Positions 1 through 39,245 of a DNA stretch of 39,245 nucleotides are shown piece after piece (positions within the stretch are counted from its first letter, which is position 1; each line of letters starts with the position of its first letter). Both the position numbers and the translations under genes were made by a program. Source of the DNA: Deltaproteobacteria bacterium (GTDB lineage Bacteria > Desulfobacterota > DSM-4660 > Desulfatiglandales > Desulfatiglandaceae). The stretch lies in contig JAFDGR010000008.1 in assembly GCA_019309145.1 (NCBI GenBank), positions 1 through 39,245 on the forward strand, written 5' to 3'. A model generated the notes under the pieces. The model made no database searches. It was given only the letters and a program-made list of their open reading frames with translations, and had not been told where the DNA came from.

Positions 1-1809
1 GTCAATGATTTTTTCAACAATATTCACCAGGCGAATTTGTTCAAGATCGTTCCGAAATATGCAGAAACAGAACTGCTGCCCAAGTTTTCAACATCTGGAC
101 ATGAACATGACCAGGAAAGAAAGGTCCACCGGGTGACCGAGATTTTCCTGCGGGAGCGTATCGCATCCTCCCTTGGTTTGCAGCAGTTGGACCACTTTCT
201 GGCCAGGATTCTCATGACACTCCATCACCAGCGGGAAATGCTCCCGAGAGAAAACCTGCAACTTCTTCTGAGTTATGATCCGAAAAAGGCCGTGACCTCT
301 ATCGGTTCCAGTACCAAGGGTGTCGCGGATATCATCCACCTCGGCAACAAGGGCCTGAATCTGGTGAGGATCAAGAACTACGGACTCCCGGTTCCTCCGG
401 GATTTATCATTACCACAGAAGTATTCCGCTGCCGTGCAATCATTGAGGAATATCCCCCTGCGAGACGTAATTTTGAAGAGCAGCTCTTCAGCATGGTGAG
501 ACAATTGGAGCGGGAAACGGGAAAATCGTTCGGAGATCCGAAAAACCCGCTGCTCCTGTCGGTCAGAAGCGGGTCCGCCATATCACAACCCGGCATGATG
601 AATACGTTTGTGAACGTGGGTATCAATGAGGACATTGTCCATGGCTTGATAAAGAATACCGGCAACCAGTGGTTCGGCTGGGATACCTATCGCCGATTCC
701 TGCAGTCCTTTGGCATGGGATACGGGCTTGAGAGGGATGCCTTTGATGAGATTATCGCGCGCTCCAAGGAGCGTCTTGGAATTCCCTTCAAGAGGGAATT
801 TTCCGGGGCGCAGATGAAGCTGATTGGGCTGGAGTACCGGACGCTCTTGAAAGAAAACGGGCTCAATCCGGACATGTCGCCCCGGGAGCAACTGCTCGTG
901 GCCATCAGGAAGGTATTCGACTCATGGTATTCCCCCAAGGCGAATACGTATCGCAAGATTATGGGCATTTCAGATGATTGGGGGACTGCGGTGACGGTCC
1001 AGGTGATGGTTTTTGGAAATTTTTCGGCCAGCGCGGGATCAGGGGTGTTTTTTACGCATAATCCCCGGTGGTCCGGGGATATGCTGGTACCATGGGGTGA
1101 CTTCACGCCCGGAAACCAGGGAGAAGACGTGGTCTCCGGTCTTGTGCGGACCCACCCGATTTCCATACGGCAGGCAGAGGCCGAAAACCGGGATCCTGCG
1201 ACCAGCCTTGAGACCCTCTTCCCTGCCATTTATCATTCCCTGAGGGAGTGGTCCAAGGAGTTGGTTTACGAACACCGGTGGAGCCCGCAGGAGATGGAAT
1301 TCACCTTTGAAGGCCCCCGGGAAGAGGACCTGTATTTTTTACAGACCCGTGACATGGGCATGCGGGAAAGGAAAACAGAATCTTCCTTTGAACCCGGAAC
1401 CGGACCTCTTCCCCCGGTTCTGGGCCATGGCATCGGGGTGAGCGGCGGCGCCATGTCAGGGCGCATTGTTTTCAGTATCGAGGAAATCACCAGGTGGCGG
1501 CAGGAGGAGCCGGGCACATCCCTCATCCTGCTCCGAAATGATACGGTCCCTGATGATATTCGGGAGATCTACCAGGCGGACGGGCTTCTGACGGCACGGG
1601 GAGGATCCACCTCCCATGCGGCCATTGTTGCCCATCGCCTTGGAAAGACATGTGTTGTGGGCTGCTCCCGGTTGACCTGCGTGGAGCGGGACCGCATGTG
1701 TATCATCGGAGGCAGGAAACTGGGCCCCGGAGACTACCTCAGTATCGATGGAAGGGAAGGATCAATTTACCTTGGAAAAATGAAGGTCAGGGAGCGTGAG
1801 GAGGTGTAG
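1..1809 (+). CDS. PPDK-like PEP/pyruvate-binding protein (5' partial)
   Basis: The reading frame is open from base 1, so the true start lies upstream of the window and only the last 602 residues are seen. The visible part matches the nucleotide-binding and phosphohistidine parts of pyruvate, phosphate dikinase. It has GNKGLNL and PVPPGFIIT near the start of the ATP-grasp domain, LLSVRSGSAISQPGMMNT, a SWYSPKANTYR block and LYFLQTRD. The mobile phosphohistidine domain carries GGSTSHAAIVAH, with the catalytic His encoded at 1615-1617. The protein stops soon after that domain, so the C-terminal PEP/pyruvate TIM barrel of true PPDK (about 350 residues) is absent. It is therefore not a complete PPDK; it may transfer phosphate to another partner or act in regulation. 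The GAPDH gene starts 5 bp downstream, with its ribosome site inside this gene's last codons, which suggests coupling to lower glycolysis or gluconeogenesis. Confidence 0.85.
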   Translation, partial: VNDFFNNIHQANLFKIVPKYAETELLPKFSTSGHEHDQERKVHRVTEIFLRERIASSLGLQQLDHFLARILMTLHHQREMLPRENLQLLLSYDPKKAVTSIGSSTKGVADIIHLGNKGLNLVRIKNYGLPVPPGFIITTEVFRCRAIIEEYPPARRNFEEQLFSMVRQLERETGKSFGDPKNPLLLSVRSGSAISQPGMMNTFVNVGINEDIVHGLIKNTGNQWFGWDTYRRFLQSFGMGYGLERDAFDEIIARSKERLGIPFKREFSGAQMKLIGLEYRTLLKENGLNPDMSPREQLLVAIRKVFDSWYSPKANTYRKIMGISDDWGTAVTVQVMVFGNFSASAGSGVFFTHNPRWSGDMLVPWGDFTPGNQGEDVVSGLVRTHPISIRQAEAENRDPATSLETLFPAIYHSLREWSKELVYEHRWSPQEMEFTFEGPREEDLYFLQTRDMGMRERKTESSFEPGTGPLPPVLGHGIGVSGGAMSGRIVFSIEEITRWRQEEPGTSLILLRNDTVPDDIREIYQADGLLTARGGSTSHAAIVAHRLGKTCVVGCSRLTCVERDRMCIIGGRKLGPGDYLSIDGREGSIYLGKMKVREREEV

Positions 1810-1813
1810 TGTT

Positions 1814-3049
1814 ATGCGACTGGGTGTGAACGGATTGGGCAGGATAGGGAAGCTGACCCTGTGGTACCACATCGGGAGAAAATATGTTGAGGAAATAGTG
1901 GTCAACATAGGCCGGAATGTGGGCAGGTCGCTGGAAGATATCGCCCATTACCTGGAGCGGGATTCTACCTACGGTTCCCTTGGGAGCTACCTGTACGGCC
2001 ACAGGGCAGGAAATGTCGTGGAGGAGATCGATGAAAAAACGGGGACGATCCGTGTGGATGGAACCAGGATTTATTTTCTCCGGGAGACGAGAAATCCAAT
2101 GAAAATTCCCTGGGGGGAAAGGGACGTGCGGTTGGTGGTGGACACCACAGGAAAATTTCTCGATCCTACCCTGGGTCCGGAAGATCCAAAAGGATCGCTG
2201 CGGGGGCACCTGGAAGCCGGCGCGGAGAAGGTCATTGTTTCTGCCCCTTTCAAGATCCGGGACAAAAGCCAGCCTATTCCGGACGATGCCGTCACGACGG
2301 TGATGGGAGTGAATGAAAATGACTATGATCCGAGAATGCATCGGCTCATTTCAAGTGCCTCGTGTACAACTACCTGCCTGGCGCACATGGTAAAACCCCT
2401 GATCGATTATTTTGGATCCCAGAGTATCCTTACCGCTTCCATGGCCACTGTCCACGCGGTCACCGGCTCCCAACAGGTCCTTGACCGCCTTCCCAAGACC
2501 GGTGCCACGGACCTGCGGAAAAACCGGAGTATTCTGAACAACATCATCCTGACCACCACGGGTGCCGCGAATACCCTGGCGCTGGTGATCCCGGAGATGA
2601 AGCGGATCGGCTTTATCGCGGAATCGGTGCGGATACCCAGTACCACCGGCTCCCTGGTGATTCTGGTGGTTAATCTGCAGGAAGAGCCATCCGGTGAATT
2701 CATCGGGCGGGAGGTGATCAACAGCATTTACCGGGATGCAGCGGCACAGGATGGGCGCAAGTACCTCCAGTACACCGAGGAGCAAAATGTCTCCAGTGAT
2801 ATTATCGGGTTACCCCGGTGCGCGACGCTTATTGAGGGGCATGAAACCCATACCAGGACCGCTGAAGTGGAGATCGATTTAGGAAAAGTGTGCGGCATTG
2901 ACGAGGGGGCGAAACCGGTGGAGAGTTCCGCCCATTTCGGCAGGATTGCCATTACCCAGGCGGTAATTTACGGGTGGTACGATAATGAACTCGGCAGCTA
3001 TGTCAACATGCTGGGAGACCGAACCGTGTCCATCGCCGAGCAAATATGA
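1814..3049 (+). CDS. gap: glyceraldehyde-3-phosphate dehydrogenase, type I
   Basis: This NAD(P)-dependent enzyme interconverts glyceraldehyde-3-phosphate and 1,3-bisphosphoglycerate in glycolysis and gluconeogenesis. The Rossmann start (VNGLGRIGKLT) is at residues 5-15. The catalytic Cys184 lies in SASCTTTCLA and the partner His214 in ATVHAVTG. The C-terminus has the conserved WYDNELGSYVNM block. The protein is 411 residues, longer than the usual 330-340, with extra sequence around residues 35-65 (DIAHYLERDSTYG and after). This resembles the long GAPDH variants of proteobacteria rather than the classic GapA. I chose ATG 1814 over the in-frame GTG at 1796 because GAGGAGG (1798-1804) sits 9 nt before it. 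The stop is 6 nt before mutL. Confidence 0.93.
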   Translation: MRLGVNGLGRIGKLTLWYHIGRKYVEEIVVNIGRNVGRSLEDIAHYLERDSTYGSLGSYLYGHRAGNVVEEIDEKTGTIRVDGTRIYFLRETRNPMKIPWGERDVRLVVDTTGKFLDPTLGPEDPKGSLRGHLEAGAEKVIVSAPFKIRDKSQPIPDDAVTTVMGVNENDYDPRMHRLISSASCTTTCLAHMVKPLIDYFGSQSILTASMATVHAVTGSQQVLDRLPKTGATDLRKNRSILNNIILTTTGAANTLALVIPEMKRIGFIAESVRIPSTTGSLVILVVNLQEEPSGEFIGREVINSIYRDAAAQDGRKYLQYTEEQNVSSDIIGLPRCATLIEGHETHTRTAEVEIDLGKVCGIDEGAKPVESSAHFGRIAITQAVIYGWYDNELGSYVNMLGDRTVSIAEQI

Positions 3050-3055
3050 GGTGCA

Positions 3056-4756
3056 ATGAATAAGATTAGGATTCTTGCTGAAAATGTGGCCTCCCAGATT
3101 GCCGCGGGAGAGGTAGTTGAACGGCCGGCATCCGTGGTGAGAGAACTGCTGGACAACAGCATCGATGCCGGCGCACGGCGCATCCTGATCTCCGTTGAAG
3201 GGGGAGGAAAGCGGAAAATCAAGGTGAGTGATGATGGTTCCGGGATGTCGAGGGACGATTTGCTCCTCTGTGTCGAACGTCATGCCACGAGCAAGATCAG
3301 GTCTGTTTCCGATCTGTTCGCCGTGCGAACTTTGGGTTTTCGTGGAGAGGCCCTGCCGAGCATCGCCTCAGTATCTAAAATGGAAATCACCAGCCGGCCC
3401 GGAAAAGACCTAGCCGGGCATACGTTTAAACTGGCCGGGGGAAGATTTCTTTCCCTCGACGAGACCGGATGTCCGCCCGGTACGAGCGTGTTGGTGAGAG
3501 ACCTTTTTTACAACCTGCCTGTCCGGAGAAAGTTCCTGAGAAGCCCTCGGACCGAGATGGAACATATTGTTGATACCGTTACCCGGTGGGCACTTCCTTT
3601 TTCTGATCGGGAATTCAGGCTTGACAGTGAACAAAAGAGAGTGGTGTATTTTCCTGCCACCGGCGACCAGGTAATCCGCCTTTCACACCTTTTCGGAAAG
3701 AAAGTCGCCGCAGCCCTTCTTGAAGCCCGAGAGAACGGTCCCGGGTTGAATATCAGTGCTTACCTTGCCCCTCCGGAATTTTCCCGGAACCGGGGAGATC
3801 GTCTCTATGTATATGTAAACCAGAGAAACATCCGGGACCGCTTCGTCACCAGGGCTGTCCTGGAAGGATACGGGCGGCGGCTCATGAAGGGACAGTATCC
3901 CCAGGGAGTCATATTCATCGACATAGACCCGTTGCAGGTGGATGTAAATATCCACCCCACGAAACAGGAGATCAGGTTCCGCGATGGACGCCTGGTGTTC
4001 CGGAAAATCGTCACCGCCATCGAGAGGACACTGTCAAGGGAATTCCAGGCATTTGTGGAAACAGAATTTTCCGGAAAAGAATCGTTTTCCCCGTTATTCG
4101 CGCATGAACCTGCCCAGGCGGAGTTTATTCCGGCCCGCCATGGCACGACACAGGGCCCCGGACCTCCGAGGGACACGCCAAGGGATGAACCGGCGATCAT
4201 AGGGAATCTGGGGAATACCTATATCCTCTGCCAGGCAAGAGAAGGCCTGCTGATGGTTGATCAGCACGCGGCCCACGAGCGGGTGGTGTACGAAAAAATC
4301 AGAAACGATTTCGGGCAGGGGAAGGTGCAAACCCAGGCCCTACTGGTTCCCTTGAAACTCGAGTTTTCCCTGAAAGAAGCAAAGATACTCGCTGAAAAGG
4401 GAAGCCTGCTTTCCCGGTTCGGCATTGAACTGGAGCATTTCGGCGGCAACACGTTTCTGCTGAGAGAGGTACCCGCGCTGCTCTCCCGGGTAAACTGGGA
4501 AGACTTCCTCTCGGAGCTTATTCCTGACCTGGAAAAGGGCATGTTGCAAGACCAGGCCGCGGTTGATGAGATGTTTATGCTCATGGCATGTCACAGCGCA
4601 ATCCGGGCAAGACATTCGCTTACCCATGAAGAGATGTCGCATTTGCTCCGACAACTGCTGGAAATGGACCTGCCCTCCAATTGCCCGCATGGAAGACCCA
4701 TTTTTCGCTATCTCACCTATGCTGAAATTGAAAAGATGTTCAAACGGGTTGTTTAG
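3056..4756 (+). CDS. mutL: DNA mismatch repair protein MutL (endonuclease type)
   Basis: MutL links mismatch recognition by MutS to strand incision. The GHKL ATPase part shows Glu30 and Asn34 in RELLDNSIDAGA, DDGSGM and TLGFRGEALPSIASV. The transducer domain ends in VNIHPTKQEIRF. The C-terminal dimerisation domain carries the endonuclease metal motif DQHAAHERVVYE (the DQHA-x2-E-x4-E pattern), plus ACHSAIRA and CPHGRPIFRY, so this is a nicking MutL as in bacteria without MutH. The length of 566 residues is slightly below average because the linker (about residues 335-375) is short. ATG 3056 is preceded by a weak GAGGTG. The gene is followed by miaA, a pairing seen in many bacteria. Confidence 0.97.
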   Translation: MNKIRILAENVASQIAAGEVVERPASVVRELLDNSIDAGARRILISVEGGGKRKIKVSDDGSGMSRDDLLLCVERHATSKIRSVSDLFAVRTLGFRGEALPSIASVSKMEITSRPGKDLAGHTFKLAGGRFLSLDETGCPPGTSVLVRDLFYNLPVRRKFLRSPRTEMEHIVDTVTRWALPFSDREFRLDSEQKRVVYFPATGDQVIRLSHLFGKKVAAALLEARENGPGLNISAYLAPPEFSRNRGDRLYVYVNQRNIRDRFVTRAVLEGYGRRLMKGQYPQGVIFIDIDPLQVDVNIHPTKQEIRFRDGRLVFRKIVTAIERTLSREFQAFVETEFSGKESFSPLFAHEPAQAEFIPARHGTTQGPGPPRDTPRDEPAIIGNLGNTYILCQAREGLLMVDQHAAHERVVYEKIRNDFGQGKVQTQALLVPLKLEFSLKEAKILAEKGSLLSRFGIELEHFGGNTFLLREVPALLSRVNWEDFLSELIPDLEKGMLQDQAAVDEMFMLMACHSAIRARHSLTHEEMSHLLRQLLEMDLPSNCPHGRPIFRYLTYAEIEKMFKRVV

Positions 4757-4808
4757 TACCTTGGAAGAAAATTGGTTCATTTCCGGTTTATCCGGGGTAG
4801 GTTTTAAG

Positions 4809-5774
4809 ATGGGGAAAAAAACGAAGGAACTGCCCAAGCTTATTATTATTGCCGGACCCACCGCCAGCGGGAAGACGAGCGTCTCCGTGGAGCTTGCGCG
4901 CCTTTTTGACGCGGAAATCATCAACGCGGACTCTATGCAGGTATACCGGGGGATGGATATCGGGACGGCCAAGCCTTCCATTGAAGAGAGGAAGGGGGTT
5001 CCCCACCACCTCCTGGACGTGGTGAATCCCGATGAGGAGTATAATGCCGCCATCTATCGGGATATGGCTTCTGCCGCTGCGCTGGATATTATCCGGCGGG
5101 GAAGGCGGGCCATGGTGGTGGGCGGAACAGGGCTTTACATAAAGAGCCTGCTGGGAGGGCTTTTCCAGTGCCCGCCGGCGGCTCCGGAGATCCGGGAGTC
5201 ATTGACAAGAGAATGGGAATCTGCAGGACCCCGTGCGCTTTATGAGCGACTGGAGCGGTTAGATCCGCAGAGCGCGAGAAACATTCACCCCAATGACCGG
5301 GTGCGGGTTCTCCGTGCGCTTGAAGTCATTTCCCTGACAAACCGGCCCCCCTCCGCGTTAAGCCGGGAGCATGGATTTTCTGACCACGCATTCAATGCCT
5401 TGAAATTTTGTCTCAAGAGGGATCGGGAGGAGCTCTACCATCGCGTCAACACGAGAACCATTGCGATGATAGAGGCCGGGCTTCTTGTGGAGACGGAAAG
5501 CCTGCTGAGGAAGGGATACAGCCCCCGGCTGAAGCCCCTCCAGGCCATCGGCTACAAACAGGCGGTGGAATACCTGGAAGGGCGCTTTTCACTGGAAAAA
5601 ACCATAGAGAAGATCCAGCGGGAGACGAGAAGGTATGCCAAGAGACAACTTACCTGGTTTCGCGCTGATCCTGAATATACCTGGGTGGATCCCCGGCAGA
5701 TCCATGTGTTTGTGCGGGAAATTGAAACGTTTCTTGCTCTTTCACACAGCGGTGCAGGGGGCTTTGGCCTTTGA
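4809..5774 (+). CDS. miaA: tRNA dimethylallyltransferase MiaA
   Basis: MiaA adds the dimethylallyl group to A37 of tRNAs that read codons starting with U. The P-loop GPTASGKT is at residues 16-23, followed by the family signature NADSMQVYRGMDIGTAKP, then GGTGLYIKSLL, and near the C-terminus LQAIGYKQAVEYLEG and RRYAKRQLTWFR. At 321 residues it has normal length. The frame is open further upstream into mutL, but ATG 4809 places the P-loop at the normal distance and follows GGGGTAGG. The 186 bases after the stop (5775-5960) hold no gene; they contain small imperfect hairpins, for example 5879-5884 pairing with 5889-5894, without a clear T-tract. Confidence 0.96.
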   Translation: MGKKTKELPKLIIIAGPTASGKTSVSVELARLFDAEIINADSMQVYRGMDIGTAKPSIEERKGVPHHLLDVVNPDEEYNAAIYRDMASAAALDIIRRGRRAMVVGGTGLYIKSLLGGLFQCPPAAPEIRESLTREWESAGPRALYERLERLDPQSARNIHPNDRVRVLRALEVISLTNRPPSALSREHGFSDHAFNALKFCLKRDREELYHRVNTRTIAMIEAGLLVETESLLRKGYSPRLKPLQAIGYKQAVEYLEGRFSLEKTIEKIQRETRRYAKRQLTWFRADPEYTWVDPRQIHVFVREIETFLALSHSGAGGFGL

Positions 5775-5960
5775 ACCCTGCTCTTGATCTTATCGCCAAG
5801 TCGCACCTTGTCATCCGTTTCAGACAGTGGTAAAAGGCACTGTAGGAGGAACGTTTTTATTGCAAACGAATAATGATCACGACCGGGAGGTCGTTCCTGC
5901 AAAGGAATGGTGAAACAGATTGAACGCATACGTCATATGGGCATCCCGGGCAGGAGAGTG

Positions 5961-6815
5961 ATGAAAAACAGGCTCCGGTCCGCAGCGCTCATGGTTTTAC
6001 TGGTCCTTCTATTTTATCCCTCGCTCTCAGGGGCAGGGATCTATGTGGAAACGCTGGCGACGGGAAGGATAGACTGGTCCAATGGCGTCGTGGAAGCGAT
6101 TGGCATTGGAGTTCCTCCCCGGAAAATTGCAAACCAGGCACAGGCACGCACCCTGGCCCTGCAACAGGCCAGGGTGCTCGCGGCGAGAAACATACTCAAG
6201 ACGCTCAAAACGCTTCGGATTGACCGTGATTCCCTGGCAAAAGACATGATGTTGAAACATGGCTTTCTTGGCGATCAACTGAAGAAGCTGGTGTACCATG
6301 CCGCAGAGAGGGAGATATTTTTTCTGCCGCGGAACAGGGTGAAGATGATTCTTACGGTGGGCATCAGGTGCGGGCTCGCGGATATCCTTCTGCCGGAGAG
6401 TATCCGGGAAATCGACCATATTAAGGGGGGAATACCTGAGAAAAAGGGGAATTCATCGGAGTCCCGGGAAAAGAAGGCATTCACCGGGCTGGTCATTGAC
6501 TGCCGGGGACTGAAAGTAACACCCGCCCTCGTACCCCACGTCCTGGATGAAGAGGGTAACGAGATTTATGGTCCGGCCATCGTCACCAGAAGAGAGGCAC
6601 TCCGGAAAGGAGTGGCGAGGTATGAGAAAAGAATTGAGGATGCCCTCCGCGACCCGAGAATCGGCGCGAATCCCCTGAAGGTGAAAGCGGTGCGGGCAAG
6701 CGGGAGGAACTCGTGTGATATTGTTCTTTCGAATGCGGATGCCGCACGGATTATTGAGACACCTGCGAATCTTGGTTTTTTGCGGTCGGCGGGCGTCATT
6801 ATCGTTCTGGATTGA
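5961..6815 (+). CDS. exported LPP20/FlgT-N-like protein of unknown function
   Basis: I recognise no named gene. The 284-residue protein starts with a typical Sec signal (MKNRLRSAALMVLLVLLFY, cut near SLSGAG). Residues 30-120 (WSNGVVEAIGIGVPP, then QARTLALQQARVLAARNILKTL) resemble the LPP20/FlgT N-terminal fold, where an alanine-rich helix follows a short strand region. A second part starting TGLVIDCRGLKVTPALVPHV often accompanies this fold in uncharacterised proteins. A low-complexity linker (about residues 155-175, Gly/Lys/Ser/Glu) separates the two. I chose ATG 5961 because GGAGAG lies 5 nt upstream and the signal peptide then begins correctly; an in-frame ATG at 5907 would bury it. It heads a three-gene exported cluster. 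No flagellar genes are nearby, so a flagellar role is not supported. Confidence 0.72.
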   Translation: MKNRLRSAALMVLLVLLFYPSLSGAGIYVETLATGRIDWSNGVVEAIGIGVPPRKIANQAQARTLALQQARVLAARNILKTLKTLRIDRDSLAKDMMLKHGFLGDQLKKLVYHAAEREIFFLPRNRVKMILTVGIRCGLADILLPESIREIDHIKGGIPEKKGNSSESREKKAFTGLVIDCRGLKVTPALVPHVLDEEGNEIYGPAIVTRREALRKGVARYEKRIEDALRDPRIGANPLKVKAVRASGRNSCDIVLSNADAARIIETPANLGFLRSAGVIIVLD

Positions 6816-6874
6816 GGGCTCGGATTGGTATTCCAGGAAGAGGAGTATTTCCTTCAAATAGTAAGGAGATGGTT

Positions 6875-8023
6875 ATGAATACGCCGAGAAGCTGGTTGTA
6901 TCCTGGTCTGTTGTTCGTCGTCTCTGTTTTCATCCTGACAGGGTGCAGCGGACAGCATACGACTTTGCAGAGTTTTCTTGATACACCAAAACATCACGCG
7001 TCAAACGGCTTCAGCTTCCTGGTCCGTGGGCAAATGAGCGATGCGGAACGCGAATTTCAAGCCGCCCTCCGGCTCGATCATTCCTTTTCTCAGGCCCATT
7101 GCGGCCTTGGCCTTATCGCCGGAATCAGAAAAGATTATCCCTTGGCCTTTCAAGCCATGGCACTGGCCAAGCACTATGCCAAGACCGAGAAAGACCGGGC
7201 GATGTTCGCGGTGGGAGAAATGCGTCTGCATACCATGAAGAAGGGGGAGGCGTGGTTGGATCATGTGGAGGTTTTTTTTGAGGATGCGATAAAAAATGTC
7301 CCGGACTCCCCGGAGGCCTATTATTACCTTGGTCTTGCCTTGAAGCAGGCGCACAGGTTCCAGGATGCGGAAAAGGCCTTCAAAAAGGTCATGGCGCTCA
7401 ATTCCCGCCTGTTTTGGCAGACGAAGAGAGAATTAAGAATAGTGAGAAAAGTTATCAGCGCTATGCCGGGGTCTCTTGCGGGGAAGAATATTGCGTTGAA
7501 AAATGCAATAACAAGGGCTGATGTGGCGGCACTGGTCGTTGAAGAATTGAAGCTGGACAAGATTTACCAGGAATTGGCTCGTCATGAAAAGAGCTTTCGA
7601 CTACCGCAAGGGTTGCATGAGCAATCCGAACTTCCGGCGCTTCCCGCCGACGTGACGGCCCATCCCTTGCGGGAGGATATCGAGATTGCGCTCCAATTGG
7701 GCGTGCATGGTCTCGGATGCTTTCCCGACGGTTCCTTTCGACCGGAACAGCCGGTTACCCGGGCTGAATACGCGGTAGTCCTGGGGAGTATTATGAGTGT
7801 CATCCGACAGGACCCCACATTAACCACGCGTTTCAGCGGAAGAGCATCGCCGTTTTCGGACATCGGAAACGATGACCCCTCCTTCAACGCGGTGATGCTT
7901 TGTACGGCAGAGACGGCCATTATGGAACCGGGGGAAGGGGTTTTCAATCCCTGGGGAAACATTTCCGGCGCCGATGCAGTGCTGGCTCTTCGAAAACTCA
8001 AAAAAGTACTGGATATCCATTGA
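6875..8023 (+). CDS. lipoprotein with TPR repeats and SLH-like domain
   Basis: The 382-residue product begins with a signal peptide and a lipobox (FILTGCSG; Cys about residue 24), so it is probably a lipid-anchored envelope protein. Residues 45-190 form tetratricopeptide repeats (for example AEREFQAALRLDHSFSQAH and AYYYLGLALKQAHRFQDAEK). The C-terminal 180 residues contain S-layer-homology-like units: AITRADVAALVVEEL, then a long gap, PDGSFRPEQPVTRAEYAVVL and FNPWGNISGADAVLALRKL. The start is ATG 6875, with AAGGAG 6 nt upstream; the nearer ATG 6869 touches the ribosome site. SLH units suggest contact with cell-wall or outer-membrane polymer. It sits between two LPP20/FlgT-like genes, so the three probably act together; the function is unknown. 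Confidence 0.75.
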   Translation: MNTPRSWLYPGLLFVVSVFILTGCSGQHTTLQSFLDTPKHHASNGFSFLVRGQMSDAEREFQAALRLDHSFSQAHCGLGLIAGIRKDYPLAFQAMALAKHYAKTEKDRAMFAVGEMRLHTMKKGEAWLDHVEVFFEDAIKNVPDSPEAYYYLGLALKQAHRFQDAEKAFKKVMALNSRLFWQTKRELRIVRKVISAMPGSLAGKNIALKNAITRADVAALVVEELKLDKIYQELARHEKSFRLPQGLHEQSELPALPADVTAHPLREDIEIALQLGVHGLGCFPDGSFRPEQPVTRAEYAVVLGSIMSVIRQDPTLTTRFSGRASPFSDIGNDDPSFNAVMLCTAETAIMEPGEGVFNPWGNISGADAVLALRKLKKVLDIH

Positions 8024-8067
8024 GTCTTGAAAAACCTGGCCTGCGAAGGCCGTGGAGGGTGTACCCA

Positions 8068-9240
8068 TTGAGACGATCAATAAGACTTATCCTTTTTATG
8101 CTGTGTACCTTTGGACTCGTTTATTCATCTGGTTTTTTCCCCCGCGCAGCTCTCGGGAAAGAAAAAATCAGCGATGAGATCCTGGCCATGGGAACGGCAA
8201 AAGTGGTCCAGGAGAACATGGCGGCTGCAAAGTCGGAAGCCCTTTCCAATGCCATGGGAAAGGCCATGGAAGAGTATCTGATCCTTCGTCTTGGGGAGGC
8301 CGGGGTGATCAACAATTTTGAGCGTGTGGTCAGGGAAATAGTGCCATCCTTGCATGAAGGAATAGAAAATTTTCATATCCTGGCTGAAAACACGGGCGGC
8401 GATGTATACCAGGTGCTGGTGAAAGTAAAGGTCAATGAGAAGGTGATCGATGAAAAATTGCGATTCAGCGGGATTGCCCTTGAGAAAGCGTCCCAGAGCA
8501 AAATCCTTTTCATGATTTCAGAATTCAAGGAGGGGGGAACGCAGTACTGGTGGAAAGGCCCTGATTTCTTTTCCGTCTTGAATCAGGCAGAGGTGCTTCT
8601 TTATAATGTTTTTCAGGAACGCGGCTTCATGCCCATAAACCATACGTTTGGGATTGCGGAAGGATCTTTATCTCCGGCAATGCGAAAGGGAGAACTGGAC
8701 AATACCGGGGCGTTGGAATGGGGGAAGATGCTCTCTGCTGATTTTGTGATCACCGGCAAGAGTATGATTGAAGATGACCATAACATCACTCTTCATCTGC
8801 GGGTATTTTCCGTAAAAGACGGCCTGCTCCTGGCAGAAGGATCCGAAACAAGCCACAAAGATATGATCAAGGAAAGCGACGAAGAAAGCAGTGAAGTCCT
8901 TGGACGGGTGGTGCGCAAGCTTGCTGACCGGCTGATCCCGGCCATGATCTCCCTGGGAAGTGGAACCCCTGCCGGCATTCAGCACATCCAGATCACGTTG
9001 AAAGGGATGCGGAATTACCAGGAATTCAAAAACTTGCAGCGGTTCCTGAAAGAAGACCTCCCCGGCGTACAATCGGTTCGGCAGAGCCGTATGAGCCAGG
9101 GTTTGCTGAGCGTGGAAGTCGATTTTGCCGGAAGCAGGAGGCAGTTGTTGGGTCGGCTGTTGAATCAGGAAAAACTCCCCATGAAACTGGTCATTGAAAG
9201 CGCGACGGATACGCACATCATTTTACAGGTTGTTCAATAG
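8068..9240 (+). CDS. exported FlgT-like protein of unknown function
   Basis: The 390-residue product has a signal peptide (RRSIRLILFMLCTFGLVY, cut near RAALG). Residues 35-140 match the FlgT/LPP20 N-terminal pattern: alanine-rich helix (AAKSEALSNAMGKAMEEYL), then an NFERVVREIV segment and a VYQVLVKVKVNEKVIDEKL strand-helix. The middle (ILFMISEFKEGG to LLAEGSET) looks like the FlgT/CsgG-like middle domain, with ADFVITGKSMIEDD. The end (about 305-390) is a small alpha-beta unit. The start is uncertain: TTG 8068 has GGAGGG 8 nt before it and is preferred, while GTG 8059 overlaps that site. It follows the TPR-SLH lipoprotein by 44 bp. With no flagellar genes in view, I read it as part of an envelope assembly and not as true FlgT. 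Confidence 0.7.
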   Translation: MRRSIRLILFMLCTFGLVYSSGFFPRAALGKEKISDEILAMGTAKVVQENMAAAKSEALSNAMGKAMEEYLILRLGEAGVINNFERVVREIVPSLHEGIENFHILAENTGGDVYQVLVKVKVNEKVIDEKLRFSGIALEKASQSKILFMISEFKEGGTQYWWKGPDFFSVLNQAEVLLYNVFQERGFMPINHTFGIAEGSLSPAMRKGELDNTGALEWGKMLSADFVITGKSMIEDDHNITLHLRVFSVKDGLLLAEGSETSHKDMIKESDEESSEVLGRVVRKLADRLIPAMISLGSGTPAGIQHIQITLKGMRNYQEFKNLQRFLKEDLPGVQSVRQSRMSQGLLSVEVDFAGSRRQLLGRLLNQEKLPMKLVIESATDTHIILQVVQ

Positions 9241-9249
9241 ATATTGCAG

Positions 9250-9795
9250 ATGACGTTACCAAATTTAATCACGAGCTTGCGGATCATCCTTGCTCCCATT
9301 TTTATCATCTATCTCATTCGAGAAGATTTTCCGGCCGCGCTCGTTATTTTTATCATTGCCGGGGTAAGTGACGGGGCTGATGGACTTATCGCCCGCGTGT
9401 TTAACCAGAAGAGCAGGCTGGGCTCCTATCTTGATCCCCTGGCCGACAAGATTCTCCTCATAGCCGCCTTCGTGGTGCTGTCGGTGCGGCATTTTATTCC
9501 ACCGTGGTTGACGGTGATGGCTATCAGCCGGGATATCCTTATCCTCCTCGGGGTTCTTATTCTCTTCCTCAATCGAATGGACATCATCATTCGCCCAACC
9601 ATCTTGAGCAAGATAACCACGTGCCTCCAGGTGGGAACAATATTCATGGTGCTCTCGAGAGACTATCTCCCCCAGTTTTATCGTTTCACCACTCCCTTGT
9701 TCTGGTTGACAGGACTGTTTACCATCACCTCAGGACTGCATTACATGTACTATTGGTTCAAGGTCATGGGGGAATCCGTTTCCGAAGAACAATAG
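9250..9795 (+). CDS. CDP-alcohol phosphatidyltransferase (PgsA-like)
   Basis: This integral membrane enzyme transfers a phosphatidyl group from CDP-diacylglycerol to an alcohol, most often glycerol-3-phosphate (phosphatidylglycerophosphate synthase). The full family signature D-x2-DG-x2-AR-x8-G-x3-D-x3-D is present, from DGADGLIAR to GSYLDPLADK (about residues 40-64). The opening LPNLITSLRIILAPIFI is typical of PgsA. Several hydrophobic segments follow within 181 residues, the normal size. The substrate cannot be fixed from sequence alone. ATG 9250 was chosen over TTG 9244; neither has a strong ribosome site. It begins 9 bp after the FlgT-like gene, so it is likely cotranscribed. Confidence 0.88.
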   Translation: MTLPNLITSLRIILAPIFIIYLIREDFPAALVIFIIAGVSDGADGLIARVFNQKSRLGSYLDPLADKILLIAAFVVLSVRHFIPPWLTVMAISRDILILLGVLILFLNRMDIIIRPTILSKITTCLQVGTIFMVLSRDYLPQFYRFTTPLFWLTGLFTITSGLHYMYYWFKVMGESVSEEQ

Positions 9796-9904
9796 GGACG
9801 ATCCCTCAGTCCCTTGATCCGCCTTCGCAGAAGACCACGGGCTGTGGGGCGCCCTTTGAGTGCCGGAGCAACCCAAAAGGTGAGGCGGGGGCATGGAATA
9901 GCGC

Positions 9905-9933
9905 TTGACAAGGAGAGCGCGTGTTGGTAATAG
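9905..9933 (+). promoter_or_regulatory. sigma-70-type promoter of tRNA-Val
   Basis: TTGACA (9905-9910) and TAATAG (9928-9933) are separated by 17 bp. The predicted start falls near 9940, about 7 nt before the tRNA, which fits a dedicated tRNA promoter. Confidence 0.7.
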
Positions 9934-9946
9934 TTTCAGTCCGTGA

Positions 9947-10021
9947 AGGCACGTAGCTCAGGGGGAGAGCGCTACCCTGACACGGTAGAAGTCGTGAGTT
10001 CAAATCTCACCGTGCCTACCA
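9947..10021 (+). tRNA. tRNA-Val (GAC)
   Basis: A full cloverleaf can be folded by eye. The acceptor AGGCACG (9947-9953) pairs with CGTGCCT (10011-10017). The D arm is GCTC/GAGC. The anticodon stem CTACC/GGTAG holds the loop CTGACAC, giving anticodon GAC for valine codons GUC and GUU. The variable loop has 5 nt and the T arm is GTGAG-TTCAAAT-CTCAC. Discriminator A is followed by an encoded CCA (10019-10021). Confidence 0.97.
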
Positions 10022-10032
10022 CCGAATGCAAG

Positions 10033-10065
10033 GAAGGGGTTGCGGACTGGCGCCGCGACCCCTTC
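10033..10065 (+). terminator. strong hairpin downstream of tRNA-Val
   Basis: A 13-bp stem (10033-10045 with 10053-10065, one G-T wobble, GC-rich) encloses a 7-nt loop just after the tRNA. It lacks a T-tract, so it may be a processing or weak termination hairpin rather than a classical intrinsic terminator. Confidence 0.5.
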
Positions 10066-10090
10066 TCATATGGAAAGAAGGTTTTTTCGC

Positions 10091-10119
10091 TTGCATTTCA
10101 TTATGTTATTGTTTATAAA
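10091..10119 (+). promoter_or_regulatory. candidate promoter of the thrS leader and operon
   Basis: TTGCAT (10091-10096), a 17-bp spacer and TATAAA (10114-10119) form a good sigma-70-like promoter in an AT-rich stretch. Transcription would begin near 10126, leaving a leader of about 310 nt before thrS. Confidence 0.6.
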
Positions 10120-10169
10120 ACAAACAATTTCATACCCATTGAACGTGTATCATTCGCAAACTGGAAAAA

Positions 10170-10319
10170 ATGAGTCTCTTTTTTCACCTTGACTTCAACC
10201 GGGTATCCAGTTTGCGCGGCAGGGGAAACAGCGCGGAAGAACTTGAAAATTTTGCTTGCAGGGGAAACCGGAGTTTACATCTGGAGTGCGGATTCGTTGG
10301 AATGTTGAAAGTTAAGTGA
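10170..10319 (+). CDS. possible 49-codon leader ORF upstream of thrS
   Basis: An uninterrupted frame runs from ATG 10170 to TGA 10319, 11 bp before the attenuator hairpin. It has no threonine codons, so it is not a classical Thr leader peptide, and only a weak GGA precedes the ATG. Its two copies of the GCAGGGGAAAC repeat lie in the same frame and encode Arg-Gly-Asn each time. It may be chance; the overlap with a strong RNA stem argues for an RNA role. Confidence 0.2.
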   Translation: MSLFFHLDFNRVSSLRGRGNSAEELENFACRGNRSLHLECGFVGMLKVK

Positions 10320-10329
10320 TCCATCAATG

Positions 10330-10376
10330 AGGCATCTGGGTAAGAGACGTCGTTACTTCGGATGCCTTGTTTTCTT
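10330..10376 (+). terminator. attenuator-like intrinsic terminator before thrS
   Basis: AGGCATC (10330-10336) pairs with GATGCCT (10361-10367), with an inner GTAA/TTAC pairing and a T-rich tail (TGTTTTCTTTTG) after the stem. It lies about 60 nt upstream of the thrS start and about 200 nt after the predicted transcription start, as expected for attenuation of the operon. Confidence 0.6.
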
Positions 10377-10437
10377 TTGTTCCATGGTACAGCAGGGTCC
10401 GTCCATTTATGGATGGGCATGACGTGAGTAATGATAT

Positions 10438-12345
10438 ATGATCACTGTTCTCCAATCAGGATTGGAACCGAAAACCATAGAGGCGGGAAATTTGACCGCT
10501 CGCGAGGCCCTTGAACAGGCGAAGGTGAAGTCTCTGGACCGGGTCGTCGCCGTGAAGATCAATGGAGAGGCACAGGATCTTTTTGCAGACGTGCCGGAGG
10601 GTGCCGAGATTGAACCCATATACCTTGCATCTGATGAAGGATTGGAGATACTGCGGCACAGCGCTTCTCACGTCATGGCCATGGCGGTGCAGGAACTCTT
10701 CCCGGGAGTAAAGGTGACCATCGGTCCGGCTATCGAGGATGGCTTTTATTATGATTTCGACTACGAACGGCCGTTCCGGGAGGATGACCTTCCGGCCATA
10801 GAAGAAAAGATGCAGGAGATTATCAAGGCCAACCTGCCGTTCGCACGGAAGGAGATTTCATCGGAAGAGGCTATTCGCTACTTTGATGAGCGGGGAGAAA
10901 ACTATAAGGTCGAATTGATCCGCGACCTGGGTGAAGAGACAGTGTCTCTGTATACCCAGGGAAGCTTCACGGATCTCTGCAGGGGGCCCCACGTTCCGAG
11001 CACGGGAAAAATCAAGGCTTTTCGCCTTACGAAAATCGCGGGAGCCTACTGGAGGGGTGACGAAAACAGGCCCATGTTAAGCCGGATATACGGCGTCGCT
11101 TTTGCGGAACGGAAAACGCTGAAGGCACACCTCCAGAGGCTGGAAGAGGCAAAAAAGAGAAACCACGCCAAGCTGGGACCGCAACTGGGCCTTTTCAGTA
11201 CCCATGAAGAGATCGGCGCCGGTATGATCGTCTGGCATCCCAAGGGCATGATGCTCCGGTATTTACTGGAAGACTTTGAAATCAAAGAGCATCTGAAACG
11301 AGGTTATGAACTGGTGAAAGGACCGGAACTCCTCAAGACTGACCTCTGGAAAAAATCGGGGCACTTTGAGAATTACCGGGAAAATATGTACTTTACCACG
11401 ATCGATGAGCAATCGTATGGCATTAAGCCCATGAACTGCCTCTCTCATATGCTCATTTACGGGTCGAAGATCAGGAGCTACCGGGATCTCCCGAAAAGAT
11501 ATTTTGAACTGGGGACCGTACACCGGCATGAGCGTTCCGGGGTCCTCCACGGTTTGCTCCGGGTGCGGGAATTTACTCAGGATGACGCCCATCTCATCTG
11601 TACGCCGGATCAATTGAACAGCGAAATCAAGGATCTTCTTGATTTTGTCCATGATATGATGGCAGTGTTTGGCTTTGCCTATGAACTGGAGGTAAGCACC
11701 CGACCCGAAAAGTCAATTGGGTCCGATGAAGACTGGGAAATGGCCACGAAGGCCCTTATCGAGGCTATTGATGAAACCGAGCTTCCCTATGAAATTAATG
11801 AGGGCGACGGTGCTTTCTACGGGCCCAAGATTGATGTGAAGCTTAATGACGCCCTTGGACGCAAATGGCAGTGCGGGACCATCCAGTGTGATTTTACCCT
11901 GCCGGAACGGTTTGACCTCGTGTATATCGGCAAAGACGGTCAAAAGCACAGGCCGGCCATGCTTCACCGGACCATACTGGGGGCTATTGAACGATTTATA
12001 GGAATTTTGATCGAGCACTATGCAGGGGCGTTCCCGGTATGGCTTGCACCGGTTCAGGCAATCATCCTGACCGTGACGGATCGCAACATACCCTTCGCGG
12101 AGAAACTGCTTGGTTCTCTCAAGAGCGCAGGGATCAGGGTGAAGGCCGATCTGAGAAACGAAAAACTGGGATTGAAGGTGCGTGAGGCCCAGTTGGAAAA
12201 AATCCCCTACATGCTTATCGTGGGGGACAGGGAGAGTGAAAGGGAAGGAATGACGCCTCGTTTGAGGGATGGAAAAAATCTCCCTTTCATGACCGCGGAG
12301 GAATTTACGCGGAGAATCAGTGAAGACGTGAAACAAAGGAGGTAG
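10438..12345 (+). CDS. thrS: threonyl-tRNA synthetase
   Basis: ThrS charges tRNA-Thr. The 635 residues cover all domains: TGS (1-62), the editing domain with [16 protein letters not shown] and DLCRGPH, the class II catalytic core and the C-terminal anticodon-binding domain starting near [10 protein letters not shown]. The zinc-site Cys is in MNCLSHM, where most family members have MNCPGH; the site's His residues are in [20 protein letters not shown] and MLHRTILGA. It heads the conserved operon with infC, rpmI, rplT, pheS and pheT. The stop overlaps the ribosome site of infC, so infC translation is probably coupled to thrS. No strong ribosome site precedes ATG 10438. Confidence 0.98.
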
Positions 12346-12352
12346 GACCATA
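12336..12352 (+). promoter_or_regulatory. strong ribosome site and ATA start of infC
   Basis: AAGGAGGT (12336-12343) overlaps the thrS stop TAG and lies 7 nt before ATA (12350-12352). No ATG or TTG is in the right place and frame; the only alternative is GTG 12371, 28 nt from the ribosome site. Confidence 0.75.
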
Positions 12353-12868
12353 GGCAGCAAATTTGATCGCGTGAACGTCAACGAGAATATCCGGGCACGA
12401 CTGGTAAGGCTTATTTCTGTTGACGGGAAACAACTCGGGATCTTGCCCGTGCAACAAGCACTCCGGGTGGCAAGAGAGGAAGGATTTGATCTTGTAGAAG
12501 TGGCTCCTGATTCTGATCCGCCCGTCTGCCGGATCATGGATTATGGTAAATTCAAGTACCAGGCGAGCAAACGGGACCAGGAAGCGCGCAAGAAAGGACG
12601 GACTTTCCAGGTAAAGGAAATCAAGCTCCGCCCGCACACGGGCGAGCATGACCTGGGCTTCAAGATCAAGAACCTCAGGAAATTTTTGGAAAAGAAAAAC
12701 CGGGTTAAGGTTTCAGTCTATTTCAGGGGGCGGGAGTTGGCTCACACGGAAATGGGCTACGAGCTTCTCCAGAAAATAGCTGAAGAAATCCAGGACGAGG
12801 GAACTGTCGAACAACCGCCGAAACAGGAAGGCAGAAACAGCATCAGCATGGTGGTCGTACCGAGATAG
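12350..12868 (+). CDS. infC: translation initiation factor IF-3 (ATA start)
   Basis: IF-3 binds the 30S subunit, prevents premature joining and proofreads the start codon. The body begins [16 protein letters not shown] and shows the family signature [15 protein letters not shown] (about residues 57-72) and [16 protein letters not shown]. Starting at GTG 12371 would give 165 residues; the rare ATA 12350 gives 172 and adds MGSKFDR, which fits the usual basic N-terminus. infC of E. coli starts with AUU and is self-repressed because IF-3 discriminates against it; an ATA start would allow the same control. rpmI and rplT follow. Confidence 0.93.
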
Positions 12869-12914
12869 CCTGCTTCAAGAAGACTCATCCGGAAGAGGAA
12901 GGGAGGAATTTTTC

Positions 12915-13112
12915 ATGCCGAAGATGAAGACAAACCGCGGAGCCGCCAAACGGTTCAAGATAACGGGTTCCGGGAAGGTTGTACGTAATAAGGCATATTC
13001 GAGTCATATTTTGACGAAGAAAAGTACCAAGCGGAAAAGAAACCTGAGAAAATCAGGCCTGGTCCACAGTACCAACCTCAAACAGGTTTCGAAGCTCATG
13101 CCGTACCGTTAA
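12915..13112 (+). CDS. rpmI: 50S ribosomal protein L35
   Basis: The 65-residue basic protein starts [15 protein letters not shown] and contains [15 protein letters not shown], both diagnostic of L35. The length is exactly normal. GGGAGG lies 8 nt before the ATG. It is part of the infC-rpmI-rplT block. Confidence 0.98.
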
Positions 13113-13137
13113 GACGATGCGATTAGCTGTTCGTCAT

Positions 13138-13163
13138 CAGCGTTTAGCGCTGTATGAACGCTG
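13138..13163 (+). promoter_or_regulatory. alternative hairpins between rpmI and rplT
   Basis: CAGCGTT (13138-13144) can pair with AACGCTG (13157-13163). The first five bases, CAGCG, can instead pair with CGCTG (13148-13152). The two folds exclude each other and lie in the 90-bp spacer before rplT, where L20 or another factor could act. The role is inference. Confidence 0.3.
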
Positions 13164-13202
13164 TGCTTTACCGAGATTGTATTTTGAACTGGAGAGAAGA
13201 CA

Positions 13203-13550
13203 ATGCCGAGAGTAAAAAGAGGCTTTAAAGCCAGGAGAAGGCGAAATAAGATTTTAAAGGCCGCGAAAGGGTACCGGGGCGGCCACAGCAAGGTGTTCAG
13301 AACCGCCGCTATAGCAGTAGAAAGGGCCGGGATGTATGCATACCGGGATCGGAGAAATAAAAAGAGAGATTTCCGCCGGTTGTGGATAGTCCGCATAAAT
13401 GCCGCCGCACGGGAAAACGGGTTGTCTTACAGCAGGTTGATGAGCGGGCTTCGAAAGGCCGGTGTGGAATTGGATCGCAAGGTCTTGGCTGACCTGGCGG
13501 TGAAGGATCCGTCCGCCTTTTCCGAGCTTGCCAGTATTGTTCAATCCTGA
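13203..13550 (+). CDS. rplT: 50S ribosomal protein L20
   Basis: L20 is needed early in 50S assembly and often represses the rpmI-rplT genes. The protein opens [19 protein letters not shown] and contains [15 protein letters not shown] and [18 protein letters not shown], all typical. Its 115 residues are normal. GGAGAGAAGACA precedes the ATG. pheS follows after 62 bp. Confidence 0.98.
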
Positions 13551-13612
13551 ATGTTTCGCCCTCATCTTCCTCTTCCAGCGCGGAATGCCCTGGGAGGGGT
13601 GGCAGGATCACC

Positions 13613-14620
13613 ATGAGAGAGAAACTCCTTGAAACAGAAAAAAAGGCGCTTGCCGAACTGAAGGAAATTCAGGACCAGGCATCGCTTGAGCGGTTCAGAA
13701 TCTCGTACCTGGGGAAAAAAGGGGTCCTGACCACCATCATGAAGGGGCTTGGGCGTCTCGACCCAGCCCAGAGACCTGTCATCGGAAAACTGGCCAATGA
13801 GATCAAGCAGCGGCTGACCGCGCACTATGAAGAGGCGCTGGAGAAGATGAAAGCCGGCTCGGCCGGGGAGGCTGCATCCTTTGACGTGACCCTCCCGGGA
13901 AGGGAGCCGGTTTACGGCCATCTGCATCCCATCACCCAGACAATCAGGGAAGTCTGCCATATCTTCGAAAAAATGGGATTTCGGGTCGTGAAAGGGCCGA
14001 ACGTGGAGCTTGATTACTATAATTTTGAGGCCCTGAACATCCCGAAAGATCACCCTGCCCGAGATATGCAGGATACGTTTTACATCTCAGAAAACGTTGT
14101 TCTCAGAACCCACACATCACCCATGCAGGTCCGTGTCATGGAGGCGCAGAAACCTCCGGTCAGCGTCATCGCTCCGGGAAAGGTCTATCGGCGGGACTCC
14201 GATGTGTCGCACACGCCCATGTTTCACCAGGTGGAAGGGCTTCTTGTTGACCGGGACGTTACCTTCGGCCAGTTAAAGGGAACCTTGACCGCGTTTGTCC
14301 GGGAAATGTTCGGAAAAGGGACGGCCTTGCGTTTCAGGCCCAGCTTTTTCCCGTTCACCGAACCAAGTGCCGAAGTGGATATTGGGTGCGTCATTTGTGG
14401 GGGAAAGGGATGCCGGACATGTGGACAGACAGGGTGGATCGAGATCCTCGGTTCGGGAATGGTCGACCCGGAAGTATATGGTTTTGTGGACTACGATCCT
14501 GAGGTTTACTCGGGATTCGCTTTTGGCATGGGGATGGAAAGGATTGCCATGCTCAAGTACGGGATTGACGATATCCAGCTTTTCTTCAAGAATGATATGC
14601 GGTTTCTCCGGCAGTTTTAG
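13613..14620 (+). CDS. pheS: phenylalanyl-tRNA synthetase alpha subunit
   Basis: This is the catalytic subunit of the (alpha-beta)2 PheRS. The N-terminal coiled coil (about 1-90) ends before the class II core, which shows [41 protein letters not shown] and [16 protein letters not shown] four-Cys cluster, [17 protein letters not shown], lies in the inserted region, as in many bacterial PheS. The length of 335 residues is close to the usual 330-340. pheT follows. Confidence 0.98.
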
Positions 14621-14682
14621 CCATCCTCTTGTGTCTTGAATATCTCCCGTTACGAGGTCACTCTAGTCATTTTGGAGACATG

Positions 14683-17097
14683 ATGAAAGTTAGCCTGAAC
14701 TGGTTAAAAGAGTACGTTGACATAAACCTGTCTCCCACAGCCCTGTGTGACGCCTTGACCATGGCGGGACTGGAGGTTGAGGGGCTCGAGGCGGTTGGAG
14801 ACGGATTGAAAGGGGTGGTTGCCGCAAGAATCGTCCGGGTCGATCCCCACCCCGACGCCGATCGTCTGTCCCTCTGCCTCGTGGAAACCGGTTCGGAAAC
14901 GTCACAGGTGGTGTGTGGCGCCCCGAACCTGCATGAAGGGAGCATTGTGCCACTGGCATTGCCGGGCGCCCGCCTCCCCATCGGGACAACTGTCAAGGAA
15001 AGCGAAATCCGGGGGCAGGTTTCCCGGGGAATGCTCCTTGCCGAAGACGAAATGGGGCTCACCGATGACCATACGGGAATCATGCTTCTCCCCTGGGACG
15101 TCTTCCCCGGAACCGATATAGCCTCTGTGCTGTCTCTTCCGGACTGGATCCTTGATATCGGGATTACACCCAATCGTGGTGACTGCGCCTGTGTGCTTGG
15201 GGTTGCGAGGGAAATAGCGGCAATCACTGGATCGCAACTCAGACTTCCCGCTATCGAGATTCATGAAAACGGTCCGGCCATAGAAACACTTTCTAGTGTG
15301 ACCATTGAAGACCCTGTCGGGTGCCCCCGGTACGCGGCAGGAATTCTGCAGGATATAGAACTCGGTCCTTCCCCATTCTGGATGCGGTATCGGCTTTTCC
15401 AGTCAGGAGTCAGGAGCATCAGCAATATCGTCGACGTCACCAATTATGTGATGATGGAGATGGGACAGCCCCTCCATGCCTTTGATTATAACAGGCTCCA
15501 GGAAAATCGCATTGTGGTCAAGCGGGCATCTGACGGTGACGCGTTTACAACACTCGATGGACAGACCCGGGAACTCAATTCCGAGATCCTGATGATCTGT
15601 GATGCCGGTAGATTCGTGGCAATAGCCGGGATCATGGGGGGCCTCAATTCCGAAATTTTTGCGGGCACCAAAAATGTGTTGGTGGAGAGCGCCTTTTTTG
15701 ACCCGGTTACTATCAGGCGAGGAGCGAAACGCTTTGGACTTTCCACAGAGGCGTCGTACCGGTTCGAGAGATGCATCGATATCGAAGGAGTCACCCGGGC
15801 GCTCAAAAGGAGTCTCGGACTTATGCAGCAATTGGGTGGTGGGAAGGTCGCCTCGGATATCCTGGATAACTACCCGCGCCCCCATGTTCCACCGAAAATT
15901 TCCTTCAGACCTGAACGCGCGAATGCTTTTCTCGGGACAAACCTTTCGAGTCAGAAAATGGCGCAATATTTTCGTTCCCTGGACATGGAGATTAAAGAAA
16001 AAAGCGATGGGAGCATCCTGGTCACCCCACCGTCATTTCGCGTTGATCTTCAGCGGGAAGTTGATTTGATCGAAGAGGTAGCGCGCCTTTATGGATATGA
16101 CAATATTCCTATCTCCTCCCCCTCGGTACGACTGAGCGAGGAGCGGGAAGCGCCTGACCTGGAATTGAGTGACCAGGTGAGAACACTGGCGAGTTCTTTT
16201 GGATTCACGGAAGTTATTACTTACAGCTTTGTCTCTCCGGATTTCCTGCAATCCACTGGATCACCTGGCGGATATCACGAGGATCAGCTCGTCAAGATCA
16301 TGAATCCTCTCACGACCGATCAGTCGGTGATGCGTACCTCTCTCGTACCCGGGCTTTTGACCACCTTGAGAACGAATATCGCCCATGGGGAGCGGGCACT
16401 CAGAATCTTCGAGTGGGGAAAAATATTCTTCCAGCGAAAAGAAGAGGCCCAGCCCGATGAAAAAACGTGGTTTGCGGGCATGATGAGCGGGCCTTACAGG
16501 CCCAAGGCATGGTACTGTGATGAACGTGAGGTGGATTACTACGACGCAAAGGGTGTTCTTGAAGGTCTCCTGAAAAATCTCGACATACGAGAGATTTCTT
16601 TTCAACGGGGGGCACAGTCTCCTCCCTATGACCCGGGATTTTCATCCCAGGTGCTCGTGTCCGGTGTTCTAATCGGTCATGTGGGACAGGTGTCAAGGGA
16701 GGTTATGAAAGCGTTCGATTTAGAAAACGAGAAAGCCTTCCTGTTTGATCTCGACATCCGGGCGGTCCTGGACGTTTTGCCACGGGAAAAGAGGTTCCAG
16801 CCTTTTGCCAAATATCCCGCGGTTTATCGGGATATCTCCATGGTAGTCAATCGAAGCGTGGAGAGTGGAAGGGTGCTGGAATTGATCAAGGAGGAAGGCA
16901 GAGACCTGGTTGAATCGGTCCAGATTTTCGATTACTATGAAGGGAAAAAGATGGACCCGAACGAAAAGGCCTTAGGGTTCAGGGTCTGTTACCGGTCCGC
17001 CCAAGGCACGCTGGACGGAACAAAAGTAAACCAATTGCACGAACAGATTATCGAGCGTATTCGACGTGACACGGGAGGAAGACTCCGGGAGGGGTAG
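14683..17097 (+). CDS. pheT: phenylalanyl-tRNA synthetase beta subunit
   Basis: The beta subunit edits mis-charged Tyr and binds tRNA. In order, the 804 residues show the N-terminal motif SLNWLKEYVD, the EMAP-type tRNA-binding domain (VVAARIVRVDPHPDADRLS), the B3/B4 editing region (VDVTNYVMMEMGQPLHAFD), the B5 domain, the core (LIEEVARLYGYDNIP) and the C-terminal FDX-ACB domain (FAKYPAVYRDISMVV). Of two adjacent ATGs, 14683 is preferred because GGAG (14674-14677) is then 5 nt away. An upstream in-frame codon at 14629 lacks support. The stop is directly followed by the merR-like start. Confidence 0.97.
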   Translation: MKVSLNWLKEYVDINLSPTALCDALTMAGLEVEGLEAVGDGLKGVVAARIVRVDPHPDADRLSLCLVETGSETSQVVCGAPNLHEGSIVPLALPGARLPIGTTVKESEIRGQVSRGMLLAEDEMGLTDDHTGIMLLPWDVFPGTDIASVLSLPDWILDIGITPNRGDCACVLGVAREIAAITGSQLRLPAIEIHENGPAIETLSSVTIEDPVGCPRYAAGILQDIELGPSPFWMRYRLFQSGVRSISNIVDVTNYVMMEMGQPLHAFDYNRLQENRIVVKRASDGDAFTTLDGQTRELNSEILMICDAGRFVAIAGIMGGLNSEIFAGTKNVLVESAFFDPVTIRRGAKRFGLSTEASYRFERCIDIEGVTRALKRSLGLMQQLGGGKVASDILDNYPRPHVPPKISFRPERANAFLGTNLSSQKMAQYFRSLDMEIKEKSDGSILVTPPSFRVDLQREVDLIEEVARLYGYDNIPISSPSVRLSEEREAPDLELSDQVRTLASSFGFTEVITYSFVSPDFLQSTGSPGGYHEDQLVKIMNPLTTDQSVMRTSLVPGLLTTLRTNIAHGERALRIFEWGKIFFQRKEEAQPDEKTWFAGMMSGPYRPKAWYCDEREVDYYDAKGVLEGLLKNLDIREISFQRGAQSPPYDPGFSSQVLVSGVLIGHVGQVSREVMKAFDLENEKAFLFDLDIRAVLDVLPREKRFQPFAKYPAVYRDISMVVNRSVESGRVLELIKEEGRDLVESVQIFDYYEGKKMDPNEKALGFRVCYRSAQGTLDGTKVNQLHEQIIERIRRDTGGRLREG

Positions 17098-17424
17098 GTG
17101 GTGGACTGGGTATCTGAAGATAAACGCTTTTTTCGCATTGGCGAGGTGAGCCGGATCATCGGAGTTGAACCCTATGTACTGCGCTACTGGGAGTCGGAAT
17201 TCCCGCAAATAAGGCCCCGAAGGGCTGATTCCAACCAGCGCACGTATCAGCGAAAAGATCTTGAGATAATTATGGAAATTAAACGGCTCCTGTATGAAGA
17301 GAAAATGACCATCGAGGGCGCGAAGAGGAGGCTGAAGCAAAAGGGCATAGCAGCCCGCCCCACGGAGTCCATCCTCTCGGACGTGGAGCACGAACTCAAG
17401 GAAATCCTTCACATCCTTACGTAA
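17098..17424 (+). CDS. MerR-family DNA-binding protein
   Basis: The 108-residue protein has the MerR winged helix-turn-helix: FRIGEVSRIIGVEPYVLRYWESEFPQI, then RTYQRKDLEIIMEIKRLLYEEKMTIEGAKRRL, followed by a short helical tail. No effector-binding domain or Cys metal site is visible, so it is of the small, HTH-only type commonly found after pheT in Desulfobacterota. In many of those genomes ihfA lies between pheT and this gene; here it is missing. Start GTG 17098 immediately follows the pheT stop; GTG 17101 is an equal alternative, 6 nt from GGAGGGG. Confidence 0.85.
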   Translation: MVDWVSEDKRFFRIGEVSRIIGVEPYVLRYWESEFPQIRPRRADSNQRTYQRKDLEIIMEIKRLLYEEKMTIEGAKRRLKQKGIAARPTESILSDVEHELKEILHILT

Positions 17425-17448
17425 CCAGCGGCCCAAGTGCCTGCGCTG

Positions 17449-17474
17449 TGCGTCAGCCTATCCACCTGAGTAGT
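17449..17474 (+). repeat. remnant of dispersed repeat (copy C)
   Basis: TGCGTCAG, a short CC-containing stretch and the 13-mer CCACCTGAGTAGT (17462-17474) match the right end of the repeat at 32432-32514, with a gap of some 8 bases. The 13-mer is identical in both. It ends 8 bp before the start of the cytochrome gene. Confidence 0.5.
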
Positions 17475-17482
17475 ATACGTTC

Positions 17483-19255
17483 ATGAAATCGCTCACCCCT
17501 GTTTCTCTCCTCATCGTCATCTCTTTGCTGGTCCTGTTTCTGCAATCCCCGCAAACAAGAACAGGACTCAAGTATCCCGACCGGTGCATGACCTGCCATC
17601 ATGCGTTCAATGATCCGGGAAAATCTCATGCCCTTGAGTCCCTGGGTTGTGCTTCCTGTCATCTGGGCAATCCCTATTCACTGGACGAGAAAAGGGCTCA
17701 TGTAGGCATGATCAAGAACCCCGGGGATTTGCGGGTGGTGGACAAAACTTGTGGAAAGCCCGCATGCCATCCGCAAATCGCTTCCCGGGTGAAACGCAGC
17801 ATCATGGCAACAAACCGCGGGATCCTTCGGTCGATTCAAATGCACTGGGTCCCCTTCCAAGCAACAAGGACAAGTGTGCCGGAACTTCTTGGCCCTGCTG
17901 CTCCCACCAATCCCGCTCTTGATCATTACCGGAAAATGTGCGGAGGATGCCATCTGTGGAAAAAGCGCGGGGATCACGCTGAAGAGATCGGGTTGCGCGG
18001 CGGCGGATGCAGTGACTGCCATATCCCTGATACGGATTTCTCCGGGAAAACGCCTGGAAAGGAACAGGTCCACCCGGCTATTACCATTCACATTCCCATT
18101 GCAAATTGTGTGAAATGCCACAACCGATCCGCCCGGATAGGGCTCTCCTACAGAGGGCATTATGAATCTGCCGGCTATGGAACACCCTACGAAGGGGCGG
18201 GACTGAGCAAAAGGCGCCTCTCAGGACGGCGGTTTTTTCTCCAGGTGGACGCAGACGTGCATTTCGGAAAGGCGGGCATGTCGTGCATTGACTGCCACAC
18301 CAGTACCGGGTTGATGGGAGACGGGAACGAGTATGATCAAATGGGCAAGCAGGTGGATATTACCTGCAGCGCGTGTCACGATCAGATCTTCCGGGATGAC
18401 CGTGGCACGCAATCCCTTGCATCCATCCTGTTTAACGCAAACGACCGGGTCCCGCACGCGCGGGGAAGGCGTATAGGGTTCACCAGGAAGGGAACCCCCC
18501 TTTACAATCTTCAGCTCGTGGGCGGACACCCTATTTTGTTTCGTAAGAAAGACGGTAAGCCTCTGGAGCTTCAAAGTGATTCAGGAAAAAGGGCTTACCA
18601 CACGCTTCCAGGGCACGAACGGCTCTCCTGTCAGTCCTGTCACAGTTCCTGGATGCCGCAATGCTACGGGTGTCATCTTGCCTACAACAAGCAAGAGCTG
18701 CAGAAGGACTGGCTCACCGGAACATTGCGCAAAGGGAGGTGGAAGGAGGCGCGTTCCTCTATGCGATTTCTCAAGCCGGCCCTTGGCGTGCGCCACAGCA
18801 GCAAGATCTTTCCTCTTTCTCCTTGCCAGGTATTTCTCCCCGATGCTGTCACGCAACAGAAAATCTTCACGGTTTCAGCTTTTGATCCCCATACAACATT
18901 GCTTCAATCAAGGTCGTGCGTTGACTGCCACGGCGATCCCAAGACCCTTGGCCTGGGAGAGGGGATTCTGTGGATGAAAAACGGCACATGGACCTTCAGG
19001 CCCACCTATGATGCAGCCGCATCACCGCTTGGTATTTCGTTCCCATTGGACGGGGTTATACAGCAGGCGGAAAAACAATCCGAGAATACTATTGCGGAAA
19101 CAGCGAGACCGTTCAACCGGTCCGAGGTGGATCGTATTCTGTCGGTAAACGGCTGCCTCGGGTGCCATAAGCGATATGATGACCCCATTTTTAGGGACTT
19201 CAGCACGAGCCTGAAGGTGTTCAAGGCGAAAGAAGACCTCCCATGCAAGAGATGA
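17483..19255 (+). CDS. dodecaheme c-type cytochrome
   Basis: The 590-residue exported protein has an N-terminal membrane/signal segment (SLLIVISLLVLFLQS) and 11 CXXCH heme motifs (CMTCH, CASCH, CGGCH, CSDCH, CVKCH, CIDCH, CSACH, CQSCH, CYGCH, CVDCH, CLGCH) plus one CX4CH motif (CGKPACH). It should bind up to 12 hemes and move electrons in the periplasm or across the outer membrane. The block CIDCHTSTGLMGDGNEY is shared with the next gene, so the two look like divergent paralogues. A long heme-free region (about residues 400-455) separates the last two motifs. No ribosome site is visible before ATG 17483. The substrate and terminal partner are unknown. Confidence 0.9.
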   Translation: MKSLTPVSLLIVISLLVLFLQSPQTRTGLKYPDRCMTCHHAFNDPGKSHALESLGCASCHLGNPYSLDEKRAHVGMIKNPGDLRVVDKTCGKPACHPQIASRVKRSIMATNRGILRSIQMHWVPFQATRTSVPELLGPAAPTNPALDHYRKMCGGCHLWKKRGDHAEEIGLRGGGCSDCHIPDTDFSGKTPGKEQVHPAITIHIPIANCVKCHNRSARIGLSYRGHYESAGYGTPYEGAGLSKRRLSGRRFFLQVDADVHFGKAGMSCIDCHTSTGLMGDGNEYDQMGKQVDITCSACHDQIFRDDRGTQSLASILFNANDRVPHARGRRIGFTRKGTPLYNLQLVGGHPILFRKKDGKPLELQSDSGKRAYHTLPGHERLSCQSCHSSWMPQCYGCHLAYNKQELQKDWLTGTLRKGRWKEARSSMRFLKPALGVRHSSKIFPLSPCQVFLPDAVTQQKIFTVSAFDPHTTLLQSRSCVDCHGDPKTLGLGEGILWMKNGTWTFRPTYDAAASPLGISFPLDGVIQQAEKQSENTIAETARPFNRSEVDRILSVNGCLGCHKRYDDPIFRDFSTSLKVFKAKEDLPCKR

Positions 19256-20964
19256 CGAAAAGCATCCTGCGTTTTTTCCTTTTCTTTTTTCTCCTCTTTG
19301 GGCCTTCCACTGCCTCCGGGGAAATGAAGCAAGGGAGCGAGGACTACAGTCATTGTCTTGCATGCCACCAGGGCATTCAATCCACCAGCAGAAACCATAA
19401 AGGCCTTTCCTGCGTCTCCTGCCATGTCAGGCCCGGAGACCGAAGAAAGGATGCGCTCAAGACCCACGAGGTTATTGTCAGGAATCCGTCACTCCCTTCC
19501 TCAGTAAGGACTTTTTGTGGAGAATGCCATAACGAGGAGATCCAAAGGGTTTCCACGTCGCTCCATTCCACCCTTGCCGGTGTTCTTAATCAGACCCGGT
19601 ACTTGTGGGGTGCGCAGAAGACGGCCGCTCCGGCCATTTTTGGCTTGGGAGAATCATTAGAACCGTTGCCCACGGTGGATCAGGACGTCTACCCTGACAA
19701 ACCCGGCCTGCTGGTAGATGATTTCCTCCGGCGGCGATGTCTGCGGTGCCACATACACGGGAAAGGGATCGGTGGAAAAGGGCTTTATCGGGCGGGCGGT
19801 TGCGCTGCTTGCCATGTCCTGTATGGGGATGATGGTGTTTATCGGGGGAAAGATCGGGCCATTCCAAAACACGCAAAGGGGTACCCTATCACCCATTCCT
19901 TCACCACACGCATTCCCAACACCCAGTGCCTCCATTGCCATAATCACAATCATGTGGGGGGGGATTATGAAGGGCTTTTTGAGCACGATTACAGCTCCAC
20001 CTATCGTTCCCCCATTATTGACGGAAAACCTGTACCCTCGCTATACGGGGCATGGTATCATCACCTGGCAAAGGATATTCATGCTGAAAAGGGCCTCTGG
20101 TGTATTGATTGCCATCACCAGAAAAATGTCATGGGAGACGGAAAGATCTACAGCTATGCGCTCCAGGTTCCCACGCGTACCTGTGAGGGATGTCACGGCG
20201 GATTTGGAGAAAAGCATCCTGTAACCAGTGGGATTCCCTTGCGCGCAGCCGGTGGAAAAGTGACGCGCAGGATACCGCCTTTTTCAAAGAAGCCGGTGGC
20301 TCATCGAATTCCTGAGCACGCACGGGTTCGATGTAGTGCGTGCCACGCCCAGTGGACGTTCCTCGATTTCGGGTTGAGCGTGATCCGTGAAGACGCGTCG
20401 CACGGGTATAAATGGTATGGTCTGACTGCCCAGGGCGATCCTTCGCTTGAGCTGAAACTCGAAGAGTCAATGGGAAGTCCAGTGGGCGCCCCTGTTTTTT
20501 CCAAGGATTTTATTTCAGGAGAAAGAAGGCCGGGAATTTGGTCCCAGGGATGGCGGTTCAGGCGGTGGGAGTGGTTCGTGCTGGGTGTTGACCATGAGGA
20601 CCGCTACACTCTCCTGCGGCCCCTTTACCAATATCTCGTCAGTTATGTTGACCGGCTGGGAAACGTTGTCCTGGACAGTGTTGTCCCCGGGAGGGGAGAT
20701 GGAAGCGGCCGTGGGTGGGCCTGGGCCCCGTATGTCCCTCATACAATCGCGCCGGTCGGGCGTCAATGTGATTCCTGCCACCGGAATCCCGTTGCAGCAG
20801 GGCTTGCAGCAAAGAAGGGGTTCAGTCCAGATACGCGCTTGAGGATCCCTTCTCCGCCTCCTGTTGCGTCCATGCGACTCCTGAACAAGCATGAAACAGA
20901 GAGACTCCTCCACCCCTCAAGACGCTGGGGAAGAGAGCGGTTGAAATCCCTTATGAGCAGATAA
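19252..20964 (+). CDS. decaheme c-type cytochrome
   Basis: The 570-residue exported protein carries a signal peptide (SILRFFLFFFLLFGPSTASG) and ten CXXCH motifs (CLACH, CVSCH, CGECH, CLRCH, CAACH, CLHCH, CIDCH, CEGCH, CSACH, CDSCH). The block CIDCHHQKNVMGDGKIY mirrors the preceding cytochrome. A heme-poor region (about residues 390-510) with GIWSQGWRFRRWEWFVLG may be a non-heme fold. ATG 19252 overlaps the upstream stop as ATGA, which suggests translational coupling; ATG 19243 is an alternative. The 3' end overlaps the opposite M24 gene by 14 bp. No porin or quinol oxidase subunit is next to it. Confidence 0.9.
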   Translation: MTKSILRFFLFFFLLFGPSTASGEMKQGSEDYSHCLACHQGIQSTSRNHKGLSCVSCHVRPGDRRKDALKTHEVIVRNPSLPSSVRTFCGECHNEEIQRVSTSLHSTLAGVLNQTRYLWGAQKTAAPAIFGLGESLEPLPTVDQDVYPDKPGLLVDDFLRRRCLRCHIHGKGIGGKGLYRAGGCAACHVLYGDDGVYRGKDRAIPKHAKGYPITHSFTTRIPNTQCLHCHNHNHVGGDYEGLFEHDYSSTYRSPIIDGKPVPSLYGAWYHHLAKDIHAEKGLWCIDCHHQKNVMGDGKIYSYALQVPTRTCEGCHGGFGEKHPVTSGIPLRAAGGKVTRRIPPFSKKPVAHRIPEHARVRCSACHAQWTFLDFGLSVIREDASHGYKWYGLTAQGDPSLELKLEESMGSPVGAPVFSKDFISGERRPGIWSQGWRFRRWEWFVLGVDHEDRYTLLRPLYQYLVSYVDRLGNVVLDSVVPGRGDGSGRGWAWAPYVPHTIAPVGRQCDSCHRNPVAAGLAAKKGFSPDTRLRIPSPPPVASMRLLNKHETERLLHPSRRWGRERLKSLMSR

Positions 20965-22156
20965 AGACTTGCAGGGGCAGGCGGGTAATCTTTCGGTGCC
21001 CGTTTTTTGTGACAACAACAACATCCCTGGAGCGCAGGGAATACCGATCATCAACGCGGGTTTCTGAAAACAAGGAGAGCACCATGCCTTGCTCAAGGAT
21101 CTCTTCGTTTCCTTCAGCAATGATGGGAGGTTCAACCAATTCCAGTCCGATTCCATTGCCAAGTATCCTTTTCCTGCCGGTCCCACGGCCTGGATTGTTT
21201 TGATCTACGCCCAAAGCGCTTGCCTTTTGGAGCGAAAGCTGAAACAGCCTGGCCGGGGATATCCCGGCCTTGACCTCTGCCACGATTTCGCCCTGGAGAT
21301 CCAGGAGACGCTTTACCCTCTCATTGAATGCTCGCGGCAGGGGACCGATGGAGGAAATCCTCGCTTCATGCATATGGTAGCCGTTCAGGAAAAACCTGGA
21401 TTCCAGCGTGATGGGTTCTCCCCGGTGCAAGCTCGTTTTCGGCTCAATTGCAAGGCAATTTCCTTCCCGGATGGAGGGGAGAGCGAGAACGCTGTTCGCC
21501 CCCCCCTCGGATTCGGCAACGTGAGAGACGGAAAACCCGGCTTTCTGATAGTCCCTGATACGAAGGGCCGCCCCGTGCCCGATAGCCCGTGCAAATGATT
21601 CTGCCCGGGTGGATACCTCCACATCCGTGGCACCTTCTTTCACATATTTTCCGATGTAATCAAACAATTGCAGGGATTTTTCCGCTGCTCGTTCCATCTG
21701 GGCCAATTCCCATGCAGATTTTATGGAACGGACCGCGTGGATCGCGGGAGATCCGTCCACGCATTCCGCGTCCGCAAATAACTTCTTGTAGAATTGAAAC
21801 TCCCGCATGGGCATGACATCCCACTCGAAACCGAGCCGAGCCGGGGGTGTTCCCTGGTGATCTATGATTATTCCAGGGATTTCCCTGATGGATTGAATGG
21901 GTAGAATGGTATGGAGAGGAGATTCTTCAAGGGCTCTTGGGAGGAACTTTTTCACGAGGAGCAGTGGTTTGCCTTCAGCCGGGATAAAAACAGATGCATG
22001 TTGGGCGGTTCCGGAAAAGTAGAGGACATCCACTCGTTGGACAATGAAGAGGGCGTCCATGTTTTTGGCCCGCATCTCCTGTTGCACGCGGTGTATGCGC
22101 CGCTGAATTTCCTCTGCCGGCACCTTGAATACATTGCGGTTTGATTTGTCTTCCAT
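20951..22156 (-). CDS. M24-fold (Xaa-Pro peptidase/creatinase-like) protein without metal ligands
   Basis: The N-terminal creatinase-type domain (residues 12-140, RIHRVQQEMRAKNMDALFI, VDVLYFSGT) is followed by a pita-bread fold. The usual metal ligands D, D, H, E, E are all replaced. GYHMHEAR stands where GY-x2-D-x-TR is normal; the first Asp is Glu in ITLESR; the motif HGIGL reads NGIGLELVEPP; GMVLSLFSE lacks the first Glu; and RSRD replaces the final RIED. It is thus probably not an aminopeptidase. It may be a metal-free creatinase-like hydrolase or a binding protein. Starts at 22156 or 22159 are both possible. A weak TTGGAC-16-TATACG promoter (22199-22172) precedes it, with its -35 inside the repeat. 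Confidence 0.8.
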   Translation of the reverse strand: MEDKSNRNVFKVPAEEIQRRIHRVQQEMRAKNMDALFIVQRVDVLYFSGTAQHASVFIPAEGKPLLLVKKFLPRALEESPLHTILPIQSIREIPGIIIDHQGTPPARLGFEWDVMPMREFQFYKKLFADAECVDGSPAIHAVRSIKSAWELAQMERAAEKSLQLFDYIGKYVKEGATDVEVSTRAESFARAIGHGAALRIRDYQKAGFSVSHVAESEGGANSVLALPSIREGNCLAIEPKTSLHRGEPITLESRFFLNGYHMHEARISSIGPLPRAFNERVKRLLDLQGEIVAEVKAGISPARLFQLSLQKASALGVDQNNPGRGTGRKRILGNGIGLELVEPPIIAEGNEEILEQGMVLSLFSETRVDDRYSLRSRDVVVVTKNGHRKITRLPLQVFICS

Positions 22157-22191
22157 CATTTCCACGGATAGCGTATAATAATAAATTATTT

Positions 22192-22370
22192 TTGTCCAAA
22201 ATCGGTGTTTCTGGCAGAGCAGGGGAACGGGATGTTCCCGAGGCGGCGTCATCAGGCACTCAACATATTGAGTGCCTGATCCGCAGTGAGCGGAGCCAGG
22301 GACGGCGGAGCGAACGAAGCAGAGGGAATATGCCGGTTCCATGCTTTCCGGGCTCACGTTGACAACCTGA
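22192..22370 (+). repeat. dispersed repeat copy A, with a 100-bp insertion
   Basis: The left end TTGTCCAAAATCGGTGT (22192-22208) is identical to 32432-32448. The right end TTGACAACCTGA (22359-22370) matches TTGACCACCTGA (32498-32509). After AGCAG (22218-22222) copy A carries 100 extra bases ending in a second AGCAG (22318-22322), after which the match to copy B resumes (AGAGGGA onward). It lies between divergent genes. No coding frame is evident. Confidence 0.6.
22251..22280. repeat. perfect 13-bp inverted repeat
   Basis: ATCAGGCACTCAA and TTGAGTGCCTGAT are exact reverse complements around the 4-base loop CATA. The hairpin lies inside the inserted segment of repeat copy A and has no T-tract on either side, so it is not an obvious terminator. 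Confidence 0.8.
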
Positions 22371-22427
22371 TTCTCAAACAATGGTTTTAAGATTTTATCC
22401 TATTGAAATCATAGAGTTTCATTCCCT

Positions 22428-22457
22428 TTGCAAAATTATTTTGATCAGCAGTATAAT
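22428..22457 (+). promoter_or_regulatory. candidate promoter of the rseC-like gene
   Basis: TTGCAA (22428-22433), an 18-bp spacer and a perfect TATAAT (22452-22457) precede the gene by about 110 bp. Confidence 0.55.
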
Positions 22458-22567
22458 ATATGAAAGTGCAAATGATACTGTCCAAAACGCCGTACGATAT
22501 GTCAAAGGAAAAAGTTCCTCTTGCGCTCAAGGTTGCTGGAATATTTCATGAGATCGGGTAGGATCGC

Positions 22568-23089
22568 ATGTTAACTGAAGAAGGAATTATTGAAAAAGTG
22601 TACGGGAACCGGGCCACGGTGCTTCTCAGGAGGAGTTCGGCGTGCGCCCATTGTGAATCTCAAGGGGCTTGCGAAGTAGCGGATGAGAAGAACATGCACG
22701 TGGTGCTGGCAAATGAACTCCACGCCGCTGTAGGAGACCGTGTCGAGATCAGCCTTCCTTCCCACTCCTTGTTGAAACTCTCTCTGGTGGTCTACTTTGT
22801 TCCGGTCGTGGCCCTGGTCATCGGGGCAGCCCTCGGGGACGCGTGGAGCCCCCTTTTTGACGTAAAAGCGGCCACCGGTGCCATCATTATAGGCGGGGTG
22901 GGCCTCTTTGGTACCTATTTGCTTATGAAATGGATGAATCGTGTGGCAAGATCAAGGATCGAATACCGGCCACGAATGACCCGTATCATTGATACTGAAC
23001 CCCTTCAACCCGACGATAACAAATCAGACCACACTGGAGACACCTTCTCGACTCATTCAACGCCTGTTCCTCGGACAGGCCAAGAATGA
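22568..23089 (+). CDS. rseC: RseC/MucC-family membrane protein
   Basis: The 173-residue protein has an N-terminal Cys-containing part (SSACAHCESQGACEV, the C-x2-C-x5-C pattern of the family), then two membrane helices (about 75-97 and 102-122) and a polar tail. RseC-type proteins are linked to Rnf/Rsx complexes and to reduction of SoxR in gamma-proteobacteria. Its position next to the rnf operon here supports an Rnf-related role, for example in maturation or redox sensing. It is convergent with rnfB and overlaps its 3' end by 104 bp. The tail beyond residue 140 (LQPDDNKSDHTGD...) is not conserved-looking. Confidence 0.85.
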   Translation: MLTEEGIIEKVYGNRATVLLRRSSACAHCESQGACEVADEKNMHVVLANELHAAVGDRVEISLPSHSLLKLSLVVYFVPVVALVIGAALGDAWSPLFDVKAATGAIIIGGVGLFGTYLLMKWMNRVARSRIEYRPRMTRIIDTEPLQPDDNKSDHTGDTFSTHSTPVPRTGQE

Positions 23090-25052
23090 TTTCACGGGAA
23101 GGATCATTGATCCTTTCAGATTCAGGAATCTCCGCCATTTTCTGCCGTGGGAACGGTTTTACCGGTTCCAGTTCATTGAGGCTCAGGACTTCAGTGAATT
23201 TTCGAATCATATTTGGCGGGGCCTCAACCGGTTCTCCGGTCAGAAAGCGGTGCACAGAACTGGCAGCCCTTCTCCCTGACCCGATGGCCTCAACAACGGC
23301 CCGGTAATCGGCCGTGGCCTCGCCGGGTCGAAAGATTCCCTTGTCTTCCCTGGCAAAAGGCCCGGGGTAAGGGGTCAGGGTTTCCCACGAAACCGGTGTT
23401 CTTGGTGCGGCTTCCTCCTCCGCTTCTTTTTCGCTCGCCTGCGGTACATAAATAAGTTCCGGAAACCTGCCGGCCCCGGTCAGGAGAAGATCAACGGAGA
23501 TCTCTTCCAGGGAGTCTTCTTGTCGGTCGAGGTGTTCGATCGTGACCCGTTGCACTGCAGTTCCCGTGCCCATCATTTTCATGACCGTGCTTTGGAACAG
23601 AAACTGGATGCCCTTTTCTTTCGCGCTCTTCATCACGTTTTCAGGGAAGGAGACTTCCTGCTCAGTGCCCCGGAAGACCAGGTACACTGCTTTTGCTCCC
23701 TCATTCATGCAGATCTCCGCGGCCTGTATGGCGGCATTTCCGCCGCCTAGGATCATCACCTGCTTCCCGGGTTGGGGTTTCTTTCCGCGCCGGTAATCGA
23801 GGAGGAAGTCAACCAGGATCTGGACACCGGGAAGCGGGCGCACATCCTCATCCCGTTGCTTTTCCCGGACAAGAGTGTCCCATCCGCCGGTCGCGACAAA
23901 GACTGCCCGGAATCCTTCTGCCAGGAGCGCGTCAACAGATATGTCTTTCCCCAATTTTTTTCCTGTTTGCGCTTCAATACCTGCCTCCAGGATGCCCTCA
24001 ATATCCCAGTCCAGGACCTTTCTCGGAAGCCTGGATTCAGGGAGCCCCAGGTGGAGAATTCCTCCCAGGTGGTCTGCAGCTTCGTAGACCGTCACGTCAT
24101 GTCCCAATCGATTCAGGGCATAGGCCGCGGTCAGGCCTTCTGCTCCTCCCCCGATAACAGCTGCACGGCACTGGGTTTCAGGGGCCCTGGGGACCTGGAC
24201 ATGTTGCCCGGAGGCCATTTCCTGGTCTGTTGCAAATCGTTTCAGGCTGTTTATGCCGACCGGTTCATCCACCAGGTTCCGTCGGCAGGCCTCTTCACAC
24301 GGCTCCACACAAATTCGCCCACAGACGCTGGGAAACGGGTTTGACTCTTTGATAATCCTGACTGCCTCCAGGTAGTTTCCATTGGAAATTTCCCTGATAT
24401 AGGCCGGGATGTCGATTCCGGCCGGGCAGTTACGCTGGCACGGGGCGGTACATTGATCAGTGGTGTATTCGCGCTGAATACGGCGTGTATTTGAGGTAAG
24501 CGTGATGATATGCCTGGGGCAGACCCTCTCACAGGTTCCACATCCCGTGCACAGGTCCTCATCTACCACGGGAAGATGATCGGGCCCCATGGAAAGCGCT
24601 CCGAAAGGGCAGGCCCGCACACAGGTGCCGAGCCCGATACACCCGATCGGGCAGATTTTCGATCCACCATTGAGCAGCATGGCGGCCCGGCAGTCGTTAT
24701 ATCCGTCGTAAATGTATTTCAGGTCCGCTTTTTCAAGCCCGTAGGTACATCCAGGCCTGGCAATATCCGGCTCCCTTTCCACGATTTCGACACCCATTAC
24801 CGCGGCTATCGCAGCATGCACCTCAGGGGTACATACCACGCAGGCATTCGGAGGGGCCTTTCCTGTCGCGATTGCCTGGGCCGACCCGCTGCATCCGGGA
24901 TACCCACATCCCCCGCAGTTGGCACCTGGAAGCAGTTCTTCAATCTCCAGGATTTTTGGATCTATATAAACATAGAAAATCTTAGAGGCAATGGCGAGGC
25001 CAAGACCCGCCACAAGTCCGATTCCACCGATAGCCAGTAGGGCTGCGATCAT
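22986..25052 (-). CDS. rnfB: RnfB fused to GltD-like FAD/NAD(P) oxidoreductase
   Basis: Residues 1-180 are RnfB: a membrane anchor (1-27), the Cys cluster in GANCGGCGYPGC, then two 4Fe-4S sets (C134, C138, C144, C148 and C168, C171, C174, C178). From about residue 197 it continues as a glutamate-synthase small-subunit-like module: a Fe-S entry domain (CTAPCQRNCPAGIDIPAY, CGRICVEPCEEACRR), an FAD-binding GGGAEG (301-306) and an NAD(P)-binding GGGNAA (436-441). It ends with CLQCGLIC. The 688 residues are twice the normal RnfB size. The fusion would couple ferredoxin, the Rnf membrane core and NAD(P)H directly. It is the last gene of the operon and starts 47 bp after rnfA; GGAG lies 7 nt before ATG 25052. 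Confidence 0.93.
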   Translation of the reverse strand: MIAALLAIGGIGLVAGLGLAIASKIFYVYIDPKILEIEELLPGANCGGCGYPGCSGSAQAIATGKAPPNACVVCTPEVHAAIAAVMGVEIVEREPDIARPGCTYGLEKADLKYIYDGYNDCRAAMLLNGGSKICPIGCIGLGTCVRACPFGALSMGPDHLPVVDEDLCTGCGTCERVCPRHIITLTSNTRRIQREYTTDQCTAPCQRNCPAGIDIPAYIREISNGNYLEAVRIIKESNPFPSVCGRICVEPCEEACRRNLVDEPVGINSLKRFATDQEMASGQHVQVPRAPETQCRAAVIGGGAEGLTAAYALNRLGHDVTVYEAADHLGGILHLGLPESRLPRKVLDWDIEGILEAGIEAQTGKKLGKDISVDALLAEGFRAVFVATGGWDTLVREKQRDEDVRPLPGVQILVDFLLDYRRGKKPQPGKQVMILGGGNAAIQAAEICMNEGAKAVYLVFRGTEQEVSFPENVMKSAKEKGIQFLFQSTVMKMMGTGTAVQRVTIEHLDRQEDSLEEISVDLLLTGAGRFPELIYVPQASEKEAEEEAAPRTPVSWETLTPYPGPFAREDKGIFRPGEATADYRAVVEAIGSGRRAASSVHRFLTGEPVEAPPNMIRKFTEVLSLNELEPVKPFPRQKMAEIPESERINDPSREIILGLSEEQALNESRRCLQCGLICYRRVEGVQYQ

Positions 25053-25099
25053 TTTTTATCTCCGTTATGCTTATAATATGACGATCCTGTTCCGGTCGG

Positions 25100-25678
25100 C
25101 TAATGGACCAGACCCGCAAACCCAAGAAATGCCAAGGCCAGAAGTCCGACGGTCACCAGTCCAATGGAGGTACCGCGAAGGTGAACGGGGATCGGCGCTA
25201 CGGCATAGCGTTCCCGGATTCCCGTCAGGATAATGAGGGCCAATCCATATCCCACACTGGCGGCAAAGGCATACACCAGGGTCTTCACGAAATCATATTC
25301 GTTCTGCACGGCAAGGATGGCAATACCAAGCACGGCGCAGTTCGTGGTGATGAGGGGAAGATAGATCCCCAGAGCCTGGTAGAGTGCAGGAACGGATTTT
25401 TGTAAAAACATCTCGACGAACTGTACAAGGGCGGCAATGACCAGGATAAAGGCAATGGTTTCGAGGTACTCGAGCTCGTAGGGAACGAGGATGTATGTCT
25501 CAACGATCCACGTAGCACCGCTGGCCATCACCACGACAAAGACCACCGCCATTGCCATACCAATGGCCGTATCAATCCGGGTTGAACACCCCAGGAAAGG
25601 GCAGTTTCCCAGGTACCGTGCCAGGATAATATTGTTCACGAACATGGCACCAACAATCAAGAGCAGGTAATCAGACAT
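25100..25678 (-). CDS. rnfA: Rnf complex membrane subunit RnfA
   Basis: The 192-residue protein has six hydrophobic segments and the family sequences FVNNIILARYLGNCPFLGCS and LPLITTNCAVLG. The Cys residues in these two segments fit the membrane-embedded 2Fe-2S site shared by RnfA and RnfE. The pump uses electron flow between ferredoxin and NAD to move Na+ or H+. A ribosome site (GGATGTGAG) precedes ATG 25678. It follows rnfE by 29 bp. Confidence 0.97.
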   Translation of the reverse strand: MSDYLLLIVGAMFVNNIILARYLGNCPFLGCSTRIDTAIGMAMAVVFVVVMASGATWIVETYILVPYELEYLETIAFILVIAALVQFVEMFLQKSVPALYQALGIYLPLITTNCAVLGIAILAVQNEYDFVKTLVYAFAASVGYGLALIILTGIRERYAVAPIPVHLRGTSIGLVTVGLLALAFLGFAGLVH

Positions 25679-25707
25679 GGCTCACATCCTTTTTGTAAAT
25701 GAAAATC

Positions 25708-26307
25708 TTAATGTCCTTTCTGCCTGGAACTGATGAAATTCATGAGCCCAAGGATGAGACCGAGACACAAAAACGCTCCCGGAGGCTTGAGCATGATGGC
25801 GAACGGTTCAAATGATGACCACATAATGGACGCCCCGAAAAAGGTACCGTTCCCAATGATTTCGCGAATAGACCCCAAAACAGCCAGGGATATGGTAAAT
25901 CCCAGGCCCATGCCAAGTCCGTCGGCAATAGAAGGGAGAACACCGTTTTTGGATGCAAAGGCCTCGGCCCGGCCAAGGATAATACAGTTGACCACGATGA
26001 GCGGGATGAATATGCCGAGGATTTTGTAAAGTGGATAAAAGTATGCCTGCATCACCAGTTCCACAATGACCACAAAAGAGGCAATGACGACGATAAAAGC
26101 CGCTATTCTCACTTTGTTGGGGATAATGTTTCGCAGAAGAGATATGAGGATATTCGAACACACGAGCACAAAGGTGGTTGCCAGCCCCATGCCGACTCCG
26201 TTTTTTCCGGCTGTGGTGACCGCCAGGGTGGGGCAAAGACCGAGGACCAACCGAAACGGCGGGATTTCTTTCCAGAGCCCCTTGGTAAACTCTTGAACAA
26301 CGCCCAT
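25708..26307 (-). CDS. rnfE: Rnf complex membrane subunit RnfE
   Basis: This 199-residue RnfA homologue opens VQEFTKGLWKEIPPFRLVLG and contains LCPTLAVTT and VNCIILGRAEAFA, with the two Cys of the intramembrane Fe-S site. It has six membrane segments. AGGAGG (26315-26320) lies 7 nt before ATG 26307, which overlaps the rnfG stop as TGATG. A TTG at 26310 is in frame but overlaps that stop and fits the ribosome site less well. Confidence 0.97.
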   Translation of the reverse strand: MGVVQEFTKGLWKEIPPFRLVLGLCPTLAVTTAGKNGVGMGLATTFVLVCSNILISLLRNIIPNKVRIAAFIVVIASFVVIVELVMQAYFYPLYKILGIFIPLIVVNCIILGRAEAFASKNGVLPSIADGLGMGLGFTISLAVLGSIREIIGNGTFFGASIMWSSFEPFAIMLKPPGAFLCLGLILGLMNFISSRQKGH

Positions 26308-26888
26308 CAACCAACCTCCTTTTTGACCTTGGGAAATAGTTCGAGGGCCTTTCTGACGGCTTCAACTACTCCCTCACTGGAGTGGGTTGCCCCACTCACT
26401 GAATCGATTTTTCCGCCTTTTGCCGAGAGGTTCAGATCGGGGGAAAGCGTGAATCCCTTGAACTGCTTGGTAAAGGCGGGTTCCACAATCCTTGCTCCCA
26501 GGCCCGGTGTTTCCGAGTGCGTCATAATACTGATACCGATTACTTTTCCCCCGGGATCGAGTCCGATCATCACGTCAATAAGACCATGATACCCGGTCGC
26601 GGCAGCGCTGTAGGCAAGGCCCACTATTTTTCCCCCTTTTTTCGCGGGGAAAATATTCTTTTCCAGCGGCTTTCCCTTTTCATCCTTCCCAAGCTTGATG
26701 ACGATCCTATCCCTGATGGGATCATTATCATAAGAGCTCAAGACCGCCTTTATGGACGGCTCCTGCACATATTTCAGGAGTTGATATTCTCGCGGGGCTT
26801 TTGTGGCCTTATTCGTATAGGACAGCACCAGGCCTGAGGCACCGCAAATGACAGTCAACACCACGACCATCTTGATTAAGTCACGCAA
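26307..26888 (-). CDS. rnfG: Rnf complex flavoprotein subunit RnfG
   Basis: RnfG carries a covalently bound FMN on its periplasmic side. The attachment motif SGATHSS is present near the C-terminus (about residue 170). A single membrane helix (VVVLTVICGASGLVLSY) anchors the N-terminus. The start is uncertain: no ATG is at the usual position. TTG 26888, 10 nt after GGGGAGG, gives 193 residues and a normal N-terminus. TTG 26930 or ATG 26870 are alternatives. It overlaps the end of rnfD by 8 bp. Confidence 0.93.
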   Translation of the reverse strand: MRDLIKMVVVLTVICGASGLVLSYTNKATKAPREYQLLKYVQEPSIKAVLSSYDNDPIRDRIVIKLGKDEKGKPLEKNIFPAKKGGKIVGLAYSAAATGYHGLIDVMIGLDPGGKVIGISIMTHSETPGLGARIVEPAFTKQFKGFTLSPDLNLSAKGGKIDSVSGATHSSEGVVEAVRKALELFPKVKKEVG

Positions 26889-27858
26889 TTTCTTTGATCC
26901 TCCCCACTGTTCTAGGTTTGATACGATCAAGCAAGGGTGTTGCCGCGTTCATCAAGAGAATGGCAAACGGTACTCCTTCCACATAGCTTCCCCATAAGCG
27001 GATAATCATCGTGAGAACCCCGCAACCGATTCCATAGAGGATCATGCCGGGAGTGGTCACCGGGCAGGTACCTTTTTCAGGGGCAAGGAAGAAAGCCCCA
27101 AGAAGCATCCACCCCGAAAGGAGGTGAAAGGTGGGGGAAGCATACGTCTCAGGATCAATGCGCTGGAAGATCAATGCAAAGATCCATGCGGATGCAATAA
27201 ACGAGAAAGGAATATGCCAGGTGATGCGCCTCCGGTAAAGAAGATAGGCCCCTCCGAGGAGGATGGCAAGGACACAGGCAGTGCCGATTTCAGCGGGCAC
27301 ATTTCCCAGGAAAAGATCCTTCCAGGGAAGATCGGCGATTTCTTCCACACCGCTGTCTTTCAGGGTAATGAGGGCTGGATCCGAGAGAAATTCACCGGGT
27401 TCGAGCAGGAACCTGGGATCGGGTATGGGGAAATTGGTCAGGATTTCCTTATAGGATATGTGGAGGAATGCCCATCCGACGATGGCGGTATTGAACGGAT
27501 GATTCCCGAGGCCACCAAACAACTGTTTTCCTACCAGAATGGCAATAAATGCCCCCAAAACAGGCACCCACCAGGGGTTCTCGGACGTGAGAATAAGACC
27601 TAGCAGAATCCCGGTTATCAGGGCGCTCCCGTCCCCAATCCGGACTTCCCGGCCGATGGCCTTCTGCCAGAGGAACTCGGTAACCATGGCCGTTACCGCG
27701 CTCAAGGCGACTATCAGCAGCGCGGACCATCCGAAAAAGAGCCACCCGGCGAAAATGACGGGGATAAGTGCCAATACTGTATCGAAATGCATCTTTTTCA
27801 GGGTGTCCCCTGAATGAAGATGGGGTGGCATAGAAACGTAGAATTCGGGTTTTTTCAT
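26881..27858 (-). CDS. rnfD: Rnf complex membrane subunit RnfD
   Basis: The 325-residue protein aligns with RnfD/NqrB along its length: SMPPHLHSGDTLKKMHFDT at the start, GKQLFGGLGNHPFNTA in the middle and LLMNAATPLLDRIKPR at the end. It has about eight hydrophobic segments. The loop where RnfD normally carries a covalent FMN on Thr in a GATPL-like motif reads SDPALITLKDSGVEE here, and I see no such motif. Either the flavin is missing or it is bound otherwise. GAGGAA lies upstream of ATG 27858, which overlaps the rnfC stop as ATGA. Confidence 0.95.
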   Translation of the reverse strand: MKKPEFYVSMPPHLHSGDTLKKMHFDTVLALIPVIFAGWLFFGWSALLIVALSAVTAMVTEFLWQKAIGREVRIGDGSALITGILLGLILTSENPWWVPVLGAFIAILVGKQLFGGLGNHPFNTAIVGWAFLHISYKEILTNFPIPDPRFLLEPGEFLSDPALITLKDSGVEEIADLPWKDLFLGNVPAEIGTACVLAILLGGAYLLYRRRITWHIPFSFIASAWIFALIFQRIDPETYASPTFHLLSGWMLLGAFFLAPEKGTCPVTTPGMILYGIGCGVLTMIIRLWGSYVEGVPFAILLMNAATPLLDRIKPRTVGRIKEIA

Positions 27859-29189
27859 GATTCTTTCCTCGCGGCTTCGATCTCTCGTTTGCCGAAACAA
27901 ATGAGCTGCACCATTGGACGGTTTACCGGGCAGACATAGGCGCATATGCCACATTCAATACAGGAAAAGATATCCATCCTTTCGGCCACATCGAATTTTC
28001 CGTATTCGCAATGCTTAGTGAGTTCGTTTGGCAGGAGCTTCATGGGGCAGTGGAGGACACAATACCCACAATTCATGCAGGGCTCATTGGAATAATGTAT
28101 TATTTCTTGCTCTGTTTGCAGAATAATCGAGTCGATTTCCTGTGTTACCGGGACGTCGAGCCGGTGGAGCGCTGTCCCCAGGAACGGGCCTCCGCAGAGT
28201 ACCTTGGCCAGTCCTTCCCTTGAAAGGGAGAGAGCCTCGAGAATATCCTCAATCAGCGTACCTTCCCTGACGCGCACCAGGGTGTCAATACCCGAAGAAG
28301 GCGCCGTGATCTGGACCACCACGTCCAGAGAGGGAATTTCGCCGCGAGCCGCCCCACGAACTTTCAGGGCCGTTGTGACATCAACAACAACAGTGCCAAA
28401 TTCCCTGCCACCTTCCGAGTTTGGAGGGAGTTCCTGGCCGGTCAAAAACGGGATCAGGAGGGGTTCGAGTCCAATGGGGTATATGTTCGGGCAAAAGACA
28501 GGCTCTACTCCGCGCTCGCGAAGTCCCTGCAACAAGTCATCGGCCAGATCGGTTCCCTTTGCGACCGCGAAAAAGACCCGGGAGGCTCCTGTCGTGTCTT
28601 TGAGCACAGGAATGCTCTCAAGGAGCTCATTCTTGTAAAGCCCGATCATTGCTTTTCGCAGCCAGATGCCCGGCTGCCGGTCAATGCCGTTTATAATAAG
28701 AGAATGGATGGGCTTTTCGAGTGCGGGAGAGAAAGAAGCAAACGCGGATGGAACCAGGTCCGGTTTCCGTAAGCGCAGTGCCAGGGGTAGAGGAGAAGGA
28801 TCAACCTCCCTGATGTCTCCCGCCTGGATCCACCGCATGAGCTCCGGGAGGTCTTTCTGCGCAACATCATCTCTCGGGGGAGGAGTGTCCCCTTCCGGTG
28901 ATTCAATAACCAAAGCCGGTCCTTCATCCCCGAAACCTGTCGGCCACGAGGAAACGGCAGAAGCCCGTCCCGAGACCGAAGCGAGTAATGGCGGAAACCA
29001 TTTTTGAGGCCCTTTGGCTATGATCTGGCCTGCCTGCACATGATCCCCGGGGGAGACAATGGGGATCATTTTCCCGAACCGGGTAACAAGCGGCAGGACA
29101 ACACGTTCTGGGAGTGGGAGGTTTTCAATTTCAGCATTCGCATAACGGCCGTTTTCTGTTGGGAAGGAGATTCCTTTCAGTCTTTTCAT
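27855..29189 (-). CDS. rnfC: Rnf complex NADH-side subunit RnfC
   Basis: RnfC is the soluble subunit facing NAD. The 444 residues show a barrel-sandwich N-terminus (PLPERVVLPLVTRFGKMIP, GDHVQAGQIIA), a flavin/NADH-type SLBB core and, near the end, two 4Fe-4S motifs: CMNCGYCVLHCP and CIECGICAYVCP. Usual RnfC proteins are of similar size. ATG 29189 was chosen because the protein then begins as usual (MKRLKGISFPTENG). It is the first gene of rnfCDGEAB, an order common in anaerobes. Confidence 0.96.
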   Translation of the reverse strand: MKRLKGISFPTENGRYANAEIENLPLPERVVLPLVTRFGKMIPIVSPGDHVQAGQIIAKGPQKWFPPLLASVSGRASAVSSWPTGFGDEGPALVIESPEGDTPPPRDDVAQKDLPELMRWIQAGDIREVDPSPLPLALRLRKPDLVPSAFASFSPALEKPIHSLIINGIDRQPGIWLRKAMIGLYKNELLESIPVLKDTTGASRVFFAVAKGTDLADDLLQGLRERGVEPVFCPNIYPIGLEPLLIPFLTGQELPPNSEGGREFGTVVVDVTTALKVRGAARGEIPSLDVVVQITAPSSGIDTLVRVREGTLIEDILEALSLSREGLAKVLCGGPFLGTALHRLDVPVTQEIDSIILQTEQEIIHYSNEPCMNCGYCVLHCPMKLLPNELTKHCEYGKFDVAERMDIFSCIECGICAYVCPVNRPMVQLICFGKREIEAARKES

Positions 29190-29298
29190 ACAGTCACCAA
29201 AATGATTCCTAGAAAATGATGTTCCGCAGAACAAACTCGGACGTATTGAAAAATATCTATCTGCTCCCGATATCTTGTGAAATCCGGAACGTATGGCC

Positions 29299-29327
29299 AT
29301 TTACAGAAATCTAACCAGGTTTGTCAA
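29299..29327 (-). promoter_or_regulatory. candidate promoter of the rnf operon
   Basis: On the minus strand TTGACA (29327-29322) is followed after 17 bp by GTAAAT (29304-29299). Transcription would start about 100 bp before rnfC. Confidence 0.5.
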
Positions 29328-29328
29328 G

Positions 29329-29356
29329 GACGTTTTTGATGATTTCTCAAAAAGTC
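29329..29356. other. hairpin upstream of the rnf promoter; intergenic 29190-29657
   Basis: The 468-bp region between divergent rnfC and the sensor kinase contains no gene I can support. It holds this AT-rich stem (GAC-TTTTTGA with TCAAAAA-GTC, one bulged G), next to the -35 box of the rnf promoter, and a second perfect hairpin GCGTCA/TGACGC at 29482-29499. The first could be an operator; the second lies in the likely leader of the kinase gene. Confidence 0.35.
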
Positions 29357-29657
29357 ATGAATAGGTTCATGGAAAAGTCCAACATCATGCTATCCCACGC
29401 AGCCAACGGGTTTGCCCGCGATGAGGTATTTCCACCGGAGACAAAACCGACAATGTAAAACAGTTGCCGGGAAGTTGAAAAGCGTCACAAAGATGACGCC
29501 CGAATGTGTGTTTCGAGTCATCCTGCGTGGGTTGTTTATCAATGAAAGCGAATAATACGGCCTCCTGCGAACCGAATTGTAATGGCACAGATATTGCTTT
29601 TTACCCAGGTGGAAGGCTGTTGTCCTTTTGCATCAGTAATGGCGCACCGGGGAAAAG

Positions 29658-32315
29658 ATGAGTTTCAAAACTGGAAAAGCACATTCGACACATCTGAGCT
29701 ATTCAAAACAAAAGGATTTTTTGCGGGCGGTGACGCCTCCGCTCCTGAGCATCCTCCTGTTCGGCCTGGCCATCTGGTTCTTTTTCCTCCCTTCATTCAA
29801 GACGCACATCCTTAATGACCGGCGGGACATGTTGTCCCAGATGACCCAAATCTGCTGGGACATCATGGATGACCTCGAAACACAGGTGAAAAATCATCAG
29901 TTGACCAGAAAGGAGGCGCAGGCAAGGGCTATTCGTGAAATAAAAGCAATACGGTACGGCCCGGGATTAAAGGACTATTTCTGGATCAACGATATGAGCG
30001 GGCTCATGATCATGCATCCCTACCGTAAGAACCTGGTTGGGCAGAATATTATAAATATGGTTGATCAGAATGGAAAATACTTCATGCGGGAGTTTTTGAG
30101 GGTGGTGAAAACTTCAGGCCAGGGGTTTGTCGATTACCTGTGGCAGTGGCAGGATGATCCCGCAAGAATCGTTCCAAAGCTCTCGCACGTCAGGGGGTTT
30201 AAACCCTGGGGATGGATCATCGGAACGGGGATGTACCTTGAGGATGTGTCGGAGAAGATGGCAGGGATGACGAGGAAATTGAACATCGTTTTTCTGGGCA
30301 TTCTCGTTCTCATTGGCCTGCTCCTTTTTTACAACATCCGGCAAACCCTGGCTGTTGAAAATGAGCGTGATGAAGCGGAGGAAGCGCTGCGCGAAAGCGA
30401 ATCAAGGTTCAGGAAGCTCGCCGAAACCGCACCATTCGGCCTGACGATAAGCGACACCGAAGGAGAATTTGAGTACATCAATCCAAGGTTCACCGAGATA
30501 GTCGGGTACACGCTCAAAGACGTGCCCGACAAGAAAACCTGGTTTGAGAAGGCCTATCCAGATCTGGACTATCGGAAGAAGGTGATGCAAACCTGGACCA
30601 GGGACAGCAATGACCTGCAATTGAAGGGAGGTGTTTCCGAACGGATCTTTCAGGTAACCTGCAAGGACGGTTCTCATAAGACCATACGATTTCGGAATGT
30701 GTCCATTGCGAAGCACAAGCAATCTCTTACGTATGAGGATATTACCATCCAGGAAGAGGCAAGGCAGAAACTCCTTGAGAATCAGAAGAAGTACAAGCTT
30801 CTTTATAAAAAATCGAAAATGGAGGAGCACCTCTATCGTTCCCTTATAGAATCTTCAGCAGATGCGATTATCATCTATGATCTCGAGGGGAAGGCGCAAT
30901 ATGTAAGTCCTACCTTCACGGAGATTTTCGGCTGGTCCGAGAATGAAGTGCTTTCCAGGAGGATCCCTTTTGTCCCGGATTCAGAAAAATCGGAAACCAC
31001 GAGAATTATCGAGTGCGTGGTGAGTGAGGGTGTTCCGTGTCGAAACTTTGAGACCAAACGGCTCACCAAGGATGGGGATATCGTGGAGGTCAGCATCAGT
31101 GCTTCCCGTTACAATGATTATAAGGGGAATCCGGCCGGCATGCTGGTGATTATTCGTGATATCGCAGAAAAGAAAAAACTGGAGGCCCAGCTCCAGCAGG
31201 CCCAAAAAATGGAAGCGATCGGGACCCTGGCGGGGGGCATCGCGCACGATTTCAACAATCTGCTCATGGGGATCCAGGGAAACACGTCTCTCATGCTCAT
31301 GCAGGTTGAAGAAGACCATCCCTTTTACGAAAAGCTGAAGAGTATCGAGGACCAGGTGCAGAGCGGAAGCAAGCTGACCGGTCAGCTTCTCGGATATGCG
31401 CGGCAGGGCAGATATGAAGTAAAACCCATCAACATCAATGACATTGTGAAAGAGACTGCCGACACCTTCGGCAGGACCAAGAAAGAAATAACAGTGCACA
31501 TGAAATTGGATCAGAATCTCCACGGCATAAACGCAGACCGGACCCAGATTGAACAGGTCCTTCTGAACCTTTGTGTGAACGCATGGCAGGCAATGCCGGG
31601 CGGAGGAGATCTCTTCCTGGAAACGCGCAATGTCAGTTATGAGGAGATGAACGGGAAGGTTTACAAGGTAAAGCAGCGAGACTATGTCCTGCTCTCAGTC
31701 CGTGATACAGGGGTAGGAATGGACCCGGAAATTGTGGACAAAATCTTTGACCCGTTTTTCACGACCAAGGACATGGGGCATGGAACAGGATTGGGTCTGG
31801 CCTCGGTATATGGCATCATCAAAGGGCACGGGGGATATGTTGACGTGGAAACCAAGAAAGGGAAGGGAAGCACGTTCAGGATCTACTTTCCCGCCTCTTC
31901 CCGGGGCGTGGCGGCCGAAAAAGAAGTGATTGATAGTAACGCGCAGGGAATCGGTACTATCTTGCTGGTGGACGACGAAGAGACGGTCGCGACCGTGGCC
32001 CTGGAACTGCTTGAGGCGCTGGGATATACAGTATTGCTGGCACGAGATGGAGAGTCGGCCATCAATTTATATGAACAAAACAAGAACGACATTGATCTCG
32101 TGCTTCTTGACATGGTTCTCCCGGGCATGGATGGAGGAGAGATATTCAATGCTTTAAAAAAGATAAATCCAGAAGTTCGTGTATTACTTTCAAGTGGATA
32201 CAGCCTGACCGGACAGGCTCAAGAGATCCTTGATCGTGGTTGCAAGGGGTTTATCCAGAAGCCCTATCGAGTGACTGCCCTGACAAAGGCAATCAACGAG
32301 ATACTTGCTCCTTGA
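29658..32315 (+). CDS. Cache-PAS-PAS hybrid sensor histidine kinase
   Basis: The 885-residue protein has a first membrane helix (about 32-50), a periplasmic single-Cache domain (about 55-205, with GLKDYFWINDMSGLMIMHPY and WGWIIGTGMYLEDV) and a second helix (about 212-232). Two PAS domains (about 250-365 and 395-505) follow. The kinase core has the H box GGIAHDFNNLL (His530), the N box NLCVNAWQAM and the G boxes DTGVGM and GHGTGLGL. A C-terminal receiver domain has Asp818 in LLDMVLPGMDG. The Cache type often senses small organic acids or other soluble ligands. No partner regulator is adjacent. It faces away from the rnf operon across a shared intergenic region. Confidence 0.95.
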   Translation: MSFKTGKAHSTHLSYSKQKDFLRAVTPPLLSILLFGLAIWFFFLPSFKTHILNDRRDMLSQMTQICWDIMDDLETQVKNHQLTRKEAQARAIREIKAIRYGPGLKDYFWINDMSGLMIMHPYRKNLVGQNIINMVDQNGKYFMREFLRVVKTSGQGFVDYLWQWQDDPARIVPKLSHVRGFKPWGWIIGTGMYLEDVSEKMAGMTRKLNIVFLGILVLIGLLLFYNIRQTLAVENERDEAEEALRESESRFRKLAETAPFGLTISDTEGEFEYINPRFTEIVGYTLKDVPDKKTWFEKAYPDLDYRKKVMQTWTRDSNDLQLKGGVSERIFQVTCKDGSHKTIRFRNVSIAKHKQSLTYEDITIQEEARQKLLENQKKYKLLYKKSKMEEHLYRSLIESSADAIIIYDLEGKAQYVSPTFTEIFGWSENEVLSRRIPFVPDSEKSETTRIIECVVSEGVPCRNFETKRLTKDGDIVEVSISASRYNDYKGNPAGMLVIIRDIAEKKKLEAQLQQAQKMEAIGTLAGGIAHDFNNLLMGIQGNTSLMLMQVEEDHPFYEKLKSIEDQVQSGSKLTGQLLGYARQGRYEVKPININDIVKETADTFGRTKKEITVHMKLDQNLHGINADRTQIEQVLLNLCVNAWQAMPGGGDLFLETRNVSYEEMNGKVYKVKQRDYVLLSVRDTGVGMDPEIVDKIFDPFFTTKDMGHGTGLGLASVYGIIKGHGGYVDVETKKGKGSTFRIYFPASSRGVAAEKEVIDSNAQGIGTILLVDDEETVATVALELLEALGYTVLLARDGESAINLYEQNKNDIDLVLLDMVLPGMDGGEIFNALKKINPEVRVLLSSGYSLTGQAQEILDRGCKGFIQKPYRVTALTKAINEILAP

Positions 32316-32431
32316 AGGAGAACGCCAACAATCCCCACCACCTCCTTGATTTCCTTCGCCTTGATAAGTTTCTTCATTATTTCACATGAAAAAACAGCCA
32401 ATAATTGGTATAAACACATGCCAGGTTACTC

Positions 32432-32514
32432 TTGTCCAAAATCGGTGTCCTTGGCAAAGCAGAGGGATACACCGTTTCCCTGCGTCCAGGCCACACATTG
32501 ACCACCTGAGTAGT
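32432..32514 (+). repeat. dispersed repeat copy B (short form)
   Basis: An 83-bp stretch starts with the 17-mer TTGTCCAAAATCGGTGT shared with 22192-22208 and ends CCACCTGAGTAGT, shared with 17462-17474. In between it aligns with copy A except for the 100 bases inserted there. A short stem (AGGGA with TCCCT) is internal. It ends 11 bp before the radical SAM gene start. Confidence 0.6.
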
Positions 32515-32525
32515 TAAGCATTGCT

Positions 32526-33401
32526 ATGCATTACGAAGGCCCTATCTACAGACCGCCCAGCGAGGCGGACAGCCTGCTTATCCAGGCAACCGTTGGTTGC
32601 CCTCACAATAAGTGCACGTTCTGCATGGTATACAAACAAGGCCCTCCTTTCAGGGTACGCCCGGTTAAGGAAATAGAAAAAGACCTGGACGAAGCAAGAC
32701 GCCTGTATGGTTCGAGAATAAAGAGCCTCTTTTTCCCGGCGGGAAATACTATTGCCATGCCCACGGCTGAACTGGCTGAAATATGCGCCTATGCAAAGTC
32801 CGTTTTCCCGGGTCTGGAGCGAATTACCGTTTATGGCTCGTCACGGTATATATACGACAAAGGGCCCGAGGCATTACGAGTGCTTCGGGAAAGCGGGTTG
32901 AGTCGCATCCACGTGGGGTTTGAAAGCGGAGACGATTTGGTTCTCCAGAGGATCAAGAAGGGAGCTGATGCGGCCACGCAGATCCAGGCCGGTATCTGGG
33001 TGCGGGAGGCCGGCATCGAGCTCAGCGAGTATGTGATCCTCGGAATTGGGGGCCGGGATCGAAGCCGTGCACATGCTCTCCACAGTGCATCAGCTTTGAA
33101 CAAAATAGATCCTCACTTTATCCGGCTGCGCACGTTTCTCCCGAAAATCAACACACTCCTCTTGCACCAGATTCAAAAGGGAAGATTTCAGGTGCTTTCT
33201 CCCCATGAGGCATTGCGGGAAACGAGGCTGCTTATCGAGCACCTGGAAGTGACTTCTGACATCCTGAGCGACCACTACACCAACTACGTGAATATCCATG
33301 GGAAGATGCCTCGGGACAAAGATCAAATGCTCCGGGTGATCGATGAATATCTTACCCGGGATGAATCTTTTTTCAGGCCTGTCTACATCGGAACCCAGTA
33401 A
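32526..33401 (+). CDS. radical SAM protein of unknown substrate
   Basis: The 291-residue protein has the 4Fe-4S motif as CPHNKCTFC, that is CX4CX2C instead of the common CX3CX2C, close to the N-terminus (residues 30-38). IHVGFESGDDLVLQRIKKG, in the second half of the barrel, and the glycine-rich VILGIGGRDRS fit a radical SAM barrel. No B12, TRAM or other accessory domain is attached. The substrate cannot be named. ATG 32526 lacks a clear ribosome site; the repeat ends just before it. The 3' end faces an M50 protease gene 7 bp away. Confidence 0.85.
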   Translation: MHYEGPIYRPPSEADSLLIQATVGCPHNKCTFCMVYKQGPPFRVRPVKEIEKDLDEARRLYGSRIKSLFFPAGNTIAMPTAELAEICAYAKSVFPGLERITVYGSSRYIYDKGPEALRVLRESGLSRIHVGFESGDDLVLQRIKKGADAATQIQAGIWVREAGIELSEYVILGIGGRDRSRAHALHSASALNKIDPHFIRLRTFLPKINTLLLHQIQKGRFQVLSPHEALRETRLLIEHLEVTSDILSDHYTNYVNIHGKMPRDKDQMLRVIDEYLTRDESFFRPVYIGTQ

Positions 33402-33408
33402 TTCCGCG

Positions 33409-34050
33409 CTAAAGCAGGTGCAACAGCCGGAAGAGGTGGTCGCCGGCAAAAAGATGCGAGAGGGCGAGCATGGGGTAGATCAGGACCCGGTTCAGGATTC
33501 CCGTGTGCGCAAAATTATCCAGGAGCACCACGGCAATCAGGAAGAAGGCCCCGTAACGCCTGAATCTCCGGTACACCGATGAAATGGAGTTTGGAAGGAT
33601 ATTCTCCAGAATGTGGGATCCATCCAGCGGAGGAATGGGGATGAGATTGAATAATCCAAGCCCCACATTCATAAGGACAAGGTAGACAAGCACCTTCTGA
33701 TATATTTCAAAAGGCAGAAGAAAATAGCGGACAAAGATGCCGGCCACGAGGGCTGCTGCCAGATTGGCGACCGGTCCGCTCATGGACATAAGGACGATGT
33801 CTCTCCGGGGATTTTGAAAGTACCTCGGATCAACCGGCACCGGTTTTGCCCATCCGAAATTGAAGAGGAAGAGGCAAATGGCCCCCAGGGGATCAAGATG
33901 GCTCAACGGGTTGAGGGTAAGCCTCCCCTGTTCTTTGGCCGTCGGATCCCCGAGGGAAAGGGCGGCTTTTCCATGACCATATTCATGTATGGTAATAGCA
34001 AAAAGGAGAACAGGTATTCTGACAATCCACTCAGTGATATTCAACGGCAT
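33409..34050 (-). CDS. site-2 protease-like M50 family membrane peptidase
   Basis: The 213-residue protein has the zinc motif HEYGH (His22, Glu23, His26) in its first membrane segment and the third ligand in NLIPIPPLDGSHIL, as in compact M50 peptidases. LSMSGPVANLAAAL is the typical central helix. No PDZ or CBS domain is present. Such small members cleave within membranes, but their targets are seldom known. ATG 34050 follows GGAGG at a 10-nt distance. Confidence 0.9.
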   Translation of the reverse strand: MPLNITEWIVRIPVLLFAITIHEYGHGKAALSLGDPTAKEQGRLTLNPLSHLDPLGAICLFLFNFGWAKPVPVDPRYFQNPRRDIVLMSMSGPVANLAAALVAGIFVRYFLLPFEIYQKVLVYLVLMNVGLGLFNLIPIPPLDGSHILENILPNSISSVYRRFRRYGAFFLIAVVLLDNFAHTGILNRVLIYPMLALSHLFAGDHLFRLLHLL

Positions 34051-34170
34051 AGAGTGTTTTCCTCCACAATTTTTCCCGACTTTTTGATATCTTAACAATA
34101 AATAAAGTTCTCAGCAAGCGCCAAAAAATGATCCATGGGCTCGAAAATGCCGGATAGTGGTTCACAATCC

Positions 34171-34245
34171 AGGGGAAAGCTGGCACGAGAAGAAAGATTC
34201 CCCTTGAAAAAAAGGAAGACTTCTTTCACAATGAAAAAGGAAGTC
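34171..34245 (+). other. two hairpins upstream of the MEMO gene
   Basis: AGGGGAA (34171-34177) pairs with TTCCCCT (34198-34204). GACTTC-TTTCA (34218-34228) pairs with TGAAA (34232-34236) and GAAGTC (34240-34245) around a 3-base bulge. They lie just before the ribosome site GGGAGG (34254-34259); a leader-RNA role is possible but unproven. Confidence 0.3.
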
Positions 34246-34267
34246 CTATCGTCGGGAGGTGATGTTC

Positions 34268-35125
34268 ATGACGCTGAGGAGGGCTGATTTTGCAGGATCC
34301 TGGTATCCGGGGGAGGAGAGGGAGTGCAGGAAATCCATCGAAATGTTTGAAATGGATTTCGAACCCTGCCCGGTGCCGGAAAAAGATGTCCTGGGCGGCA
34401 TTGTGCCCCATGCAGGCTGGGTTTTCTCCGGGTCCATTGCCTGTAACGTCATTCAATGTCTGGGTTCGCAGAAATCATGCGACACGTGTCTCGTTTTCGG
34501 CAGGCATCTCCATCCATCGAGCCCTCAGTATATTATGGCAGATGGATCGTGGGAGACCCCTTTCGGATCAATAGAAATAGATGTGGAAGTTGCCAAAGCC
34601 CTTATGACGGATTTTTCATTTGTCATCGAAACACCGGACAGGCATGATCAGGACAATACTATTGAATTACAGCTCCCCTTCATCAAATACTTTATGCCCG
34701 ACGCAAAGATTGTCCCCATGGGGGTTCCGCCCGCTCCCACCACTCTGGAAATAGGGACGAGGGCGGCGCAGATCTGCAGGGAAAAGGGACGAAACGCCCT
34801 TGTCTTAGGCTCAACGGACCTGACACACTATGGGTACAACTATGGCTTCTTGCCGAAAGGGACCGGGGAGCAGGCCCTGGAGTGGGTCAAAACGGTCAAT
34901 GATCGGCGGGTCGTGGACCTGATGGTCGAGATGGATGACGATCAGGTGATAAAAGAAGCACTGAACAATGCGAATGCCTGCTGCTCAGGAGCTGCTTCAG
35001 CCGCCATTGCCGCTGCCCGTGAACTGGGTGCGCGGAAGGGGAGGATTGTGAAGTACGCGACGAGCTATGATGTACACCCGGATAATAGCTTTGTGGGGTA
35101 TGTGGGAATTGTTTTTGCCCGTTAG
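34268..35125 (+). CDS. MEMO family protein (AmmeMemoRadiSam protein B type)
   Basis: The 285-residue product opens RRADFAGSWYPG, typical for the family. Likely metal ligands are seen in GIVPHAGWVFSG, GRHLHPSS, HDQDNTIELQLPF and ANACCSGAAS; STDLTHYG is also conserved. MEMO proteins are related to LigB-type dioxygenases and bind iron or copper; in prokaryotes they are usually encoded with AMMECR1 and a radical SAM protein. AMMECR1 is absent here. A radical SAM gene lies 0.9 kb upstream, separated by the M50 gene. The start is ATG 34268, 8 nt from GGGAGG. Confidence 0.9.
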   Translation: MTLRRADFAGSWYPGEERECRKSIEMFEMDFEPCPVPEKDVLGGIVPHAGWVFSGSIACNVIQCLGSQKSCDTCLVFGRHLHPSSPQYIMADGSWETPFGSIEIDVEVAKALMTDFSFVIETPDRHDQDNTIELQLPFIKYFMPDAKIVPMGVPPAPTTLEIGTRAAQICREKGRNALVLGSTDLTHYGYNYGFLPKGTGEQALEWVKTVNDRRVVDLMVEMDDDQVIKEALNNANACCSGAASAAIAAARELGARKGRIVKYATSYDVHPDNSFVGYVGIVFAR

Positions 35126-35197
35126 GATTGCTGAAATAGCCCAATCCCGTCTCCTCATTGCTGCAGGCGTTTCACCGGAATCCTGAGAAGAGAAACT

Positions 35198-36073
35198 ATG
35201 AAAAGAGTCTTTCAAAAGCTTCATGCGGTTTTCTTGAATGGTTATGATGCGCAGCTTGGTGAAAAGAGATCCTCCCGGATGGGGGAGAAGGATGGCTTTC
35301 CCGTTTCTGACAAGGAAGAATCAATAGGTCAAAACCGGATCAAGATCGATCTTCTCATCCATGATCTCAAGGTGCCCCTTGCGGTTATCGAGGCTGGTAT
35401 CACCTCCTTGTTGAACCGCCAGGAAAAATACGGTCCCCTCACTGAAAAACAGACAAAGGTCCTGCAGAGGGCGCTCCGGAATACCAAGGTAACCCAGAAT
35501 CTCGTTGCGGATGCGCTTGAACTGGGAAGGTCACGAAAAGGCATCATGAATCTGTCTGACGTGCGTTTATCCAGTTGTTTGGGAGAGGCGCTTATTGAGC
35601 TTTTTGACCTGAATAATTCCACGCTTTCTGAACAAATAAAGGCCTGCCGGTCTCTGGACCGGCTCAAGGAAACACTGCGGACGGAGGGGCTGATCCTTGA
35701 AATTGATGACCGTCTGTGGAGTGCGCAGCTCCCGTTGGACGAAGGCAAAATAAAGCAAATCGTGCGAAATCTCCTGAGCAATGCCCTGAAATACAGAAAG
35801 AGAGAAGTCTCACTCCGTGCCTATAAAGACCAGGGGAATCTTTTTGTATGCATAAAGGATGATGGAGAAGGCATTCCAGCCAAGTATCACAAGAAGATAT
35901 TCGATTGCTATTTTCAGATGGACCCAAGTGAGACCTGCCCGGTTCGAGGGCACGGCCTGGGGTTAGCGGGTGTGATGGTCCTGTTGGAAGATATGGGCGG
36001 CAAGATGACCCTTTCAAGCGATGAAGGGCAGGGCGCTGAATTCATTGTGAAGATCCCTCTTTTAAGGGTGTGA
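35198..36073 (+). CDS. soluble histidine kinase
   Basis: The 291-residue protein has no membrane helix or sensor domain. The H box is LLIHDLKVPLAVIEAG (His55). The ATPase part shows NLLSNALKYRKREV, DDGEGIP and GHGLGLAG. The first 45 residues are polar and unclassified. It converges with the response regulator gene 32 bp away, so the two probably form a pair in spite of opposite strands. The signal must come from another protein. Confidence 0.9.
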   Translation: MKRVFQKLHAVFLNGYDAQLGEKRSSRMGEKDGFPVSDKEESIGQNRIKIDLLIHDLKVPLAVIEAGITSLLNRQEKYGPLTEKQTKVLQRALRNTKVTQNLVADALELGRSRKGIMNLSDVRLSSCLGEALIELFDLNNSTLSEQIKACRSLDRLKETLRTEGLILEIDDRLWSAQLPLDEGKIKQIVRNLLSNALKYRKREVSLRAYKDQGNLFVCIKDDGEGIPAKYHKKIFDCYFQMDPSETCPVRGHGLGLAGVMVLLEDMGGKMTLSSDEGQGAEFIVKIPLLRV

Positions 36074-36105
36074 CACCCCGGCAATTCCGCTTGTACCGGT
36101 ATGGC

Positions 36106-36630
36106 CTACATGATCTTGCTCAGCTCGTCTTTGGAGACCCGAAAGGTTCTGTCAAATTCATCCCAGAATTCCCGGTCTTTGTCTCTCCAGTTCGGCCCGA
36201 ATTTTTTGTCAAAAAATGGTTTCAGCCTCTGGAACCATTTGGATTCCCTGGCTTCCTCTTCAGCTTCTTTGATAATATCAATGAGATAGGTGGAAATATC
36301 TGCGATCTTATCCTTTGGGATGTAAGACCTGGCCCCTTTCTTGATGGACTTGATCAGGTTGTCCGGGCTCAAGGCGTGGGCGGTAAGCATCAGGGAGGGG
36401 ATTCCTTTGCTGGTCGCCAGTTCCAGAAGATCATATCCGCGTACTCCCATGATATCAAGGACCGCCACATCATAGTGGTTTTTTTCCAGAAATTTCTTGG
36501 CAGTCTCATAATTCGGGGCTGAGTCGATCAGGCACATATCCAGGATCTCTTCCAGTGTTTCGAGGATATCGGGCTCATCGTCCACAATGAGTATTTTTTT
36601 GTTTTTCAGTATTTCCTGCTGATCGGGCAT
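36106..36630 (-). CDS. response regulator with receiver domain and short C-terminal extension
   Basis: Residues 10-125 form a receiver domain with the acidic pair Asp17-Asp18 (LIVDDEP), phospho-acceptor Asp59 (VLDIMG), LTAHA and an IPKDK loop. The remaining 45 residues (about 125-174, ARESKWFQRLKPFFDKKFG then WRDKDREFWDEF) are charged and aromatic and contain no known DNA-binding fold. It may bind a protein partner. GGAGGT lies 5 nt before ATG 36630. Confidence 0.92.
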   Translation of the reverse strand: MPDQQEILKNKKILIVDDEPDILETLEEILDMCLIDSAPNYETAKKFLEKNHYDVAVLDIMGVRGYDLLELATSKGIPSLMLTAHALSPDNLIKSIKKGARSYIPKDKIADISTYLIDIIKEAEEEARESKWFQRLKPFFDKKFGPNWRDKDREFWDEFDRTFRVSKDELSKIM

Positions 36631-36822
36631 TACGGACCTCCATTGGAATAGTGGGTTTCAAGAAGAGATCATGACAACTGCATCAACATTGAACGGGATA
36701 GTAACGCGAACGCAATCAATAGTCAACGCTTTATGAACATTTTGTGTCCCTGCCCGGCTAGAAAGGCTGAAGGCATTTAGCGTGGGGAGGGTACCCGAAA
36801 GGAGAAATTTTTCGAAAATCCA

Positions 36823-36851
36823 TTGACAGCCCGTGGCACATTCCTTAACGT
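36823..36851 (+). promoter_or_regulatory. candidate promoter for the CooT-sirtuin genes
   Basis: TTGACA (36823-36828), a 17-bp spacer and TAACGT (36846-36851) precede the small His-rich protein gene by about 68 bp. A GAGGGC/GCCCTC palindrome (36871-36884) lies in the predicted leader. The rest of 36631-36822 shows no gene. Confidence 0.45.
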
Positions 36852-36919
36852 GATATTGTAACGGAACGACGAGGGCAGGCCCTCTGAAGACCGGGGTATT
36901 TATAATGAGGAGATATGCT

Positions 36920-37135
36920 ATGGTGGATCTCAAGGAAAAGGCAAGAATTCGACTGGAACACTGGATAACACACAATGACCATCATGAAGAAGAATACGAG
37001 TTATTTGCTGAACAGCTCGAATCGGCAGGGATGAAAGAGAGTGCGGGACACGTGAGAGAAATGATCGCGCTGACCGCCCAGGGGACGGCGTCGCTTCGCA
37101 AGGCCCTGGAGACCCTGGGAACGGTGAAAGAGTAG
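36920..37135 (+). CDS. small His-rich helical protein preceding cooT
   Basis: The 71-residue protein is predicted all-helical, with HWITHNDHHEEEYELF near the N-terminus (His14, His18, His21, His22 with three Glu). This looks like a metal-binding helix. Small proteins of this type (a domain of unknown function) occur next to CooT-like genes in anaerobes. ATG 36920 was chosen because GAGGAG (36907-36912) is 7 nt away; ATG 36905 overlaps that site. A nickel-related role is inferred from context. Confidence 0.75.
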   Translation: MVDLKEKARIRLEHWITHNDHHEEEYELFAEQLESAGMKESAGHVREMIALTAQGTASLRKALETLGTVKE

Positions 37136-37159
37136 GTTAGATTTGAAGGAGGGAAGGAA

Positions 37160-37348
37160 ATGTGTGAAGCGCATGCATTTATCGTTGAGAACGGTGAAGA
37201 AAAGAAGATCCTTGAAAACGTAGACCTGGTTGAGTTTGATGGGGACCAGGCGAAGCTGGTGAATATTTTCGGGGAACAGAAGATCATCAGGGGAAGGCTC
37301 AAGGTTTACGATAACAGCAAGAACAAGATTGTGTTTGAACCGCTTTAG
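37160..37348 (+). CDS. CooT-family nickel-binding protein
   Basis: The 62-residue protein starts MCEAHAF, the family signature with Cys2, then shows ENVDLVEFDGDQAKLVNIFGEQ and RGRLKVYDN, forming a small beta fold. CooT of Rhodospirillum rubrum binds one nickel per dimer through this Cys and serves CO dehydrogenase maturation; relatives also occur where CODH is absent. No CODH genes are in the window. GAAGGAGGGAAGG precedes the ATG. Confidence 0.9.
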   Translation: MCEAHAFIVENGEEKKILENVDLVEFDGDQAKLVNIFGEQKIIRGRLKVYDNSKNKIVFEPL

Positions 37349-37378
37349 GGGACCTGAAAAAATGGTGGAGGCGTATTG

Positions 37379-38128
37379 ATGCGTGAGATGCTGGAGAAAG
37401 CCGCGGATGTCCTTGTTCATTCTAAGATGACGATCGCCCTCACCGGTGCTGGAATTTCAGTGGAATCAGGCATCCCGGACTTCAGGAGTGCAGGAGGGCT
37501 GTGGGAAAAATTCGATCCGGCTGAATATGCCACTATTGAAGCCTTTCGCGCCAACCCTGAGAAAGTGTGGGAGATGCTTCGGGAAATGGAAGAAGTAGTC
37601 CTGCAGGCGAAGCCGAACAAGGCGCATATCGGCCTGGGAGAACTCGAAAAACTGGATTGCCTCCACTACATCATTACCCAGAATGTTGATAACCTCCATC
37701 AGGCGGGTGGCGCTCGGAACGTTATAGAGTATCACGGGAACTCCGCAACCCTTTCGTGTATCCAGTGCGGGAGGCAGTACAACGCTTCTGAAAAAAGAGG
37801 CGAGCACGTCCCAAAATGTGCCTGCGGAAATGTCCTGAAACCGGATGTAATCTTCTTTGGGGAGGCCATTCCTGCAGAGGCAATGAATCGTTCCTTTCAA
37901 CTGGCCTCTGTCGCACAGGCGCTCCTGGTGATCGGGACGTCTGCGGCTGTTTCTCCGGCCAACACCATTCCTGGTGTGGCCAAACGAAACGGCGCAAAGA
38001 TTATTGAGATAAACAAGGAGGAAACCCACCTCACTTCCACGCTCACGGACATTTTCCTCCAGGGGAGTGCGGGCGAAATCGTTTCAGGGTTGGTGGGGGA
38101 AGTGAAGGACCGGAAAGCGAAAAGCTGA
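37379..38128 (+). CDS. Sir2-family NAD-dependent protein deacylase
   Basis: The 249-residue protein shows the full sirtuin core: GAGISVESGIPDFRS (residues 23-37), TQNVDNLHQAGG, catalytic His119 in IEYHG and four zinc Cys (127, 130, 147, 149). VIGTSAAVSPANTIP is in the Rossmann part. It removes acyl groups from lysine using NAD. There is no CobB-type Tyr-Arg pair that I can see (AEYATIEAF follows the GGLWEKFDP loop), so acyl preference is open. GGTGGAGG lies 7 nt before ATG 37379; the TTG 37376 is less suitable. It may be cotranscribed with cooT. Confidence 0.93.
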   Translation: MREMLEKAADVLVHSKMTIALTGAGISVESGIPDFRSAGGLWEKFDPAEYATIEAFRANPEKVWEMLREMEEVVLQAKPNKAHIGLGELEKLDCLHYIITQNVDNLHQAGGARNVIEYHGNSATLSCIQCGRQYNASEKRGEHVPKCACGNVLKPDVIFFGEAIPAEAMNRSFQLASVAQALLVIGTSAAVSPANTIPGVAKRNGAKIIEINKEETHLTSTLTDIFLQGSAGEIVSGLVGEVKDRKAKS

Positions 38129-38136
38129 AACGGGGC

Positions 38137-39006
38137 CTATTGTTTTGGTTTCAGAAAATCCTTTAACTGAATGATTTTAGAGTCTTTATTGTCTGATTCT
38201 CTCATCATTGCCCATGAACCGCGTACCTTTGCCTTCCTCAGTTCGCTGATCATTCCCTGGAGCTCGGGATTCTTTTCCACCAGGGTCTGGATCTGCCGGT
38301 TCAGCTCTTTCCAGCTTGCATCCAATTCATCCGTGTCCAGGTCAAAACCGGCCAACGCTGAGAGCAGGGATCCGAGGTGTGACAAAAGGCCGAAATGGGT
38401 GGCCCCCTGAAGGTAATACGGGCAGTGGCACCACAGGCTCATGCAGGGGATCCCATTTTTTTCGGCGGCGGCCTGTATGGTGGAATGAATGGCGCTGGGG
38501 CCCTGATAGTTGATCGGAAGCACATCCAGATCTCGAAGCCGTGCGGAGAGGGCCTCATCCGATGCGATGCCGGAAACAATGGTGTCAGAGTGAAGAACAT
38601 TATCATACATGCTTCCAAGGGTAATAATGGTTCGCACCTGCAGTTCCCGGGAGAGTGCGAGAAGCTGCTCCCCGAAATATTTCCATCGCAAGCTCGGTTC
38701 CTGGGCCTTCAGGAGTATAAGATCTACCTCCTGTGGAATGCAGTGGGCGGCATAGAAGGTCCCGCCGGGAGGGACGACATCTTTCAGGACACCGTTTTCA
38801 ATAAGGACAACAGGACGGTTTTCATCGTACCGGTAAAACAAATCGGCATTGAGGGTAGCAAAGGATTCCGCCTTGAGTTTGCGGACCAGGTATGAGGCCA
38901 TTGTCTTTGAAACATCCATGGCATTTCCCCAGCCGTCGAACCCCGCGATAAGGATGGGCTCTTTGACCGGGGGTGTTTTTTCTCTGAGAATGCCTTTTTC
39001 GAGCAT
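38137..39006 (-). CDS. PAC2 family protein
   Basis: The 289-residue protein has the PAC2 opening ILIAGFDGWGNAMDVSKTMA and the later GMSLWCHCPYYLQ-type block (CMSLWCHCPYYLQGA). This fold is named after proteasome-assembling chaperone 2; bacterial members are of unknown function, although in actinobacteria and archaea they are near proteasome genes. No proteasome genes are seen here. The C-terminal 60 residues are charged and helical. GGAG lies upstream of ATG 39006. Its 3' end is 8 bp from the sirtuin gene. Confidence 0.88.
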   Translation of the reverse strand: MLEKGILREKTPPVKEPILIAGFDGWGNAMDVSKTMASYLVRKLKAESFATLNADLFYRYDENRPVVLIENGVLKDVVPPGGTFYAAHCIPQEVDLILLKAQEPSLRWKYFGEQLLALSRELQVRTIITLGSMYDNVLHSDTIVSGIASDEALSARLRDLDVLPINYQGPSAIHSTIQAAAEKNGIPCMSLWCHCPYYLQGATHFGLLSHLGSLLSALAGFDLDTDELDASWKELNRQIQTLVEKNPELQGMISELRKAKVRGSWAMMRESDNKDSKIIQLKDFLKPKQ

Positions 39007-39033
39007 CTTTCATCTCCAATATCATTTTCCGTC

Positions 39034-39062
39034 AATGTCTCATCAGCCTACCGGATTGTCAA
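39034..39062 (-). promoter_or_regulatory. candidate promoter of the PAC2 gene
   Basis: On the minus strand TTGACA (39062-39057), a 17-bp spacer and GACATT (39039-39034) lie close before the start codon. The -10 is weak. Confidence 0.4.
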
Positions 39063-39100
39063 GTCCACATCCCACGTTTTGTGAAAACATGCTATTTTTG

Positions 39101-39128
39101 TTGACAAACCAAAAAAAAGGTATACATT
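39101..39128 (+). promoter_or_regulatory. candidate promoter pointing out of the window
   Basis: TTGACA (39101-39106), 16 bp rich in A, and TACATT (39123-39128) form a plausible rightward promoter in the AT-rich end of the window. The gene it serves lies beyond base 39245. Confidence 0.45.
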
Positions 39129-39245
39129 ATCTCAGCAATTTCCGGTTAGGTAATTGCATATGATTTCTTAAAAAAATAGCAAAATCGGCGAGTTGAGGCC
39201 ATTTTTTACTTGACATTCTGATTAGGGGGTGGGCGAAAATTTTGT

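Follow-up and report, generated by a model that had tools for sequence, protein, structure and literature searches.

A fused RnfB-GltD protein in a deltaproteobacterial Rnf2 complex: loss of the predicted NAD(P) site and a possible docking role

The window, by which we mean the whole stretch of 39,245 nucleotides of deltaproteobacterial DNA analysed here, carries on its minus strand a complete rnfCDGEA-B gene set that is closed by rnfB, and this RnfB is continuous with a GltD/NfnB-type module. We put at about even the chance that the protein is an Rnf2 RnfB whose module has ceased to use NAD(P)H and would serve as an Fe-S docking relay in a complex that electrons leave at RnfG. The NAD(P) site, the FMN/NADH loops of RnfC and the FMN motif of RnfD have been lost, as judged from alignments; the donor, the RnfG exit and the acceptor are what we infer. 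The fused architecture itself is already known, being that of the Tol2-type Rnf2 of Desulfobacteraceae (PMC5109826, PMC11887813). What is new is the split of the RnfB-GltD family, recognised from its sequences, into classes with apparently intact and apparently decayed NAD(P) sites. RnfB-GltD proteins now fall into two testable classes, with and without an NADPH site, and formate dehydrogenase is a likely partner of the class without one; if this is true, sulfate reducers and related bacteria would couple the pumping of ions to their formate and ferredoxin pools.

The fusion gene and its protein

The rnfB-gltD gene (22986..25052, minus strand, as are all features of the fusion below) is a single frame of 688 codons with an ATG start, an upstream GGAG and zero internal stops. 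A preliminary description of this DNA had proposed a continuous RnfB-GltD protein of 688 residues, and the uninterrupted frame, the Pfam and PDB matches and the existence of full-length relatives establish that it is real. The full RnfB with an Fe-S entry domain that had been claimed is likewise borne out by the domain search, in which every match is above cut-off: the RnfB FeS domain (PF04060, residues 41-72, 24837..24932), a dicluster 4Fe-4S match at residues 138-184 within the two RnfB 4Fe-4S motifs recognised by Pfam Fer4 models (residues 134-184, 24501..24653; cysteines invariant in 94 fusions), the Fer4_20 Fe-S entry domain (PF14691, E 2.7e-23, residues 200-281, 24210..24455) and Pyr_redox_2 at residues 297-532. 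In its N-terminal half the protein aligns with the RnfB chains of PDB entries 7zc6 and 9eri, and the C-terminal half matches NfnABC, Stn/formate-dehydrogenase-like, NfnB and dihydropyrimidine dehydrogenase (DPD) chains, the best matches to residues 199-685 being 9n5u, 8oh5 and 9bov. The tail (residues 641-674) can be aligned with a segment of the 4ylf chain, RCLQC, that lies at the N-terminus there; the corresponding Fe-S segment of the fusion, CLQCGLIC (residues 671-678, 23019..23042), is thus the counterpart of an N-terminal element of NfnB, placed C-terminally as it also is in NfnABC and the formate-dehydrogenase-like chains. An AlphaFold2 model built with three sequences had a mean pLDDT of 32.5 and was not used.

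An assembly or frameshift artefact was considered and rejected, since the same full-length fusion occurs in many genomes with a low dN/dS. It recurs across the family, order and phylum, with identity falling from 86% to 38%. Relative to its nearest homologue (L036, from deltaproteobacterial MAG B46_G9) the gene as a whole has a dN/dS of 0.06, with a minimum of 0.017 in Fer4_20 and a maximum of 0.14 in the NAD(P) region. The gene is alive and under strong purifying selection. Among 395 genomes drawn evenly from the phylum, about 43 carry the fusion at full length and 127 encode an RnfD that passes the family cut-off, so that the fusion is present in roughly a third of Rnf-bearing genomes. A scan of genome contigs found two relatives only, a plasmid collection yielded no match spanning the full fusion, and the rnf genes of relatives were called by tblastn.

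The glycine loops reported earlier at residues 301-306 and 436-441 are indeed there, as GGGAEG (24135..24152) and GGGNAA (23730..23747). The residues that contact FAD and NADPH we take to be those of the established GltD, NfnB and DPD structures. On this assignment the window protein keeps the FAD-site glycines, E324 and R341, with GPAG changed to GAEG and the Asp of the GD motif replaced by Glu (E578, 23319..23321). At the NADPH site the GGGN loop is kept and the Asp, YRR and EMP positions are lost, YRR reading FRG and GGGN..D reading GGGN..Q. As the loop persists together with one arginine of the pair, weak NAD(P)H binding could still occur.

Two classes of RnfB-GltD fusion

The 94 fusions were aligned and scored for six motifs (GPAG, YGIP, GGGN..D, YRR, GQ and GD), and the scores are bimodal: 43 of the 94 score 4-6 and the other 51 score 0-1, with the window protein at 0. 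In a full-length tree the degenerate and canonical fusions lie on opposite sides of a branch with 100% support, and a tree of Fer4_20, a region outside all six of the motifs, recovers that split with 94% support; a tree of the RnfB part does not cleanly separate the two classes (4 changes). The canonical clade of 43 fusions has a GltD/NfnB-type FAD and NADPH site that is largely intact.

The NAD(P) domain (residues 427-515, 23508..23774) is the least conserved part of the protein within the degenerate clade, with a mean entropy of 2.35 bits versus 1.15 bits in the canonical clade, whereas the 4Fe-4S part of RnfB is better conserved in the degenerate clade (0.78 versus 1.31 bits). Within the clade the Fer4_20 cysteines C201, C205, C209, C248, C252 and C256 are invariant, as are the likely Fe-S cysteines of the tail. 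All 51 members have the FAD contacts G301, G302, G303, G306, E324, G330, G331 and R341, and 50 of the 51 have Glu or Asp at position 578, so that flavin binding is plausible. The NADPH-specific residues N439, D443 and R462 vary freely over the same 51 fusions, and on these alignments NAD(P)H binding is not plausible in the degenerate clade. Q529 has become Arg in 51/51 and E305 is present in 47/51; fixation of these residues argues for a new role and not for decay alone.

These patterns bear on the proposal that the fusion adds a second nucleotide site at the ferredoxin end. The fusion does lie in an Rnf operon and does alter the electron-input end, but beyond the glycine loop its NAD(P) site is incomplete. 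The further suggestion that NADPH or a bifurcating reaction feeds the window Rnf finds no support in a clade in which the NADPH residues drift and the Fe-S ligands are invariant; NADPH input may hold for the canonical sister clade.

A small clade of fused RnfB proteins (L062:8607-10667, L106:2057-4123 and L108:7881-9941) keeps GGGN and GQ and has Cys-Leu-Glu in place of the Tyr-Arg-Arg that supplies the NADPH arginines, which could mean NADH specificity. One genome (G019) has a fusion of this type (L062) and one of the degenerate type (L061) in two separate complete rnf operons.

The exit end of the complex and the genes beside it

Upstream of rnfB on the minus strand lie rnfA (25100..25678) and rnfE (25708..26310), both matching PF02508, rnfG (26307..26930), rnfD (26881..27954, with a likely start at 27858) and rnfC (27855..29300). 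RnfC keeps its Fe-S motifs and is missing the three FMN/NADH loops that its counterparts in 9eri, 7zc6 and 8ahx possess; RnfD has Pro in place of its FMN threonine (SDPALI); RnfG, the only FMN_bind match in the genome, retains the FMN-binding threonine motif SGAT. The same pattern is found across fused operons when they are compared with seven control operons from this phylum in which RnfB is unfused; each control comes from a genome that encodes a fused RnfB as well. The RnfC loops are present in 0/32 fused operons of both kinds versus 7/7 controls, and the RnfD threonine in 4/29 versus 7/7, whereas the RnfG threonine is kept in 26/27 fused operons (Ser in the remaining one) and in 7/7 controls. 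In the Rnf of Clostridium tetanomorphum, FMN is carried on RnfD Thr153 and RnfG Thr164 and electrons pass from RnfB through RnfAE, RnfG, RnfD and RnfC to NAD+ (PMC9588780). With the flavin sites of RnfD and RnfC missing, RnfG should be the last station of the electrons, on the outer side of the membrane, and the textbook route from ferredoxin to NAD+ would seem to be closed to fused Rnf complexes. Delivery of electrons at RnfC, assumed in the preliminary description from standard Rnf, would accordingly not apply to an RnfC without FMN/NADH loops.

An Rnf2 that is still a ferredoxin:NAD+ oxidoreductase, with NAD bound in RnfC or elsewhere through an unrecognised site, is in our estimate improbable. 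It would agree with the drawing of Rnf2 as a link between the ferredoxin and NAD pools in PMC11887813, and the RnfC of the window still gives a weak Complex1_51K match (35.6 bits, the cut-off being 31.2), but it would have to accommodate the disappearance of all three RnfC loops from 32/32 fused operons and of the RnfD threonine from 25/29, when every control keeps both.

Two partial or rearranged rnf relatives were also seen. An RnfC-like match (G000:C377:4808-6238, in L135 and L138) has its N-terminal barrel segment after the NADH/Fe-S part, as if permuted, and at 231 bits scores above the RnfC of the window. At the end of another contig of that genome (C204; L080:7205-8553) there is a second, partial RnfB/RnfA-like pair, whose RnfB frame has an in-frame stop and the remainder of whose cluster is absent from the assembly.

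A gene for a tetra- to octahaem cytochrome heads many fused operons; unlike these, the window operon has no cytochrome gene within it or at its head. Two adjacent multihaem cytochromes c are encoded on the opposite strand about 2 kb beyond rnfB (17483-20964, plus strand), and a homologous pair (11 and 10 CxxCH motifs) occurs in the same order in L059. A firm tie between this pair and the window Rnf was rejected, because the pair is absent beside most relatives' operons. Farther along, the window encodes an AmmeMemoRadiSam system protein B of the MEMO1 family (34259-35125) and, nearby, a radical SAM-like gene (32526-33401).

Some degenerate RnfB proteins are encoded within rnf operons and others by orphan genes, and their neighbours differ from those of canonical ones. 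An fdhA-like, small 4Fe-4S or NuoF-like gene lies within 3.5 kb at 20/32 degenerate versus 0/43 canonical loci, counts that include related genomes and so overstate independence; the small 4Fe-4S gene, labelled FdhB, has no NCBIfam match. At eight loci (L037, L086, L087 and L096-L100) fdhA directly follows rnfB on the same strand at a distance of 17-190 bp. At L086, L087 and L098 the rnf genes end in rnfB and are followed on the same strand by fdhA-like, DRTGG, PHP, ATPase-like and NuoF-GltD genes, which looks like an Rnf operon joined to a bifurcating-type formate dehydrogenase cluster. The FdhA of L087 has a NuoE domain and no Molydop_binding domain, so that formate activity is not assured for it. 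At L126 the order is rnfB, rseC, a 4Fe-4S protein gene, apbE and a formate dehydrogenase in two pieces, a split that would fit a selenocysteine codon. An rseC gene adjoins rnfB at 18/32 degenerate versus 0/43 canonical loci (Fisher p 5e-9, related genomes included), and in the window a rseC/mucC-like gene with a Cys-rich start (PF04246, 22568..23089, plus strand) is convergent with rnfB and overlaps its end by 104 bp. At L065, L071 and L094 an orphan degenerate RnfB-GltD gene, with no other rnf genes adjacent, has a NuoF-like gene next to it in the same orientation.

Given a formate dehydrogenase gene beside rnfB in many relatives, the module probably serves to connect a partner enzyme and not to take electrons from NADPH. 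The window's own operon has neither an fdhA nor a NuoF-like gene next to it, and candidates, homologues of formate dehydrogenase among them, are located elsewhere in the genome, so that the partner in the window organism is a guess. This lack of an adjoining partner gene, together with the eroded NAD(P) domain, would suit a GltD part that persists as a remnant, structural or regulatory, and has no redox function, with ferredoxin donating to the RnfB 4Fe-4S clusters as usual. We consider such a remnant unlikely, to a similar degree as continued NAD+ reduction, in view of the invariance of all cluster ligands, the strongest constraint being on Fer4_20, and the repeated adjacency of degenerate RnfB to dehydrogenase genes.

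Possible electron routes and known systems

Oxidation of NADPH (or NADH) at the GltD module to feed RnfB, alone or by flavin-based bifurcation, is the least probable route, for although the GGGN loop is present, the sister clade has a complete NADPH site and NAD+-binding sites have been described for the large RnfB (PMC5109826), the NADPH residues vary freely in the window's clade, the window itself reads FRG for YRR and GGGN..Q for GGGN..D, and dN/dS peaks in the NAD(P) region.

According to the reading that we prefer, that of a docking relay with exit at RnfG, the decayed GltD module would provide docking and Fe-S, possibly flavin, relay. Ferredoxin would supply it with low-potential electrons, or else a soluble partner, which in many relatives would be a formate dehydrogenase or a NuoF-type enzyme. 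The electrons would then pass to RnfB, across the membrane through RnfA/E and on to the FMN of RnfG, and would be handed over in the periplasm to a cytochrome c or a comparable carrier, an exit also proposed for the Rnf of Methanosarcina acetivorans, with no return through RnfD and RnfC to NAD+. A broader proposal, which we offer tentatively and with the balance of probability against it, is that this is a branch of Rnf2 without pyridine-nucleotide chemistry at either end, in which formate dehydrogenase or a similar soluble dehydrogenase plugs directly into the pump through the decayed module and electrons exit from RnfG to a periplasmic carrier, giving an NAD(P)H-independent ion pump driven by formate or ferredoxin.

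Among the closest known systems is the Rnf2 of Desulfobacula toluolica Tol2 and Desulfococcus multivorans, for which the fused architecture, a changed RnfC and a requirement for a further partner have been described (PMC5109826). Rnf2 is reported to belong to the core genome of Desulfobacteraceae and to be abundant and constitutive in six strains (PMC11887813). The Tol2-type Rnf2 shares with the window an RnfB of about 700 residues with Fe-S clusters and a nucleotide-binding module (688 residues in the window) and an RnfC lacking a working NADH domain (PMC5109826, PMC11887813); the rnf cluster of D. multivorans has a small cytochrome gene (PMC5109826, PMC11887813). In these two papers RnfB is described with NAD+-binding sites and Rnf2 is tied to NAD, whereas in the window's clade the NAD(P) site appears decayed. 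For the degenerate clade, the loss of the RnfD flavin site and the link to formate dehydrogenase we found no description in the largely open-access literature that was searched.

The Rnf of M. acetivorans does not use NAD(P), RnfG being its proposed terminus and a multihaem cytochrome c the acceptor (PMC4023990). It differs from the window complex in being archaeal and in having no GltD module described on RnfB, and a multihaem cytochrome c co-transcribed with rnf, as in Methanosarcina, is not found in the window operon. The NfnB/NfnL and GltD flavoproteins (4ylf, 5jca) and dihydropyrimidine dehydrogenase have the Fer4_20, FAD and NAD(P) Rossmann domains of the window protein, which differs from this group in its fusion to RnfB, its C-terminal RCLQC, the loss of NADPH residues, GQ changed to GR and the FAD-site Asp changed to Glu. 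The NfnABC and Stn/formate-dehydrogenase-like chains (9n5u, 8oh5, 9bov) have the same C-terminal CLxCG segment as the window protein. In 8oh5 and 9bov the GltD domain forms part of a chain named formate dehydrogenase or molybdopterin oxidoreductase, whereas in the window it is carried by an Rnf subunit of the membrane; where there is an fdhA, it is a gene of its own.
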